Source: Microbispora sp. NBC_01189
GTDB taxonomy: Bacteria; Actinomycetota; Actinomycetes; Streptosporangiales; Streptosporangiaceae
NCBI RefSeq assembly: GCF_036010665.1
Contig: NZ_CP108581.1
Coordinates: 5,823,501 to 5,887,500 of the forward strand
Direction: 5' to 3'
Length of the DNA: 64,000 nt
The translations under genes and the position numbers were made by a program. The notes beneath the pieces are model-generated. The model saw only the letters and a program-made list of their open reading frames with translations. It was not told where the DNA came from and did not search any database. This document shows, in pieces, positions 1 through 64,000 of this stretch. How positions within the stretch are numbered: the stretch's first letter is position 1; every line of letters begins with the position of its first letter.

Positions 1-1281
1 CTCGGGCGGGCTCTGGCCGTCGCCGCAGCCGCCACGCTCGCGCTGGCGGCCTGTGGCGGTGGCGAGGACAGCGCCGCCCCGAGCGCCTCGGCCCCGGCGC
101 CGGCGGCCTCCTCGGCCCCCGCCGACGCGCAGGGCGACGGCGTCCTCACCATCGGCACGTTGCTGCCCCAGACCGGTTCGCTCGCCTTCCTCGGCCCGCC
201 GGAGTTCGCGGGTGTGAAGCTGGCCGTCAAGGAGATCAACGACGCCGGCGGTGTTCTCGGCAAGCCGGTGATCGAGATCGACACGGACTCGGGTGACACC
301 TCCACCAACATTGCCTCCCAGTCTGTCGACAAGTTGCTGCAGCAGAAGGCCGACGTGGTCGTGGGCGCCGCGTCGTCCTCGGTGTCGCTGTCGGTCATCG
401 ACAAGATCACTGGTGCGGGCGTCGTGCAGATCTCGCCGGCGAACACCTCCGACCAGTTCACCACGTACGACGACAAGGGCCTGTACTTCCGTACGGCGCC
501 GCCGGACGTGCTGCAGGGCCGCGTGCTCGGCGACCTCATCCTCGCCGACGGCAACGACACGGTCGGCATCCTCGCCCTCCAGGACGCGTACGGCACGGGT
601 CTGGCCGACAACGTGCAGAAGGCGGTCGAGGGCGGCGGCGGCGAGGTCGTGGAGAAGGTCATCTACGACCCGAAGGCGGCCGACTACTCGGCGGACGTCG
701 CCAAGATCAAGCAGAAGAACCCCAAGGCCATCGCGCTGATCGGGTTCGACGAGACCAAGAAGATCGTCCCCGAGCTGGTCAAGCAGGGCCTGACCGCCAA
801 GAAGGTGAAGTACTACTTCGTCGACGGCAACCTGTCCAACTACGGCACCGGCAAGGACGGGTTCCCCAAGGGCACGCTCGACGGTGCGAAGGGCACCCAG
901 CCGGGCGCTCAGGTCTCCGACGACTTCAAGGAGAAGCTGAAGTCGGTCGACCCGAGCCTCAAGGACTTCAACTACGGCCCCGAGTCGTACGACGCCACGA
1001 TCGTCACCGCGCTCGCGGCGATCGCCGCCAAGAGCGATGTGGGCAAGGACATCGCGGCGAAGCTGAAGGACGTGTCCAGCGGCGGTGAGAAGTGCACGGA
1101 CTTCAAGTCCTGCGCCGACCTGCTGGCCGCGGGCAAGGACATCGACTACGACGGCGCGTCGGGCCCGATCGAGTTCAACGACGCCGGTGACCCGGCCGAG
1201 GCCACGATCGGCGTCTACGAGTACGGCGCCGACAACAACAACAAGAACGTCGCCTTCAACACCGGCAAGATCTCCGGCTAG
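1..1281 (+). CDS. ABC transporter substrate-binding lipoprotein, branched-chain amino acid type (5' end missing)
   Basis: The reading frame is open from the first base of the window, so the start codon lies upstream. The visible N-terminus is the end of a lipoprotein signal peptide: a hydrophobic Ala/Leu run followed by the lipobox LAAC at codons 15-18, then an Ala/Ser/Pro linker. The mature part (from about codon 48, IGTLLPQTGSLAFLGPPE) has the periplasmic-binding type 1 fold signature of the LivJ/LivK family. It should bind amino acids or a related small solute outside the membrane and hand it to the LivHM channel encoded on the opposite strand at 3820-6106. It is convergent with, not part of, the liv operon. 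Ligand identity cannot be read from the sequence. Confidence 0.9.
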   Translation, partial: LGRALAVAAAATLALAACGGGEDSAAPSASAPAPAASSAPADAQGDGVLTIGTLLPQTGSLAFLGPPEFAGVKLAVKEINDAGGVLGKPVIEIDTDSGDTSTNIASQSVDKLLQQKADVVVGAASSSVSLSVIDKITGAGVVQISPANTSDQFTTYDDKGLYFRTAPPDVLQGRVLGDLILADGNDTVGILALQDAYGTGLADNVQKAVEGGGGEVVEKVIYDPKAADYSADVAKIKQKNPKAIALIGFDETKKIVPELVKQGLTAKKVKYYFVDGNLSNYGTGKDGFPKGTLDGAKGTQPGAQVSDDFKEKLKSVDPSLKDFNYGPESYDATIVTALAAIAAKSDVGKDIAAKLKDVSSGGEKCTDFKSCADLLAAGKDIDYDGASGPIEFNDAGDPAEATIGVYEYGADNNNKNVAFNTGKISG

Positions 1282-1302
1282 CCGGGCGGCACGACGGTGA
1301 AA

Positions 1303-1331
1303 GGGGCGGGCCGGTCCTACCGGCCCGCCCC
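1303..1331 (+). terminator. Rho-independent-like hairpin after the binding-protein gene
   Basis: A perfect 13-bp stem (GGGGCGGGCCGGT / ACCGGCCCGCCCC) with a 3-nt CCT loop begins 22 nt after the stop codon. There is no long T tract, as is usual in high-GC actinomycetes. Confidence 0.75.
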
Positions 1332-1335
1332 CTCT

Positions 1336-1395
1336 GCGTCGTCCGGGTGCGCGTTATCCGGGTTCGCGTTATCCGGGTGCGCGTCGTCCGGGTGA
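1336..1395. repeat. Four tandem copies of a 15-bp unit
   Basis: Four consecutive 15-bp units of the form GCG(TCG/TTA)TCCGGGT(G/T)(C/A) occupy 1336-1350, 1351-1365, 1366-1380 and 1381-1395. The repeat covers the 3' end of the lipoprotein gene on the minus strand. The TTA-containing units supply its TAA stop, so unit-copy change would alter the C-terminus. Confidence 0.8.
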
Positions 1396-1869
1396 AGGAC
1401 GGCCGCAGGCGGTGAGGACGGCGGCGGACGCCGTACGGTACTCGCGCAGCAGGCGGGGCCGCCGGGAGTCCGCCGTACGGGCGAGGGAGAGGGTCCCGGC
1501 GAGGCCGTCGACGGCCGCGACGGCCGGAGCGGCCGGGGCGGGCAGCCGGGGGCCGTACATCGCCATGGTCCCGCGGAGGTAGCCGAAACGGCCGCGCACG
1601 TCCCCGTCCCAGTGCTGGGCCTCCTCCTGCCCGGCGGGCAGCAGCGACAGCCCCAGATAGCCGATGGCCGACACGACGCGGGCGCAGGGGTCGTCCCCCG
1701 CCTTCGCCCCGGTCACGTAGACGGCGCCGGCGGCGTCCGGCGAGATGGTCGCGGCACGCGGCGCGGGCGCGTGATCCGGGGCCTGGCAGGCGGACAGGTT
1801 CACGACGAGAGCGGTGGCCGTTGTGACGACCAGCGCCGCCCGTGGGAAGCTTCGCGTCATACGCCTCAT
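1369..1869 (-). CDS. Hypothetical lipoprotein
   Basis: The 166-residue product begins with an Arg-rich n-region (MRRMTRSFPR), a hydrophobic stretch and the lipobox LSAC at about residues 25-28, so it should be a lipid-anchored extracytoplasmic protein. A second ATG three codons in (MTRSF) is an equally good start. The mature part has no motif I recognise; it is rich in Ala, Arg and Gly and predicted helical. It stops inside a 15-bp tandem repeat, so its last residues may vary between strains. It lies between the convergent binding-protein gene and the liv operon, but there is no evidence that it belongs to the transporter. Confidence 0.6.
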   Translation of the reverse strand: MRRMTRSFPRAALVVTTATALVVNLSACQAPDHAPAPRAATISPDAAGAVYVTGAKAGDDPCARVVSAIGYLGLSLLPAGQEEAQHWDGDVRGRFGYLRGTMAMYGPRLPAPAAPAVAAVDGLAGTLSLARTADSRRPRLLREYRTASAAVLTACGRPSPGRRAPG

Positions 1870-1933
1870 TGTGCGCGCAAGAGTGCCGGACGGGGTGCCG
1901 GACGGATGCGGATCCGGTCACAGATCCACGACG

Positions 1934-1966
1934 AGGACCCCGGCGGAGAAGTTCCGCCGGGGTCCT
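1934..1966 (-). terminator. Terminator of the livHMGF operon
   Basis: A perfect 14-bp inverted repeat (AGGACCCCGGCGGA / TCCGCCGGGGTCCT) with a 5-nt loop lies 24 nt beyond the livF stop codon. It is also positioned to stop read-through from the opposite direction. Confidence 0.75.
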
Positions 1967-1989
1967 GTGAAGGGGTCGTGCGGCCGGGC

Positions 1990-2900
<911 letters not shown>

Positions 2901-2904
<4 letters not shown>

Positions 2905-3830
2905 GCCTTCTCCTCGATCTCGGCTTCCAGCTCGGCCTCGGCCTCCTGCAGCTGCTCCTCGAACTCCTCCGCCGACATCGGCGCGTCGTGGTGGGCGCCC
3001 AGGTACGCGTCGACCACCCGCTGGTCGGACATGATGGTGTCCGGCGGCCCCTCCGCGATCACGGCGCCCTGCGCCATCACCACGACCCAGTCGCTGATGT
3101 CGCGGACCATGTCCATGTCGTGCTCGACGAAGAGCACGGTCATGCCCTCCTCGCGCAGATCCTTCACGTGCGCGAGGAGCGACTGGGTCAGGGCCGGGTT
3201 CACGCCCGCCATGGGCTCGTCCAGCATGACCAGCTCGGGGCCGACCATCAGCGCCCGGGCCATCTCCAGCAGCTTGCGCTGGCCGCCGGACAGCGAGCCG
3301 GCGAAGTCGTCGCGCTTGGCGTCGAGCTTGAAGCGTTCGAGAAGCTCCTCGGCCCGCTCGGTGATCTCGTCCTCCTGCCGGCGCCAGCTGCCCGGGACGA
3401 GCGCGCGGAAGAAGTTCTCCCCGCGCTGGTTCTGCGCGCCGAGCCGCATGTTCTCCATCACCGTGAGCTTCGACAGCGCCTTGGTGAGCTGGAACGTGCG
3501 CACCATGCCCGTGCGGGCCACCCGGTGCGCGGGCACGCCCTTGAGCTGCTTGCCGTTGAAGGCCCAGGACCCTTCGTCGGCGCTGTCGAAGCCCGTGAGC
3601 TGGTTGAAGAACGTCGTCTTGCCGGCGCCGTTCGGCCCGATGAGCGCGGTGATCGAGCCGCGCTGGATCTCCAGGTGGGCGACGTCGACGGCGGTGAGGC
3701 CGCCGAAGCGGCGTACGACGTTGTCGACGACGAGGATGGGGTCGGGCTTGGCGACCCCCGGCTCGCGATCGAGGCCCGCGAAGGCCGTCACCGCCGCCGC
3801 CTTCCTCGTCGTGGTGCTGTCAGCGTGCAT
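2901..3830 (-). CDS. livG: Branched-chain amino acid ABC transporter ATPase LivG
   Basis: A 309-residue ABC ATPase with Walker A GPNGAGKTT, signature LSGGQRK, Walker B VMLDEPMAGVNP and the LivG-typical insertion between Walker A and signature that contacts the membrane subunits. About 28 residues precede the canonical start of the ATPase fold (PILVVDNVVRRFGG), and a Glu-rich tail (EEFEEQLQEAEAELEAEIEE) probably forms a helix or coiled coil. The start ATG lies inside livM (11-bp overlap) and the stop overlaps livF by 4 bp, consistent with one polycistronic message livH-livM-livG-livF. Confidence 0.92.
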
Positions 3831-4809
3831 CGAGCGCGATCTCCCTCTTGTCGCCGAAGATGCCCTGGGGCCGGAAGATGAGCAGGAGCATCAGGCCGAG
3901 GCCGACCAGCATGAACCGGACGGCGCCGATGTTGTTCACGGTGAAAAGCGAGGGGAGCATTCCGGCCGAGACGGCCTCGCTGAGCGTGTTCCCGACGAAG
4001 ACCAGCAGCACCCAGAAGATCGCGGCGCCGACGACGGGGCTGAAGACGCGGGCCGCGCCGCCGAGGATCACGATCGTGTACGCGTAGAAGGTGAACTCGG
4101 TGCTGAACAGGTCGGGCTGCACCGACGCCTGGCCGAGCGCGAACAGGAAGCCGCCGAGGCAGCCGACCAGGCCGCCGAGCACCAGCGCCTGCATCTTGTA
4201 GGAGAAGACGTTCTTGCCGAGGCTGCGCACGGCGTCCTCGTCCTCGCGGATCGCCTTGAGCACGCGGCCCCACGGGCTCTTCATGAGCAGGTAGACCAGC
4301 CCGCAGCAGATCGCGATGAGCACCCAGCCGACGGTCAGGATCCAGGTCACCCGCTCGTTGAAGCTGATCGGGCCGATGCCGTACGTGCCGGGGGAGTAGG
4401 GGTTCATCGCGAAGAAGTCGCCGGAGAAGTTCTGCCGGCCGTCCGAGCCGCCGAAGACGCTGCTGAACTCCACCGACCTGAAGACGAGCCGGACGATCTC
4501 GGCCGCCGCGATGGTGACGATCGCGAGGTAGTCGGCCCGCAGCCGCAGGGTCGGGATGCCGAGCAGGAAGGCCAGCACGACGGTGGCGGCCAGGCCGATC
4601 GCGATGCCCAGCCAGAACGGCAGGTGGAAGGTGGCCACCGTGACGGCCATGCCGTACGCGGCGACGCCGAGGAAGGCCGCCTGGCCGAAGTTGAGCAGCC
4701 CGGCGTAGCCGAACTGGATGTTGACGCCGATCGCGGCGAGCGCGTAGACGACGGTCTCCAGGCCGATCGAGGCCTTGACCGTGGTGATGAGGATTGCGTT
4801 CCAGTCCAC
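3820..4809 (-). CDS. livM: Branched-chain amino acid ABC transporter permease LivM
   Basis: A 329-residue polytopic membrane protein with 8-10 hydrophobic segments. It shows the LivM signature near the N-terminus (GYAGLLNFGQAAFLGVAAYG) and the EAA-type cytoplasmic loop SPWGRVLKAIREDEDAVRSLG near residues 190-210 that docks onto the ATPases. It pairs with LivH to form the translocation channel. It starts 13 nt after the livH stop and its 3' end overlaps livG. Confidence 0.93.
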   Translation of the reverse strand: MDWNAILITTVKASIGLETVVYALAAIGVNIQFGYAGLLNFGQAAFLGVAAYGMAVTVATFHLPFWLGIAIGLAATVVLAFLLGIPTLRLRADYLAIVTIAAAEIVRLVFRSVEFSSVFGGSDGRQNFSGDFFAMNPYSPGTYGIGPISFNERVTWILTVGWVLIAICCGLVYLLMKSPWGRVLKAIREDEDAVRSLGKNVFSYKMQALVLGGLVGCLGGFLFALGQASVQPDLFSTEFTFYAYTIVILGGAARVFSPVVGAAIFWVLLVFVGNTLSEAVSAGMLPSLFTVNNIGAVRFMLVGLGLMLLLIFRPQGIFGDKREIALDAR

Positions 4810-4822
4810 GTGTGGTCTCCGA

Positions 4823-6106
4823 TCAGCCGATGCGCTCGCGCCGGCCGAGAATGCCCTGCGGCCGGAAGAGCATGACGAGGATGAGCACCAGCAGCGCGCC
4901 GACGGTCTTCAGCTCGGTCGGCACCACGACGGTGGACAGCTGGATGAACAGGCCGACGACGATGGAGCCGACGAGGGCGCCGAACGCGGTGCCGAGCCCG
5001 CCGAGGGTGACACCCGCGAAGACGAGCAGCAGGATCTGGAAGCCCATCTGGTAGCCGACGTTCTGCGACAGGCCGAGCATGACGCCCGCGAGCGACGCGA
5101 TCGCCCCGCCGACGGTCCAGATGATCCGGATGACCCGGTCGACGTTGATGCCGGAGGAGGCGGCCAGCGCGGGGTTGTCGGCGACCGCGCGGGCGGCCTT
5201 GCCGATGCGGGTCTTGAGCAGCGCGAGGCCGACGATCACGAGCACGAGGAGCTCGATGCCCATGGCGACGAAGTTCTTCGGCGCGGCGGAGATCGGGCCC
5301 ACCTGGACGCCCGGCTGGGCGTTGTAGTCGGCGTACGGCGCGCCCTCACCGCCGAAGAAGAACAGGAAGACGTACCGCAGGAAGAGGGCCAGGCCGATCG
5401 AGATGATCATCATGGCCACGAGGCTGCTGCCTCTCCTGCGCAGCCGTCCCCAGAAGAACCGGTCCTGTCCGTACCCGAAGATCCCGCCGATCACGACGGA
5501 GATCAGCGCGGCCCAGACGAGGTGGACCCCCACGACGACGTTGAAGAAGTAGGCGCACATCGCGCCGAACGTGAGCAGCTCGCCGTGGGCGAAGTTGGTG
5601 AGGCCGGTGGTGCCGAACACCAGCGACAGGCCCATGGCGGCGAGGGCGATGATGAGCCCGAGGTTGAAGCCCTCGAAGGTGAGCTGCGCGACCCGGTCCC
5701 AGAACGAGGTCCCCCCGTCGTCGGCGGACGCGGCGCCGCCCTTCGCGCCGGCCGGCACGAGGGCGAACAGGACGTTCCGTACGCTGCCGTCGTACACCTG
5801 CACGTCGAGCGTCGACCTGTCCTGGAACTTCAGGGCGATCCCCGCGGGGAGCGTGGAGGCGTCCAGGGTGACCTTGTACTTGCCCGCCTTGGGAACGGGC
5901 ACCTCCCACTTGCCGTCGGCACCCGAGGTGGCGTCGTCGACGGGTTTGCCGTCCTCCGCCACCACACTGATCTTCACGCCGTTCACCGGCTGGCCTTGGT
6001 TTTGGAGTGTGCCCTTCAGTGCCTCTCCGTCCGCCCACGCGGGGGCGGTGAGGAGAAAGACGAGTCCACCCATGAAGGCCGTGAACGCGATCACGGCTCT
6101 GCGCAA
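4823..6106 (-). CDS. livH: Branched-chain amino acid ABC transporter permease LivH with extracytoplasmic N-terminal domain
   Basis: The C-terminal ~290 residues are an ordinary LivH permease (GTTGLTNFAHGELLTFGAMC and the EAA loop KTRIGKAARAVADNPALAASSGI). Before it sits an unusual module: a cleavable-looking signal (residues 1-25, ending APAWA), then about 95 residues with an immunoglobulin/carboxypeptidase-regulatory-like beta-sandwich pattern (KGTLQNQGQPVNGVKISVV, DGKWEVPVPKAGKYKVTLDA). This should place a folded domain outside the cell, next to the channel. The start is TTG, supported by AGAGGAG 6 nt upstream. It is the first gene of the operon. The extra domain could help docking of the binding lipoprotein; that is inference. 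Confidence 0.9.
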   Translation of the reverse strand: MRRAVIAFTAFMGGLVFLLTAPAWADGEALKGTLQNQGQPVNGVKISVVAEDGKPVDDATSGADGKWEVPVPKAGKYKVTLDASTLPAGIALKFQDRSTLDVQVYDGSVRNVLFALVPAGAKGGAASADDGGTSFWDRVAQLTFEGFNLGLIIALAAMGLSLVFGTTGLTNFAHGELLTFGAMCAYFFNVVVGVHLVWAALISVVIGGIFGYGQDRFFWGRLRRRGSSLVAMMIISIGLALFLRYVFLFFFGGEGAPYADYNAQPGVQVGPISAAPKNFVAMGIELLVLVIVGLALLKTRIGKAARAVADNPALAASSGINVDRVIRIIWTVGGAIASLAGVMLGLSQNVGYQMGFQILLLVFAGVTLGGLGTAFGALVGSIVVGLFIQLSTVVVPTELKTVGALLVLILVMLFRPQGILGRRERIG

Positions 6107-6561
6107 TGGTGCTCCTCTGATTCAGGTCGTGGCGGGGTCGTGCCCCAACCGCGGACGCGCAACATCGGACAGGTTCTGTCTTGTTGTGGCCGGAGCATAA
6201 GCCTGGGACGCCCGGTTCAGGGTTGTTCGTCACCAATCGGTGACCATGGTGTGTCACTGACGTGAGAAAAGCTTTCGCAGGTCAGCGGGCTGTCATGAGT
6301 CATTCGGGGCGACGGTGCTGAGAACCGGCGGCGCGGAGCGACGATGAGCCCGTGGGGTGACCTTTGGGACCGTACACAGCTTCCCCGGCTCCGCACGTTG
6401 TCTACTCGGTTCCCCACGGGCTCTGGAGCCACAACGCTAGCGACCGGAGCGACCCGCGTGCAAAGAGAGTCGCAAGCCGTTCCGGTTTGGCCCTCGATGC
6501 GTCCCGAGAGCCGGTTGCACCTCTTGTCCGCATGCCGGCGTCCCGGGCGTGCGCGGCCCGC
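6107..6561. other. 455-bp gap between the liv operon and the thioesterase gene
   Basis: No convincing gene is present. The left part carries the probable liv promoter and two related palindromes (6229-6244 and 6254-6265). The right part (about 6300-6560) shows no recognisable element; short open frames there lack ribosome sites and protein-like composition. Confidence 0.5.
6194..6265 (-). promoter_or_regulatory. Candidate liv operon promoter with palindromic operator
   Basis: Reading the minus strand, a TATGCT -10-like box (6194-6199) lies about 90 nt before the livH TTG. Upstream of it is GTCACCAATCGGTGAC (6229-6244), a perfect 6-bp inverted repeat with a 4-bp spacer. A second, related inverted repeat TCAC-TGAC-GTGA lies at 6254-6265. 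The -35 is weak (CTGAAC-like). The two TCAC/GTGA repeats suggest binding of a dimeric regulator; which one is unknown. Confidence 0.35.
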
Positions 6562-6972
6562 TCATTCGGGCCTGATGAGACAGGTGAGGCGGGACGTGCA
6601 GACCATCCGGCCCTCGCCGTCGGTGATCTCGATGGCGTACGTCGCGAGCGTGCGCCCGCCGTGCACCCGGGTGGCGACGGCGGTGACGTGCCCCGAGGTG
6701 GCGGCGCGGTGGTGGGTGGCGTTGATCTCGATGCCGACGACCCTGCGCCCCGGCCCGGCGTGCAGGGCGGCGCCGGTCGAGCCGAGTGTCTCGGCCAGCA
6801 CGCATGAGGCGCCGCCGTGCAGCAGGCCGTACGGCTGGGTGTTGCCCTCCACGGGCATGCGGCCGACCACCCGCTCCGCGCTCGCCTCGAGGAACTCGAT
6901 GCCCATGCGCCGGTGCAGGCCCGGCGAGGCGTTCATCTCCGCCACGAACTCGTCGGGATTCGTCAAGGTCAA
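6562..6972 (-). CDS. Hotdog-fold thioesterase (PaaI-like)
   Basis: The 136-residue protein matches the PaaI/4HBT hotdog family: central helix with YGLLHGGASCVLAETLGS (residues about 47-64), followed by the strands VVGIEINATHHRAATSGHVTAVA and HGGRTLATYAIEITDGEGRMVCTSRLTCLI. It probably hydrolyses acyl-CoA (phenylacetyl- or related aryl/alkyl-CoA). Starting TTG is preceded by GGAGG at a good distance. It is divergent from polA with only 61 bp between the starts. The exact substrate cannot be told. Confidence 0.85.
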   Translation of the reverse strand: MTLTNPDEFVAEMNASPGLHRRMGIEFLEASAERVVGRMPVEGNTQPYGLLHGGASCVLAETLGSTGAALHAGPGRRVVGIEINATHHRAATSGHVTAVATRVHGGRTLATYAIEITDGEGRMVCTSRLTCLIRPE

Positions 6973-7021
6973 GGGGACGCCTCCGGTGGGAAGACCACGG
7001 GTTTCTGTCGTAGAGGGAGAC

Positions 7022-7027
7022 TAGGCT
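7022..7027 (+). promoter_or_regulatory. -10 box of polA, probably giving a leaderless mRNA
   Basis: TAGGCT ends 6 nt before the GTG start codon of polA. At that spacing transcription would begin at or next to the start codon, and there is no ribosome binding site in the short interval. Confidence 0.45.
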
Positions 7028-7033
7028 GCGGGT

Positions 7034-9715
7034 GTGCCGAAGAGTGAAGCGACCCCCACCCGTCCGTGTCTGCTGCTCCTGGACGGGCATTCCCTCGCCT
7101 ATCGCGCGTTCTACGCGCTGAAGGACGCCAATCTCATGACCACGGACGGTCAGCGCACCGAGGCCGTCTACGGTTTCACCTCGATGCTGGCCAACATCCT
7201 GCGTGACGAGCGGCCGAGTCACCTCGCGGTTTGCTTCGACCGCAGCGAGCCCACCTTCCGGCACGAGGCGTACGAGGCGTACAAGGCCAACCGGGCGGAG
7301 ACCCCGGAGGACTTCCGCGGCCAGATGCAGCTCATCTTCGAACTGCTCGACGCGCTGCGGATCCCGCATCTGTCGCTGGCGGGCTTCGAGGCGGACGACG
7401 TGATCGCGACGCTGGCGACCCGGGCCTCCGCCGAGGACATGAGCGTGCTCGTCGTCACCGGCGACCGCGACGCGCTCCAGCTCGTGAACGACAAGGTCAC
7501 GGTGCTGATGACCCGGCGCGGCATCAGCGACATGACCCGCTTCACCCCCGAGGCCGTGGTGGACAAGTACGGCCTGACCCCCGCGCAGTACCCGGACTTC
7601 GCGGCCCTGCGCGGCGACCCGAGCGACAACCTGCCGAACATCCCGAGCGTGGGGGAGAAGACCGCCACCAAGTGGATCGCGGAGTTCGGCTCGCTCGACG
7701 AGCTGGTCCGGCGGGCCGACGAGGTGAAGGGCAAGGCGGGCGACAAGCTCCGCGAGCACCTCGGCCAGGTGATCCACAACCGGATGCTGACCGAGCTGAA
7801 GCGCGACGCCCCGGTCGACGCCGAGGTGTCCGCGCTGACCATGGGCGTGTGGGACCGCGAGGAGGTCAACAAGCTCCTCGACTCGCTGCAGATCCGGGGT
7901 GAGCTGCGCGAGCGGCTGTTCAAGACCCTCGGCACCACCGAGCCCGAGGCCGGCGAGGGCTTCGAGCTGGAGGTGACCGTGCCGGAGCCGGGCCGGGTGG
8001 CGGCCTGGCTCGCCGCCCTCCCGGCCGGCCGCGCCGGGCTGGCCTTCCAGGCCGCGTACGGCAGCGGCACCGGGCGGCTCGACGGCATCGCGATCGCCGC
8101 CCCCGGCGGCGCCGCCTACCTCGACCCCACGCGCCTCACCGAGGAGGACGAGGCGGCGCTGGGCGCCTGGCTGGCGGACGAGAGCCGGCCGAAGGCCGTG
8201 CACGACGCCAAGGGCGCGCTGCTGGCGTTGTGGGCCCAGGGCCACGACCTGCGCGGCCTGACCTGCGACACCGCGCTCGCCGCCTACCTGGCCATGCCGG
8301 GGCAGCGGTCGTTCCCGCTCGACGACCTGGTGCTGCGTTACATCCACCGGGAGCTGCGGGCGGAGTCCGCCCCCGGTGGGCAGACGTCGCTGTTCGAGGA
8401 CGCCGACGAGGGCGTGGCCAGAGATCTGGCCCTGCGCGCCCAGGCGGTGCGCGACCTCGCCGACGCGCTGGAGGGTCATCTGTCCAAGCGTGGCGGCACC
8501 CGCCTGGTGACCGACGTCGAGCTGCCGCTGGTGCGCGTGCTCGCCGAGATGGAGCGGGCCGGCATCGCCGCCGACCGGGAGTACTTCGCGGGGCTGGAGG
8601 CCGAGTTCGGCGCGGCGGTCAAGCAGGCGACCGAGGCCGCCCACCAGGCCGTGGGGGAGCAGTTCAACCTCGGCTCGCCCAAGCAGTTGCAGGAGATCCT
8701 GTTCGGCAAGCTCGGCCTGCCGAAGACGAAGAAGATCAAGACCGGCTACACGACCGACGCCGACGCGCTCGCGTGGCTGGCCCAGCAGACCGACAACGAG
8801 CTTCCGGTGATCCTGCTGCGCCACCGCGACCAGGCCAAGCTGCGCACCACGGTCGAGGGCCTGATCAAGGAGATCTCCGACGACGGGCGGATCCACACCA
8901 CGTTCAACCAGATCGTGGCGGCCACCGGGCGGCTGTCGAGCGAGAAGCCGAACCTGCAGAACATCCCGATCCGCACCGTCGAGGGCCGCCGCATCCGCAG
9001 GGGCTTCGTGGTGGGGGAGGGCTACGAGACGCTGCTGACCGCCGACTACAGCCAGATCGAGCTGCGGATCATGGCCCACATGTCGCGGGACGAGTCGCTG
9101 ATCGCGGCGTTCGAGTCCGGGCACGACTTCCACAAGGCGACCGCGTCGCGGGTCTTCGACCTGCCGCCCGAGCAGGTGGACGCCGACCTGAGGGCCCGGA
9201 TCAAGGCGATGAACTACGGCCTCGCCTACGGGCTGTCCGACTTCGGGCTCTCGGGGCAGCTCAACATCCCGGTGGCGGAGGCGAAGGCGCTCAAGGAGGA
9301 GTACTTCGAGGAGTTCGGCGGCGTCCGCGACTACCTGGAGGCGATCGTCGCGCAGGCCCGCAAGGACGGCTACACCGAGACCATCCTCGGCCGCCGCCGC
9401 TACCTGCCCGATCTCACCAGCGACAACCGGCAGCGCCGGGAGATGGCCGATCGGATGGCCCTCAACGCGCCGATCCAGGGCTCGGCCGCCGACATCATCA
9501 AGGTCGCCATGCTCAACGTGCAGCGGGCGATCGCGGGCATGCGCTCCCGCATGCTGCTCCAGGTCCACGACGAGCTGGTGTTCGAGGTCGCGCCGGGCGA
9601 GCTGGAGGAGCTCACCGAGATCGTGCGGCAGCGGATGTGCCGGGCCTACGACCTGAGCGTGCCGCTGGAGGTCGGCGTCGGCGTCGGCGCCACCTGGGAG
9701 GACGCCGGCCACTGA
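7034..9715 (+). CDS. polA: DNA polymerase I
   Basis: An 893-residue family A polymerase for Okazaki fragment processing and repair synthesis. The N-terminal ~300 residues are the 5'-3' nuclease (LLLDGHSLAYRAFYAL, FEADDVIATLA, VTGDRDALQLV, GDPSDNLPNIPSVGEKTA). The middle region (about 310-500) occupies the place of the proofreading 3'-5' exonuclease but lacks its DxE and other carboxylates, as is usual in actinobacteria. The polymerase core has motif A with Asp671 (DYSQIELR), motif B with Tyr728 (KAMNYGLAYG) and motif C with Asp846 (QVHDELVFEV). GTG is used as start, preceded closely by a -10 box. It is convergent with the following minus-strand gene. Confidence 0.97.
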   Translation: MPKSEATPTRPCLLLLDGHSLAYRAFYALKDANLMTTDGQRTEAVYGFTSMLANILRDERPSHLAVCFDRSEPTFRHEAYEAYKANRAETPEDFRGQMQLIFELLDALRIPHLSLAGFEADDVIATLATRASAEDMSVLVVTGDRDALQLVNDKVTVLMTRRGISDMTRFTPEAVVDKYGLTPAQYPDFAALRGDPSDNLPNIPSVGEKTATKWIAEFGSLDELVRRADEVKGKAGDKLREHLGQVIHNRMLTELKRDAPVDAEVSALTMGVWDREEVNKLLDSLQIRGELRERLFKTLGTTEPEAGEGFELEVTVPEPGRVAAWLAALPAGRAGLAFQAAYGSGTGRLDGIAIAAPGGAAYLDPTRLTEEDEAALGAWLADESRPKAVHDAKGALLALWAQGHDLRGLTCDTALAAYLAMPGQRSFPLDDLVLRYIHRELRAESAPGGQTSLFEDADEGVARDLALRAQAVRDLADALEGHLSKRGGTRLVTDVELPLVRVLAEMERAGIAADREYFAGLEAEFGAAVKQATEAAHQAVGEQFNLGSPKQLQEILFGKLGLPKTKKIKTGYTTDADALAWLAQQTDNELPVILLRHRDQAKLRTTVEGLIKEISDDGRIHTTFNQIVAATGRLSSEKPNLQNIPIRTVEGRRIRRGFVVGEGYETLLTADYSQIELRIMAHMSRDESLIAAFESGHDFHKATASRVFDLPPEQVDADLRARIKAMNYGLAYGLSDFGLSGQLNIPVAEAKALKEEYFEEFGGVRDYLEAIVAQARKDGYTETILGRRRYLPDLTSDNRQRREMADRMALNAPIQGSAADIIKVAMLNVQRAIAGMRSRMLLQVHDELVFEVAPGELEELTEIVRQRMCRAYDLSVPLEVGVGVGATWEDAGH

Positions 9716-9718
9716 CGG

Positions 9719-10504
9719 TCATGAGCGGGCGGGCCTGTGGGCCCGTCCGGCCCTGGTCAGACCGGCCTCCTCGACCTCCAGCAGGCTCGCCTCGTGCCGC
9801 TCCGCCTCGTACGCCGTCCGCCCGCCGCGCAGGCCGAACAGGCGTTTGCTCAGGGCGATGTACAGGACGGCCGCGATGTTGACCAGCAGGAGCACGATCC
9901 GGAACGGACTGACCTTCTCGGCGATCTCGTAGCTCTCCACCGGGATGAACGCCGAGGTCACGACCACCGAGAAGTACTCTCCCCAGCGCCTCAGCAGCCA
10001 CAGGCCCGCGCCCTCGACGAGCATCAGCGCCGCGAGGGCGAGCAGGGCGAGGACGATCCCGGCCAGGGTGCTCGTGCGCGCGGCCAGCACGGTCCGCAGG
10101 GTGTGCACCACGCCTGACTGGTCGAGGTTCCACCCGAGCCGGTGGGCCAGCGGTTCGACCAGCGGGAGGTTCTCGTCGAACGCCCGCCGCACCGCGTCGT
10201 GATGCGCGCGGAACCGCCAGACGCCGTACGCGCCGCCCAGCACGAGCACCGCCTTGGCCCAGCGGAAGACGGCGATCGTCCGCAGCACGGCGGCGTCCCG
10301 CAGCGCCCGGCCGCGCAGCACGACCGGCGCGTCCCCGGCCGGTCCCGCGCCGCGCGGCGGGCCCAGGGTGAAGTCGCCGCAGCGCAGGCAGCGCCACGCC
10401 TCTCCGAGCGGGGTCTCGGCGCGTAGCCGGGCCCGCAGCGCGTCCTCGTCCGGCGCGTAGGTGACATGTCCGTGCCGTCCGCAGGCACGCAGGCTCCAGT
10501 CCAC
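9719..10504 (-). CDS. DUF2127-type membrane protein
   Basis: About 261 residues. The N-terminal ~80 residues are soluble with Cys residues (RACGRHGH, WRCLRCGDF) that could form a small metal-binding or redox knuckle. Then come four hydrophobic segments (around AVLVLGGAYGVW, LAGIVLALLALAALML, YFSVVVTSAFIPVESYEI, IVLLLVNIAAVLYIAL) in the arrangement of DUF2127 proteins, whose function is unknown. I place the start at GTG 10504 (MDWSLRACGRHG); the frame stays open another 53 codons upstream, but that stretch is Arg-rich antisense of the next gene. The 3' end is only 3 nt from polA. Confidence 0.7.
   Translation of the reverse strand: MDWSLRACGRHGHVTYAPDEDALRARLRAETPLGEAWRCLRCGDFTLGPPRGAGPAGDAPVVLRGRALRDAAVLRTIAVFRWAKAVLVLGGAYGVWRFRAHHDAVRRAFDENLPLVEPLAHRLGWNLDQSGVVHTLRTVLAARTSTLAGIVLALLALAALMLVEGAGLWLLRRWGEYFSVVVTSAFIPVESYEIAEKVSPFRIVLLLVNIAAVLYIALSKRLFGLRGGRTAYEAERHEASLLEVEEAGLTRAGRAHRPARS
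9727..9748. terminator. Hairpin between convergent polA and the DUF2127 gene
   Basis: A 9-bp GC-rich stem (one G-T pair) with a 4-nt loop, GGGCGGGCC/GGCCCGTCC-like, starts 11 nt after the polA stop. It lies inside the last codons of the minus-strand gene and could act on polA transcripts. Confidence 0.4.
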
Positions 10505-10545
10505 AGAAAAATTGCAACACAGATGAATAGGGACACGGCGGGCAG

Positions 10546-10551
10546 TAAGGT
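10546..10551 (+). promoter_or_regulatory. -10 box before the polysaccharide deacetylase gene
   Basis: TAAGGT lies 9 nt before the GTG start at 10561, in an AT-richer 56-bp divergent spacer without a ribosome binding site, again suggesting a leaderless start. Confidence 0.35.
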
Positions 10552-10560
10552 CAAATAACT

Positions 10561-11655
10561 GTGCGCAACCTTGCCCGGATGACCGCCGCCGCCACCATCC
10601 TCGCCGCCACCGTCGTCGTCGTCGTGGTCGGCCTCGTCGTGCTCGTACTGCTGACCCGGTCACAGGGAGGCGGCTTCCAGGGGGACGGCCGGTCGAAGGT
10701 CCAGCCCCAGCCGTCCGCCTCGTCGGCGCAGCCCAGCGCGCCCCCGGTGCGCGCCACCGCCGAGTCGGCGAAGAAGGTCAAGGCGAACGAGGCCGGGCTG
10801 ATTCCCGTGATCATGTATCACCGCATCCTGCCCAAGCGGATCGCCTCGATCGACCGGACCCCCGACCAGCTGCGCAAGGAGCTGGAGCGCCTGGCCAGGA
10901 GCGACTACGTGCCGATCACCGCGGCCGAACTGGTCGCCGGGAAGATCGACATTCCCGCCGGGACCCATCCCGTCGTCCTGACCTTCGACGACGGACATCC
11001 CAGTCACTTCGCGACGGACCGGAACGGCATGCCGAAGAACGACACGGCCGTCGGGGTCATCTACGAGGTCGCCGCGAAGTATCCGAACTTCCGGCCCACG
11101 GCGACCTTCTGGGTCAACCGTGACCCGTTCGGCCTGCGCGACCGGGCGCAGCAGAAGAAGGCCGTGAAGTGGCTGCTCGACCACGGCTTCGAGGTGGCCA
11201 ACCACACCTACTCCCATCCGGATCTCCACCGGCTGTCGAACAAGGGGGTGAGCGAGCAGATCGTCCGGCAGGAGCGGCTGCTGAAGAAGATGGGCGTGCC
11301 GTCCTCCACCACCTTCGCCCTGCCGTACGGCTCGCGCCCGAGGAAGCTGAGCCGGGCGCACGACGGGAAGTGGGACGGCACGGGGTACCACTTCGACGCC
11401 GTCTTCCTGGCCGGAGCGGAGCCCACGGTTTCGCCGTTCGCGAAAAGCTTCCCGCGTTACGCGATCCCGCGGATCCAGTCCAACGGAAAACACGGGGACT
11501 GCCGGCGGTGGTGCACGACCTACTGGCTGGAGTGGCTCAGCGAACACCCAAAGGAGCGTTACACCTCGGACGGCGATCCGGACCGGGTGTCCGTGCCGCG
11601 CAAACTCCGGGCAACGCTCTCGCCGGGCCGGGCCACGTCGGTGATCACGTACTAG
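10561..11655 (+). CDS. Membrane-anchored polysaccharide deacetylase (NodB homology, CE4)
   Basis: The 364-residue protein has one N-terminal membrane anchor rich in Val/Leu (about residues 10-33), a Gln/Ser/Pro linker, then a NodB-type domain. TFDDG at 141-145 provides the catalytic base and a metal Asp, and HTYSH at 215-219 the two metal histidines; FALPYGSRP resembles the third motif. Such enzymes remove N- or O-acetyl groups from peptidoglycan or extracellular polysaccharide. The C-terminal part (DCRRWCTTYWLEWL) has two cysteines that may form a disulfide outside the cell. It stands alone, divergent from the DUF2127 gene. Confidence 0.88.
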   Translation: MRNLARMTAAATILAATVVVVVVGLVVLVLLTRSQGGGFQGDGRSKVQPQPSASSAQPSAPPVRATAESAKKVKANEAGLIPVIMYHRILPKRIASIDRTPDQLRKELERLARSDYVPITAAELVAGKIDIPAGTHPVVLTFDDGHPSHFATDRNGMPKNDTAVGVIYEVAAKYPNFRPTATFWVNRDPFGLRDRAQQKKAVKWLLDHGFEVANHTYSHPDLHRLSNKGVSEQIVRQERLLKKMGVPSSTTFALPYGSRPRKLSRAHDGKWDGTGYHFDAVFLAGAEPTVSPFAKSFPRYAIPRIQSNGKHGDCRRWCTTYWLEWLSEHPKERYTSDGDPDRVSVPRKLRATLSPGRATSVITY

Positions 11656-11678
11656 GCGAACGCGCCGGTTGCCTCGGA

Positions 11679-11707
11679 TTGACCCGGCTCGCCATGTCTC
11701 ATATGCT
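11679..11707 (+). promoter_or_regulatory. rpsA promoter
   Basis: TTGACC (11679-11684), a 17-bp spacer, and TATGCT (11702-11707) form a near-consensus housekeeping promoter. It gives an untranslated leader of about 150 nt before the rpsA ATG, long enough for post-transcriptional control. Confidence 0.7.
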
Positions 11708-11863
11708 GATCGCTGCGCTGTGGGCTCGCGCGCGTCACGGACGGAGCGGGCTCGCGCTCGGTCATCTGGTCGCTACCAGGCACAAACGGCATCCCGGTGA
11801 ACGAAAACGGCCCGCCGCGCTTCTGTCACAACGACATCTGTCCGGTTCGGAGCAATTCCACAC

Positions 11864-13354
11864 ATGACGAGCAGCACTGAGGCCACCTCGAGCACCCCGC
11901 AGGTAGCGGTCAACGACATCGGTTCCGAGGAGGCCTTCCTCGCCGCGATCGACGAGACCATCAAGTACTTCAACGACGGCGACATCGTTGAAGGCACCGT
12001 CGTCAAGGTCGATCGAGACGAGGTCTTGCTCGACATTGGCTACAAGACCGAGGGCGTCATCCCGTCCCGCGAGCTTTCGATCAAGCACGACGTCGACCCT
12101 GCCGACGTCGTCGAGGTCGGAGAGCACGTCGAGGCCCTGGTCCTCCAGAAGGAGGACAAGGAAGGCCGCCTCATCCTGTCCAAGAAGCGCGCCCAGTACG
12201 AGCGCGCCTGGGGCACGATCGAGAAGATCAAGGACGAGGACGGCATCGTCACCGGCACGGTCATCGAGGTGGTCAAGGGCGGCCTGATCCTCGACATCGG
12301 CCTGCGGGGCTTCCTCCCCGCCTCCCTCGTGGAGATGCGCCGGGTCCGCGACCTGCAGCCGTACGTCGGGCGCGAGCTCGAGGCGAAGATCATAGAGCTC
12401 GACAAGAACCGCAACAACGTGGTCCTGTCGCGCCGCGCCTGGCTTGAGCAGACCCAGTCCGAGGTGCGCCAGACGTTCCTCAACACCCTCCAGAAGGGCC
12501 AGGTCCGCAAGGGCGTCGTGTCCTCGATCGTCAACTTCGGCGCGTTCGTCGACCTCGGCGGCGTCGACGGTCTGGTGCACGTGTCGGAGCTGTCCTGGAA
12601 GCACATCGACCACCCGTCCGAGGTCGTCGAGGTGGGCCAGGAGGTCACCGTCGAGGTTCTCGACGTCGACATGGAGCGCGAGCGGGTCTCGCTGTCGCTC
12701 AAGGCGACGCAGGAGGACCCCTGGCAGCAGTTCGCCCGCACGCACCAGATCGGCCAGGTCGTGCCCGGCCGGGTCACCAAGCTGGTGCCGTTCGGCGCGT
12801 TCGTCCGGGTCGAGGAGGGCATCGAGGGCCTGGTCCACATCTCCGAGCTGGCCGAGCGCCACGTGGAGATCCCGGAGCAGGTCGTGCAGGTCGGCGACGA
12901 GATCTTCGTGAAGATCATCGACATCGACCTGGACCGCCGCCGCATCTCGCTGTCCCTCAAGCAGGCCAACGAGGGCGTCGGCGCCGAGGTCGAGTTCGAC
13001 CCCACGCTGTACGGCATGGCGGCGACCTACGACGACCAGGGCAACTACATCTACCCCGAGGGCTTCGACGCCGAGACCGGCGAGTGGCTTGATGGCTTCG
13101 ACAAGCAGCGTGAGGAGTGGGAGCGGCAGTACGCCGAGGCCCAGTCCCGCTTCGATGCCCACCGCTCGCAGATCGAGAAGGCCCGCCAGGAGGAGGCGGC
13201 GGCCAGTGAGGCCGCTCCGTCGTCCTACAGCGGCGGCGGCGAGACCACCGCGCAGTCGTCCAGCGGCGGCAGCGGCAGCGGCGGCGGCGGCGCTCTCGCC
13301 TCCGACGAGGCCCTCGCGGCCCTGCGCGAGAAGCTGGCCGGCGGCCAGAGCTGA
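11864..13354 (+). CDS. rpsA: 30S ribosomal protein S1
   Basis: A 496-residue protein with four S1 RNA-binding domains, visible as repeated (G)xVVxGxVxx(V/I)...GAFVDLGG...GLVH(V/I)SELS patterns near residues 40-110, 125-190, 205-275 and 290-360. It binds mRNA on the small ribosomal subunit. The C-terminal ~130 residues are an acidic, Glu/Gln-rich segment ending in a Gly/Ser-rich low-complexity tail, typical of actinobacterial S1 and lacking the last two domains of the E. coli protein. It is followed by a strong hairpin, so it is transcribed alone. Confidence 0.97.
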   Translation: MTSSTEATSSTPQVAVNDIGSEEAFLAAIDETIKYFNDGDIVEGTVVKVDRDEVLLDIGYKTEGVIPSRELSIKHDVDPADVVEVGEHVEALVLQKEDKEGRLILSKKRAQYERAWGTIEKIKDEDGIVTGTVIEVVKGGLILDIGLRGFLPASLVEMRRVRDLQPYVGRELEAKIIELDKNRNNVVLSRRAWLEQTQSEVRQTFLNTLQKGQVRKGVVSSIVNFGAFVDLGGVDGLVHVSELSWKHIDHPSEVVEVGQEVTVEVLDVDMERERVSLSLKATQEDPWQQFARTHQIGQVVPGRVTKLVPFGAFVRVEEGIEGLVHISELAERHVEIPEQVVQVGDEIFVKIIDIDLDRRRISLSLKQANEGVGAEVEFDPTLYGMAATYDDQGNYIYPEGFDAETGEWLDGFDKQREEWERQYAEAQSRFDAHRSQIEKARQEEAAASEAAPSSYSGGGETTAQSSSGGSGSGGGGALASDEALAALREKLAGGQS

Positions 13355-13387
13355 CGCAGGGTCTGGTCGGACACCGCGACACCATAG

Positions 13388-13416
13388 GGAAGGCCCCGCT
13401 TCGGCGGGGCCTTTCC
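13388..13416 (+). terminator. rpsA terminator
   Basis: GGAAGGCCCCGC-TTCG-GCGGGGCCTTTCC forms a 12-bp stem with a stable TTCG tetraloop and one bulged T, 33 nt after the rpsA stop. Confidence 0.8.
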
Positions 13417-13460
13417 GCTGTCCGCGACCGGCGCGCCGGTCGCGCCGGGCCGATCGCCGA

Positions 13461-13466
13461 TAGGGT
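13461..13466 (+). promoter_or_regulatory. -10 box of the acetyltransferase gene
   Basis: TAGGGT ends 6 nt before the GTG start at 13473; no ribosome site intervenes, so the mRNA may be leaderless. Confidence 0.4.
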
Positions 13467-13472
13467 GGCGGT

Positions 13473-13940
13473 GTGGTGGAGATCACGAGGGCCGTGCCCG
13501 GGGACGCCGGGGAGATCCTCACCCTGCAGCGGGCCGCGTACGTGATCGAGGCGCAGCTTTACGGCGACCCGTTCATCGCGCCGCTCGTGGAGTCGCTCGA
13601 CCAGGTGCGTACGGTGATCGAGACGGCGCTCGTGCTCAAGGCGACGGACGGCGGGCGGGTGGTCGGCGCGGTCCGGGGCCGGCTGTCCGGCACGACGTGC
13701 CTGGTGGGCCGTCTCGTCGTCGCACCCGACCGGCAGGGGCAGGGGATCGGCACCGCGTTGCTGGCCGCGATCCACGAGGCCGTGCCCGAGGCGGCGGCCT
13801 TCGACCTGTTCACGGGGCATCTGTCGGAGGGGAACCTGCGGCTCTACCGGCGTCTCGGCTACCGCGAGACCCAGCGGGAACGGGTGCAGGACCACCTGAT
13901 GCTGGTCCACCTGCGCCGGGAGCCCCAGCCTGCCCGATAG
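13473..13940 (+). CDS. GNAT family N-acetyltransferase
   Basis: A 155-residue single GNAT domain. The acetyl-CoA pyrophosphate loop is [17 protein letters not shown] (about residues 84-100), followed by the conserved [20 protein letters not shown] of motif B. It probably acetylates an amine of a small molecule or protein N-terminus; the acceptor is not predictable. It starts with GTG GTG after a -10 box and ends 10 nt before coaE, which has its own -10 box inside the interval. Confidence 0.85.
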
Positions 13941-13943
13941 GCT
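13938..13943 (+). promoter_or_regulatory. -10 box of coaE
   Basis: TAGGCT overlaps the stop of the preceding gene and ends 7 nt before the coaE GTG, another probable leaderless start. Confidence 0.4.
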
Positions 13944-13950
13944 GCGGGAC

Positions 13951-14556
13951 GTGCTGAAGGTCGGGCTCACGGGCGGCATAGGTTCGGGCAAGAGCGAGGT
14001 GTCGCGCCGGCTCGCCGCCCGCGGCGCCGTCGTCGTCGACGCGGACAAGATCGCCAGAGAGGTCGTGGAACCCGGCACCCCCGGGCTCGCGCAGATCGTC
14101 GCGGCGTTCGGCGAGGGCGTGCTCCGCCCCGACGGAGCCCTCGACCGGGAACGGCTCGGCTCGATCGTCTTCGCCGACACCGAGAAGTTGCGGGTCCTCA
14201 ACGGGATCGTCCACCCCAAGGTGGGCGAGCGCAGTGAGCAACTGCAGCGGGAGGCCCCGGACGACGCGGTCGTCGTCTACGACGTGCCACTGCTGGCCGA
14301 GAACAACCTGGCCCCCCTGTACGACGTGGTGATCGTCGTGGACACGCCGGACGACGTCCGGCTGGAGCGGCTGCTGCGGTCGCGCGGCATGCCGGAGGCG
14401 GACGCCCGCGCCCGGATCGCGGCCCAGGCCTCCCGCGAGGACCGCCTCAGGATCGCCGACATCGTGATCGCCAACGAGGGCTCCCTGGACCAGCTGGAGG
14501 CCCAGGTCGACAAGGTCTGGCAGGACCTGAGCACCCGCGCCTCCTCCCAGCGCTGA
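13951..14556 (+). CDS. coaE: Dephospho-CoA kinase
   Basis: The last enzyme of coenzyme A synthesis: ATP-dependent phosphorylation of the ribose 3'-hydroxyl of dephospho-CoA. The 201-residue protein has the P-loop [17 protein letters not shown] at the N-terminus, [13 protein letters not shown] (CoA-binding), HPKV, and [10 protein letters not shown]. Unlike mycobacterial CoaE it lacks the long C-terminal UPF0157 extension. The position downstream of rpsA and near uvrB is the common actinobacterial arrangement. Confidence 0.95.
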
Positions 14557-14599
14557 CGCCCGGCGAAGCCGGAGCCCGGACGAAGCGCGCCCGGCCTAC

Positions 14600-14618
14600 T
14601 TACGAATCTACATCGTAA
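14600..14618. promoter_or_regulatory. Inverted repeat upstream of the hydrolase-TetR operon
   Basis: TTACGA-ATCTACA-TCGTAA is a perfect 6-bp inverted repeat with a 7-bp spacer, of the kind bound by TetR-family dimers. It lies about 45 bp upstream of the -35 of the promoter described at 14662-14690. Confidence 0.5.
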
Positions 14619-14661
14619 AGGCGTCCGCGTGATGCTCCTGCCACCCGCATGGGCCCGCGCC

Positions 14662-14690
14662 TTGACGGATCTGGCTAATGCTATTAGCTT
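14662..14690 (+). promoter_or_regulatory. Promoter with embedded palindromic operator for the hydrolase-TetR operon
   Basis: TTGACG (14662-14667), 17 bp, then TAGCTT (14685-14690) make a good -35/-10 pair. The palindrome GCTAAT-GCT-ATTAGC (14674-14688) fills the spacer and overlaps the -10, so a bound dimer would block RNA polymerase. The TetR encoded by the second gene of the operon is the obvious candidate (autoregulation). Confidence 0.6.
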
Positions 14691-14721
14691 TAAGGCTATG
14701 AACATGAGCCTGGAGGACGGC

Positions 14722-15573
14722 GTGACCGAGAGTGGCGTGACACAGTTCCTGAAGATCGGCGACGGTGAGATCGCGTACGACGTGATCGGGGAGGGCCCGC
14801 TGGTCGTGATGGTCCCCGGCATGGGGGACAGCAGGCGCGCCTACCGCTTCCTCGCGCCCGCGCTGGCCGCCGCCGGCTACCGCGTGGCGGCCATGGACCT
14901 GCGCGGGCACGGCGAGTCGAGCCTCGGCTGGGACTCCTACACGCGCACCGACACCGCGAACGACATCGTCGCCCTGATCGAGCACCTGGGCGGTCCCGCC
15001 GTGGTCGTGGGGCACTCGTTCGCCGGAGGGGCGGCCACCATCGCGGCGGCGCGGCGGCCCGAGCTGGTCGGCGCGCTCGTGGAGATCGCCCCGTTCACCC
15101 GGCCGCAGCAGCCCGACCTGGGCGGGTTGCTGCGCAACGGCCACTACCGCAGGGGCATGACGCTGCTGATGGGGGTGGCGATCCTCCGCAGCACCGGCCT
15201 GTGGAAGAGCTACCTCGGCCACGCCTACCCCGGCGTGAAGCCCGCCGACTGGGCGGGATACCTGACCGCTCTCGACGGCGACCTGAGCAGGCCGGGCCGC
15301 ATGGCCGTGGTCGGCGCGATGGGGGCGTCCGCCCCGAAGGACGCCGGCGCGCACCTCGGCCGCGTCCGCTGCGCCGCCCTGGTCGTCATGGGAACCCGTG
15401 ACCCCGACTGGGCCGACCCCCGAGCCGAGGCGGACGGCGTGGTCGCCGGCCTGCCGGCCGGGCTCGGGAAGGTGGCGATGATCGACGGCGCCGGGCACTA
15501 CCCGCACGCGCAGCACCCCGGCGAGGTCGCCGCCGCCGTGCTGGCGTTCCTCAAGGAGGAGGCTCGTGCCTAG
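14722..15573 (+). CDS. Alpha/beta hydrolase
   Basis: An alpha/beta-hydrolase fold enzyme of about 283 residues. The oxyanion region is VVMVPGMGDSRRAY, the nucleophile elbow VVGHSFAGG (Ser), and the catalytic His lies in IDGAGHYPHAQ; the acid is probably the Asp in MGTRDPDWADP. I favour GTG 14722 (VTESGVTQFLKIG), which has GGAGGA 7 nt upstream and follows the mapped promoter. In-frame ATG codons at 14698, 14704 and 14629 lack such support. The gene overlaps the downstream TetR gene by 8 bp, so the hydrolase is probably the TetR's target and may act on its ligand. Confidence 0.88.
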   Translation: MTESGVTQFLKIGDGEIAYDVIGEGPLVVMVPGMGDSRRAYRFLAPALAAAGYRVAAMDLRGHGESSLGWDSYTRTDTANDIVALIEHLGGPAVVVGHSFAGGAATIAAARRPELVGALVEIAPFTRPQQPDLGGLLRNGHYRRGMTLLMGVAILRSTGLWKSYLGHAYPGVKPADWAGYLTALDGDLSRPGRMAVVGAMGASAPKDAGAHLGRVRCAALVVMGTRDPDWADPRAEADGVVAGLPAGLGKVAMIDGAGHYPHAQHPGEVAAAVLAFLKEEARA

Positions 15574-16153
15574 AGCGTCTCTGTCTCCGGACGCCGTCGT
15601 CGGCATCGCGCTGCGGATCGTGGACGAGGAGGGCCCGGACGCGCTCACCCTGTCCGCGGTCGCCGGGCGGGCGGGGGTCGCCACCCCCTCGCTCTACAAG
15701 CACGTACGCGGCCTGGCCGAGGTGCGTGGCCAGATCTGCGGGCGGGTGCTGGCGGAGCTGACCGAGATCGCGGCGGAGGCGGTGCTCGGCCGGTCGGGCG
15801 ACGACGCGCTGCGCGCCCTGATGGACGGCTGGCGGTCGTACGCCGCCCGGCACCCGCACCGCTATGCGGTCCTGATCCAGGCGCCGCTGCCGGAGACGGC
15901 CGAGGCGGGGGAACGGCTCGTCGGCGTGATGCTCGCGGCGCTGCGGGCGTACGGGCTGGAGGGGTCGGCGGCGATCCACGCGGTCCGCTGCCTGCGCGCC
16001 GTGACGCACGGTTTCGCCGTCCTTGAGGCGGAGGGCGCGTTCCGTCTCGCCGAGGATCTGGACGAGAGCTACGCCCTGCTGGCCCACATGGTCGTCTCCG
16101 GGCTCCGCACCGCCCGCGAAACGAGCGCCGCCAAGATCACGCCCGGGCGCTGA
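15566..16153 (+). CDS. TetR/AcrR family regulator
   Basis: The 195-residue protein has an N-terminal TetR helix-turn-helix (LTLSAVAGRAGVATPSLYKHVRGL, residues about 29-52) and a C-terminal helical ligand-binding domain resembling the WHG/TetR_C type (residues about 85-180). Start GTG has GGAGGAGG just upstream inside the hydrolase gene. Cotranscription with the hydrolase and palindromes in the operon promoter indicate a repressor controlling its own operon. Confidence 0.88.
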   Translation: MPRASLSPDAVVGIALRIVDEEGPDALTLSAVAGRAGVATPSLYKHVRGLAEVRGQICGRVLAELTEIAAEAVLGRSGDDALRALMDGWRSYAARHPHRYAVLIQAPLPETAEAGERLVGVMLAALRAYGLEGSAAIHAVRCLRAVTHGFAVLEAEGAFRLAEDLDESYALLAHMVVSGLRTARETSAAKITPGR

Positions 16154-16178
16154 GCTCGGGCGCCGGACCCGCGACGTG

Positions 16179-19100
16179 TCAGAAGGGCTCGTCCAGGGCC
16201 AGCCGCCGGACCTCCGGCAGGTATTCGTCCAGCTCACCCGGCTCGAACCGGCACATGCCGAGCACGAACCAGAACTGGCCCGTCACGTCGCCCTCCAGCT
16301 TGTACAGCCCGCTGGGGGAGAAGGCGGCCCAGCCCTCCGGCAGGCCGAGCAGGGTCGCGCGGCGGGTGCGCCCCGGGACGTCCCACAGGATCACCACGCC
16401 GTCGTCCCCGCCGCTGGCGAGCAGGTCGCCCGAGGGATGGAACGCGACGGACCAGATCCGGCGGCCGTGGCCCGCGAGGGTGCCGACGCGGGCGCCGGTC
16501 GACGGGTCCCACAGGTGGACGGCGAGGTCGTCGCCGGCCGTGGCGAGCAGGTCGCCGGACGGGCTGAAGGCGGCCGTCCACAGCCGGCCCCCGCCGTCGA
16601 GCACGTGCGCGCACTCGCCGGAGGCGATGTCCCACAGGCGGGCGGTGCCGTCGTTGCTCGCGCTGGCCAGCAGGCCGCCCGACGGCGAGAAGGCCACCGC
16701 GTACACCCGGTCGCGGTGACCGTCCAGCGTCGCCGTGCACCGGCCCGTCCGCAGGTCCCACAGCCGCACCTGGCGGTCGTCGCAGCCGGTGGCGGCGAAC
16801 CGCCCGCCGGGGTCGAAGGCGATCGACCTGACCCGTCCCCGGTGGCCGGAGAGGTTCGCGACCTGCCGCCCGCTGGGGCGGTACCACAGCCGCACGCTGT
16901 CGTCGTCGTTGGCGGTGGCCAGCAGTTCCCCGTCGGGGCTGAACGCCTCGGCCCACACGTGATCGGTCTCCACGTTGAGCTCGCGCTCGTACACCCCCGC
17001 CACCGGGTTCCACAGGTAGACCCCGCCGTCGTTGCTCGCGGTCGCGAGCAGCGGCCCGGCCGGGCTGAAGACGGCCGACACCAGGCGGTCGGCCGTCCCG
17101 GTGAGCGAGCGCAGCCGCCGTCCCGTCGCCGGGTCCCACAGGCGTACGTAACCGTCGTTGCCGCAGGCGGCGAGCATGCCGCCGTCGGCGGAGAAGCGGA
17201 CCGAGGTGATGCGGCGGCCGTGCCCGCGCAGCGTTTGCGCGCACTGTCCGGTGTCCGGGTCCCACAGGCGGGCGGTGCCGTCGTTGCTGCTCGTCGCGAG
17301 CTGCCGGCCGTCCGGGCGGAAGGCGAACGGCCACACCGATCCCCGGTGCCCGGTCAGCTCGGCGCGCGTCCGGGCGGTCACGGGGTCCCAGAGCCGCAGG
17401 ACGCCGTCGCTGTCGCCGGTGGCCAGCAGCTCCCCGGTGGGGTCGAACAGCACCTGGTAGACCGCGCCGCGGTGCCCCGGCAGGCTGCCGGCCGCCGCGC
17501 CCGTGACCGGGTCCCACAGCCGTACGGCTCCCTCGGTGTCGCCGGAGGCGAGCAGCCGGCCCTCCGGGTGGAAGGCGAGGGAGTAGATCCGCCCGGGGTG
17601 CCCGGTCAGCTCGTGCAGCGCGGCGCTGGTGCGGGGGTCCCAGATGCGCAGCACCCCCTGCCCGTCGCCGGCGGCCAGGAGGGTGCCGTCGGGGCTGAGC
17701 ACCAGCCGGTAGACCGGTCCGCTGTGGCCGCGCAGATGATGGCGCACCTGCCCGGTGGCGACGTCCCACACGCGGATCACCCCCGCGCGGTCGCCGGTCA
17801 CCAGCAGCCCCGGCAGGAACACGGCGGTGTAGATGGGGGCGCTGTGGCCCGGTAACTCCCGTACGAGCTCCCCGGACGCCCAGACCCGCATGACCCCGTC
17901 GGCGCCGCCGGCCGCGATCAGGTCGCCGGAGGTCACCACCGGCCAGACCCCCTCGGGATGGCCGCGCAGGACGTGGGACGGCGCTCCGGTGTGCGGGTCC
18001 CACACCCGCACGGTCCCGTCGCTCGCGCCGGTCACCAGACCGGCCTCGCCGTAGACGACCTTGTAGACGCGGCCGCGGTGGCCGTGCAGCGTGCGCAGCG
18101 CCGATCCGGTGACGGCGTCGCAGACCAGTACGCCGCCGTCCTCCCCGCCGAGCGCGAGCACGCCGCCGCCGGGGTGGTAGGCGACCGGCTCGGGCAGGCG
18201 GCTGCTCTCGAAGTGATAGCCGTACGGCACGCCCACGACGGCGGGGGCCGGCTCGGCGCCGACCGGGTCGCCCGCTCTCCCGGGGCCGCCGGGCCCGGTC
18301 GGTACGGCGGGTGCGACGGCCGCGCCGCGCAGTTCCGGCGCCGCGAAGGGGACACCCGTGCAGCCGACGATCGCGGCCCGGTCCCAGCGGCCGCCCTCGA
18401 CGGCGACGTCCCGCAGGTCGGCGCGGGCGAGCCGGGCCCGGGTGAGGTCGGCGCCGCGCAGGTCGGCGCCCACCAGCACGGCCTCGTCCAGGCGGGCGCC
18501 GGCCAGCCGGGCGTTCCTGAGCACGGCGTGGGAGAGGTCGGCCCCGACAAGCCGGGTGTCGGTCAGGTCGGCGCCGGTGAGATCGACGCCCTGCAGTTCG
18601 CGGTACGACAGGTCCTCGCCGCTGAGCCGCGCACCGCGCAGGTCGGTGCGCGCCGAGGTGCGCAGCCGGGTCGTCACCTTGATGGCGTTGGCCCGCGCGA
18701 CGTCGCCGGAGGCGGGGGAGGCGAGCGTCCTGGCCGCCCACGCCTGCAGCCGCGACGCCTCGGCGAGGTCGCACAGGAAATCGACGGTCAGCGTGGACAG
18801 CGGCCGCAGGCCCAGCCGGTCGGCGGGTCCGCCGGCGGGCCCGCCGAGCGACTCGGCCAGATGCCGGGCGACCAGCCACTCGGCGACCGAGGTGTGGATG
18901 AACCCGAACAACCCCTCGTCGGTGCGCACGAGCAGACTGCCGGCTCCGACCGCGTGCACGGCCTGCTCGGGCGTCAGCCGCGCGGCTCCCGCCGCCCCGC
19001 CCGGTCCGTACGGCGCGGGGGCCCGCGGGTCGGCGGCGAGGCCGGTGAGCGTGTCTGCGGCCTCGGCCAGCTCGGCCGGCCGCAGGTAGGTCTCGCCGGA

Positions 19101-21989
19101 CGCCCAAAGCCGCAGCGCGAGGGTGGTCGTGGCCCGCCGCAGCTCCTCGCGGGTGAGCCCGCCGGGTGCTCCGGCCACCCCTCCGACCCGCTCCTCCTCG
19201 AAGGCCAGCCAGGTGTCGAGGATCTCCTGGTAGAGGCCGGCGGCGCTGATCGTCTCCCCGGCCCGCGCGACGGCCCGCAGCCGCTCCTCCGGCAGGTCGG
19301 CGATGAAGCTCAGCATGCGGGGGTTGTGGGCCAGGCCGAGCAGGTCGGCGATGCCGGTGAGCAAAGCCATCCGGTCGTCGGCCGCCTCGCGCGAGACGTA
19401 CCGGTTGACCAGGTAGGCGCGGATCTGCTCCTCGGTGAACTCCTCGATGCCGAGCACCCGGCGGTTGGGCAGCAGGCCGACCTTCTCGCCGAGGGCGGTC
19501 ATCACCTGGCTGCGCGACTTGAAGTGCTGGGTCCGCCCGGCCACGACGATCTTGGCCTTGTCCTCCGCCGCGCGCAGCAGCGTGTCCAGGTGGTCGGCCG
19601 CCCGCTCGTACGTCACGCGGGTGACCAGCTCGTCGAAGCCGTCGAAGAGCAGCACGATGCGGCCCTGGCGCAGCATGTAGTGGAACGCCTTGAGGTCGAT
19701 CAGCTCCTCGCCGTGGTTGGCGAGGTGCGCCGCGACCAGCCCGGCGACCGAGTGCGCCTTGTCGAGGGCGCGCAGCTCGATCAGGATCGGGGTGAGGTGC
19801 GGCAGCTCGGCGGGGATGCGCCTGGCCACCTCGCGCAGCGAGAACGTCTTGCCCCGGCCGAAGTCGCCGAGCACGAGCACGAACCGCCCGTGGTCGGCCG
19901 CGAGCAGCCGCGTCAGCTCGCCGCCGAGGTCGTCGCGCACCTCGCCGCCGTTGCGGTCGAGCTCGCGGAACCGCTGCGGCACGTACAACTCGGGCGGGTA
20001 GCGCCGGTCGCCGCGCAGCCGCGCCGTCTGCCCGGCGACGTACGCCGACAGATCGAGCAGGCCCTGGAACTCGGTGAAGCTGCGCAGGCGCAGCCCGCGC
20101 CGCAGGGCGTCGTCGCGTAACGCCCGGGGCGGCGGCGGGCCCTGGTAGACCAGCTCCGCCGCGTGCTCCAGCCCCGCCGCGTGGACGTGGCCGAGGAACG
20201 CCTCGACGTGCTCCTCGCCCGGCTCCCCGGCGTGCGCGCCGACGAGGATCTGCCGGACGAAGCCGTCCTCGGGGTGGGTGACGAGCAGGCGCGGCGGGTC
20301 ACCGGCCACCCGTTTGATCTTGGCGCGCTCGAACCGGGTCTCGCAGACCTCGGCGATGCGGTCGAGCAGCAGGTCGGCCGGGCCGGCGGGTTCCTCGGGG
20401 GCCTCCTCCGGCGGCTCCGCGACCGGCGGCGGGGGGCTCTGCGGGCGCCACCCGCGCCAGTGGCAGGCCAGGACCTCCGGCTCGCGCAGCTCGGGCCGGT
20501 CGCGGGTCCACCGGCGCAGCCCCTCGGGCGTGAACTGGAGGATCTGGTGGCGTCCCGGAGCGAGCGCCGGCACGCACGGCAGGCCGTCCAGCTCCCCGAT
20601 CTCGGCCGGCCCGCCGCGCCGCGCGTCCCGCCCGTGGACGAGCAGGTCGAGCCGGGACCCCAGCAGGCGCTGCAGGGTGTCGGCGTCGCGCAGGCCTGGG
20701 CGCGGGGGATGAGCGACGACGCCGAGGCGCAGCCATCCGTCGTACGGCCGCAGCCGCTCGGCGAACCACGCCGCCTGGGCCTCGCCGACGAAACCGTGGG
20801 CGTCCTCCTCGCGGTGGCTCATCGCGATGGTCGAGTTGATCCCGGCGACGACCGTGCGCAACTCGGGCAGCTCGAACAGCGTCCACGGCTGGGCGCTGTC
20901 GAAGGCGGGCCCGTCGAGGCCCTGGTAGAGCTCGCCGAAGAGCGTGGAGAAGTGCCGCCACTTCGGCCAGTAGGGCGGCCGCGGGCGCACGTCGTCGGCC
21001 TCGCAGGTGGCGAAGTAGGCCCGGCACGCCGCCTTGGTGACGTCGCGCGGGCCGGGGACGACGGCGAGGCGCCCGGGTTCGAGGCCGAGCAGCACGCGCA
21101 GCCCGGTGAGGAACGCCAGCGCCTGCTCGCACTCGCGGATGCTGCCCGACTCGGTGAGATCACCGGTCACCACGAGCAGGTCGGGCCGGGGCACCCCGGC
21201 GTCCGCGAGGCGGGTCAGGTCGGCCCACACACTGGCCTGCAGTTCGCCCGCGTCGAGCGGCTCGTCCGCCTCCGCCAGCCCGCGCCCGAAGCGCGGCCCG
21301 GCGACGTGCAGCACGGTGACCGACGACGCGCCGCCCGCGCGGTCGGCCGTCGGGAACGCCGGCTCGGCGGCCGGGGCCCGGCGCGCCCGGGGGATCCGTA
21401 CGGCGGGCACCGGGTCGGCGGGCGGCCGGAGAGCACCCGGGCCGTGGGAGCCGTCCGGGCCGTCCAAGCCGCGCGGGCCGTGCGACCCGTGCGACCCGTG
21501 CGACCCGCGCGGGCCGTCGGCGGGCCCGGCCGGGAACCGGGGTGGCTCGTCCGGTTTGGCCCGCCCGGCCAGGGCCTGCCTGATCCGGGTGAGCAGCAGC
21601 CGCCGCGCCTCGCCGGGCTCGGTCACGCCGAGGAGGTCGACCCAGGTGATCGTGGACAGCAGCCCGTCGAGCGGGCAGTCCTCCAGCCGGACCGTCACGA
21701 GCTTGTTGGACGGGTTGTCCGGATCGGCGCGCAGCGCCGCCTGCCACTCCAGCCTGCCGTACCGCGAGCCCAGGTAGTTGCGGGTGAGCACGGCGACGAC
21801 CAGGTCGGCCTCACTCACGCCGCGGTCCATGAAGTCGATGAAGTTGGTGCCGGGCACGAAGTCCCACGCCTGGAGCATCGTGCGGTAGCCGGCGGATTCG
21901 AGCTGCCAGGCGATCCACGTCGCCCATCGCTCGTCCGCGGGGGAGTAGCTGACGAAGATCTCCGTTCTGGCGTCCCCGCGCCCGCTCAT
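16179..21989 (-). CDS. Giant TIR / degenerate metallophosphoesterase / NACHT / pentapeptide / WD40 STAND protein
   Basis: About 1936 residues. Order: TIR domain (residues 8-140; FVSYSPADERWATWIAWQLE, candidate NADase Glu81 in RLEWQAAL); Gly/Ser/His-Pro linker (~150-215); calcineurin-like phosphoesterase fold (~225-455) with most metal ligands lost; a linker domain of unknown fold (~520-690, before LYVPQRF); NACHT NTPase with Walker A GDFGRGKTFS (Lys714) and Walker B VLLFDGFDEL (Asp783); winged-helix/helical arm; pentapeptide repeats (~1115-1200; ADLTDTRLVGADLSHAVLRN); 15 WD40-like repeats (~1265-1890); conserved C-terminus (GLYKLEGDVTGQFWFVLGMC). ATG 21989 has GAGGGGG upstream. Such architectures are known as STAND sensors, where the beta-propellers sense and TIR is the effector; a role in phage defence or cell death is inference. 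It is a single gene without partners. Confidence 0.85.
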   Translation of the reverse strand: MSGRGDARTEIFVSYSPADERWATWIAWQLESAGYRTMLQAWDFVPGTNFIDFMDRGVSEADLVVAVLTRNYLGSRYGRLEWQAALRADPDNPSNKLVTVRLEDCPLDGLLSTITWVDLLGVTEPGEARRLLLTRIRQALAGRAKPDEPPRFPAGPADGPRGSHGSHGSHGPRGLDGPDGSHGPGALRPPADPVPAVRIPRARRAPAAEPAFPTADRAGGASSVTVLHVAGPRFGRGLAEADEPLDAGELQASVWADLTRLADAGVPRPDLLVVTGDLTESGSIRECEQALAFLTGLRVLLGLEPGRLAVVPGPRDVTKAACRAYFATCEADDVRPRPPYWPKWRHFSTLFGELYQGLDGPAFDSAQPWTLFELPELRTVVAGINSTIAMSHREEDAHGFVGEAQAAWFAERLRPYDGWLRLGVVAHPPRPGLRDADTLQRLLGSRLDLLVHGRDARRGGPAEIGELDGLPCVPALAPGRHQILQFTPEGLRRWTRDRPELREPEVLACHWRGWRPQSPPPPVAEPPEEAPEEPAGPADLLLDRIAEVCETRFERAKIKRVAGDPPRLLVTHPEDGFVRQILVGAHAGEPGEEHVEAFLGHVHAAGLEHAAELVYQGPPPPRALRDDALRRGLRLRSFTEFQGLLDLSAYVAGQTARLRGDRRYPPELYVPQRFRELDRNGGEVRDDLGGELTRLLAADHGRFVLVLGDFGRGKTFSLREVARRIPAELPHLTPILIELRALDKAHSVAGLVAAHLANHGEELIDLKAFHYMLRQGRIVLLFDGFDELVTRVTYERAADHLDTLLRAAEDKAKIVVAGRTQHFKSRSQVMTALGEKVGLLPNRRVLGIEEFTEEQIRAYLVNRYVSREAADDRMALLTGIADLLGLAHNPRMLSFIADLPEERLRAVARAGETISAAGLYQEILDTWLAFEEERVGGVAGAPGGLTREELRRATTTLALRLWASGETYLRPAELAEAADTLTGLAADPRAPAPYGPGGAAGAARLTPEQAVHAVGAGSLLVRTDEGLFGFIHTSVAEWLVARHLAESLGGPAGGPADRLGLRPLSTLTVDFLCDLAEASRLQAWAARTLASPASGDVARANAIKVTTRLRTSARTDLRGARLSGEDLSYRELQGVDLTGADLTDTRLVGADLSHAVLRNARLAGARLDEAVLVGADLRGADLTRARLARADLRDVAVEGGRWDRAAIVGCTGVPFAAPELRGAAVAPAVPTGPGGPGRAGDPVGAEPAPAVVGVPYGYHFESSRLPEPVAYHPGGGVLALGGEDGGVLVCDAVTGSALRTLHGHRGRVYKVVYGEAGLVTGASDGTVRVWDPHTGAPSHVLRGHPEGVWPVVTSGDLIAAGGADGVMRVWASGELVRELPGHSAPIYTAVFLPGLLVTGDRAGVIRVWDVATGQVRHHLRGHSGPVYRLVLSPDGTLLAAGDGQGVLRIWDPRTSAALHELTGHPGRIYSLAFHPEGRLLASGDTEGAVRLWDPVTGAAAGSLPGHRGAVYQVLFDPTGELLATGDSDGVLRLWDPVTARTRAELTGHRGSVWPFAFRPDGRQLATSSNDGTARLWDPDTGQCAQTLRGHGRRITSVRFSADGGMLAACGNDGYVRLWDPATGRRLRSLTGTADRLVSAVFSPAGPLLATASNDGGVYLWNPVAGVYERELNVETDHVWAEAFSPDGELLATANDDDSVRLWYRPSGRQVANLSGHRGRVRSIAFDPGGRFAATGCDDRQVRLWDLRTGRCTATLDGHRDRVYAVAFSPSGGLLASASNDGTARLWDIASGECAHVLDGGGRLWTAAFSPSGDLLATAGDDLAVHLWDPSTGARVGTLAGHGRRIWSVAFHPSGDLLASGGDDGVVILWDVPGRTRRATLLGLPEGWAAFSPSGLYKLEGDVTGQFWFVLGMCRFEPGELDEYLPEVRRLALDEPF
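21482..21508. repeat. Three 9-bp tandem repeats in the TIR-phosphoesterase linker
   Basis: Three copies of GCGACCCGT/C encode the GSHGSHGSHG linker of the STAND protein. Confidence 0.6.
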
Positions 21990-22167
21990 GCCGCCCCCTC
22001 GCCCGGCCGCACGGGTATGCGGACCACCCGCTGCCTGGTGATTCGCCCGCTCATGCCCTGATCGCCGCAATACCCCACCGGCCGCCCCCATCGACATGCG
22101 CCATGGTGCCCAGTATTCCCGCTGTCACCGACGGTTTGGAGGGCTTCGATCATCTCGGCTTGCGGGA

Positions 22168-22173
22168 TAGGGT
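22168..22173 (+). promoter_or_regulatory. -10 box of the ArsB-like permease gene
   Basis: TAGGGT ends 6 nt before GTG 22180 in the divergent spacer to the STAND gene; a leaderless start is likely. Confidence 0.4.
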
Positions 22174-22179
22174 GTCCGC

Positions 22180-23370
22180 GTGGCGACCGGGCTGCGGCGG
22201 CTGAGTGTTCTCGACTGGATCAGGTTCGGGCTGCTCGCGGCGGGCCTGGTGTTCGTGGCCACCGGCCTGCTGCCGGCCGAGACCGCCAGGGAGAGCGTCG
22301 AGCGCATCGCGCCCCTGCTGCTGTTCCTCGGCGCGGTCATCGTGCTCGCCGAGCTGACCAAGGAGGCGCGGGTCTTCGACGTCATCGCGACCCGCATCGC
22401 GATCGTCGGCCGGGGCAGCTACGCGATCCTCTTCCTGCTGTGCGCGGCGTTCGCCTCCCTGGTCACGATATTCCTGAACCTGGACACGACGGCCGTCCTG
22501 CTGACGCCGGTCATGCTGGCCCTGGCGCCCCGCGCGAAGATCGCCCCGCTGCCGATGGCGATGACCACGGTGTGGCTGGCCAACACCGCGAGCCTGCTGC
22601 TGCCGGTCTCCAACCTCACCAACCTGCTCGCCATGAACCGCGTCGCGCTGACCACCCAGGAGTTCGCCGCGCGGATGTGGGCGCCCCAGCTCGTCTCGAT
22701 CGCGGTCACCATGGCCTTCCTCTGGGCGTTCTACTGGCGGCGCGGCGAGCGGGGCGAGGACCGGTACGAGCCGCCGCCGCCGGTCCCGGTGGCCGACCGG
22801 GTGCTGTTCGGCGTCTCCGGGGTGGCCTGCCTGCTGTTCATCGCCGCGATCCTGGCGGGCGTCGAGATCGGCGTCGCGGCCCTCGTCGCGGCGGTCGCGG
22901 TGGTCGCCGCCTTCGCCTGGCGCGACCGGGCGAAGCTCGTGTGGGGCCTGCTCCCCTGGCGGCTGCTGGTCTTCGTCACCGGCCTGTTCCTCGTGGTCCC
23001 GACGCTCAGCCGCCTCGGCCTGGCGGACGTGATGCGCGGGCTCGTCGGCGTGGGCGGCGACGGAGACGGCGCCTACCGCGCGGCCGCCGCCGGGGCCGCG
23101 CTGTCCAACGTGGTCAACAACCTGCCGGCGTACGTCGCGGGCGAGCAGGTCATCCCCGCGGCCAACCACACGCAGTTGCTGTCGCTCCTCGCGGGCACCA
23201 ACCTCGGCCCGGTGATCACGCCGTGGGGGTCGCTCGCGACCCTGCTGTGGTTCGAGTGGTGCCGCCGGGGGGACGTGCGGGTGCCGCTGGCCAAGTTCGT
23301 CGCCACCGGCGCGGGCCTCGCCGTGGCCGGCCTCGCCGCGACGGCGACCGTCCTGGTCCTCACCGGCTGA
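22180..23370 (+). CDS. ArsB/SLC13-type permease
   Basis: A 396-residue integral membrane protein with 10-11 hydrophobic helices in two inverted halves. The first half has TIFLNLDTTAVLLTPVMLA and the second SNVVNNLPAYVAGEQ and GTNLGPVITPWGSLATLLW, the paired re-entrant signatures of the ion-transporter superfamily containing ArsB, citrate and dicarboxylate carriers and NhaD. ArsB-like arsenite efflux is the nearest family, but there is no arsR or arsC nearby, so the substrate is open. Start is GTG after a -10 box. Confidence 0.8.
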   Translation: MATGLRRLSVLDWIRFGLLAAGLVFVATGLLPAETARESVERIAPLLLFLGAVIVLAELTKEARVFDVIATRIAIVGRGSYAILFLLCAAFASLVTIFLNLDTTAVLLTPVMLALAPRAKIAPLPMAMTTVWLANTASLLLPVSNLTNLLAMNRVALTTQEFAARMWAPQLVSIAVTMAFLWAFYWRRGERGEDRYEPPPPVPVADRVLFGVSGVACLLFIAAILAGVEIGVAALVAAVAVVAAFAWRDRAKLVWGLLPWRLLVFVTGLFLVVPTLSRLGLADVMRGLVGVGGDGDGAYRAAAAGAALSNVVNNLPAYVAGEQVIPAANHTQLLSLLAGTNLGPVITPWGSLATLLWFEWCRRGDVRVPLAKFVATGAGLAVAGLAATATVLVLTG

Positions 23371-23405
23371 GCGCGCCTCAGGGCCTGGTCCTCACCGGCT
23401 GAGCG
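23352..23405. repeat. 22-bp direct repeat at the 3' end of the permease gene
   Basis: CCTGGTCCTCACCGGCTGAGCG-type sequence occurs at 23352-23373, where it encodes the permease C-terminus and stop, and again at 23384-23405, 32 bp later. The second copy lies in the 3' end of the glycosidase remnant on the other strand, marking an old junction. Confidence 0.7.
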
Positions 23406-23528
23406 GGCCGCCGACCCGGCCAGGCGGCGTACGCGTGGAACGCCTTCTTCGGCTCCTGCGACCCGTCCGGCAGGCAGCGGACAACGCCGTACGCCGCGAG
23501 GTCGAGGTCGTGGGCGGCCGGCGGCTAT
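23378..23528 (-). pseudogene. 3' remnant of a secreted glycoside hydrolase-like gene
   Basis: On the minus strand about 48 codons read protein-like between an in-frame TAG (about 23526) and a TGA (23378). They include AAYGVVRCLPDGS and PKKAFHAYAAWP. This resembles the C-terminal end of clan A glycosidases (pattern YGLVR..DGT.KPAFHAY). No start, signal or catalytic region is left, and the flanks are unrelated genes, so it looks like a decayed fragment. It is too short to assign a family with certainty. Confidence 0.4.
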
Positions 23529-23585
23529 GGACACTGTTGAGAACGACACAGGAAAAAGTTGTCGAAATCCTCATGAGCCAGGAGG

Positions 23586-24221
23586 GTGTTCCTGGTATGG
23601 GATCGTCCCGTGACAGATGAACAGGGTCCATCGCGGCGGCGTCTCCCCGCGGGAGACATCGCCAGGGTCAGCGTCTTCGCCGCGCTGATCGCCGTGCTCG
23701 GCCTGCCGGGCACGCTGAACGTCTTCGGCGACGTGGTGCCGATCACGTTGCAGACGCTCGGCGTCATGCTCGCCGGGGCGATCCTCGGCACCTGGCGGTC
23801 CGCCCTCGCCGTCGCGGTCCTGCTCGTGCTGGTCGCCGCGGGGCTTCCGCTGCTCGCCGGCGGACGCGGCGGCCTCGGCGTCTTCGCCGGCCCCTCGGCC
23901 GGCTTCCTGATCGGCTGGCTCCCCGGGGCGGCTCTGACCGGCTGGATCGTCGAGCGCGGCGGCCGCGCCCCGGGCACGACGCGGATGCTGGCCGCCTGCC
24001 TCGCGGGCGGCGTCGGGGTGGTCTACCTGTGCGGCATCCCCGTGCAGGCGCTGGTCACCGGGCTCCCCCTGGGCAAGACCGCCCTGCTCAGCGCCGGATT
24101 CCTGCCCGGCGACCTGATCAAGGCGGTGCTGGCGACGGTCGTGGCGCGGGGCACCCAGCGGGCCTACCCGGACGCGATCCCGGCGGTGCACCGCGAGCGG
24201 CTGCGGACCGGGGGACGGTGA
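23586..24221 (+). CDS. bioY: Biotin ECF transporter substrate-binding subunit BioY
   Basis: The S-component that binds biotin in the membrane. Six hydrophobic helices carry the BioY signatures PITLQTLGVMLAGAILG (residues about 55-71), GVFAGPSAGFLIGWLPGA and SAGFLPGDLIKAVLA. The start is uncertain: GTG 23586 abuts a GGAGG (spacing too short), GTG 23610 (VTDEQG) is the other in-frame choice and is close to typical BioY length. It heads an operon with an acyl-CoA ligase, a thiolase and bioMN. No BirA or BioQ site was recognised upstream. Confidence 0.9.
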   Translation: MFLVWDRPVTDEQGPSRRRLPAGDIARVSVFAALIAVLGLPGTLNVFGDVVPITLQTLGVMLAGAILGTWRSALAVAVLLVLVAAGLPLLAGGRGGLGVFAGPSAGFLIGWLPGAALTGWIVERGGRAPGTTRMLAACLAGGVGVVYLCGIPVQALVTGLPLGKTALLSAGFLPGDLIKAVLATVVARGTQRAYPDAIPAVHRERLRTGGR

Positions 24222-24228
24222 TCAACCC

Positions 24229-25692
24229 GTGCCGGTAGCCGACCGGGTCCTGCGTCACGCCGCCCGCCGTCCGCACCAGGTCGCGGTGTCCGGCCCCGGA
24301 GGCGACCTGACCTACGCCGAGCTCGCCGACCGCGCCGGACGGGCCGCCCGCCATCTGCGCGACCGGGGGGCCGGGCGCGGCACGCTGGTCGCGGTGGGCC
24401 AGGCCGACCCGGTGGATCTGCTCGTCGCCGTGCTCGCCGCCGACCTCGCGGGCGCCACGCCGCTGCTGTGCGACCACACGTGGAGCGAGGAACGGCGCGA
24501 GCAGGTCATGGCCGCGGTGCCGGTCGCCGCCCGCTTCGACGCCCCGCTGCCCGGGGCGGGCGGCCCGCCCGTACGGCACGATCCGGCCCCGGGCGACCTG
24601 ACCTGGGCCTGTTTCAGCTCCGGGAGCACCGGCAGGCCGCGCGCGGTGGTGCGCACCCGCGCCTCCTGGACCGGGTCGTTCCCCCACCTGGACGAGCTGA
24701 CCGGGATCGGCCCCGACGACGTCGTGCTGATCCCCGGCCCGCTGGTCTCCTCCCTGTACGGCTTCGCGGCGGCGCACACCCTGGCGGCGGGCGCCACCGC
24801 CGTGGTGCCCGGCCGGTGGTCTCCCGCGGCGCTGGCCGGGCAGTTGAGCCGGGCGACCGCGGTCCACGTCGTGCCCCACCGGCTGCCGGCCGTGCTGGAC
24901 GCCCTGGAGGCGACCGGCGGCCCGCTGCGTACGGCCGTGGTGGGCGGGGCCGCCCTGGACCCCGGCGCCCGGACCCGCGCGGCGCGGGCCGGAGTGCGTG
25001 TGGTGTCCTATTACGGCGCGACCGAGCTGTCGTTCGTCGCCGTGGACGCCGACGGCCGCGGGCTGCGGTCGTTCCCCGGCGTCGAGATCGACGTCAGGCC
25101 GGAGCCCGGGCACGCCCTGGGTGAGGTGTGGGTGCGTTCCCCCTGGCTGTGCGAGGGCTATCTGGCGGGCGCCGCCGGCCCCCTGCGCCGGGACGGCGAC
25201 GGCTGGACGACGGTCGGCGACCTCGCCGAGCCGTACCGGCCGGGCGAGGTCCTGCGGCTGCGCGGCCGCGGCGACGGCGCGATCCAGACCGGCGGCGCCA
25301 CGGTGGTGCCCGAGGACGTCGAGGAGGTGCTGAGAAAGGTGCCGGGAGTGAACGACGTGGTCGTGGTCGGCATGCCGCACCCCTACCTCGGCGCGGTCGT
25401 CACCGCGGTCGTGGAAGAGGCCGGCGAGGGCGCCTCGCGGGGCGACGGACTCTCGCGGGCGGCTCTGGAGGAGGTCGCGCGCGCCGAACTGGACCCGGCG
25501 CAGCGGCCCCGGCGCTGGTACGCCGCCCGGTCCCTGCCCCGCACGGCCGCCGGGAAGCCGGCCCGCGGCCTGCTCGCCGCCCACCTCGCCACCCGTTTCG
25601 CCGACGACCCGGAGAGCGGCGATCCCGCGCGACGGAGCCCCGAGAACGGCGACCCAGTTACCGGTGGCCTGGAGATTCGGCGGCTCGGCTGA
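24229..25692 (+). CDS. Acyl-CoA ligase (AMP-forming) in the biotin transport operon
   Basis: A 487-residue class I adenylate-forming enzyme. Seen in order: A3 loop FSSGSTGRPRAV, A5 YYGATEL (here YGATE), A7 TTVGDLAEPY, A8 hinge LRGRGDGAIQTGGATVVPEDVEEVL, and A10 PRTAAGKPARG with the catalytic Lys. It should activate a carboxylic acid to acyl-AMP and then to the CoA thioester. The substrate may be biotin, a biotin fragment, pimelate or a fatty acid; position 7 nt after bioY and before the thiolase argues for a biotin-related acid, which is inference. Confidence 0.85.
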   Translation: MPVADRVLRHAARRPHQVAVSGPGGDLTYAELADRAGRAARHLRDRGAGRGTLVAVGQADPVDLLVAVLAADLAGATPLLCDHTWSEERREQVMAAVPVAARFDAPLPGAGGPPVRHDPAPGDLTWACFSSGSTGRPRAVVRTRASWTGSFPHLDELTGIGPDDVVLIPGPLVSSLYGFAAAHTLAAGATAVVPGRWSPAALAGQLSRATAVHVVPHRLPAVLDALEATGGPLRTAVVGGAALDPGARTRAARAGVRVVSYYGATELSFVAVDADGRGLRSFPGVEIDVRPEPGHALGEVWVRSPWLCEGYLAGAAGPLRRDGDGWTTVGDLAEPYRPGEVLRLRGRGDGAIQTGGATVVPEDVEEVLRKVPGVNDVVVVGMPHPYLGAVVTAVVEEAGEGASRGDGLSRAALEEVARAELDPAQRPRRWYAARSLPRTAAGKPARGLLAAHLATRFADDPESGDPARRSPENGDPVTGGLEIRRLG

Positions 25693-25693
25693 G

Positions 25694-26845
25694 ATGGACG
25701 ATCAGCCGGTGATCGTGGCGGCCCGCCGTACCCCCATAGGCACCGCCGGTCACGCCTTCGCGACCGTGCCGGTCCACCGGCTCGCCGCGCCGGTCGTCGA
25801 GGCGGTGGTCCGCGACGCCGCGCCTCTCGGCGTGCCGGTGGACGACGTGGTGCTGGGCAACTGCACGGGTCCCGGAGGCAACCTGGCGCGGGTCTGCGCG
25901 CTGGCCGCCGGGCTGGGGCCGGAGGTGCCGGGCGTCACCGTCGACCGGCAGTGCGGCAGCGGGCTCGCCGCGATCCTGCTGGCCGCCCAGGCCGTACGCT
26001 GCGGGGAGACCGCCCTCGTCGTCGCCGGTGGGGCCGAGAGCGCCTCCACCGCGCCGCTGCGGGTCAGCCGGCGGGAGGGTGAGCCGGGCGTGCCGTACGA
26101 ACGGGCGCCGTTCGCGCCTGAGGGCCACCCGGACCCCGACATGGGCCCGGCGGCCGAAGCGCTCGCCGCCGCGTACGGCGTGACCAGGGAGCGCCAGGAC
26201 GACTATGCCCGCCGGAGCCACGAGCGGGCGCTGGCGGCCCGCGAGGCGGGCCGGTTCGAGCGGGAGATCGTCCCGATCGGCGGCCGGACCGACGACCAGC
26301 GGCCGCGCGTCCTGCGGCCCGCGTCGCTGGCCCGGCTGCCCGCCGCGTTCGTGCCGGGCGGCACGGTGACGGCCGGCAACTCCTCCCCGGTGAGCGACGG
26401 TGCCGCGGCCGTGGCCGTCGTGCCGGAGCGGCTGCGCGCCGCGGCCGGCCTGCCCGGCCTGCGCCTGCTGGCCGGGACCGTGACCGGCTGCGACCCCGCC
26501 CTGCCCGGATGGGGGCCGGTGCCCGCCGTACGGCGGGTGCTGGAGCGGACCGGGACGGACCTGGCGCGGGTGGCGGCGGTGGAGATCGTGGAGGCGTTCG
26601 CGGCGCAGGTGCTCGCGGTCACCGACGCGCTCGGTCTCGACCCGCTCGGCGCCGACGCGGACCGGGTCTGCGCCGACGGCGGCGCGCTCGCCCTCGGCCA
26701 TCCCTGGGGCGCGAGCGGCGCGGTCGTGGTGACCCGGCTGTTCAGCCGGCTCCTCGGCGAGGGGGCGCCGCCGGGCACGCTGGGCCTGGCGGCGGTCGCG
26801 GTCGGCGGCGGTCTGGGGATCGCCGCCCTGTTCGAGGTGGTCTGA
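25694..26845 (+). CDS. Thiolase-family protein with atypical active site
   Basis: A 383-residue thiolase-fold protein starting at ATG 25694, directly after the ligase stop (MDDQPVIVAARRTPIG). The acyl-accepting Cys87 (VDRQCGSGLAAI) and His336 (GGALALGHPWGASGA) are present. The Asn of the NEAFA motif is Val299 (IVEAFAAQ), and the second catalytic Cys, normally C-x-GGG-x-G near the C-terminus, is Ala369 (VAVGGGLGIA). It may therefore transfer acyl groups without efficient Claisen chemistry, or do thiolysis by an altered route. It lies between the acyl-CoA ligase and bioM, all spaced by 0-2 nt. Confidence 0.85.
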   Translation: MDDQPVIVAARRTPIGTAGHAFATVPVHRLAAPVVEAVVRDAAPLGVPVDDVVLGNCTGPGGNLARVCALAAGLGPEVPGVTVDRQCGSGLAAILLAAQAVRCGETALVVAGGAESASTAPLRVSRREGEPGVPYERAPFAPEGHPDPDMGPAAEALAAAYGVTRERQDDYARRSHERALAAREAGRFEREIVPIGGRTDDQRPRVLRPASLARLPAAFVPGGTVTAGNSSPVSDGAAAVAVVPERLRAAAGLPGLRLLAGTVTGCDPALPGWGPVPAVRRVLERTGTDLARVAAVEIVEAFAAQVLAVTDALGLDPLGADADRVCADGGALALGHPWGASGAVVVTRLFSRLLGEGAPPGTLGLAAVAVGGGLGIAALFEVV

Positions 26846-27520
26846 GTGATCCGGCTGACGGACGTCCATGTGCGGCTCGGGCAGCGGGAGGTGCTGCGCG
26901 GCGTCACAACCACGCTGGCCGAGCGCCGGGTGGGGGTGATCGGGGCCAACGGCTCGGGCAAGAGCACGCTCGCCCGGCTGCTCAACGGCCTGGTGCTGCC
27001 GTCGTCGGGCAGCGTCACCGTGTTCGGGCTCGACACGCGCCGGCACGCGGCCCGGATCAGGCGCGGGGTCGGGTTCCTGTTCACCGACCCCGACGCGCAG
27101 ATCGTGATGCCGACGGTCGCCGAGGACGTCGCCTTCTCGCTGCGGCGCAAGGGCCTGTCACGCGAGGAGACCGGCCGCCGGGTGCGCGAGACGCTGGAGA
27201 GGCACGGCCTCGCGGAGCACGCCGACCACCCCGCGCATCATCTGTCCGGTGGCCAGAAGCAGCTGCTCGCGCTCTGCTCGGTCCTGGTGCTCGAACCGGA
27301 GATCCTCGTCATGGACGAGCCCACCACCCTGCTCGACCTGCGGCACTCCCGGCAGGTCGCGGGCGTGCTGCGGACCCTGCCGCAGCAGGTGGTGGTGGTC
27401 ACCCACGACCTCGCGCTGCTGGCGGACTTCGACCGCGTGCTCGTGGTGGACCAGGGCCGGGTCGTCGCCGACGCCGATCCCGCCACCGCGATCGGCCACT
27501 ACCGGAAGATGATGGCGTGA
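26846..27520 (+). CDS. bioM: Biotin ECF transporter ATPase BioM
   Basis: A 224-residue ABC ATPase of the ECF type: Walker A GANGSGKSTLARLLNGL, the ECF-specific Q-loop region FTDPDAQIVMPTVAEDVAF, signature HLSGGQKQLLAL, Walker B EILVMDEPTTLLDL and switch His in VVTHDLALL. It energises BioY through BioN. The GTG follows the thiolase stop without a gap, and its stop overlaps bioN by 4 bp. Confidence 0.92.
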   Translation: MIRLTDVHVRLGQREVLRGVTTTLAERRVGVIGANGSGKSTLARLLNGLVLPSSGSVTVFGLDTRRHAARIRRGVGFLFTDPDAQIVMPTVAEDVAFSLRRKGLSREETGRRVRETLERHGLAEHADHPAHHLSGGQKQLLALCSVLVLEPEILVMDEPTTLLDLRHSRQVAGVLRTLPQQVVVVTHDLALLADFDRVLVVDQGRVVADADPATAIGHYRKMMA

Positions 27521-28122
27521 AGGGCCTCACCGGCGCCTACGTGCCGGGCGGCTCACCCCTGCACCGGCTGCCCGCGGGCGTCAAGCTCGCCGGGCTCGCC
27601 GTGTTCTGCACGGTGCTCCTGCTGCTGCGCCCGCCCGCCGCCCTGGCGGTCGCCGCCGCCGTCGTGGCGGCCCTGTACGCCGTGTCGGGCGTGGGGGTGG
27701 CGGCGGCCTGGGCGCAGGTGCGGCCGGTCCGCTGGTTCGCCCTCGCCCTCTTCGGGGTGCAACTGGTGGTCGCGGACCTGGCCGGCGCGGTGTCGTCCAC
27801 GCTCCGCGTCGTGCTCGCGATCGCCCTCGCCGGGCTGGTCACCCTCACGACGCGCACCGGCGACCTCATGGCCTTCCTGGAGCGGTGCCTCGCCCCCGCG
27901 CGGTTCGCCGGGCTCGATCCGTACCGCCTGTCGCTGCTGCTGTCCCTCACGCTGCGCAGCGTGCCGGTCATCGCGGAACTGGCCACCCGGGTCAGGGAGG
28001 CCCAGCGCGCCAGAGGGGTCGAACGGAGCCCGCGCGCCTTCGCCGTCCCGCTCGTGGTGGGCGCGCTGCGGCACGCCGACGCTCTGGGCGAGGCGCTCGC
28101 CGCCCGCGGCCTGGACGACTGA
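27517..28122 (+). CDS. bioN: Biotin ECF transporter transmembrane subunit BioN
   Basis: The 201-residue T-component has four to five membrane helices and the two coupling motifs that contact the ATPase, AQRARG and ALAARG, near residues 165 and 196. GTG start overlaps the bioM stop (GTGA). It completes the BioYMN uptake complex; no other biotin gene is in the window. The frame is open far upstream through bioM and the thiolase, but that is antiphase coding and not part of the gene. Confidence 0.92.
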   Translation: MKGLTGAYVPGGSPLHRLPAGVKLAGLAVFCTVLLLLRPPAALAVAAAVVAALYAVSGVGVAAAWAQVRPVRWFALALFGVQLVVADLAGAVSSTLRVVLAIALAGLVTLTTRTGDLMAFLERCLAPARFAGLDPYRLSLLLSLTLRSVPVIAELATRVREAQRARGVERSPRAFAVPLVVGALRHADALGEALAARGLDD

Positions 28123-28173
28123 CCGGCCCCTCCTCCGCCGCTCGCCCTCCGCGCGGGTGGCCGGACCCTTCGG

Positions 28174-29052
28174 CTACATCGGCGGGAGTGCGGGAGCGAG
28201 GCGGCGGGCCTCGGCGACCAGGTCGAGGAGGTCGCCGACCAGGGTGGGCGGCGCGGCGACGAAGCTGCGGTCCTCGGCCGGTCCCTCGGCCGACGCCTCG
28301 AAGGGCACGCCGTCGAACCCCCGGATCTCCACCCCGGCCTCCCGCGCGAGCAGCGCCCCGGCGGGCAGGTCGAGACCCTCGGCGTGGTAGCCGATCATGC
28401 CGTCGATGTCGCCGCGGGCGAGCATCGCCCAGCACAGCAACGGCGCCCACAACTGGAGCACCCGCCGGGCGCGGACCTCCATCGTCATCCTCAGCGACCG
28501 CGCCGCCGGGTCGCGCCGGGAGACCCCGTGGCCCTGCGTCCAGCCCAGCACCGGGCCGTGCGGGAGGTCCCGCCGCGGCGGCCCGGTCAACGGCCCGGCG
28601 GGCCCGAGCGCCCCGGCGTCGCGTACGGCCGACCAGGTGTGGCCGGACACCGGTTCGTGGACGACGCCCACCACCGGGCGGGAGCCCGCGCACAGCGCCA
28701 GGCCCACGACGTACGCCGGGAGGCCGATCGCCACGTTGTTGGTGCCGTCGAGGGGATCGACCAGCCAGGTCCATTCCCAGCCCGCCGCTCCCTCCCCGCG
28801 CGGGCCGTCAGGGGATCCGGCAGCGGAGCCGGCGTGGACGCCCGACTCCTCGGCCACGATCCGGTGGGCCGGGAACTCCGCCCGGAGGCGTTCGACGATC
28901 AGCTTCTCGGCGGCCAGGTCGAGGTCGGTCACGACGTCGCCCGATGTGCCCTTGGGGCGGGCGGCGGCCGCGCCCGGCACGCTCTCCCGGAGCGTCGACC
29001 CGGCGGCCAGGGCGGCCTCCACGGCTATCCGCCTTGCGTGTTCGAGGTCCAC
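28174..29052 (-). CDS. Inositol monophosphatase family protein
   Basis: A 292-residue Mg-dependent phosphatase fold: GDVVTDLDLAAEKLIVERL, catalytic metal sites IVAEESG and WLVDPLDGTNN (DPLDGT loop), and later GYHAEGLDLPAGALLAREAGV. The last motif differs a little from the usual WDxAAG (here LDLPAG), so the catalytic Asp is kept but the Trp is not. It may dephosphorylate inositol phosphate, histidinol phosphate or PAP. Start GTG 29052 has AGGAGA upstream and lies inside the preceding cupin-like gene (28-bp overlap), implying cotranscription. Confidence 0.88.
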   Translation of the reverse strand: MDLEHARRIAVEAALAAGSTLRESVPGAAAARPKGTSGDVVTDLDLAAEKLIVERLRAEFPAHRIVAEESGVHAGSAAGSPDGPRGEGAAGWEWTWLVDPLDGTNNVAIGLPAYVVGLALCAGSRPVVGVVHEPVSGHTWSAVRDAGALGPAGPLTGPPRRDLPHGPVLGWTQGHGVSRRDPAARSLRMTMEVRARRVLQLWAPLLCWAMLARGDIDGMIGYHAEGLDLPAGALLAREAGVEIRGFDGVPFEASAEGPAEDRSFVAAPPTLVGDLLDLVAEARRLAPALPPM

Positions 29053-29801
29053 AGGCTTCTCCTGGCCAGCTCGGCGGCACGTGCGGTGTCGGCGGCGTCG
29101 AGGCGTTCCCGCCTGACGTGGTGGAGGGGCGCGGCGAGCGGCCCGAGCGACAGGTCTTCCCGTTCCGGCCGGACACGGCCGAGGGCCACCGTGGCGGCCT
29201 CGCCGTCGCCGGGGATGACGCTGCTGTGGAAGGCGCCCGCGACGAGCGTGTAGGTGTCGCCCGCCGCGAAGAGATCGGCGCGCCCGGGGGCGTACCGGAC
29301 CGTCCTGCCGGTGGGCCGCAGGACGTCGCCCTCGGGGGCGCTGACCACCTCGAACACGCGGTGGGTGGGGGACTCGGCCGTGTCGGTCAGCGCGGCGTGC
29401 ACGTTGCACACCTGGCCGTACAGGACGTGGCTGATCAGGTCCCAGCTGTGGCAGTGGATCTGTGAGGTGGTGCTGCGCGCGGGCCGGGCGGCGGAGGTCC
29501 AGATGTGCACGCACACCCCGAGGCCGCCGTCGCGTTCCACGGGCAGGCAGAGGAACCCGAGCGGGTGCCGCACCCCCAGGATCGGGGTGCGGCCCGCCGC
29601 GATCTCGGTGAGCACGCCCAGCGCCCACTCGCGGGCGTTCCCGTCCGTCAGCACGCCGAGCACCTCCCGGTATCTCATGGGCGGTCCCCCCATGGCCGGC
29701 GTGTCGCTGGCCGGTGTCTCATCAATATCCTCCGTGGAAACCCCCGCCGCCAGGCGAACCGCCGTGTCGAACACCTGCGCGATGCTCAACTGAGCGTGCA
29801 T
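29025..29801 (-). CDS. Cupin-like protein of unknown function
   Basis: About 258 residues if started at ATG 29801. The central part has a cupin pattern with IHCHSWDLISHVLYGQV (His pair plus Gly), RADLFAAGDTYTLVAGAFHSSV (second His), similar to cysteine-dioxygenase-type cupins. So a metal-binding dioxygenase or sensor is possible. The 5' end is doubtful: ATG 29801 is only 10 bp from the tnpB start, in what should be transposon end DNA. Internal ATG codons near 29691 and 29679 (MGGPPMRYREV) are alternative starts. The gene overlaps the inositol-phosphatase gene downstream. Confidence 0.6.
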   Translation of the reverse strand: MHAQLSIAQVFDTAVRLAAGVSTEDIDETPASDTPAMGGPPMRYREVLGVLTDGNAREWALGVLTEIAAGRTPILGVRHPLGFLCLPVERDGGLGVCVHIWTSAARPARSTTSQIHCHSWDLISHVLYGQVCNVHAALTDTAESPTHRVFEVVSAPEGDVLRPTGRTVRYAPGRADLFAAGDTYTLVAGAFHSSVIPGDGEAATVALGRVRPEREDLSLGPLAAPLHHVRRERLDAADTARAAELARRSLWTSNTQGG

Positions 29802-29811
29802 GATGTGAGGC

Positions 29812-30942
29812 GTGGCGCAGATCGTGAAGCGGGCCTACAAGTACCGCTTCTATCCCACCCCCGAGCAGGCCGCCGAGCTTGCCCGGACGTTCGGGTGCGT
29901 GCGCCTGGTGTACAACAAGGCGCTGGAGGAACGCACCCGCGCCTACACCCGGGAAGGCCGCCGCGTCTCCTACCCGGAGTCCTCGGCCTTGCTGACGAAG
30001 TGGAAGCGGACCGAAGAGCTGGCGTTCCTCAACGGGGTGTCCAGTGTGCCGTTGCAGCAGGCGTTGCGGCACCTGCAGGCGGCGTTCGCCCACTTTTTCG
30101 CCAAGCGGGCCAAATACCCCACCTTCAAGTCGCGGAAGAAGTCGCGGGCGTCGGCCGAGTACACCCGCTCGGCGTTCCGCTGGCGGGACGGCCGGCTCAC
30201 GCTGGCGAAGATGGACGCCCCGCTGGACATCGTGTGGTCGCGGCCACTCCCGCAAGGAGCGGAGCCGTCCACGGTGACCGTGAGCAGGGACGCGGCCGGA
30301 CGGTGGTTCGTGTCCCTCCTGGTAGAAGAGACGATCCACCCCCTCACCCCCAGCGGGAACGTGGTCGGGGTGGACGCGGGGATCACCAGCCTGGTGGCCC
30401 TGTCCCGCCCGATCCCCGGCGTGACCGACCAGGACGGCAAGGTCGCCAACCCCCGGCATGAGCGCACCGACCGGCGCAGACTGGCCAAGGCCCAGCGCTC
30501 GCTCGCCCGGAAAGCCAAGGGCAGCGCGAACCGGGCCAAGGCCCGGCTCAAGGTCGCCCGCGCCCACGCCCGAATCAGCGACCGGCGCCGGGACTTCCTG
30601 CACAAGCTGTCGACTCGGCTCGTCCGTGAGACCCAAACGGTCGTGATCGAGGACCTGACCGTCCGCCACATGGTCAAGAACCACTCCCTCGCCCGCGCCA
30701 TCTCCGACGCCGGCTGGCGGCAACTGCGCTCGATGCTGGAATACAAGACGGCCTGGTACGGGCGGGAACTCGTCGTGCTCGACCGGTGGTTCCCCTCCTC
30801 CAAGCTGTGCTCGGCCTGCGGGGCACTGGCCGAGGCGATGCCGCTGAACGTCCGGACCTGGGAGTGCGCCTGCGGCGCGGTCCACGACCGGGATGTCAAC
30901 GCCGCCAAGAACATCCTCGCCGCCGGGCTGGCGGAGAGGTGA
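29812..30942 (+). CDS. tnpB: RNA-guided endonuclease TnpB
   Basis: A 376-residue TnpB with all parts of a functional nuclease: N-terminal KRAYKYRFYPTPEQ, the wedge/REC region with YNKALEERTRAY and FFAKRAKYPTFKSRKK, RuvC-I Asp188 (VGVDAGITSL), RuvC-II Glu280 (VVIEDLTVRHM), a zinc finger with CSACG and CACG, and RuvC-III (HDRDVNAAKNIL, Asp359/Asp361). TnpB cuts DNA matching the guide in its RNA, which favours retention of the element. Start GTG at the position conserved in these elements (GTGGCGCAG). No frameshift or truncation is seen. Confidence 0.93.
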   Translation: MAQIVKRAYKYRFYPTPEQAAELARTFGCVRLVYNKALEERTRAYTREGRRVSYPESSALLTKWKRTEELAFLNGVSSVPLQQALRHLQAAFAHFFAKRAKYPTFKSRKKSRASAEYTRSAFRWRDGRLTLAKMDAPLDIVWSRPLPQGAEPSTVTVSRDAAGRWFVSLLVEETIHPLTPSGNVVGVDAGITSLVALSRPIPGVTDQDGKVANPRHERTDRRRLAKAQRSLARKAKGSANRAKARLKVARAHARISDRRRDFLHKLSTRLVRETQTVVIEDLTVRHMVKNHSLARAISDAGWRQLRSMLEYKTAWYGRELVVLDRWFPSSKLCSACGALAEAMPLNVRTWECACGAVHDRDVNAAKNILAAGLAER

Positions 30943-31067
30943 AACGCCTGTGGAGCTGGTGTAAGACCTCAACGAGAGTCCTCTCAGACGAGGCGACCGG
31001 TGATGAAGCAGGAAACCCGACCGGCGACGGTCGAAATCCCGTCCCTTCAGGGAGGGGAGGATGTCAA
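30943..31067 (+). ncRNA. Right end and guide (omega/re) RNA scaffold of the TnpB element
   Basis: In this family the guide RNA covers the 3' part of tnpB and the right end, and takes its guide from the flanking DNA. The 125 bp after the stop contain repeated inverted segments (GACCGGCGACGGTC and TCCCTTCAGGGA) and the conserved terminal GAGGATGTCAA. The guide would start at about 31068. The RNA 5' end probably lies inside tnpB and is not mapped here. Confidence 0.55.
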
Positions 31068-32101
31068 GGCGCGTACGGGTCTTTGGCGCGCAGGGCCTTG
31101 CGGGTGACCTCGACCACGTCCCGGTCGGTGAACGACTTGGGCAGGGGAAGCTCGACGCCGTCGAACAGCCTGCGGACCTCCTCGACGGTCGGCTCGTCGC
31201 TCAGCTGCACCGACCGGTAGCGGTCGATCGGCAGGCGGCGGGCCTGCTCGAAGCTGGTGCGCAGCTCGGCGCCGCAACCGCCGTAGAAGAACGAGCCGCT
31301 GTAGGCGATGATCGCCCGGTTCGGGTCCTCGGAGGTCATGATGAGGGAGCGGTCCGACATGTCCCAGCGGAAGGTCGTCATGACCGGGGACAGGCCGACT
31401 GCGATGTCGAGCAGGCCGTACCGCTGGCGGTGCCAGAACGCGGCCAGGACGCTCGCGTACGACTCCTTCCTGGCGCGTTCGGTCGTCCACGTCTCACCGG
31501 TGCCGTCCGGGCGGTCGGACAGAGACCTGCGGTAGTGCGCGTAGCTCTCGCACACCGCCTCGTCGGTCGGATCGATGATCTCCATCCGGATCGTGAGGTG
31601 CCGCCGGTCGCGCCGCGCGGCGGTCACACACTCGGGGAGCGTGACGGCGCGCATGTAGGTGCCGGTGCCGCCCTTGAACGTCCAGTGGTCGGTGCCCCGC
31701 CGCGCGTCCGCGTGGGCCTGGGCGATCTCGTGCCGGCTGCCGAGGACGCGGATGACCGCCATGTCCTCCAGCGCCCTGCGGGTGCCCGCGACCAGCTCCT
31801 CCAGCTGGTCGAGGCGTCCCAGCCGCTCGGGCAGCCGCGCGAGGACGCCGGAGGTCGCGTGCATGGCCTCCTCCACCGGTTCCTGCCGGGCGCGGTCGCG
31901 CAGCAGCGCGGTCGCCACCAGGGCCAGGACGACCAGCGTGGTGCCGCTGACGAGCTGCGACTTGACCTTGTCGGGGATCACGTCGTCGGGCAGCACGCCG
32001 AGCACGCCCACCACCACGGCCAGCACCAGGGCGATGGCGCCGTCGACGTTCTTGCCCGCCCACGCGGCGGCCTGGCCGACGGCAGCTCGCAGTCCCGCCA
32101 T
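31064..32101 (-). CDS. Two-TM membrane protein of unknown function, next to the TnpB right end
   Basis: The 345-residue product has two membrane helices near the N-terminus (AIALVLAVVVGVLGVL and TTLVVLALVATALL), a charged helical or coiled segment (EEAMHATSGVL...LDQLEELVAGTRRALED), and a soluble C-terminal domain of about 230 residues with DHWTFKGGTGTYMRAVTLP, IRMEIIDPTDEAVCESYAHY and MTSEDPNRAIIAYSGSFFYGG. I do not recognise the family; the pattern is reminiscent of 2TM effector proteins and PLD-like folds but no catalytic pair is clear. Its TGA stop is formed by bases 31064-31066, within the conserved end of the transposon, so the native C-terminus may have been cut. Confidence 0.65.
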   Translation of the reverse strand: MAGLRAAVGQAAAWAGKNVDGAIALVLAVVVGVLGVLPDDVIPDKVKSQLVSGTTLVVLALVATALLRDRARQEPVEEAMHATSGVLARLPERLGRLDQLEELVAGTRRALEDMAVIRVLGSRHEIAQAHADARRGTDHWTFKGGTGTYMRAVTLPECVTAARRDRRHLTIRMEIIDPTDEAVCESYAHYRRSLSDRPDGTGETWTTERARKESYASVLAAFWHRQRYGLLDIAVGLSPVMTTFRWDMSDRSLIMTSEDPNRAIIAYSGSFFYGGCGAELRTSFEQARRLPIDRYRSVQLSDEPTVEEVRRLFDGVELPLPKSFTDRDVVEVTRKALRAKDPYAP

Positions 32102-32365
32102 AGGTCAGCCCCGCCATCCCGTGGTTTCCGGCATCCCGTGATCCCCGGCCCGACTGGCATCGTAACGAGAGCGTCATGCCCCGGCAAAGGTGCGGCGGGG
32201 TGATGTGCGGCTGCCCCCGCGCCGGGCCGTGAGCGGGCCCCGGCGTGCGGAGGGGAGCGGAAATGTCGGTGGCCGCGCGTAGGTTATGGAGGTGTGAACG
32301 GCGGCGGGCCGGGCGCGTCCCCGGTTCCCGTCCGGTGGGCGGGGCGAGCGAGGAGCTGAGCGGCG

Positions 32366-34477
<2,112 letters not shown>

Positions 34478-34491
34478 CGGATGCCTCGGCG

Positions 34492-35538
34492 TCAGCTGTA
34501 GGTGGCCTGCCGCAAGGTGTTGTCCAGCGAGACGCGGGCGGCGTCCGTCAGGTTGCGGTCGTAGGTCACCACCACCGAGATGCCGTTGTCCCACATGGCG
34601 AAGAAGGCGCTGAAGGCGTTCGGCCGGGTCGCCGTGGACTGCCAGTTCCCGTGGTGGAACAGATTGCGCCCGTGCGCCGTGGGCACCACGAACACGCCCA
34701 GGGACGCGGCAGGCCTGCCGCTGACGGCGGAGGCGTCGATGAAGCGGTGCGCGGCAGGGCTGAGCAGCCGGGCGCGCGGGTCGAAGGCGCGGGCGAACAT
34801 CGCGTAGTCCACCGCCGAGATCTCCCAGCCGCCGAACGCCTTCATGGCGCGGGTGCCGGGGCCGATCCTGCCCGTCGCACCGCGCGGCGCCAGCGCCATC
34901 CGGCGGCAGTAACTCTCGTACGGCTGCCCGGTGACGCTCTGGATGACGAGACCGAGGATCGCGTAGTTGATGTTGTTGTAAACCTCGTCGTGCTTGGCGC
35001 TGATCGGCCGCGCCAGGGCGCGGCGCACGAGGGGCACGTCCGAAGAGAAGGCGTTCCTGACGCCGACCAGCCCGTTCTGCGTGGGATCGTAGGTGATCCC
35101 GCTGGTGTGCCGGAGAAGCTGCTCGATGGTGATGTCGCGAGCCGTCCGGCTCGCCCGGTATCCCAGGCGCAGCCGGAAACTCCGTGGCATCGCCGCGAGC
35201 CGCGTGTCGAACCGGAGCCGCCCGTTGTCGATGAGCGACATGAGGCAGACGGCGGTGATCGCCTTCGACAGCGAGGCCACGTTGACCGGCGTCTCCGCCG
35301 ATATCTCGTTGTAGCCGTAGGAACCGGTGAGAGCGTTGTCGCGCATCACGGCGAGCCCGGCGTTGCTGACGCCGTTGGCGGTCATCCACTGTTTCAGCGC
35401 GGCGTTGACGCGGTCCTCGACGCCCGCCCGGGCGTTGACGTGGGCGTTGACATGGGCGTCGGCGGGGAGCGGCGCGGAGGCCAGCACCGCCACCGCCGTC
35501 AGGATCGGCGCCATGGCGCGCCTCAGTGAAGTGATCAC
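34492..35538 (-). CDS. Secreted serine hydrolase of the beta-lactamase (class C)/D-Ala-D-Ala peptidase type
   Basis: A 348-residue exported protein. The signal peptide (MITSLRRAMAPILTAVAVLASAPLPADA) follows GTG 35538, which has GGAGG 8 nt upstream. The catalytic SxxK is in NVASLSKAITA, the Tyr motif in VYNNINYAILG (YxN), and the third motif is FHHGNW (HxG). The family includes beta-lactamases, esterases and D-aminopeptidases; a beta-lactamase role is not implied. A short AHVNAHVNAR repeat follows the signal. It is convergent with uvrB, 14 bp away. Confidence 0.88.
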   Translation of the reverse strand: MITSLRRAMAPILTAVAVLASAPLPADAHVNAHVNARAGVEDRVNAALKQWMTANGVSNAGLAVMRDNALTGSYGYNEISAETPVNVASLSKAITAVCLMSLIDNGRLRFDTRLAAMPRSFRLRLGYRASRTARDITIEQLLRHTSGITYDPTQNGLVGVRNAFSSDVPLVRRALARPISAKHDEVYNNINYAILGLVIQSVTGQPYESYCRRMALAPRGATGRIGPGTRAMKAFGGWEISAVDYAMFARAFDPRARLLSPAAHRFIDASAVSGRPAASLGVFVVPTAHGRNLFHHGNWQSTATRPNAFSAFFAMWDNGISVVVTYDRNLTDAARVSLDNTLRQATYS

Positions 35539-35863
35539 GGGAGAACCTCCGGGGGTGGTCGAGACGAGGGACTCAGAAGTGGGGAGAACGGGGCACGGCC
35601 GGGCGGAAGCAGCCGGGGCCGGCCCTCGGTGGAGGCCCGCTCGGGCAGGGAAGGACGTTGGTACGGGTGTGTTGTCACGTTCCATCGATCGCGGTCATCC
35701 CGAAATCGCCGAAATAGTGATGTTTTTCTGGCCATCCGTCGGCAAGTGAGGCGGATGCGGGGCCGCCGACGCGTGGGGCAGGAGCGCACCGCCGGGGACA
35801 TGGAGCCGGGGTCGTCCGTTGAGGGGAAGGCGGGAGTTTCCCGCCGTATCGAGGAGGTGGCTC
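35539..35863. other. 325-bp divergent intergenic region
   Basis: No gene is visible. The middle (about 35695-35735) is the most AT-rich part, with a tandem CCGAAAT(C/A) pair, and probably holds promoters for the divergent serine hydrolase and DUF4126 genes. A small perfect hairpin GGCGGGA-GTT-TCCCGCC occupies 35829-35845, just before the ribosome site of the DUF4126 gene. Confidence 0.5.
35829..35845 (+). promoter_or_regulatory. Hairpin just upstream of the DUF4126 ribosome site
   Basis: A 7-bp perfect stem with 3-nt loop ends 6 nt before the GAGGAGG of the downstream gene; it may affect translation or be a protein site. Confidence 0.35.
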
Positions 35864-36469
35864 ATGTTCGCGGCGCTCACCGGGCTCGGGCTGTCGACCG
35901 CGGCCGGGCTCAACGCGTACATCCCGCTGTTGCTCGTCGGCGTGCTGGCACGCGTGACCGACGCGGTACGGCTGCCGCACGAGTACGCCTGGCTGTCCGA
36001 CACCTGGGTCCTCGCGATCATCGCGGTGCTGCTGGTCGCCGAGTTCGTCCTCGACAAGGTGCCGGTGGTCGACCACGTCAACGACCTGATCCAGACGGCG
36101 GTGCGGCCGGCGTCCGGCGGGGTGGTCTTCAGCGCCACGGCCGCCGCGGCCAAGCTCGACAACTCGGCCTGGATGGCCGATCATCCGGCGGTGGGCTGGA
36201 TGCTGGGCATCGCGGTGGCCCTCGCCGTGCACCTGCTCAAGGCCGGGACCCGGCCGGTGATCAACGCCACCACGGCCGGCGTGGGCGCGCCGGTGGTGAG
36301 CATGGTCGAGGACGTCGGCTCAGTCGGGATGAGCCTGATCGCGATCTTCCTGCCGGTGCTCGTCGTGGTGGCACTGGCCGTGCTGGCGTTCGTCGCCTGG
36401 CGGATGCTGCGCCGCGTACGAAGGTTCAGGGAGGCGCGCCGCGCCCGCGCGGCGTCCCCGCCCGTCTGA
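35864..36469 (+). CDS. DUF4126 family membrane protein
   Basis: A 201-residue protein with four to five hydrophobic helices and the DUF4126 patterns LGLSTAAGLNAYIPLLLVG, PVVDHVNDLIQTAVRPASGG and AGTRPVINATTAGVGAPVVS. Function unknown. ATG 35864 follows GAGGAGG at 7 nt and is preferred over an in-frame ATG 45 nt upstream that lies before the hairpin. The Arg-rich C-terminus is cytoplasmic. Confidence 0.82.
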   Translation: MFAALTGLGLSTAAGLNAYIPLLLVGVLARVTDAVRLPHEYAWLSDTWVLAIIAVLLVAEFVLDKVPVVDHVNDLIQTAVRPASGGVVFSATAAAAKLDNSAWMADHPAVGWMLGIAVALAVHLLKAGTRPVINATTAGVGAPVVSMVEDVGSVGMSLIAIFLPVLVVVALAVLAFVAWRMLRRVRRFREARRARAASPPV

Positions 36470-36503
36470 CCGCATGCCGGGCGCGAATAGGCAGGAGGGC
36501 GAC

Positions 36504-37082
36504 TCAGCCCATGAACTGGCTCAGGTCCAGGTCGATGTCCACGTCGAACCCCGCGTAGGTGACGAGGCGCTTGCGGTGGATGCCCGTCGGCACGTACGCC
36601 TTGACGCTCGGCTCCAGCTCGAACGTGTACGCGACGGCGTGCTGGTCCTCCTGCTCTATCCGCCAGAGGTATCTGATGCCGGCGTTCGAGTACTTGATCG
36701 GCTTTGTCACTCTGTCCCTCTCCGCCGACTCGGGAGAGACCACCTCGACGACGAGATGAACGTCCTCAGACTTGAAGGATGTCGTCTTGAGATCGGGAAG
36801 CGCGCTGCGTTTCACGATCATGAGGTCCGGTTCGGGTCGCTGGCGTAGGCCCAGGGTGACGCTCATCTCGCGGACGACGCACAAGTCCTGCGGAGGGGTG
36901 AGCTCCCGCTCAAGCAGCCTGAGCGTGAACATGTGGAAAGCCGTCTGGGGGGACATCATGATGAGGGACCCATCGATCAGCTCGACGTGTGGGGGCGCGT
37001 CTGGGGGTAGACGGTCGAGCATGTCGGCGGTCCACCCGCCGGGCGGGCCGGGATAGAACCACTCAGGAAAAGCCGCGGTCAT
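36504..37082 (-). CDS. Uma2 family (DUF820) PD-(D/E)XK nuclease-like protein
   Basis: The 192-residue protein has the Uma2 pattern HVELIDGSLIMMSP, REPDLMIVKR (here PEPDLMIV, the PD), VHLVVEVVSPESAERDRVTK (ExV and following Lys) and KYSNAGIRYLWRIE. These are the Asp, Glu and Lys of a restriction-endonuclease-like fold. Such proteins are abundant, often multi-copy, in actinomycetes and cyanobacteria; their biological role is unclear. ATG 37082 is preceded by GAGGAGG. It shows no toxin or transposase partner here. Confidence 0.85.
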   Translation of the reverse strand: MTAAFPEWFYPGPPGGWTADMLDRLPPDAPPHVELIDGSLIMMSPQTAFHMFTLRLLERELTPPQDLCVVREMSVTLGLRQRPEPDLMIVKRSALPDLKTTSFKSEDVHLVVEVVSPESAERDRVTKPIKYSNAGIRYLWRIEQEDQHAVAYTFELEPSVKAYVPTGIHRKRLVTYAGFDVDIDLDLSQFMG

Positions 37083-37219
37083 CCAAGGTCCTCCTCTCCC
37101 TGGGTTGATCACTCGACATCACCATCCTGCCACGAGCCGTAACCGCGAGCGACCGGTTCAAGAGATGGGATCTCCGCTCAGCGAGTTCGCAGGCCAGGGA
37201 CGCCGCGGCGTCGTCCGCC

Positions 37220-37906
37220 TCAGGACAGCGGGGCGGGTCTGCCTGCCGGGTGGGGTGGGGGGAGGGGGGTGCGGGCGATCGCGGAGGGGCTGTGCCAGCC
37301 GAGGCCGGGGGAGTGCCGGCGGACGACCTTGGCCGGTACGCCGGCGATCACCGAGTGGTCCGGGAACTCGCCGCGGACGACCGCGCCGCCCGCGACCACC
37401 GACTGGCGGCCGATCCGGGTTCCGGGCAGGATGATCGCCCCCGTGCCGATCCAGGAACCCGCGCCGATCGAGACCGGCCTGTTGCGCGGCCACTGGCGGC
37501 CGATCGGCGTCTCGGGGTCGTCGTACACGTGGTTCTGGTCGGTGATGTAGACGTAGGGGCCGGTGAACACGTCGTCGCCGATGTCGATCGACTGGTGGCC
37601 GACGATGTGGCTGCCCCGGCCGATCGAGCAGCCCCCGCCGATCCGGACGATCGGGTCCGGGCCCAGGTCCACGCCGGGCCCCATCCCGGCCGTGATCGAG
37701 ACCCGCTCCCCGACCAGCGTGTGCGGGCCGATCTCGATCCACTGCTCGCCGAAGATCGCGCCCTGCGGGAACGAGATGCACGCTCCCTCGCCCAGGCTGC
37801 GGAACCGGTATCCGCCGGTGGCGGCGGGGCTTACCGCCGCCGCCTCCCGCACGTAGGCCCACCAGCGGTGGGCCATGCGGCCCACGGCGCGCTTCACGAA
37901 CGACAT
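37220..37906 (-). CDS. Hexapeptide-repeat (left-handed beta-helix) acyltransferase
   Basis: The 228-residue protein consists mainly of imperfect hexapeptide turns (ISFPQG, IEIGPHT, VRIGGG, SIGRGS, IDIGDD, VSIGAG, IGTGAI, IGRQSV) that build a left-handed beta-helix. The loop TDQNHVYDDPETPIGRQ carries the catalytic-type His. The end, SVIAGVPAKVVRR, is typical of NodL/LacA/WbbJ O-acetyltransferases. It probably acetylates a sugar or cell-surface polysaccharide. No glycan cluster surrounds it. A Pro-rich tail ends the protein. Confidence 0.85.
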   Translation of the reverse strand: MSFVKRAVGRMAHRWWAYVREAAAVSPAATGGYRFRSLGEGACISFPQGAIFGEQWIEIGPHTLVGERVSITAGMGPGVDLGPDPIVRIGGGCSIGRGSHIVGHQSIDIGDDVFTGPYVYITDQNHVYDDPETPIGRQWPRNRPVSIGAGSWIGTGAIILPGTRIGRQSVVAGGAVVRGEFPDHSVIAGVPAKVVRRHSPGLGWHSPSAIARTPLPPPHPAGRPAPLS

Positions 37907-37990
37907 AACGCGACAAGTTACCGCTTGGTCGCCTTGTCCCGCTATTGCGGATTAGTGCACGTGACAAGCCCAATGTTGCCCAGCGTTTGA

Positions 37991-37996
37991 TATTCT
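37991..37996 (+). promoter_or_regulatory. -10 box of pyrG
   Basis: TATTCT lies 8 nt before GTG 38005, in an AT-richer spacer. If this is the promoter, pyrG would be leaderless with its start at 38005. Confidence 0.45.
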
Positions 37997-37998
37997 GA

Positions 37999-40391
<2,393 letters not shown>

Positions 40392-40425
40392 TTCCGTAGG
40401 AGACGTCCTGAGCGAGCCCGAGGCG

Positions 40426-41370
40426 GTGCTGTCCAGCTACCTCGCCCACCTGGCGGTGGAACGGGGGCTGTCTGCCAACACGCTCGCGTCCTACCGGCGT
40501 GACCTGCGCCGATACGTCCAGTATCTCCGGGCGCGCGGGCTGGAGACGTTCGGGCAGGTCGCCGAGGCGGACGTGGTCGCCTTCCTCGCCGCGCTGCGGG
40601 AGGGCGACGACGACCACCCTGCCCTCGTCGCCAGTTCGGCCGCCCGCGCCGTGTCGGCCGTACGCGGGCTGCACCGCTTCGCGCTGCGGGAGGGCGTGGC
40701 CGGGCACGACCCGGCGCACGAGGTGCGCCCGCCGCGGCAGCTCCGCAGGCTCCCCAAGGCGATCACGGTGGCGGAGGTGGAGCGGCTCATCGCCGCGTGC
40801 GGGCCGGAGGACGCCCCGCTCGCCCTGCGCAACCGGGCGCTGCTGGAGGTCCTGTACGGCACCGGCGCCCGGATCTCCGAGGCGGTGGGGCTGGCGGTGG
40901 ACGACGTGCCCGCGGGCCACGCAGGGGACCGCCACCATGACCACGACCACGACCACGACCACGACCAGGTGCGGCTGCGCGGCAAGGGCGGGCGGACCAG
41001 GATCGTGCCCCTCGGCCGCTTCGCCGGCCGGGCGCTCGACGCGTACCTGGTCAGGGCGCGGCCCGGGCTCGCCGCGCACGGCCGGGGGACCTCCGCGCTG
41101 TTCCTCAACGCGCGGGGCGGGCGGCTGACCCGGCAGGGCGCGTGGGAGGTACTGCAGGTGGCGGCGGAACGGGCCGGGCTTTCCGGCGTATCGCCGCACA
41201 TGTTGCGACATTCGTTCGCAACCCACCTCCTCGACGGCGGAGCCGACGTTAGGGTTGTCCAGGAACTGCTCGGCCACGCCTCGGTGACCACCACGCAGGT
41301 GTACACCCTGGTGACGGTCGACAAGCTCCGCGAGGTCTACGCGGCGGCGCATCCCCGCGCCCTGCATTGA
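40426..41370 (+). CDS. xerD: Site-specific tyrosine recombinase XerD
   Basis: About 314 residues. The N-terminal SAM-like domain ([23 protein letters not shown]) binds DNA; the catalytic domain has Arg in [12 protein letters not shown], Lys in [20 protein letters not shown] (HxxR), [12 protein letters not shown] (His and nucleophile Tyr). It resolves chromosome dimers with XerC at dif. An unusual His-Asp repeat ([12 protein letters not shown]) is inserted just before the catalytic beta-hairpin. The start may be earlier: CTG 40408 (giving [12 protein letters not shown]) has AGGAG at 5 nt, whereas GTG 40426 has a poor site. Confidence 0.93.
40933..40965. repeat. GACCAC hexanucleotide repeat inside xerD
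   Basis: Four to five direct GACCAC units encode alternating Asp-His residues within the recombinase catalytic domain. Such a tract can change length by slippage in frame. Confidence 0.75.
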
Positions 41371-41402
41371 GGCACGCATCCGCGGGCGCGTGGCGCGCCG
41401 CC

Positions 41403-41431
41403 TTGCCGCATACGTGCCGACCCTTTAGATT
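41403..41431 (+). promoter_or_regulatory. Promoter of the parA-scpAB group
   Basis: TTGCCG (41403-41408), 17-bp spacer, TAGATT (41426-41431). Transcription would start near 41438, giving a 30-nt leader that contains the GGGGAGGA ribosome site of parA. Confidence 0.55.
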
Positions 41432-41467
41432 CGATCAGGTTCGAGGCCGTCAGGGGAGGACCAACAG

Positions 41468-42361
41468 GTGACTGCGACCACAGAGCCGACGTGGACCGCG
41501 AGGTCTCCCGGCGGTGCGATCGGGCCTACCGGCCGTCCCACTCCGGCGTTCCCCGATCCGACACCGCCGGAGTCGCACGGGCCCGCGCGCATCGTCGCGA
41601 TGGTGAACCAGAAGGGCGGCGTCGGCAAGACGACGACGACCATCAACCTGGGCGCCGCGCTCGCCGAGGTGGGGCAGCGGGTGCTGCTGGTGGACTTCGA
41701 CCCGCAGGGCGCGCTGTCGGTGGGGCTCGGCATCGACCCCCGGCCGCTCGAGGCGACGATCTACGACCTCCTCATGGAGGAGCCCGACGTCACCGTCGAG
41801 GACGTCCTGCTCGACACCACCGTCGACGGCATGCAACTCCTGCCGAGCAACATCTTCCTGTCCGGCGCGGAGATCAGGCTCGTCAACGAGGTCGCGCGGG
41901 AGTACGCCCTGCAGCGGGTGCTGGAGCCCCTGCTGCCGTACTACGACATCTGCCTGATCGACTGCCAGCCGTCGCTCGGCCTGCTCACCGTCAACGCGCT
42001 GACCTGCGCGCACAGCGTGATGATCCCGCTGGAGTGCGAGTTCTTCGCGCTGCGCGGCGTGGCGCTGCTGATGGAGTCGATCGGCAAGGTCCAGGAACGG
42101 CTCAACAAGAGCCTGGAGATCGACGGCCTGCTCGCCACCATGTACGACCCCCGGACACTGCACGCCCGCGAGGTCCTATCGACGATCATGCAGGGCTTCG
42201 GCGACAAGGTGTTCCACACCGTCATCAACCGTACGGTGCGGTTCCCGGACGCCACCCTCGCGGGAGAGCCCATCACCCAGTTCGACCCTGGCTCGATGGG
42301 CGCCACCGCCTACCGCGAGCTGGCGCGTGAGCTGCTGGCCCGGTGGCCCGCCCGCGTCTGA
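41468..42361 (+). CDS. parA: ParA family ATPase
   Basis: A 297-residue Walker-type ATPase: deviant Walker A NQKGGVGKTTTTINLG, switch region LLVDFDPQGALSVGLG, and YDICLIDCQPSLGLLTVNAL. The N-terminal ~40 residues are a Pro/Thr-rich extension. It lies next to scpA and scpB, the common setting of this ParA-like/Soj paralogue, and has no parB beside it. So it more likely works with the SMC-ScpAB condensin than in classical origin segregation; that is inference from context. GGGGAGGA precedes the GTG. Confidence 0.9.
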   Translation: MTATTEPTWTARSPGGAIGPTGRPTPAFPDPTPPESHGPARIVAMVNQKGGVGKTTTTINLGAALAEVGQRVLLVDFDPQGALSVGLGIDPRPLEATIYDLLMEEPDVTVEDVLLDTTVDGMQLLPSNIFLSGAEIRLVNEVAREYALQRVLEPLLPYYDICLIDCQPSLGLLTVNALTCAHSVMIPLECEFFALRGVALLMESIGKVQERLNKSLEIDGLLATMYDPRTLHAREVLSTIMQGFGDKVFHTVINRTVRFPDATLAGEPITQFDPGSMGATAYRELARELLARWPARV

Positions 42362-42421
42362 CCCTGACGATGTAAGTGCCGGTGACGACGTGGGTGTCGG
42401 CGCTCGTGCCGGTGGAGGACA

Positions 42422-43297
42422 ATGGCAGGCGTGACGACCGGCCAGGAGACGGACCAGGGGAGCGAGGAGAGCGCGCCGGGCGGCTTCCAGGTCCACCTGG
42501 ACGTCTTCGAAGGTCCGTTCGACCTGCTGCTCGGGTTGATCTCCAAGCACAAGCTGGACATCACCGAGGTCTCCCTGCACAAGGTCACCGACGAGTTCAT
42601 CGCGTACATCCGGTCTCGGGGCCCCGAGTGGGACCTCGACCAGACGAGCCACTTCCTGCTGGTCGCGGCCACCCTGCTCGATCTCAAGGCGGCCCGGCTG
42701 CTGCCCACCGGCGAGGTGGAGGACGAGGAGGACCTCGCCCTGCTGGAAGCCCGCGACCTGCTGTTCGCCCGGCTGCTGCAGTACCGGGCGTACAAGGAGG
42801 TCGCGAAGATCTTTTCGGGGCGGATGGCCGAGGAGGCGCTGCGCTTCCCGCGCGAGGTGCCGATGGAGAAGCGCTTCGCCGACCTGCTGCCCGAACTCGT
42901 GCTCGGCATCGGGCCCGGGCAGCTCGCCAAGATCGCCGCCAGGGCCTTCACGCCCAAGGCGCCGCCGTCGGTGTCGGTCGCACACATTTATCAACCGCTC
43001 GCCAGCGTCCGGGAGCAAGCCGCTATCCTTGTGGAGCGGTTGAGGCGGGTGCAGACGGCGACCTTCCGGGCTCTGACCGCCGACTGCTCGGGAACCTTCG
43101 AGGTCGTCGCCCGGTTCCTGGCCGTCCTTGAGCTGTTCAGGGAGGCCGCGGTCTCCTTCGAGCAGGTCGAACCGCTCGGCGATCTGTACGTCACCTGGAC
43201 GGGAACCGCCGACGGCGACATCACGGTCGGCGACGATTACGACGAGGGCCGGCGCGAGGAGCAACCGGCGGAGCCGTCCGGCATGCCGGAGGAATGA
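42422..43297 (+). CDS. scpA: Segregation and condensation protein A
   Basis: The kleisin subunit of the SMC condensin. The 291-residue protein has the N-terminal helical domain FQVHLDVFEGPFDLLLGLISKHKLDITEVSLHKVTDEFI (shown here by its beginning VHLDVFEGPFDLLLGLIS), the ATLLDLKAARLLP helix, and a C-terminal winged helix (TFRALTADCSGTFEVVARFL) that binds the SMC head. ATG is preceded by GGAGGACA. Confidence 0.94.
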   Translation: MAGVTTGQETDQGSEESAPGGFQVHLDVFEGPFDLLLGLISKHKLDITEVSLHKVTDEFIAYIRSRGPEWDLDQTSHFLLVAATLLDLKAARLLPTGEVEDEEDLALLEARDLLFARLLQYRAYKEVAKIFSGRMAEEALRFPREVPMEKRFADLLPELVLGIGPGQLAKIAARAFTPKAPPSVSVAHIYQPLASVREQAAILVERLRRVQTATFRALTADCSGTFEVVARFLAVLELFREAAVSFEQVEPLGDLYVTWTGTADGDITVGDDYDEGRREEQPAEPSGMPEE

Positions 43298-43408
43298 CCC
43301 GCCCGCGCCGGGCGCGGGACCGCGGCAGGGCGGTGAGTCCGGCCACACGTTCCCGGAGCGACCCGGGCGCGGCGGCGAGGCTGGGACGGCGCGGCGGGAG
43401 GCGGGACC

Positions 43409-44149
43409 ATGGATGACGAGCGAGGAGCGATGACGACGAGCGGCACCCCTGGTCCCACCGACGGCACACATGGCACAGACGTCACCGACGTCACCGATAT
43501 TGTGCCCGGTCCCGCCGGTGGCGCCCCACTTCTCGCCGAGGCCGCGCCGTCCCCGCCGGACGACGCCGCTCCGGGCGGCGTGGAGACGCCTTCGGAGGGG
43601 TCTTCGGATGGGCCGTCGCTCGCGCAGGCGCTCGAGGCGATCCTGATGGTGGTGGACGAACCGGTCGCGGAGATCACCCTCGCGCAGGTGCTCGAACGCC
43701 CGACGGCGGAGGTCGCCGCGGCGCTCCGCACGCTCTCGGCGGAATACACGGCGTCCGGGCGGGGTTTCGACCTTCGGGAGGTGGCCGGAGGCTGGCGCTT
43801 CTACACCAGGGCGGAGTGTGCCGCGCTGGTGGAGAGGTTCGTCAGGGACGGCCAGCAGGCGCGGCTCACGCAGGCCGCGCTGGAGACCCTCGCCGTGGTC
43901 GCCTACCGGCAGCCGGTCAGCCGGGCCCGGGTGGCGGCGGTGCGCGGCGTGAGCAGCGACGGCGTCATGCGGACGCTGGTCGCACGAGGCCTCGTGGAAG
44001 AGGCCGGAACCGACCCGGAGAGCCAGGCAGTGCTCTACCGGACGACGAGTTACTTCCTGGAGAGACTGGGGCTGCGAAGCCTTGACGAGCTTCCCGAGCT
44101 CGCCCCGTTCCTCCCGGACGACGTGGAAATTCTTGAGGAGCAGAAGTAG
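43409..44149 (+). CDS. scpB: Segregation and condensation protein B
   Basis: The 246-residue protein has two winged helices: LAQALEAILMVVDEPV...LRTLSAEYTASGRGFDLREV and ALETLAVVAYRQPVSRARVA...VMRTLVARGLVEE. It forms a dimer on ScpA and supports SMC function. The first ~65 residues are a Thr/Asp/Pro/Gly-rich low-complexity extension with THGTDVTDVTDIVPG-like near-repeats. Its stop overlaps the rluB GTG by 1 bp. Confidence 0.93.
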   Translation: MDDERGAMTTSGTPGPTDGTHGTDVTDVTDIVPGPAGGAPLLAEAAPSPPDDAAPGGVETPSEGSSDGPSLAQALEAILMVVDEPVAEITLAQVLERPTAEVAAALRTLSAEYTASGRGFDLREVAGGWRFYTRAECAALVERFVRDGQQARLTQAALETLAVVAYRQPVSRARVAAVRGVSSDGVMRTLVARGLVEEAGTDPESQAVLYRTTSYFLERLGLRSLDELPELAPFLPDDVEILEEQK

Positions 44150-46389
44150 TGAACAACAGGCGTGGCACCCCGTCCGGTGAGGGACGCGGTCGGAGCCGGA
44201 GCACCGGTCAGCAGGGCGCGAGCGCGCGCGGATCCCGAGGCGGGTCCGGCGGCTTCCGTCCCCAGAGCGACCGGCGCGGCGGTTCCCGCGTCCCTGGATC
44301 CCGGTCCGGATACGGTTCCGACTCCAGGTCCGACTTCAGGTCCGACTTCAGGCCGGACTCCAGGCCGGACTCCAGGTCCGATTCCAGATCCGACTCCAGG
44401 CCCGACTTCAGGCGGTCCCGCGACGAGGACGCTCCGCGCGGCGACCGGTACGGCGACCGCCCTGCCAGGGACGCCCGCGCCGGAGATTCCCGTAGTGGAG
44501 ATTCCCGTGGTGGGGACTCCCGTGGTGGGGACTCCCGTGGTGGCGACCGCCGCGACGTCCGCCCCGGCGGACGGCGTTTCGGCGATGACAACCGCACGTC
44601 GTTCCGCGCCGAGCGCGGCGGCTCGCGCGGCGGGTACGGCGGGCCCGAGGGAGGCCGCTCCGGCGACCGCGACGGCGGACGCGACGGCGGGCGCGGCTTC
44701 GGTCGTGACCGTGACTTCGGTCGTGACCGTGGGCCCGGCCGTGAGCGTGGTTCCGACCGTGACCGTGGTGGTTTCGGGCGGGACCGCGACGGCGGGCGCG
44801 GCTTCGACCGCTCAGGTGGCTCCGACCGTGAGCGCGGCTTCGGCCGGGACCGCGACGGCGGCAGGGGCTTCGACCGCGACTCCAGTCGTGAGTCCGGCCG
44901 GGACCGGGACGGCGGGCGTGGTTTCGACCGTGAGTCCGGCCGGGACCGCGGTGGCCGTGAGTCCCCGTCCGCGGGTCGCTCCACGTTCCGTACGGAGGGA
45001 GCCGGGACGCGCGGCCGGTACGGCAGGCCGGAAGGCGGCCGGGACGGCCTGCGTGACCGTGGGACGGACCGGGGCTCCGACCGTCCCTTCCGGGGCGGCG
45101 AGGAGCGCGGCGACGGCTATGCCGCCCGCGGCGCCGGCGGGGCCGGCGCCGCCAGAGGCTCCTGGCGCGACGATCGCGAAGCCCGCACCGACCATGGGTC
45201 CCGCACCGGCCGCAGCAGCGGCGCCGAGCGGGACAACCGTGGCGAGCGGGACAGCCGTGGCGAGCGGGACAGCCGTGCCCAGCGGGGCGACCGGAACGAG
45301 CGGGGCGGCTTCCGGGCGGCCCGTGGCGGTACCCGGCGTGACGAGGTGCAGACGATCGGCCGTACCGGTGGCGCGACGCGGGGCCGCTTCGGCGGCACCG
45401 AGGGCGGCGCGCGGCGCCCGGTGCGCGGCGCCGGCGCGGGCCGTCCCTTCGGCGCCGGGTCCGCAGCGGGCCGGGGCACGGGTGGACAGGGCACCGGTGG
45501 CCGCGGCACGGGTGGTCCGGGCCCGCGGGGCCAGGGTGCCGGAGGCCGGGGAGCGGGGAGTAAGGCAGCGCAGAGCAACCCGTTCAAGACGTCCCGGCAG
45601 CCGCTGCGCGACCCCGACTTCTACGACGAGAACTACACCGACGAGCGCGACACCACCGAGGTGCCGGGCGGCGACCGGCTCCAGAAGGTGCTCGCCCAGG
45701 CCGGGGTGGCGAGCAGGCGGGCCTGTGAGGAGATGATCGGCGAGGGCCGGGTGACGGTGGACGGCCAGACCGTGCGCCGCTTCGGCGCCCGCGTGGATCC
45801 CGAGAAGCAGGTCATCCATGTGGACGGCAAGCGCATCCCGACCTCCACCGAGACCGTCTACTACGCGCTCAACAAGCCGATCGGCGTGGTGAGCACGATG
45901 GACGACCCCGAGGGCCGGCCGTGCCTGCACGACTACGTGCAGGACCTCGCGCCCCGGCTGTTCCACGTCGGGCGCCTCGACACCGAGACCGAGGGCCTGC
46001 TGCTGTTCACCAACGACGGCGAGCTGGCCCACCGGCTGACCCACCCGAGCTTCGGTGTGCAGAAGAAATACTGGGCCAAGGTGCCCGGCCCCGTCTCGCG
46101 CGACCTGCACAAGGTGCTGCGCAAGGGCGTGGAGCTGGAGGACGGCCTGGCCAAGGTCGACGAGTTCCGGATCGTGCAGGAGCACGGCCAGCAGGCGCTG
46201 GTCGAGATCATCCTGCACGAGGGACGCAAGCACATCGTCCGGCGGCTGCTGGAGACCGTCGGGCACCGGGTGATCGACCTGGCCCGCATCGAGTTCGGCC
46301 CGGTCAAGCTCGGCCGGCTGAAGCCGGGGACGATCCGCACGCTCACCGTTCAGGAGATCGGCGAGCTGTACGCGGCGGTCGGCCTGTAG
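44149..46389 (+). CDS. rluB: RluB-type 23S rRNA pseudouridine synthase with ~500-residue disordered N-terminal extension
   Basis: The C-terminal ~240 residues are complete RsuA/RluB: S4 RNA-binding domain from residue 509 (DRLQKVLAQAGVASRRA) and the synthase with catalytic Asp611 (HVGRLDTETEGLLLFTNDG). The preceding 505 residues are almost only Arg, Gly, Asp, Ser with repeats such as SDSRSDFR, GDSRGG, GFGRDRD, RGERDS and GTGG. Most family members are 240-430 residues long. The extension resembles RGG-type RNA-binding or phase-separating sequence. Third-position GC bias is kept, so it is coding. GTG overlaps scpB by 1 bp. Confidence 0.9.
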   Translation: MNNRRGTPSGEGRGRSRSTGQQGASARGSRGGSGGFRPQSDRRGGSRVPGSRSGYGSDSRSDFRSDFRPDSRPDSRSDSRSDSRPDFRRSRDEDAPRGDRYGDRPARDARAGDSRSGDSRGGDSRGGDSRGGDRRDVRPGGRRFGDDNRTSFRAERGGSRGGYGGPEGGRSGDRDGGRDGGRGFGRDRDFGRDRGPGRERGSDRDRGGFGRDRDGGRGFDRSGGSDRERGFGRDRDGGRGFDRDSSRESGRDRDGGRGFDRESGRDRGGRESPSAGRSTFRTEGAGTRGRYGRPEGGRDGLRDRGTDRGSDRPFRGGEERGDGYAARGAGGAGAARGSWRDDREARTDHGSRTGRSSGAERDNRGERDSRGERDSRAQRGDRNERGGFRAARGGTRRDEVQTIGRTGGATRGRFGGTEGGARRPVRGAGAGRPFGAGSAAGRGTGGQGTGGRGTGGPGPRGQGAGGRGAGSKAAQSNPFKTSRQPLRDPDFYDENYTDERDTTEVPGGDRLQKVLAQAGVASRRACEEMIGEGRVTVDGQTVRRFGARVDPEKQVIHVDGKRIPTSTETVYYALNKPIGVVSTMDDPEGRPCLHDYVQDLAPRLFHVGRLDTETEGLLLFTNDGELAHRLTHPSFGVQKKYWAKVPGPVSRDLHKVLRKGVELEDGLAKVDEFRIVQEHGQQALVEIILHEGRKHIVRRLLETVGHRVIDLARIEFGPVKLGRLKPGTIRTLTVQEIGELYAAVGL

Positions 46390-46403
46390 CCTGGCGGCCG
46401 AAC

Positions 46404-46421
46404 TGCGGGCATACACCCGCA
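46404..46421 (+). terminator. Hairpin after rluB
   Basis: TGCGGG-CATACA-CCCGCA, a perfect 6-bp stem with 6-nt loop, starts 15 nt after the rluB stop. It lacks a T tract; it may be a weak terminator or mRNA end stabiliser. Confidence 0.4.
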
Positions 46422-46509
46422 AGCCGGGCAGAATAAGCGGAACAGGCGGTAGATGGGCCGCACTCGCCCTCGGCGGCGAGGCGGCCCGTCTCAGCGAGAG
46501 GGGAACGAC

Positions 46510-46869
46510 ATGGTGCGGGCGGTTCGGGGAGCCATCCAGGTCGAGGGCAACGATCGTGACGCGATCCTCGCCGGGACGACGGAGCTGGTGAGCGAGGTGA
46601 TGGGCCGCAACAACCTCACCACCGACGACGTCATCAGCGTGATCTTCACGTGCACGCCCGACCTCACCGCGGAGTTCCCCGCCCTCGCCGCGCGCAAGCT
46701 CGGGTTCCACGACGTCCCGCTGCTGTGCGCGACCGAGATCGACGTGCCGGGCGCGCTCCCGCGCGTGGTGCGGCTCATGGCCCACGTGCAGACCGACCGG
46801 CCGCGGCAGGAGATCCAGCACGTGTACCTGCGCGGCGCCGTGGCGCTTCGCGTGGACATCGCCCAGTAG
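46510..46869 (+). CDS. aroH: Chorismate mutase, AroH class
   Basis: Converts chorismate to prephenate. The 119-residue protein belongs to the AroH (trimeric, Bacillus-type) class, with VRAVRGAIQVEGND, TPDLTAEFPALAARKLGF, CATEIDVPGALPRVVRLM (active-site Glu and Arg) and HVYLRGAVALR. ATG 46510 has GAGAGGGG upstream; the frame runs 19 codons further back without a better start. It is directly followed by prephenate dehydrogenase, so the two make tyrosine precursor in consecutive steps. Confidence 0.93.
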   Translation: MVRAVRGAIQVEGNDRDAILAGTTELVSEVMGRNNLTTDDVISVIFTCTPDLTAEFPALAARKLGFHDVPLLCATEIDVPGALPRVVRLMAHVQTDRPRQEIQHVYLRGAVALRVDIAQ

Positions 46870-46983
46870 GAAAAGCCAGTAGGAAGACGCCCGGGCCGGG
46901 GATCCGGTAGAACGGGCTTCCCACATCCACAGGCATTCGCCCGCGGGACGCGTCCCCGGGACGGTGACGGCAGGAAGAACACG

Positions 46984-48078
46984 ATGACTCCCATCGAGGG
47001 CGCCGGGATCGGCAGCGTGCTCGTTGTCGGGACGGGCCTCATCGGCACGTCAATCGCACTGGCGCTGCGGCAGCGGGACCTGCGGGTCTTCCTCGCCGAC
47101 CGGGACGCGGGAGCCGTACGGCTGGCGCGTGAGCTGGGCGCGGGGGAGGACTGGACGGGCGCGCCGCGGGTGGATCTCGCGGTCCTCGCGGTGCCGCCCC
47201 AGTTCGTCGCCCAGCAACTGCTCGACCTGCAGAAGCAGGGCGCTGCCCACTTCTACACGGACGTGGCCAGCGTGAAGGCCCTTCCGCTGGCCCAGGCGGC
47301 CCAGCTCGGCTGCGACCTGACGACGTACGTCGCGGGGCATCCGCTGGCGGGCCGGGAGCGGTCCGGTCCCGCGGCGGCCCGGGCCGACCTGTTCCTCGGC
47401 CGTCCGTGGGCGTACTGCCCGACGGAGGACGCCGCGCCGGAGGCGGTGGCCGCGGTGCGGGAGCTGATCGACCTGTGCGGTGGCAACGCCGTGCGGGTGG
47501 ACGCGGGCGAGCACGACCGGGCGGTGGCGGTCGTCTCGCACGCTCCCCACGTGACCGCCGCCGCCGTGGCCGCCCGGCTGGCCGAGGCGCCGGAGACGGC
47601 GCTCGGGCTGTCCGGCCAGGGCGTGCGCGACGTCACGCGGATCGCCGCCGGCGATCCGGCGCTGTGGATGGGCATCCTCTCGGGCAACGCGCTGCCGGTG
47701 GCCGAGGTGCTGGAGGCGGTGGCGGCCGACCTCGGCGCCGCCGCGAAATCGCTGCGCGCGCTGGCGGGTGACGGCGCGGCCATGGACCAGATCGCCGACC
47801 TGCTGGCGCGCGGGGTGCGCGGCACCGGCAGGATCCCCGGCAAGCACGGCGGCCCGGCGCGCACGTACGCGGTGGTGCAGGTGCTCATCGGCGACCGTCC
47901 GGGCGAGCTGGCCCGCCTGGTGCAGGCGGCGGGCGAGACGGGCGTCAACATCGAGGACATCCGGCTGGAGCACGCCCCCGGCCTGCCGCTCGGCGCCGCG
48001 GAGGTGTACGTCCAGCCGGAGGCGGCGGCCCCGCTGTCCGAGGCCCTGCGCGAGCGCGGCTGGCAGGTCGCCAACTGA
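46984..48078 (+). CDS. tyrA: Prephenate dehydrogenase with ACT domain
   Basis: Oxidative decarboxylation of prephenate with NAD(P). The 364-residue protein has the Rossmann motif VLVVGTGLIGTSIALAL near the N-terminus, the substrate loop VAGHPLAGRERSGP, VSHAPHVTAAAVA, and a C-terminal ACT domain (VVQVLIGDRPGELARLVQAA) that should bind tyrosine for feedback. It follows aroH by 114 bp. The last 134 bp overlap the 3' end of the convergent MFS gene. Confidence 0.94.
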   Translation: MTPIEGAGIGSVLVVGTGLIGTSIALALRQRDLRVFLADRDAGAVRLARELGAGEDWTGAPRVDLAVLAVPPQFVAQQLLDLQKQGAAHFYTDVASVKALPLAQAAQLGCDLTTYVAGHPLAGRERSGPAAARADLFLGRPWAYCPTEDAAPEAVAAVRELIDLCGGNAVRVDAGEHDRAVAVVSHAPHVTAAAVAARLAEAPETALGLSGQGVRDVTRIAAGDPALWMGILSGNALPVAEVLEAVAADLGAAAKSLRALAGDGAAMDQIADLLARGVRGTGRIPGKHGGPARTYAVVQVLIGDRPGELARLVQAAGETGVNIEDIRLEHAPGLPLGAAEVYVQPEAAAPLSEALRERGWQVAN

Positions 48079-49450
48079 CCCGGGCCCCCGCCGCGTCCGG
48101 CGACCTCCGGGTCTCCCGTGATGATGACGACGACGGCGGGGCAGGGGTGACGTGGCGGCGCAGCACGGGGGCCGCCCAGGCGATCGTCCCGACGGCGGTC
48201 ACGGTGAGCAGCCCGCCGGTGAAGATCACGACGCGCGGGCCGTACAGCGTGCCGGTCACACCGTGGAGCACGTTCGCGAGCTGCGGCCCTCCGACCAGCA
48301 CGACGGTGAGCGCGCCCTGGACGCGCCCGCGTACGGAGTCAGCGGTGTGCGTCTGGATGATCGTGGTGCGGAAGGTGCTCAGCACGAAGTTCACCGCGCC
48401 GCCGAGCGCGAGCGCCACCAGCGCGAGCCACAGCTCGCCGGCCAGGCCGACGACCATGACCGTGATCCCCCACGCGACGGCGGCGCCCGCCACGAGAGCG
48501 CCGTGGCGGCGGGCGCGGGTGAACGCGCCCGACAGCAGTCCGGCGGCGAACACCCCGGCGGGATAGGCCGCGTAGAGCAGCCCGGTCTCCGGGCCGCCTC
48601 CGGCCGTGCCGCCGAAGACGTGGCGGGCCAGTTCGGGAAACAGCGCCGACGGCATGCCGAAGACCATGGCCGCGAGGTCAACGGCCAGCACGGAGGCCAC
48701 CAGCCGGTTGCCCGCCAGACACCGGAACCCGGCGAGTGCCCGGCCGATGGCCGATGAGGTACGGCGGCCGTGCTCGTCGCCCGTCCGGTCGGCGGTGGCG
48801 GGCAGCGGCGGCAGCGGCGGCAGCAGGGCGACGGCCCACACCACGGCGAGCAGTGCGAGGGCGTCGAGGAGATACAACGTGCCGAGCCCGAGAACGGGGA
48901 TCAGCACTCCCGCGAGCATCGGCCCCAGGATCGCCCCTCCGTACCGGACCAGCGAGGTGAGGCTGTTGGCCGCGGGCAGCAGTTCGGGCGGGACGAGGCG
49001 GGGCACGGTGGCCCCGGCCGTCGTCAGGACCGCCCCGTACGCCAGCCCCTGGAAGGCCACCGCCACCAGCAGGGCGGGCAGGGAACGGCCGCCGAGGACC
49101 GCCAGGACCCACAGCGCCGTGTACGTCAGCGCCAGGCCGAGGTCGGCGGCGAGCAGTACAGTCCGCCGGTCCAGCACGTCGGCGAGGGCGCCGCTCCACA
49201 CCGCCGCCGTGACCAGTGCGGCGAGCGACACCCCCGCGGCGGCTCCCACGGCCGCCGACGAGCCGGTCATCGTGAACAGGTGCGTCGGCACCGCGACCAC
49301 GCTGAACGACCCGCCCACGGCACAGATCACCGATGCGGCCCACATCCGCCGGAAGGCCGGGACGGCCAGCGGCCGCAGGTCGATCGTGAGGGCCCGTGCC
49401 GAGGCTCTCGCGGAAGGGCGGGACGGGCGCTGCTCCGTCGCGGCGCTCAT
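47945..49450 (-). CDS. MFS exporter
   Basis: A 501-residue major facilitator with about 12 helices, of the EntS/MFS_3 type (AVPAFRRMWAASVICAVGGSF, SGALADVLDRRTVLLAADLG, GRVQGALTVVLVGGPQLANVL). Start ATG 49450 overlaps the MerR-PP2C stop by 4 bp (ATGA), so it is translated from the same message and is probably the regulator's target. After the last helix a Pro/Ser/Arg-rich tail of ~65 residues continues until the first stop at 47945, inside tyrA on the other strand. The tail could be non-functional read-through coding. Confidence 0.86.
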   Translation of the reverse strand: MSAATEQRPSRPSARASARALTIDLRPLAVPAFRRMWAASVICAVGGSFSVVAVPTHLFTMTGSSAAVGAAAGVSLAALVTAAVWSGALADVLDRRTVLLAADLGLALTYTALWVLAVLGGRSLPALLVAVAFQGLAYGAVLTTAGATVPRLVPPELLPAANSLTSLVRYGGAILGPMLAGVLIPVLGLGTLYLLDALALLAVVWAVALLPPLPPLPATADRTGDEHGRRTSSAIGRALAGFRCLAGNRLVASVLAVDLAAMVFGMPSALFPELARHVFGGTAGGGPETGLLYAAYPAGVFAAGLLSGAFTRARRHGALVAGAAVAWGITVMVVGLAGELWLALVALALGGAVNFVLSTFRTTIIQTHTADSVRGRVQGALTVVLVGGPQLANVLHGVTGTLYGPRVVIFTGGLLTVTAVGTIAWAAPVLRRHVTPAPPSSSSSRETRRSPDAAGARVSWRPASRARAGPRTAGPPPPAGRTPPRRRAAGRGRAPAGCPRC

Positions 49451-50706
49451 CGCGCGGTCCCGCCGTCGCCAAGGGCCGCGGGCCCGTCGGCAGCGGTCAC
49501 GGCTGAGGTCTCCGTGGCGGTCACGTCGGCGACCACGCAGGCGACGTTGTCGGGAGCGCCGGCCGCGTACGCCAGGTCGATCAGCTCGTCGACCACCTCG
49601 CGCGGGCCGCCGGGACCGGCGAGCGTCTCGCGCAGCACGCGGTCCGGCACGACGGCCGGCAGCCCGTCCGAGCAGAGCAGATACCGGTCGCCGGGAACGG
49701 CCTCGTGCAGCGACAGGTCGGGGAGGGAGGCCCCCGTGCCGGTCAGCGCGCGCACCAGGAGCGGGCGCCGCGGGTCGGAGACGGCCTCCTCGGGCGTGAG
49801 CCGCCCTTCGCCGACCAGCGACTGCACATACGTGTGGTCCTGGGTGAGCCGGAACAGCCCCCCGTCTCGGAACAGGTACGCCCGGCTGTCGCCGATGTGC
49901 GCAAGGGCGAACCGCGACCCCGCCCACACAAGCGCGGTCAGCGTCGTGACGGTCTCTCCCGACGGCGTCGAGGCGGCGATGTCCCGGATCGCCCGCTCGG
50001 CGCCGCGGACGGCGTCGGCGAGCGCACCGAGCAGGTCCTCGGACAGCTCCTCGGGCAGCTTGCCGGACAGCTCCTCGGGCAGCTTCCCGGGCAGGGCGTC
50101 CGGCACGTCACCGGGCGGGTCGTCGGGCGGGCCGCCGTCATGGGCGGACCGGCTCCGCAGGCGCCTGACCGCCTCGACGGCCGCCGCGGCGGCACGGTCG
50201 CCACCCGGGCCGCGCATCCCGTCGGCCACCGCCAGTACGCGCTCGCCCGCGTACGCGACGTCCTCGTTGCTCGTCCGCACCGGTCCCCGTTCCGACCGGG
50301 CGGCGTAACGGATCTCCGGCATGGTCGTGCTCGTCTCCACGGCATTGTCCCTTCCCGACAGGTGGCCCGACAGGTGGCCCGACAGATGGCCGACGAGGAG
50401 GGTGGCGAGCCGGCCGCGGGCCGCGGACTCGGCCGTGACCTGCCGCCAGTAGGCGGCGACCGCCTCGGCGGCGTCCGGCGCGGGCAGGTCGCACACCTGC
50501 CGGACGCGCGCCAGCGGCATGCCGAGCCGCCGCAGCGAGGCGATCAGGCGGGCCTTCTCCAGCTGGCCGGGACCGTAGTAGCGGTATCCCGACTCGCCGT
50601 CCACCGCGGCCGGCCGCAGCAGCCCACGCTCGTCGTACAGACGCAGCGCCTTGGGCGACAGCCGGGCGGCCCGCGCGAAGGCGCCGATGGTCAGCAGATC
50701 TCCCAC
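49447..50706 (-). CDS. MerR regulator fused to a PP2C-type Ser/Thr protein phosphatase
   Basis: A 419-residue fusion. Residues 1-~75 are a MerR winged HTH (LLTIGAFARAARLSPKALRLYDERGLL); after a repeat linker (GHLSGHLSGHLSG) follows a complete PP2C: RTSNEDVAY, VADGMRGPGG, GDSRAYLF, LLLCSDGL, APDNVACVVADV, with all metal-binding Asp present. A second repeat (GKLPEELS) is inserted in the phosphatase. GTG 50706 has GAGGAGGA upstream. The MFS exporter gene is translationally coupled. It is preceded by a MerR-type promoter, so it likely regulates itself; the phosphatase half may respond to or reverse kinase signals, which is inference. Confidence 0.88.
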   Translation of the reverse strand: MGDLLTIGAFARAARLSPKALRLYDERGLLRPAAVDGESGYRYYGPGQLEKARLIASLRRLGMPLARVRQVCDLPAPDAAEAVAAYWRQVTAESAARGRLATLLVGHLSGHLSGHLSGRDNAVETSTTMPEIRYAARSERGPVRTSNEDVAYAGERVLAVADGMRGPGGDRAAAAAVEAVRRLRSRSAHDGGPPDDPPGDVPDALPGKLPEELSGKLPEELSEDLLGALADAVRGAERAIRDIAASTPSGETVTTLTALVWAGSRFALAHIGDSRAYLFRDGGLFRLTQDHTYVQSLVGEGRLTPEEAVSDPRRPLLVRALTGTGASLPDLSLHEAVPGDRYLLCSDGLPAVVPDRVLRETLAGPGGPREVVDELIDLAYAAGAPDNVACVVADVTATETSAVTAADGPAALGDGGTAR

Positions 50707-50745
50707 CACTCCTCCTCGTCCCGGCCTGCATGGCCGGTGCCGACG

Positions 50746-50776
50746 ATGCTGGGGCTTCACCCAGGGGCAAGGTCAA
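50746..50776 (-). promoter_or_regulatory. MerR-type promoter (19-bp spacer) of the MerR-PP2C/MFS operon
   Basis: On the minus strand TTGACC (50771-50776) is followed by a 19-bp spacer and CAGCAT (50746-50751). The spacer contains a dyad CTTGCCC-CT-GGGTGAAG. An overlong 19-bp spacer with a dyad is the hallmark of MerR-activated promoters. A GC hairpin (50721-50737) falls in the predicted leader. Confidence 0.6.
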
Positions 50777-50880
50777 CACCCACCGGACCGGCGGCGCCTG
50801 CGCCCGGCCGCCGATGCAAGCTTTCCGGCGGTATCCCGGTAGCCTCGGTGACGACGATTCCGAAGGATAAGGAGAGACCG

Positions 50881-51549
50881 GTGTCGGGTCTGGTCGTCGC
50901 GATGGACGGTCCCTCGGGGTCGGGCAAGTCGAGCGCGTCGCGGGGCGTCGCGCGGGCCCTCGGCCTGCGCTACCTCGACACGGGCGCCATGTACCGGGCG
51001 GTCACATGGTGGATGCTCCAGCGGGGCGTGGACCTGGAGGACCCGGCGGCGATCGCCGCGAGGTCGGCCGAGCCCGCGCTGACGATGACCATCGACCCGG
51101 ACGCGCCGGGTGTCGCCGTCGACGGCGTCGCCGTCAACGGGCCGATCCGCGGCACGGAGGTCACCGGCGCGGTGTCGGCCGTGAGCGCGGTGCCCGAGGT
51201 GCGCCGCCGGCTCGTGGACCTGCAGCGGGAGATCATCGCGGGTTCCCTGCCGGACGGGGGGATCGTGGTCGAGGGCCGCGATATCGGCACCGTGGTCGCG
51301 CCGGACGCGCCGGTCAAGATCTACCTCACCGCGAGCGCCGAGGCGCGCGCGCTGCGCCGTACGGCGGAGCTGGAGGGGACGAGCGTGGAGACGCAGCGGG
51401 CCGCGATGGCCCGCCGCGACACTCTCGACTCGACGCGCAAGGCCGACCCGCTGGCGAAGGCCGCGGACGCGGTGGAGCTCGACACCACGCCGCTGGACCT
51501 GGACGAGGTCATCGCCGAGGTGCTCCGGATCGTCAAGGAGCGGGTCTGA
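50881..51549 (+). CDS. cmk: Cytidylate kinase
   Basis: Phosphorylates CMP/dCMP. The 222-residue protein has VVAMDGPSGSGKSSASRGVA (P-loop), LRYLDTGAMYRAVTWWML, VVEGRDIGTVVAPDAPVKIYLTA and the Arg-rich lid (RRDTLDSTRKADPL). GTG is preceded by AAGGAGAG. It is 3 nt from der, a conserved cmk-der pair. Confidence 0.95.
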   Translation: MSGLVVAMDGPSGSGKSSASRGVARALGLRYLDTGAMYRAVTWWMLQRGVDLEDPAAIAARSAEPALTMTIDPDAPGVAVDGVAVNGPIRGTEVTGAVSAVSAVPEVRRRLVDLQREIIAGSLPDGGIVVEGRDIGTVVAPDAPVKIYLTASAEARALRRTAELEGTSVETQRAAMARRDTLDSTRKADPLAKAADAVELDTTPLDLDEVIAEVLRIVKERV

Positions 51550-51552
51550 CGG

Positions 51553-52983
51553 ATGAGGCAGGGTATGGACGTGACGGTGGAGTACGACGAGGACGAGGGC
51601 GGCTGGATCGAGGCCGAGCTCGCCGAGCTGTCCGCCGATGAGGCGGAGCGGGAGCCCGACGCGGGCCCGCTGCCGGTCGTCGCCGTGGTGGGGCGCCCCA
51701 ACGTCGGCAAGTCGACGCTGGTCAACCGCATCATCGGCCGTCGTGAGGCGGTCGTGGAGGACGTGCCGGGGGTGACCCGCGACCGGGTCACCTACGAGGC
51801 CACCTGGCGGGGCAGGCGGTTCACGCTGGTGGACACCGGCGGCTGGGACCCGGACGCGACCGGCATGGCGTTGCGCATCGCCGAGCAGGCGCAGATCGCG
51901 GCCGAGCTGGCCGACGTGATCCTTTTCGTGGTGGACGCGAGCGTCGGGGTCACCGACTCCGACGAGACCGTCGGGGCGGTCCTGCGCCGCTCGGGCAAGC
52001 CGGTCGTGCTGGCCGCCAACAAGGTCGACAACCAGCAGATGGAGCTGGAGTCGACCGGGCTGTGGTCGCTCGGATTGGGCGAGCCGTACCCGGTCTCGGC
52101 CCTGCACGGCCGCGCCAGCGGCGACCTGCTCGACGTGGTGCTCGACGCGCTGCCGGAGACGCCGCCGCAGACGTTCGGCGACCGGCGCGGCCCGCGCCGG
52201 ATCGCGCTGCTCGGCAAGCCCAATGTGGGCAAGTCGTCGCTGCTCAACAAGGTCGCCGGCGAGGAGCGGGTGCTGGTCGACCCGATGGCCGGCACCACCC
52301 GCGACCCGGTGGACGAGCTGGTCGAGCTGGGCGGCCGGACGTACCGGTTCATCGACACCGCCGGCATCCGGCGGCGCGACCGCGAGCTGAAGGGCGCGGA
52401 CTTCTACGCGGCGATGCGCACCCGGGCCGCGCTGGAGCGGGCGGAGGTCGCGGTCGTGCTGATCGACGCCTCCGACGTGCTGACCGAGCAGGACCTGCGG
52501 ATCATCGGCCTGGTCATCGAGTCGGGCCGGGCGATGGTGGTCGCGTTCAACAAGTGGGACCTGGTCGACGAGGACCGGCGTTACTACCTGGAGAAGGAGA
52601 TCGACCGGCAGCTCGTCCGCACGCCCTGGGCGCTGCGGGTGAACATCTCGGCGAAGACCGGCCGTCACGTCGAGAAGCTCACCCCGGCCATCGAGCGGGC
52701 GCTGGAGTCGTGGGGCACGCGGGTGCCGACGGCCCGGCTCAACCAGTTCCTCACCGAGCTGGTGCAGGCCACGCCGCCGCCGGTGCGCGGGGGAAGGCAG
52801 CCGAAGATCCTGTTCGCCACCCAGGCCTCGACCGAGCCGCCGAAGTTCGTGCTGTTCACCTCGGCGTTCCTGGAGGAGACCTACCGCCGCTTCCTCGAGC
52901 GCCGCATCCGGGAGGAGTTCGGCTTCGCCGGCTCCCCGATCGACGTCACGATGAAGATCCGGGAGAAGCGCAAGAAGAAGTAA
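51553..52983 (+). CDS. der: Ribosome biogenesis GTPase Der (EngA)
   Basis: The 476-residue protein has two GTPase domains in tandem ([13 protein letters not shown]...DTGG...NKVD and [13 protein letters not shown]...DTAG...NKWD) and a C-terminal KH-like domain ([32 protein letters not shown]). It acts in 50S subunit maturation. An acidic N-terminal stretch of about 35 residues precedes G1. ATG 51565 (MDVTVEY) is an alternative start. Confidence 0.96.
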
Positions 52984-53021
52984 CCCCCCGGCCGCATCCC
53001 CGGCGGCCCGGCCGCGGGGGG
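52984..53021 (+). terminator. Hairpin after der
   Basis: CCCCCCGGCCG pairs with CGGCCG(CG)GGGGG, an 11-bp stem with a 2-nt bulge, immediately after the der stop codon. Confidence 0.45.
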
Positions 53022-53099
53022 ATGGTAGGGCAGGCCCTACCCCCGGGACTGCCGCCCACAGGATAGATCATCGGTGCCCGGGTCAATAGCGTTGGGGGC

Positions 53100-54347
53100 A
53101 TGCGCCGACTTCTCTCCCGTCTGGCCGGTGACACGGTCTACGTCCTCATAGGTTTTCCGCTCGCGACGATCACGTTCGTCCTCACCGTGGGCGGCCTGTC
53201 CGCCGGTGCGGGCCTGCTGGTGGTCTGGCTGGGCGTGCCGGTCCTCGCGCTCACCCTCCTCCTGACCAGGGGGATGGGTGACGTCGAACGGTTGCGCATG
53301 CGGCCGGTCCTGGGCCGGGAACTGCCGCGGCCGCGCTATCCGCGCGCACCGGAGGGCGCGGGCATCCTGCGCCGCACGGTCACGCCGCTCGCCGGGGGCC
53401 AGCCCTGGCTCGACGCGCTGCACGCCCTGCTGGCCTTCCCGGTCGCGGTCGCCGCGTTCTGCGTGACCGTCACCTGGTGGGCCGTGTCGATCTCCGGGCT
53501 GACCTACCCCCTGTACGGATGGGTCTTCTCGAACATCCCGGACAACCACCAGCTGCCCGAACTGCTCGGGCTCGGCCGCGGCTACGCCGTGGACAGCGCC
53601 TTCTATCTGGGCCTGGGCGCCCTGTTCGCGCTCACGCTCTACCCGGTCGTCCGGTCCTGTGCGCTGATCCAGGCGTCGCTCGGCCGGGCGCTGCTGACCG
53701 GCGTCGCCGAGCTGCAGGAGCGCATCGAGGACCTGACCGAGGGCCGCAATGCCGCCGCCCACGCGGAGGCGGACGCGCTGCGCCGCCTGGAGCGGGACAT
53801 TCACGACGGTCCCCAGCAGCGCCTGGTCCACCTGGCCATGGAGCTGTCGCGGGCGCAGCGAGAGCTGAAGCGGGACGCGACCGCCGCGCACGAGACGATC
53901 GGCAAGGCCATCGGCGCCACCCGGGAGACGCTCGACGAGCTGCGGGCGCTGTCCCGCGGCATCGCCCCGCCGATCCTCGCCGACCGCGGTCTCGCCCCCG
54001 CGCTCGCCGCCCTCGCCGGACGCTGCACGGTGCCGGTGGAGCTGGACGTCCAGACGACCGAGCGGTATCCCGCCCTGATCGAGAACACGGTCTACTTCGT
54101 CACCGCCGAGGCCCTGACCAACGTGGCCAAACACAGCCGGGCGGCGTCCTGCATGGTCGGGCTGACCCGGATCGGGGACGTCCTGCTGCTCACGATCGGG
54201 GATGATGGGGTCGGCGGCGCTCACGTCGCCAAGGGACATGGCCTGTCCGGCCTGGCCGACCGCCTGCGGGCGGTCGACGGCGAGCTGACGGTGCGCTCGC
54301 CCGCCGGAGGGCCGACCTCGATCACGGCGGAGGTTCCGTGCGCGTAG
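53100..54347 (+). CDS. Two-component sensor histidine kinase (HisKA_3 type)
   Basis: The 415-residue protein has four N-terminal membrane helices in two pairs (residues about 13-55 and 105-190) forming an intramembrane sensor-type module, then the dimerisation helix with phosphoacceptor His235 (RRLERDIHDGPQQRLV), and an ATPase domain with TAEALTNVAKHSRA (N box) and IGDDGVGG, GHGLSGLADRL (G boxes). It phosphorylates the response regulator encoded next, whose gene overlaps by 10 bp. The signal is unknown. Confidence 0.92.
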   Translation: MRRLLSRLAGDTVYVLIGFPLATITFVLTVGGLSAGAGLLVVWLGVPVLALTLLLTRGMGDVERLRMRPVLGRELPRPRYPRAPEGAGILRRTVTPLAGGQPWLDALHALLAFPVAVAAFCVTVTWWAVSISGLTYPLYGWVFSNIPDNHQLPELLGLGRGYAVDSAFYLGLGALFALTLYPVVRSCALIQASLGRALLTGVAELQERIEDLTEGRNAAAHAEADALRRLERDIHDGPQQRLVHLAMELSRAQRELKRDATAAHETIGKAIGATRETLDELRALSRGIAPPILADRGLAPALAALAGRCTVPVELDVQTTERYPALIENTVYFVTAEALTNVAKHSRAASCMVGLTRIGDVLLLTIGDDGVGGAHVAKGHGLSGLADRLRAVDGELTVRSPAGGPTSITAEVPCA

Positions 54348-54985
54348 TGGTGGCCGACGACGCCGTCCTCATCAGGGAGGGGCTCATCCGCCTGCTGGAG
54401 GAGTTCGGCTGCGAGGTCGTCGAGACGGCCGGAACGGGGGAGGGGCTGGTCGAGGCCGTCGTCGCCCACCGGCCGGACGTCTCGGTGGTGGACGTCCGGA
54501 TGCCGCCGTCGTTCACCGACGAGGGCCTGCGGGCCGCGGTCGAGGCGCGGGAGAAGGTGCCGGGCGCGCCGGTGCTGATCCTGTCGCAGTACGTCGAGGT
54601 GTCGTACGCCGACGACCTGCTGGCCGACGCGCGGGGAGCGGTCGGCTACCTGCTGAAGGATCGGGTGGTGGACGTCGAGGAGTTCATGGACGGGCTGCGC
54701 CGGGTCGCCGCCGGGGGGACGGTCTTCGACCCGCAGGTCGTCGCCCAGCTGATGGTGCGGCGGCGCCGGGACGACCCGCTGGCCTCGCTGACGCCGCGCG
54801 AGCGGGAGGTCCTCGGACTGATGGCCGAGGGCAGGTCGAACCCCGCGATCGCCCGCCGTCTCGTCGTCACCGAGGGCGCGGTGGAAAAGCACATCCGCGG
54901 CATCTTCGCCAAGCTCGGCCTGCACGCCGAGGACGGCGACCAGCACCGCCGCGTCCTGGCGGTGCTGGCCTACCTGCGGTCCTGA
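54338..54985 (+). CDS. LuxR/NarL family response regulator
   Basis: The 215-residue protein has a receiver domain (VVVADDAVLIREG, phosphoacceptor Asp52 in VVDVRMPP, Lys in YLLKDRV) and a C-terminal LuxR-type HTH (LTPREREVLGLMAEGRSNPAIARRL). GTG start lies within the kinase gene, so kinase and regulator are coupled. Its targets are not evident; the multicopper oxidase group beyond the next hairpin is on the other strand. Confidence 0.94.
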   Translation: MRVVVADDAVLIREGLIRLLEEFGCEVVETAGTGEGLVEAVVAHRPDVSVVDVRMPPSFTDEGLRAAVEAREKVPGAPVLILSQYVEVSYADDLLADARGAVGYLLKDRVVDVEEFMDGLRRVAAGGTVFDPQVVAQLMVRRRRDDPLASLTPREREVLGLMAEGRSNPAIARRLVVTEGAVEKHIRGIFAKLGLHAEDGDQHRRVLAVLAYLRS

Positions 54986-54992
54986 CGGCACG

Positions 54993-55016
54993 CCGCCCGG
55001 GCCGCCGCCCGGGCGG
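54993..55016. terminator. Hairpin between the response regulator and the multicopper oxidase gene
   Basis: CCGCCCGGGC-CGCC-GCCCGGGCGG forms a perfect 10-bp stem with 4-nt loop between two convergent genes and can serve both. Confidence 0.6.
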
Positions 55017-55081
55017 GTCGAGGACCCGGCGCGGGGTGAGGGCGCGCGGGGTCGGGCGGCACGGGGTCGGGCGGGCGGGAG

Positions 55082-57109
55082 TCAGGCCGGGTGGTTGCCG
55101 TTCGTCATGTCGTACGGTGTGGTGACCCCCTCGTACGCGAGATGGAACTCCATCCCCTGCGCGGCGTGCGCGAGATCGTGACAGTGGGACATCCACACGC
55201 CGGGGTTGTCCGCCACGAGGGCGACCTCCCAGACCTCGCCGGGGGCGACGTCGAAGGTGTCCATCGGCAGCCCGGTCGCCGGCACGCCGTTCCGGGACAG
55301 GATCCGCACGTGATGGCCGTGCGGATGCATCGGGTGGGTGTCCGTGCCCCGGTTCACCACCCGGATCCTGACGGTCTCCCCCTGCCGGACGACCGGCGTG
55401 GGGATGTTCGGCCACGCCTTGCCGTTCACCGTCTGGGCGAGTCTCGGCAGGCCGCCGGAGACGGCGAGCGTCTTGTCCAGCACCCAGGTCGTCTCCCGGT
55501 CGAACCGGTCGAACCGGGCGGGCAGGGCGGCGGGCGTGCCGTACCGGGTGATGTCCACGACCGGCCCGGCCGCGGGCGGAGGCGTCGCCGGTCCGTTGAC
55601 CAGCAGCGCGGGCCGGTTTCCCGCCGTCAGCAGCACCGGCCCGGAGGGCACGGTGAAGGTGAGGTCGTAGCGCCCGCCCGCCGCGAGGTGCAGGCGCGCG
55701 CCGTCGAGGTCCGTCGCCCCCGGCACGTCCCCGCCGTCCACCGCCGCGATCCGGTACGGCGCGCCGCTCAGGCCGAGGACCACGGGCTGGGTGTCGGTGT
55801 TCACCACCCGCAGTCGCGTACGGGCGCCGGGCGGAAGCGGGAGATGGGTAAGCAGGTCGGACGGCGCGGCGCCGTCCACCGACAGCGTCGGGCGCGAGCC
55901 GAAGGTGTGCAGCGCGAGCACGTGGTCCTCGCTCTCCGGCACGGGGGTCGCCGGGTCGACGACCAGCAGGCCGAACAGCCCGCGCGGCACGGCGACGCTG
56001 GAGTTCTGGTGGCTGTGGTACCAGTACGTGCCGGCGTCCTCGGCGCGGAACCGGTAGACGTGGGTCTGGCCGGGCCAGACCGCGTCCTGGGTCACGCCGG
56101 GCACGCCGTCCTCGGCGGCCGGTACGTCGTACCCGTGCCAGTGGATCGTGACGCCCTGCCCGGTGCCCGCCTGTTCGGCGCTTTCCCGCACCGGCAGCCG
56201 GTTGCGCAGGACGACCTCGACCAGGTCGCCCTGCCGCACCCGCAGCACCGGCCCGGGCACCTGCCCGTTGAACGACCACGCCTCGGCGGCGCCGCCGGAC
56301 GGCAGCCGTACGGTGGCGGGCTGGGCGGTGAGCGTGAAGCGGCGGATCCGCTCCCTGGCCCCGGCCGGGCCGCCCGCCGCGGCGGGGGCGGGGCCGCGCA
56401 GCAGGTCGACGGAGACACCGCGCCCGCCCGCGTCGTGCCCGCCCGCGTCGTGCTCGGAGTGGAGGTGGCCGCTCGGCCACCCGCCGCCGATCGTGAGGGC
56501 GAGCGCGAGGGCGAGCACGCAGGTTCCCGCCGCCTGCCAGGCGTGCCGGGGAGAGCGGGCCGGGCCGAGCAGCCGCCACGTCGCGGCGGACGCCACGGCG
56601 AACAGCGCGAGCACCGCCGCCGCGCCTCCGGCCGTGACCGGATAGGAGATCACGACCGCGCAGGCGATCCCGGCCACCGCGCCGTACGCCGTCACCAGCA
56701 GGGGGAACGCGACGATCCGGGCCGAGCCGGCCGGGATGCCGGCCGGGATGTCTGCCGGGATGCCGGCCGGGAAGTCACTCGGGGAGCCGGTCGCCGTGCC
56801 GCGCAGCAGGCGGGGCAGGCTGACGGCGGCCGACACGAGCGCGGGCACGACGACCAGGGGCAGCGCCAGGGTGACCTTCTCGGCCACGAACCACCAGCCC
56901 GCTCCGGCCAGGCCGGCGGTGACGGCGACCCGGAGCGCGGTCACGACGATCGCCGCGGCGCACGACGCCGCGGCGATCAGGCGGGTCCGCCGCCCGGCCG
57001 CGGCGGGCTGCCGCAGGCCGGTCAGGGCGAACCCGGCGGTCGCGGCCCAGGCGGCCGCGACCAGGACGAAGAGGATCTGATCGAGAGCGATCAGCCGAGC
57101 GGTGGTCAC
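55082..57109 (-). CDS. Multicopper oxidase with N-terminal membrane domain
   Basis: A 675-residue protein. Residues 1-~190 hold five or six membrane helices (ILFVLVAAAWAATAGFAL, LLVTAYGAVAGIACAVVISY and others). From about 235 a three-cupredoxin oxidase follows with TIHWHGYDVP, YWYHSHQNS, HPMHPHGHHV and MSHCHDLAHAAQGMEFHL, i.e. all type 1, 2 and 3 copper ligands. It should oxidise metal ions or phenolics outside the cell, tethered by its own membrane module. Start GTG overlaps the stop of the upstream gene by 4 bp. A 12-bp repeat encodes a GIPADIPAGIPAG linker. Confidence 0.88.
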   Translation of the reverse strand: MTTARLIALDQILFVLVAAAWAATAGFALTGLRQPAAAGRRTRLIAAASCAAAIVVTALRVAVTAGLAGAGWWFVAEKVTLALPLVVVPALVSAAVSLPRLLRGTATGSPSDFPAGIPADIPAGIPAGSARIVAFPLLVTAYGAVAGIACAVVISYPVTAGGAAAVLALFAVASAATWRLLGPARSPRHAWQAAGTCVLALALALTIGGGWPSGHLHSEHDAGGHDAGGRGVSVDLLRGPAPAAAGGPAGARERIRRFTLTAQPATVRLPSGGAAEAWSFNGQVPGPVLRVRQGDLVEVVLRNRLPVRESAEQAGTGQGVTIHWHGYDVPAAEDGVPGVTQDAVWPGQTHVYRFRAEDAGTYWYHSHQNSSVAVPRGLFGLLVVDPATPVPESEDHVLALHTFGSRPTLSVDGAAPSDLLTHLPLPPGARTRLRVVNTDTQPVVLGLSGAPYRIAAVDGGDVPGATDLDGARLHLAAGGRYDLTFTVPSGPVLLTAGNRPALLVNGPATPPPAAGPVVDITRYGTPAALPARFDRFDRETTWVLDKTLAVSGGLPRLAQTVNGKAWPNIPTPVVRQGETVRIRVVNRGTDTHPMHPHGHHVRILSRNGVPATGLPMDTFDVAPGEVWEVALVADNPGVWMSHCHDLAHAAQGMEFHLAYEGVTTPYDMTNGNHPA
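56725..56775. repeat. 12-bp tandem repeat in the multicopper oxidase gene
   Basis: Four imperfect copies of GCCGGCCGGGAT encode the FPAGIPADIPAGIPAGS loop between membrane helices. Confidence 0.65.
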
Positions 57110-57558
57110 GCCGCGGCGTGCGCCGGGACCGCGGCGGTGCTCTTCGTGAGGGCGTGGGCCCGCCGCACGAGGACGACGGCGGCGGCGAGGATCGCCACGC
57201 CGTCGAGGGCGTGGAAGCCCAGGACGAACAGGCCGGCGGTCGTCGTGGCGGTCTCCGACGCCCCGGCGAGCTCGGCCAGCGGGAAGATCACGAACAACTG
57301 CACGGCCACCAGCACGAACGGAACGATCGCCAGGCCCGCCGTCCGGCCGCCCGCGCGGGCGGCGAGGGCCGCGATCGCGGTCACCAGCGAGACGAGCGGG
57401 ATGACCATCGTGCCGTTCATGGCGTGGTAGCCGATGGCGGCGCCCGGGTCGCCCGGCGCCGGATACGGCCGCTCGAACGCGCCGAACGTGGCGAGGTAGA
57501 ACTGGGCGAGCACGGCGACGAGTTGCACGACGGCGAGACCGAAGAACACCTTGCGCAT
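57106..57558 (-). CDS. Small four-helix membrane protein (DUF6220-like), partner of the multicopper oxidase
   Basis: The 150-residue protein has four hydrophobic helices (VFFGLAVVQLVAVLAQFYLA, MVIPLVSLVTAIAALAA, GLAIVPFVLVAVQLFVIFPL, GVAILAAAVVLVRRA) with conserved-looking His in GYHAMNG and GFHALDG that could bind heme or metal. Nearest pattern is DUF6220; I am not certain. ATG follows AGGAGG at 8 nt. It overlaps the oxidase gene by 4 bp, so the two probably form one electron-transfer or metal-handling unit. Confidence 0.75.
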   Translation of the reverse strand: MRKVFFGLAVVQLVAVLAQFYLATFGAFERPYPAPGDPGAAIGYHAMNGTMVIPLVSLVTAIAALAARAGGRTAGLAIVPFVLVAVQLFVIFPLAELAGASETATTTAGLFVLGFHALDGVAILAAAVVLVRRAHALTKSTAAVPAHAAA

Positions 57559-57647
57559 TGTGGGGCCTCCTGTGAGGTACGGGCGGAGCCCCGAGGGTTC
57601 TGCGGGGCGGCGAGCGCCGGAAAGGTACGCGGCCATGGTGGACCCGT

Positions 57648-57673
57648 GGGTGTCCCGGGCGCCCGGGACACCC
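57648..57673. terminator. 26-bp perfect palindrome between the cupin and membrane-protein genes
   Basis: GGGTGTCCCGGGC followed directly by its exact complement GCCCGGGACACCC. It lies downstream of the cupin gene stop (57735) and upstream of the next start (57558), so it may end the cupin transcript or be a protein-binding site. Confidence 0.5.
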
Positions 57674-57734
57674 GTCCCGCCCCGCCGGGAAGTTACGCGA
57701 GGCGCGGCGAGTCGCGGCCGGATGGGGCGGGTGG

Positions 57735-58151
57735 TCAGCGCATCCAGGGCGGGACGATCCGGTCGGTGCCCTTGGGCGCGAGGTCGCAGGCGTCCTCGGC
57801 GGTGACCCCGCCGGGAACGTAGACCTCGGCGCCCGCCGGGGCGACGGCGATCGCGCTGAAGCCGGACTCCGCGTCGCTGTGCACCCTGCGGCTGAGGTCG
57901 GCCGGCAGGACGATCGTGTCCCCCGCTCCGACGCCGAAGGTCTCGCCGTCGAGGTCGACGGTCGCACCGCCGGACAGGAAGGTCCACACCTGCTCCCTGT
58001 CGCAGGAGTGCAGGGGCCCGCTGTTGCCCGCGGGCATGTCCACACGCCACACGGCGTGCGCCGCCCCGCCCTGCGTCGGGGAGGCGAGGGTGGTCATGAC
58101 GCCGTTCGGCGTGGTGCTCCGGCGGCTGTCGGCGGAGTGGATGACAGACAT
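57735..58151 (-). CDS. Cupin domain protein
   Basis: The 138-residue single cupin barrel shows GGAAHAVWRVDMPAGNSGPLH, REQVWTFLSGGATVDLDGE and GAGDTIVLPADLSRRVHSD. The usual GX5HXH has only one His (PLHSCDREQ), with Cys and Glu nearby, so metal binding may be altered. It is divergent from a marR gene, and the MarR operators lie directly upstream, so it is probably under MarR control. Confidence 0.85.
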   Translation of the reverse strand: MSVIHSADSRRSTTPNGVMTTLASPTQGGAAHAVWRVDMPAGNSGPLHSCDREQVWTFLSGGATVDLDGETFGVGAGDTIVLPADLSRRVHSDAESGFSAIAVAPAGAEVYVPGGVTAEDACDLAPKGTDRIVPPWMR

Positions 58152-58168
58152 CGGTGACGTCTCCTAGA

Positions 58169-58211
58169 ATAGACAACGTTGTTGTCCTTAATAGTGAACC
58201 AGGTTGTCTAT
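58169..58211. promoter_or_regulatory. MarR operators between the cupin and marR genes
   Basis: GACAAC-GTT-GTTGTC (58172-58186) is a perfect palindrome. The 9-mer ATAGACAAC (58169-58177) recurs as its exact complement GTTGTCTAT (58203-58211), which includes the TTG start codon of marR. A MarR dimer at these sites would cover both divergent promoters. Confidence 0.7.
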
Positions 58212-58683
58212 CGTGTCAATCGACCCACCCGGATTCGAGCTGCCGTTGCGGCTCTTCCTGGGATTTCGCGTGCTCATCGACGACCTGCACGCGGAGCTGG
58301 CCCGTCAGGGGCATCCGCACTCCCGGCCCATGCACGGATTCGTCCTGCAGGCGATCGGCGCCGAGGGCACGACCGCCGTGGACCTCGGCCGTACGCTCGG
58401 CGTCAGCAAGCAGGCGGCGGGCAAGACCATCGACACGCTGGAGCGCCTGGGCTACGTGGAGCGCGCCCGCGACGCCCGCGACACGCGCCGCAAGATCGTG
58501 CGGCTCACGCCGGCGGGCGTCGACCTGCTGGCCCGCTCGGCCCGCGTCTTCGACGATCTGCGGGCCCGCTGGGCCGCGATCATCGGCCCGGAACGGCTCA
58601 GGGAGCTGGAAGCAGACCTGCGCAGGGTCACGCCCGCGGACGTCTTCCGTCTCGACGTGCCCGGCTGGTTCGGCTCCTCCTGA
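58204..58683 (+). CDS. MarR family regulator
   Basis: The 159-residue protein has a winged HTH: TTAVDLGRTLGVSKQAAGKTIDTLERLGYVERARDARDTRRKIVRLTPAG shown here by its parts DLGRTLGVSKQAAGKTI (recognition helix) and RDTRRKIVRLTPAG (wing). Start TTG 58204 or GTG 58213; both lie at the edge of an operator repeat, so binding would also occlude translation start or transcription start. It likely represses itself and the cupin gene. Confidence 0.9.
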   Translation: MSIVSIDPPGFELPLRLFLGFRVLIDDLHAELARQGHPHSRPMHGFVLQAIGAEGTTAVDLGRTLGVSKQAAGKTIDTLERLGYVERARDARDTRRKIVRLTPAGVDLLARSARVFDDLRARWAAIIGPERLRELEADLRRVTPADVFRLDVPGWFGSS

Positions 58684-58708
58684 CCCACTGCCGGGCTCGC
58701 GGGCCGGC

Positions 58709-60247
58709 TCAGTTCGCGGAACGCCTGGGGAGGGCGAGGGCGGCGACCGCACCCAGCAGGCACAGCCCGCAGGTGATCAGGAAGATCTCGGTGTACTCCG
58801 CGTGCAGCGCCGCCCGGACCTTCGCGGTGTAGCCGGCGAGCATGCGGGCGTACTCGCCCGCGTCCACGCCGAACGGCAGCGGCGTGTCGAGATGCGCGGT
58901 GAGCGACTGGAACCGGTGGAAGCCCCACGCCGAGAGCGCGGCGACGCCCAGCAGCATGCCCATCATCCGGGCCACCACGACCGCCGCCGACACGACGCCG
59001 TGCCGTGCCGCCGGGACCACGCGCAGCGCCGCGGAGGAGACGGGGGCGATCACCACGCCGAGGCCGATGCCGGTCACCACGAGGTCGACGTCCATGCGCA
59101 CCCCGGCCGAGGCCAGGTCGAGCGGCCAGCGGGAGATCATCCAGTAGCCCGCCGCGGCCAGGGCCATGCCCGCGACGGCCACCGGCCGCTCGCCGAACCG
59201 GCGCACCAGGAATCCGCCGAGGAAGGCCGCCACCGCCAGCGCGGCGAGGAACCGGGTGAGCACCAGGGCGCCTCCCACTGCATCGCGGCCGAGCAGCGTC
59301 TGCGCGACGAGCTGCACGTCGACCAGCGTGACCAGCAGCGCCGCCCCGGCGAGCAGGCTCACCGCGAGCGTGGCGAGCAGCGGCCCGCGGGGCACGCCCG
59401 TCAGGTCGAGCAGGCGGACCGGCGAGCGGATCTCCCACACCACGAACAGCACGGCCGCCACCACTCCGGCGACCACGCACGGCAGCCCCCACGGCGGCAG
59501 CACCGTCGCGCCGGGGGAGGGGTTGTAGAGCCCGGCCACCAGCAGGCCGAGCGCCGGCGCCAGCAGCGCCCCGCCCCCCAGATCCAGCCGGGAACCACCC
59601 ACCCGCGACGCACCCGCCGGTGGGGTGTCCGGCTGTGCGCCGTTCACGGGCGGGCCGTCCGCGTACGGCTCTCGCCCGCCGGGCACCGCCGCCTGCACGG
59701 CGACGGCGGCGATCAGCGTGAGCGGGAGGTTGACCCAGAAGACACCGCGCCATCCGGCGAGCGCGGCCAGGCCCGCGCCGTAAAGCGGGCCGAGCACGCT
59801 GCCGAGTTCCTGCGCCGCGCCCACGGCGCCGAGCGCCACCGGGCGGGCGCGTTCGTCCCACAGGTCGCCGATGAGGGCCATCGTGATCGGCAGCAGCGCG
59901 CCGCCCGCGACCCCCTGGAGCGTACGGCCCGCGACGAGCACCGGGATGCCCGCCGCCAGGGCCGTGAGGAGGGAGCCCGCGGCGAACCCGGCCAGGCACC
60001 CGTGGATCAGCGCCCGTCGGCCGTACCGGTCGGACAGCCGGCCCAGCAGGGGCATCGCCGCGACGTATCCGAGCAGGAACCCGGTGACGACCGGGGTCGC
60101 CCTCTCCAGGTGGTTGAGCGGCACGCCGACGTCGGCGGCGACGTCCACCAGGATGGTCACGACGACGTACGCGTCGAGCGCGGCGAGCAGCACGGCGGCG
60201 CCGCCGACGGCGAGCGCCAGGCGCCGGCGCCGCACGGGGGCGGTCAC
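58709..60247 (-). CDS. 14-helix MFS transporter, P55-like
   Basis: A 512-residue DHA2-type major facilitator with 14 hydrophobic helices. Motif A is [15 protein letters not shown]; antiporter motif C-like [19 protein letters not shown] cytoplasmic loop (about 195-225) is Gly/Pro-rich. Its ATG overlaps the stop of an LprG-like lipoprotein gene by 4 bp. In mycobacteria the same gene pair (lprG-Rv1410c) moves triacylglycerol and lipoglycans outward and affects drug tolerance; a comparable lipid export job is inferred here. Confidence 0.85.
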
Positions 60248-60891
60248 GGCGTGGGCGGGGTGATGGTCACGGGGGCGTCGTAGTCCGCTAGGGTGACGGC
60301 GGCCGAGCCGCCGCCGAGCGGCAGGTCGATCTTGAGCAGGCGACTGGTGGCCTTGTCGATCCAGAGCGTGCCCGCGACCTTCTGCTGGACACCGGGGACC
60401 AGCGCGGCCAGCGCGTCCTGCGGCAGGGTGGCGGACAGGCGGTAGGCGGCGGCGTCGCCGACCTTCTCCTCCGCCTGCGTGCGCACGTCCTGGGCGGCCG
60501 ACAGCAGGCCGGGCACGCCGGTCAGCACGGCGGAGGGGTCGTAGAGCGCCGCGAGCTGCTGCCGGGTCATCGTCTGGTAGCCGCCGGTCGGGCCCTTGAA
60601 GTAGACCGTGCCGCCGACGAGCACGAAGTCGATCTCCTGCAGGCCCAGCATCTCGATCTGCACGGTGCCCTTGGCGTCACCCTCCTTGGTGAGGCTGCCC
60701 TCGGCGTGCCGTACGGGCACGGCGGGCTTGTCCTTGGTCTCGATCGTGAAGGCGACCGTCCTGACCGCCCGCATCGCCTCGGCCGACCGCTTCATCAGGG
60801 CGGGGCCGTCCGGCAGGGCCGTCTCGCTCTTCGCGTCGCAGGCGGTCACGAGCAGGAGGCCGGCCACGACCAGCCCAAGGATTTTTCGCAC
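60244..60891 (-). CDS. lprG: LprG/LppX family lipoprotein
   Basis: The 215-residue protein starts at GTG 60891 with a lipoprotein signal ([18 protein letters not shown], lipobox LVTAC, Cys at 18-19). The mature part matches the LppX/LprAFG half-barrel: [58 protein letters not shown]. This fold holds lipid acyl chains. It is the first gene of a two-gene operon with the MFS transporter, as in mycobacteria. No glycolipid synthesis genes are nearby. Confidence 0.82.
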
Positions 60892-61004
60892 AGCCGGATC
60901 GTAGCGAGCGGGCGGGGGTGGCACGCGTTCCCGCGGGAATCGGTTTGACGCACCAGGTCAGGGGAACTCGGGATCGGTGCAGTTCCCCCGCCACCCCGTC
61001 GTCG

Positions 61005-61499
61005 TCACTGGTCGGCCCGCCGGACGCCGCGGACCCCCTGCAGATGGTCGATGACGGGCGTGTAGATCCGTTCCAGCGTGGAGACCTGTTCGGGAGTCAT
61101 CAGGTCGATGAAGTGCCGGCGGACGCTGTCGACGTGGTCCGGCGCCACCTGCCTTATCGTCTCCCAGCCCTGGTCGGTCAGGACGGCGAAGGTGCCCCGC
61201 CGATCGTCCTCGCACTCTTCACGGGTGACCAGCCCGGCCGCCTCCATCCGGGAGATCTGGTGGGACAGGCGGCTGCGCGACTGGATGGTCGCGTCGGCGA
61301 GCTCGCTCATCCGCATGCGGCGGCCGGGGCTCTCGGAGAGGTTGACCAGGATCTCGTAGTCGTTCAGCGACAGGCCGCTCCCTTGGAGCTCTCGATCGAG
61401 TTGGAGGAAGAGAAGTCGGTGCGCAGCCAGGTGGGCCCGCCACGCGCGTTGCTCGTGCGGGGTCAGCCAGCGGTGGTGGTCGTCCATATCGACCAGCAT
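61005..61499 (-). CDS. MarR family regulator
   Basis: About 164 residues (or 160 from ATG 61487). Winged HTH with MRMSELADATIQSRSRLSHQ, MEAAGLVTREECEDDRRGT and a C-terminal dimerisation helix. The N-terminus MDDHHRWLTPHEQRAWRAHL is typical of actinobacterial MarRs. It is divergent from a cation-efflux gene with 27 bp between start codons, so it must affect that promoter. Confidence 0.9.
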   Translation of the reverse strand: MLVDMDDHHRWLTPHEQRAWRAHLAAHRLLFLQLDRELQGSGLSLNDYEILVNLSESPGRRMRMSELADATIQSRSRLSHQISRMEAAGLVTREECEDDRRGTFAVLTDQGWETIRQVAPDHVDSVRRHFIDLMTPEQVSTLERIYTPVIDHLQGVRGVRRADQ

Positions 61500-61501
61500 A
61501 A

Positions 61502-61512
61502 GATCAAGTGAA
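61502..61512. promoter_or_regulatory. Shared 11-mer upstream of the cation-efflux and marR genes
   Basis: GATCAAGTGAA lies in the 27-bp divergent spacer and recurs unchanged upstream of the phosphopantetheinyl transferase gene (63123-63133). It is a candidate regulator site. Confidence 0.3.
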
Positions 61513-61526
61513 GGGATGGAGCGGGT

Positions 61527-62468
61527 ATGCCTGACGGCGAGAACGGCGAGAGCCTGGGCACCGTGATGGTAGCGGGCGCGGCCAATCTCGCGATCGCTTC
61601 GGCCAAGCTCGTGGCCGGCCTGATCAGCTCCTCCTCGGCGATGCTGTCGGAGGCCGCCCACTCGGCCGCCGACACCGCCACCGAGGTCGTGCTGTTCGCC
61701 GCGATCCGGCACGGCGAGCGGCCCGCCGACGCCCGTCACCCCCTCGGGCACGGCCGCGCCGCCTATCTGTGGGCGATCGTGGCGGCCTGCTTCACGCTGG
61801 TCGTGGGGGCCGGCTTCTCGCTCACGCACGGCTGGCAGACCATCACCAGAGGAGAGGACCTCGGCGACGTCCGCGTGTCGTACATCGTGCTCGCGGTGTC
61901 GTTCGCGATCGAGTCGATCTCCCTCCTGCGGGCCCTGCGCCAACTGCGGGCCGAGGCCCGGCGGTGGCGGGTGAGCCCCGGCCGGCTGCTGGAGCGCACC
62001 TCCGACACCATGCTCAAGGCGGTCGTGCTGGAGGACGCGGCCGCCCTGATCGGCATCGCGGTGGCGGCCGTCGGCCTGGTGCTGTCACAGCTCACCGGAT
62101 CGGCCGTGTGGGACGGCGCCGCGTCGATCGTCATCGGGCTGCTGCTGCTCTGCGTGGCGCTGACCCTGATCAGGACGAACGCCTCGCTGCTGATCGGGCA
62201 GGCGCCCCCGGCCGCGCTGCAGGAGAAGATCAAGGCCGTGCTGGTCGAGCAGCCGGAGGTCGAGGGGGTCGTCGAGCTCGCCGCCGTCCTGATGGGCCCC
62301 GGCCAGATCCTGGTCGCGGCGAAGATCGACTTCGTGGACGAGACGACGGGGGAGCGGCTGGAGATCGCCGCCGACCAGGTGGAGCGACGGCTCACCAAGC
62401 GGTTCCCGGAGATCAAGCAGGTGTTCCTCGACCCCACTCCGGGCCGGTCAGCCGCCGAGGAGGTGTAG
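61527..62468 (+). CDS. Cation diffusion facilitator family transporter
   Basis: The 313-residue protein has five or six helices with SSSAMLSEAAHSAADTATEVVL, DARHPLGHGRAAYLWAIVAACFTL (His/Asp-rich loop) and LEDAAALIGIAVAAVGL, DGAASIVIGLLLL of the CDF fold. The C-terminal cytoplasmic domain (EKIKAVLVEQPEVEGVVELAAV) is present. It exports divalent metals such as zinc, cobalt or iron. GGAG lies 7 nt before the ATG. Its 3' end overlaps the convergent transferase gene by 21 bp. Confidence 0.9.
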   Translation: MPDGENGESLGTVMVAGAANLAIASAKLVAGLISSSSAMLSEAAHSAADTATEVVLFAAIRHGERPADARHPLGHGRAAYLWAIVAACFTLVVGAGFSLTHGWQTITRGEDLGDVRVSYIVLAVSFAIESISLLRALRQLRAEARRWRVSPGRLLERTSDTMLKAVVLEDAAALIGIAVAAVGLVLSQLTGSAVWDGAASIVIGLLLLCVALTLIRTNASLLIGQAPPAALQEKIKAVLVEQPEVEGVVELAAVLMGPGQILVAAKIDFVDETTGERLEIAADQVERRLTKRFPEIKQVFLDPTPGRSAAEEV

Positions 62469-63095
62469 CTTGGCCGGCTCGTCGGTGACGGCCGAGGCGA
62501 TCACGGTGCCGGCCGTCCACTCCAGGAAGTGACGGCCCTGCCACTCCAGCGCCACCGTCAGCCCGTCCACCAGCGGCAGGGCCGACAGGTCCGCCTCGCG
62601 CAACCGGCCGAGCGTCAGTTCACCCCGCTTGACCAGGGCCTCCTTGCGGACCCACTGACGGATGAGGCCGCGGTTGTCGTCGCCCACCAGCTTCGCCTCG
62701 GCGGGGGTCAGCGCGAGTGCCACGAGGTTCTCGTCGGCGGGGCCGCCCGTGACGTGCTCGGCGTCCACGCCGACCCGGCCGTACCCGGCGACCGCGCAGA
62801 CGTATCCCGAGGTGTGCGTGAGGCTGATCGACACGTCGGGGGCCTCGGCCAGCCAGGGCCGCCCGTGCGCCTGCCCGCACTCCTCGCAGCGCTGCACCAC
62901 GGTCAGCATGCGGGCCCGCGTGCCGAGCAGTTCGGCGGCGCAGTGCCGTACGAGCAGGTGGGCGGCGACGAAGTCGCGGCGGTCCCCGCTGCGGGTGAAG
63001 CGTTCGGCGCGTTCGCGCTCGGCCGGCGTCAGGGTGCCGCCGACGAGTTCGAGCACGTCGTCGGTGTGGCCGGCCACGGCCAGTGGAGGGCGCAC
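62448..63095 (-). CDS. 4'-phosphopantetheinyl transferase (Sfp type)
   Basis: Transfers phosphopantetheine from CoA to acyl or peptidyl carrier proteins. Motifs: RRDFVAAHLLVRHCAAELLG, VSISLTHTSGYVCAVAGYG, VGVDAE (metal Asp and Glu) and IRQWVRKEALVKRG (WxxKEA). I choose GTG 63095 (215 residues), which has TACAGT 6 nt and TTGATC 27 nt upstream, i.e. a leaderless promoter. The frame remains open to a GTG at 63167 (239 residues), and a TTG in between is possible. No polyketide or peptide synthetase is in this window, so it probably serves carriers encoded elsewhere. Confidence 0.88.
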   Translation of the reverse strand: MRPPLAVAGHTDDVLELVGGTLTPAERERAERFTRSGDRRDFVAAHLLVRHCAAELLGTRARMLTVVQRCEECGQAHGRPWLAEAPDVSISLTHTSGYVCAVAGYGRVGVDAEHVTGGPADENLVALALTPAEAKLVGDDNRGLIRQWVRKEALVKRGELTLGRLREADLSALPLVDGLTVALEWQGRHFLEWTAGTVIASAVTDEPAKLHLLGG

Positions 63096-63101
63096 AACGT
63101 C

Positions 63102-63133
63102 ACTGTAGGACAGCGATGTGACGATCAAGTGAA
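63102..63133 (-). promoter_or_regulatory. Promoter of the phosphopantetheinyl transferase gene
   Basis: Minus strand: TTGATC (63123-63128), 15-bp spacer, TACAGT (63102-63107), then 6 nt to GTG 63095. The -35 lies within GATCAAGTGAA (63123-63133), shared with the cation-efflux promoter region. Confidence 0.4.
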
Positions 63134-63244
63134 CTGGTGGGCTCCTACCGGATGCCGAAGCGCTCACCCGGCCGGGGCCACCCCGTGCGCCGGGCCTCGC
63201 CCGCGCTCACCCGGCCCGCCCGGGTGGCCGTCCGCGCCCCGGCC

Positions 63245-64000
63245 TCACCCGGCGAGCGCGGACATCCAGTCCTCGATCTCGTCCGCGCGGCGCGGCAGCG
63301 CGGCCGACATCAACCGGGCGCCGTCGGACGTGATCACCAGGTCGTCCTCGATGCGGACGCCGATCCCGCGCAGCTCCGGCGGCAGCGTCAGGTCGTCGGG
63401 CTGGAGATAGAGCCCCGGCTCGACGGTCAGCACCTGGCCCTCCTCCAGCACGCCGTCGAGGTAACTCTCCGCCCGCGCCCGTGCGCAGTCGTGCACGTCG
63501 AGGCCGAGCATGTGGCCGCTGCTGCACAACGTGTAGCGCCGGTGCAGCCCCGCGCCGGCCTGCGCCCGCGTGAGCAGCCCCCACTCGACCAGGCCGTCGG
63601 AGATGACCCGCATCGCGGTCTCGTGGAAGTCGCGGAAGCGCGCCCCCGGGCGCAGCTCGGCGATGGCCGCCGTCTGCGCCTCGTACACCAGGTCGTACAC
63701 CTGCCGCTGCACCGGGCCGAACCGGCCCGACAGCGGCAGCGTGCGGGTGACGTCGGCCGTGTAGAGGTTGTCGCCCTCGACCCCGGCGTCGAGCAGGAGC
63801 ATCTCGGCGGGGTCGAGCCGCCCGTCGTTGCGGATCCAGTGCAGCACGCAGGCGTGCGCCCCCGAGGCCACGATGGACTGGTAGCCCACCGCGTTGCCCT
63901 CCAGTCGCGAGCGCAGCCCGAAGACACCCTCGACGTACCGCTCACCGCGCGGGTGCGCGACGGCCGCGGGCAGCGCGCGCACGACGTCCTCGAACCCGCG
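63245..64000 (-). CDS. Xaa-Pro aminopeptidase (M24B), 5' part outside the window
   Basis: Removes N-terminal residues before proline. The frame is open to the window edge (RGFEDVVRALPAAVAHP), so the N-terminal domain and start are missing. The pita-bread catalytic domain has all metal ligands: LLLDAGVEGDNLYTADVTRTLP (two Asp), SSGHMLGLDVHD (His), TVEPGLYL (Glu) and GVRIEDDLVIT (Glu). ERYVEGVFGLRSRLEGNAVGY and ACVLHWIRNDGRL are typical of aminopeptidase P. It ends with a normal stop at 63245. Confidence 0.93.
   Translation of the reverse strand, partial: RGFEDVVRALPAAVAHPRGERYVEGVFGLRSRLEGNAVGYQSIVASGAHACVLHWIRNDGRLDPAEMLLLDAGVEGDNLYTADVTRTLPLSGRFGPVQRQVYDLVYEAQTAAIAELRPGARFRDFHETAMRVISDGLVEWGLLTRAQAGAGLHRRYTLCSSGHMLGLDVHDCARARAESYLDGVLEEGQVLTVEPGLYLQPDDLTLPPELRGIGVRIEDDLVITSDGARLMSAALPRRADEIEDWMSALAG

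Follow-up and report, generated by a model that had tools for sequence, protein, structure and literature searches.

A NACHT protein of Microbispora with a conserved dead phosphoesterase domain behind its TIR domain

Gene and domain architecture

The window, a stretch of 64,000 nucleotides from Microbispora sp. NBC_01189, contains on its minus strand one open reading frame (16179..21989) for a protein of 1936 amino acids with the domain order TIR, dead phosphoesterase, NA-iREase3, NACHT, pentapeptide repeats and WD40. This giant bacterial protein has the build of an immune sensor of animals or plants. In profile searches the effector domain is N-terminal and the repeats are C-terminal, as for NACHT/STAND switch proteins. 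The first-pass annotation had read TIR, phosphoesterase-fold, NACHT, pentapeptide and WD40 parts from this frame and had placed Glu81, Lys714 and Asp783, and the parts and positions hold as described; it had omitted the NA-iREase3 domain and the dead state of the phosphoesterase.

The TIR_2 domain (residues 11-129; 21603..21959, minus strand) is supported by profile (E 1.3e-34, with TLR, MyD88 and SEFIR chains at E 3.6e-4 to 5e-3), and the PADLOC models bSEFIR and Aga_TIR match this part. Glu81 (21747-21749), which from knowledge of the family we take to be the catalytic residue, is kept in all 132 aligned orthologue rows, four further rows being gaps. The remaining domains lie on the same strand. 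NA-iREase3 (residues 539-647; 20049..20375), a profile whose name denotes a NACHT-associated inactive restriction-endonuclease fold, gives weak Foldseek matches to restriction enzymes (MspJI, E 7.6e-3). The NACHT NTPase (residues 702-866; 19392..19886), for which a profile match had been proposed as a check together with that for the TIR domain, was found at E 1.5e-9, and its Walker A (GDFGRGKT, Lys714) and Walker B (LLFDGFDEL, Asp783) motifs are intact in 136/136 orthologue rows. Pentapeptide repeats follow, by profile, at residues ~1106-1215 (18345..18674), and the WD40 propellers at residues ~1300-1880 (16350..18092) comprise 14 Pfam stretches, or 15 blades by simple count.

A phosphoesterase fold without its metal site

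Profile, alignment and a predicted model identify residues ~219-500 (20490..21335, minus strand) as a pseudo-phosphoesterase with an Rv0805-like calcineurin fold. Fold searches with the predicted model, from which the integrative model 9a6c_B (top row in both) was left out, gave the fold of Rv0805 and SMPDL3A, so that the predicted structure strengthens the fold assignment; the Pfam Metallophos match lies below its cut-off. The metal ligands of motifs I, III and V are absent, with Gly231 in place of Asp, Arg233 of Gln/His, Pro314 of Asn, Arg315 of His and Ala426 of His, and with both His of the GHxH motif gone, while Asp277, Asp316 and His427 are retained. When 16 orthologues were aligned with 3 distant relatives, the motifs SDTQF, GNHD and GHTH were intact in the distant relatives and destroyed in the orthologues, and this contrast held after addition of the best 120 of 993 matches from a database search in which only the 7998 best-sharing candidates were scored.

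Across the orthologue set (136 rows, of which 121 come from the database or the window and 15 from loci, with 133 distinct cores), the motif I Asp at 231 is Gly and residue 233 is Arg in 135/135 rows, Asn at 314 occurs in none of the 136, and His426, His454 and His456 are lost. His315 persists in 34/136 rows, Asp277 in 120/136, Asp316 and His427 in all 136, and Asn385 and His392 in most or all. These substitutions show that the metal site has been lost, and the active phosphoesterase module proposed at first does not survive, its active site being lost in all orthologue rows examined. The dead domain is nevertheless under purifying selection: in 7 of the 11 orthologues from the genus the dN/dS of this domain is 0.09-0.13, similar to that of NACHT (0.10-0.20) and lower than that of WD40 (0.21-0.24, 6 pairs), and in four cross-genus pairs of the same family the phosphoesterase gives 0.35-0.47 and WD40 0.46-0.53. 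Loss of the ligands together with low dN/dS argues that the domain is retained for a non-catalytic purpose, and the TIR domain is likely to be the only effector in the protein that is catalytic.

Inheritance and the divergent permease

The gene lies in a slot between housekeeping genes near coaE (dephospho-CoA kinase; 13951..14556, plus strand), the usual flank on its C-terminal side, from which it is separated in the window by an abhydrolase and a TetR gene; uvrB (32366..34477, plus strand) marks the other side of the wider neighbourhood. The names coaE, uvrB and rpsA were first given by eye and afterwards borne out, and a further gene of the analysed neighbourhoods is presumably polA. Thirteen of the 15 orthologous loci have coaE on this side; of the other two, L038 ends with its contig inside the gene and L033 has no coaE in the fetched stretch beyond its TetR and abhydrolase genes. 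Synteny is kept from 95% down to ~60% identity, and pairwise identity of the NACHT core follows that of coaE (Spearman 0.92; 153 pairs from 18 loci, the pairs not being independent). The gene is inherited vertically.

In a sample of 200 genomes of the order, the orthologue is present in 72, among them 12 of the 15 sampled from the genus. Apart from the 74 orthologous copies there are five other matches, four of them distant and one a remnant, which were counted separately. In G014, of the same genus, the orthologue is absent and the TetR gene adjoins the permease described below, while in G036, G178, G199 and G023 it is absent and coaE lies near the permease, with one ORF between them in G199. 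G002 and G004, also of the genus, have neither orthologue nor permease, and two genes in the slot of G002 are, by our assumption, HxlR-like and NmrA-like. The G161 remnant (L059:9853-10806) encodes 317 residues of the NACHT gene beside the permease, apparently a loss in progress. In G131 a paralogue of 2295 residues (L061:5877-12764) has NA-iREase3 followed by the orthologous NACHT-WD40 part, but carries ahead of these an NNH7 helical domain and another NACHT in place of the TIR-phosphoesterase front. G209 carries a second permease-NACHT pair outside the coaE slot (L046:8374-15348), both members of which are nearest L040, in a relocated block that also holds a g23-like gene; this copy is the one exception to congruent, non-mobile inheritance.

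A search of the phage collection gave no match to the gene, and no relative was found in viral contigs. Seven records of the plasmid collection match: six cover 27-37% of the query at <30% identity, and the one strong match is NZ_LT559118.1, a Nonomuraea record listed as a plasmid whose length of 11.85 Mb suggests a chromosome. Given the vertical inheritance in a housekeeping slot and no phage or plasmid copy other than in this record, the idea of a mobile or island-type defence gene was dropped.

Head-to-head with the gene lies a permease of the ArsB/CitMHS type (22180..23370, plus strand), which is the divergent neighbour in all 15 orthologous loci fetched and stands adjacent to 71 of the 74 copies in the order sample; the exceptions are G102, G167, whose contig ends inside the gene, and the G131 paralogue with its other N terminus. 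The first-pass description of a free-standing single gene gives way to this near-constant neighbour. With permease calls taken at E up to 1e-60, 71 of the 200 genomes have both genes, 1 (G102) the NACHT gene only, 22 the permease only and 106 neither; in the set of relatives without the NACHT gene, 3 of 16 have the permease. As genetics the link is strong. In 12 members of the genus a block of the shared intergenic region (~22105..22150) is conserved just upstream of the start of the NACHT gene, with an ATG close behind in most, and is a possible leaderless promoter or operator.

The neighbours that could be identified are housekeeping, transport or metabolic genes or a TetR regulator, none known as developmental, and co-occurrence only with developmental genes, which had been named at the outset as grounds for doubt, was not seen among them. 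Between the permease block and uvrB, the window also has an IS605 OrfB/TnpB-type gene (29812-30942; Cas12f1-like_TNB) and two genes (29025-29801 and 31064-32101) that have no match in Pfam, NCBIfam or PADLOC and recur in the neighbourhood in other genera.

Wider relatives and exchange of N-terminal domains

A second search, with an intact relative as the query, was followed through the best 120 of its 294 matches. Three N-terminal states occur among the relatives listed (none, trypsin and TIR), the phosphoesterase being either N-terminal or behind a trypsin or TIR domain, with its metal motifs mostly intact. Under a strict motif rule applied to 259 rows, the motifs are intact in 53 rows for which no added domain was detected, in 42 trypsin rows and in 6 TIR rows; they are not intact in 132 TIR rows, 9 trypsin rows and 17 rows without a detected added domain. 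This second class takes in truncated entries as well as single changes; P0185 and P0242 were later found to carry TIR. Scored by ligands in 252 rows, at least two of the six are lost in 142/191 rows with at least 60 residues in front of the domain versus 7/61 without, two of these seven (P0041 and P0108) being orthologues with late-starting entries. A profile of five intact relatives matches Rv0805 (E 5.4e-13); intact relatives are themselves only presumed to be active, since 92 of 97 have Gln in place of the His of motif I.

The minimum on a tree of 103 representatives is 7 changes of decay and 11 of the added-domain state. By reading of the tree, three of the lineages with decay have TIR (the window clade, P0185 and P0242), two have trypsin (P0231; P0168 with its kin) and two have neither (P0234 and, more mildly, P0230/P0233 with their kin). 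A paired sign test of added effector against decay was not significant (7 pairs on supported branches, median p 1; on average 0.9 pairs the same way, 0.0 the other way and 6.0 without difference), and a statistical law by which an added effector causes decay, consistent with the data, was not adopted. Nor does an added effector force decay, as the 42 trypsin and 6 TIR rows with intact motifs demonstrate. The TIR of the window clade is 42-44% identical to those of L042, P0165, P0171, P0202 and P0219, in which the phosphoesterase is intact or nearly so, and hardly similar to those of P0185 and P0242. An order of TIR gain followed by decay is only tentative: on the best tree the window clade is separate from the Frankia-type TIR proteins, and a topology that joins them costs 6.75 log-likelihood units (p-AU 0.125).

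Among 20 fetched loci, three were chosen (L069, L072 and L075), and in each a Trypco1 gene lies directly upstream of the relative; L069 is trypsin-type, like L026, and L072 looks trypsin-type. At L072 (4333-6277, Catellatospora) a free-standing TIR gene and the Trypco1 gene directly precede the phosphoesterase-NACHT relative. A neighbour of the trypsin-type relative at L026 (2107-6258) matches PADLOC PDC-M28B (E 3e-23), and at L076 (6752-9583, Actinoplanes) a second NA-iREase3/NACHT gene is convergent with the phosphoesterase relative, a locus that L077 and L078 resemble by ORF layout only.

Relation to known systems

Among curated models, the phosphoesterase of the window protein is closest to the anti-phage DS-9 and DS-8 proteins, at scores well below cut-off. 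DS-8 is described in the 2026 DefensePredictor report as a single metallophosphatase-NACHT protein, validated against phage in E. coli, whose NACHT and metallophosphatase residues are both required for defence, and is there likened to SMPDL3A, a fold that also ranks high for the window domain; in DS-8 and DS-9A, mutation of the predicted catalytic metallophosphatase residues abolishes defence (PMC13092281). Like DS-8, the window protein combines metallophosphatase and NACHT in one chain, but its chain also has TIR, NA-iREase3, pentapeptide and WD40 parts, and its metallophosphatase site is gone. A comparison of window residues 205-1096 with the DS8 model gave no matching row; three intact domains match this model at 1e-9 to 2e-10 over a short stretch and DS9_1 at 2e-28 to 2e-30, all below cut-offs. 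Within NCBIfam, the phosphoesterase model with the best match is DS-9A (NF053862), at E 2e-30 with an intact relative and 6e-9 with the window protein, both below cut-off; it is a two-gene system with a HAD phosphatase, for which the available text names no NACHT (PMC13092281). Rv0805 and SMPDL3A share the predicted fold of the window domain, which is without their metal ligands.

The layout of an N-terminal effector and a central NACHT module is shared with bNACHT proteins such as bNACHT25, whose PD-(D/E)XK effector is reported to be required for defence (PMC12169576), whereas the family of the REase-fold domain in the window protein is named inactive. Conflict systems of multicellular bacteria likewise have swapped N-terminal trypsin and TIR domains, Trypco1 accompanying trypsin, and inactive modules in the effector position, where trypsin domains are nearly all inactive; the defining core parts of those systems are VMAP, iSTAND, EACC1 and others, and the likeness here rests on other features (PMC7159879). 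The combination of domains that had first seemed least familiar is thus less so now, the metallophosphatase-NACHT pairing having been validated as DS-8 (PMC13092281). Among the literature matches listed, all open-access full texts, this architecture with a dead phosphoesterase was not found described; set against them, each part has been described by itself and the metallophosphatase-NACHT pairing as DS-8, and what they do not describe is a conserved dead phosphoesterase behind a conserved TIR.

Discussion

We consider it probable, with some reserve, that the protein is a NACHT switch whose effector role passed from the phosphoesterase to the TIR domain. In such an NLR-like (STAND/NACHT) switch a trigger would be sensed by the C-terminal propellers, perhaps with the pentapeptide part, ATP-driven assembly of the NACHT module would cluster the TIR domains, and the clustered TIRs would act on NAD, by consuming or converting it, and halt the cell; that the TIR is the weapon, that NAD is its substrate and that an invader is sensed are suggestions from what is known of these families. 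The ancestral N-terminal effector may have been the calcineurin-like domain, as in DS-8, in front of which a TIR was placed; the metal site of the old enzyme would have been lost in the ancestor of this orthologue group and the domain kept as a non-catalytic scaffold or ligand-binding regulator. Loss of the active site in every close relative examined suggests that one weapon replaced another. That the phosphoesterase is still catalytic with altered ligands is extremely improbable: several conserved residues persist (Asp277, Asp316, His427, Asn385 and His392 in most or all rows, His315 in a quarter), but the motif I Asp, the motif III Asn and two GHxH His are gone and the Pfam match is below cut-off.

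A role in a host process such as development, sporulation, programmed lysis or control of prophages or gene transfer agents, in place of phage defence, is possible though doubtful. Congruence with coaE, presence in most genomes of the genus, the low WD40 dN/dS and an internal WD40 repeat identity of 0.44, versus 0.60 in trypsin-type relatives with intact phosphoesterase, all fit a domesticated regulator; a hypervariable sensor was rejected for this clade, in which repeat identity and WD40 dN/dS give no sign of one. There is also a precedent in the Caulobacter CARD-NLR-like system LypABC, which is reported to be required to release gene transfer agents and so serves a lysis programme of the host (PMC13236601). 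The gene is nonetheless dispensable, being absent in G014, a remnant in G161 and missing beside a kept permease in four further genomes, and no identified neighbour is known as developmental, two conserved neighbours having no known family. Somewhat less likely is that the permease and the NACHT gene act together as a two-gene system, the permease serving as guarded target, ion effector or co-regulated transporter. The pairing in 71 of the 72 genomes with the orthologue, the second G209 pair with both members nearest one lineage, the joint absence from G002 and G004 and the conserved intergenic block speak for it; against it, 22 genomes have the permease without the orthologue (G161 has the remnant, and in G105 and G190 distant relatives lie elsewhere), so that the linkage may be no more than a trace of an old neighbourhood, in G102 the NACHT gene persists without the permease, the moved G209 block carries the g23-like gene as well, and the Fisher p of co-occurrence ignores phylogeny. 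An ordinary, horizontally moving single-gene anti-phage system is very unlikely: kinship with the DS-9 and DS-8 phosphoesterases, patchy presence in the order and the relocated G209 copy would suit it, but synteny, congruence with coaE, the phage and plasmid searches and the lack of any PADLOC match for the permease and two other neighbours (three genes tested) oppose it.

The effector transfer that we favour accords with the earlier proposal of a candidate conflict system in its kinship, though not as a mobile one-gene defence. A STAND/NACHT protein with a candidate TIR effector is supported by relatives that swap the N terminus, by Trypco1 beside three of them, by the PADLOC TIR models and by a phosphoesterase family that includes validated anti-phage systems; the active phosphoesterase, the free-standing gene and mobility fall away. 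Given the vertical inheritance and the near-constant neighbour, a fixed cellular checkpoint is still a candidate. A bolder extension, which we judge unlikely, is that the dead domain is a ligand sensor, a cyclic nucleotide or a TIR product in the old pocket, with its fixed Gly231 and Arg233, gating the TIR in cis; together with the divergent permease it would form a vertically inherited immune or lysis checkpoint of an actinobacterial order, and would be one case of a general rule by which NLR-like proteins stack a new enzyme in front and turn the old one into a regulator. This lineage has fixed the loss of residues that DS-8 needs, yet the domain stays under selection with the TIR kept in front, a natural experiment on effector change in immune receptors that bears on which domain kills and on the role of the dead one. 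The genome of the window strain itself has ten further NACHT matches with E up to 0.001, and four of these exceed the family cut-off.
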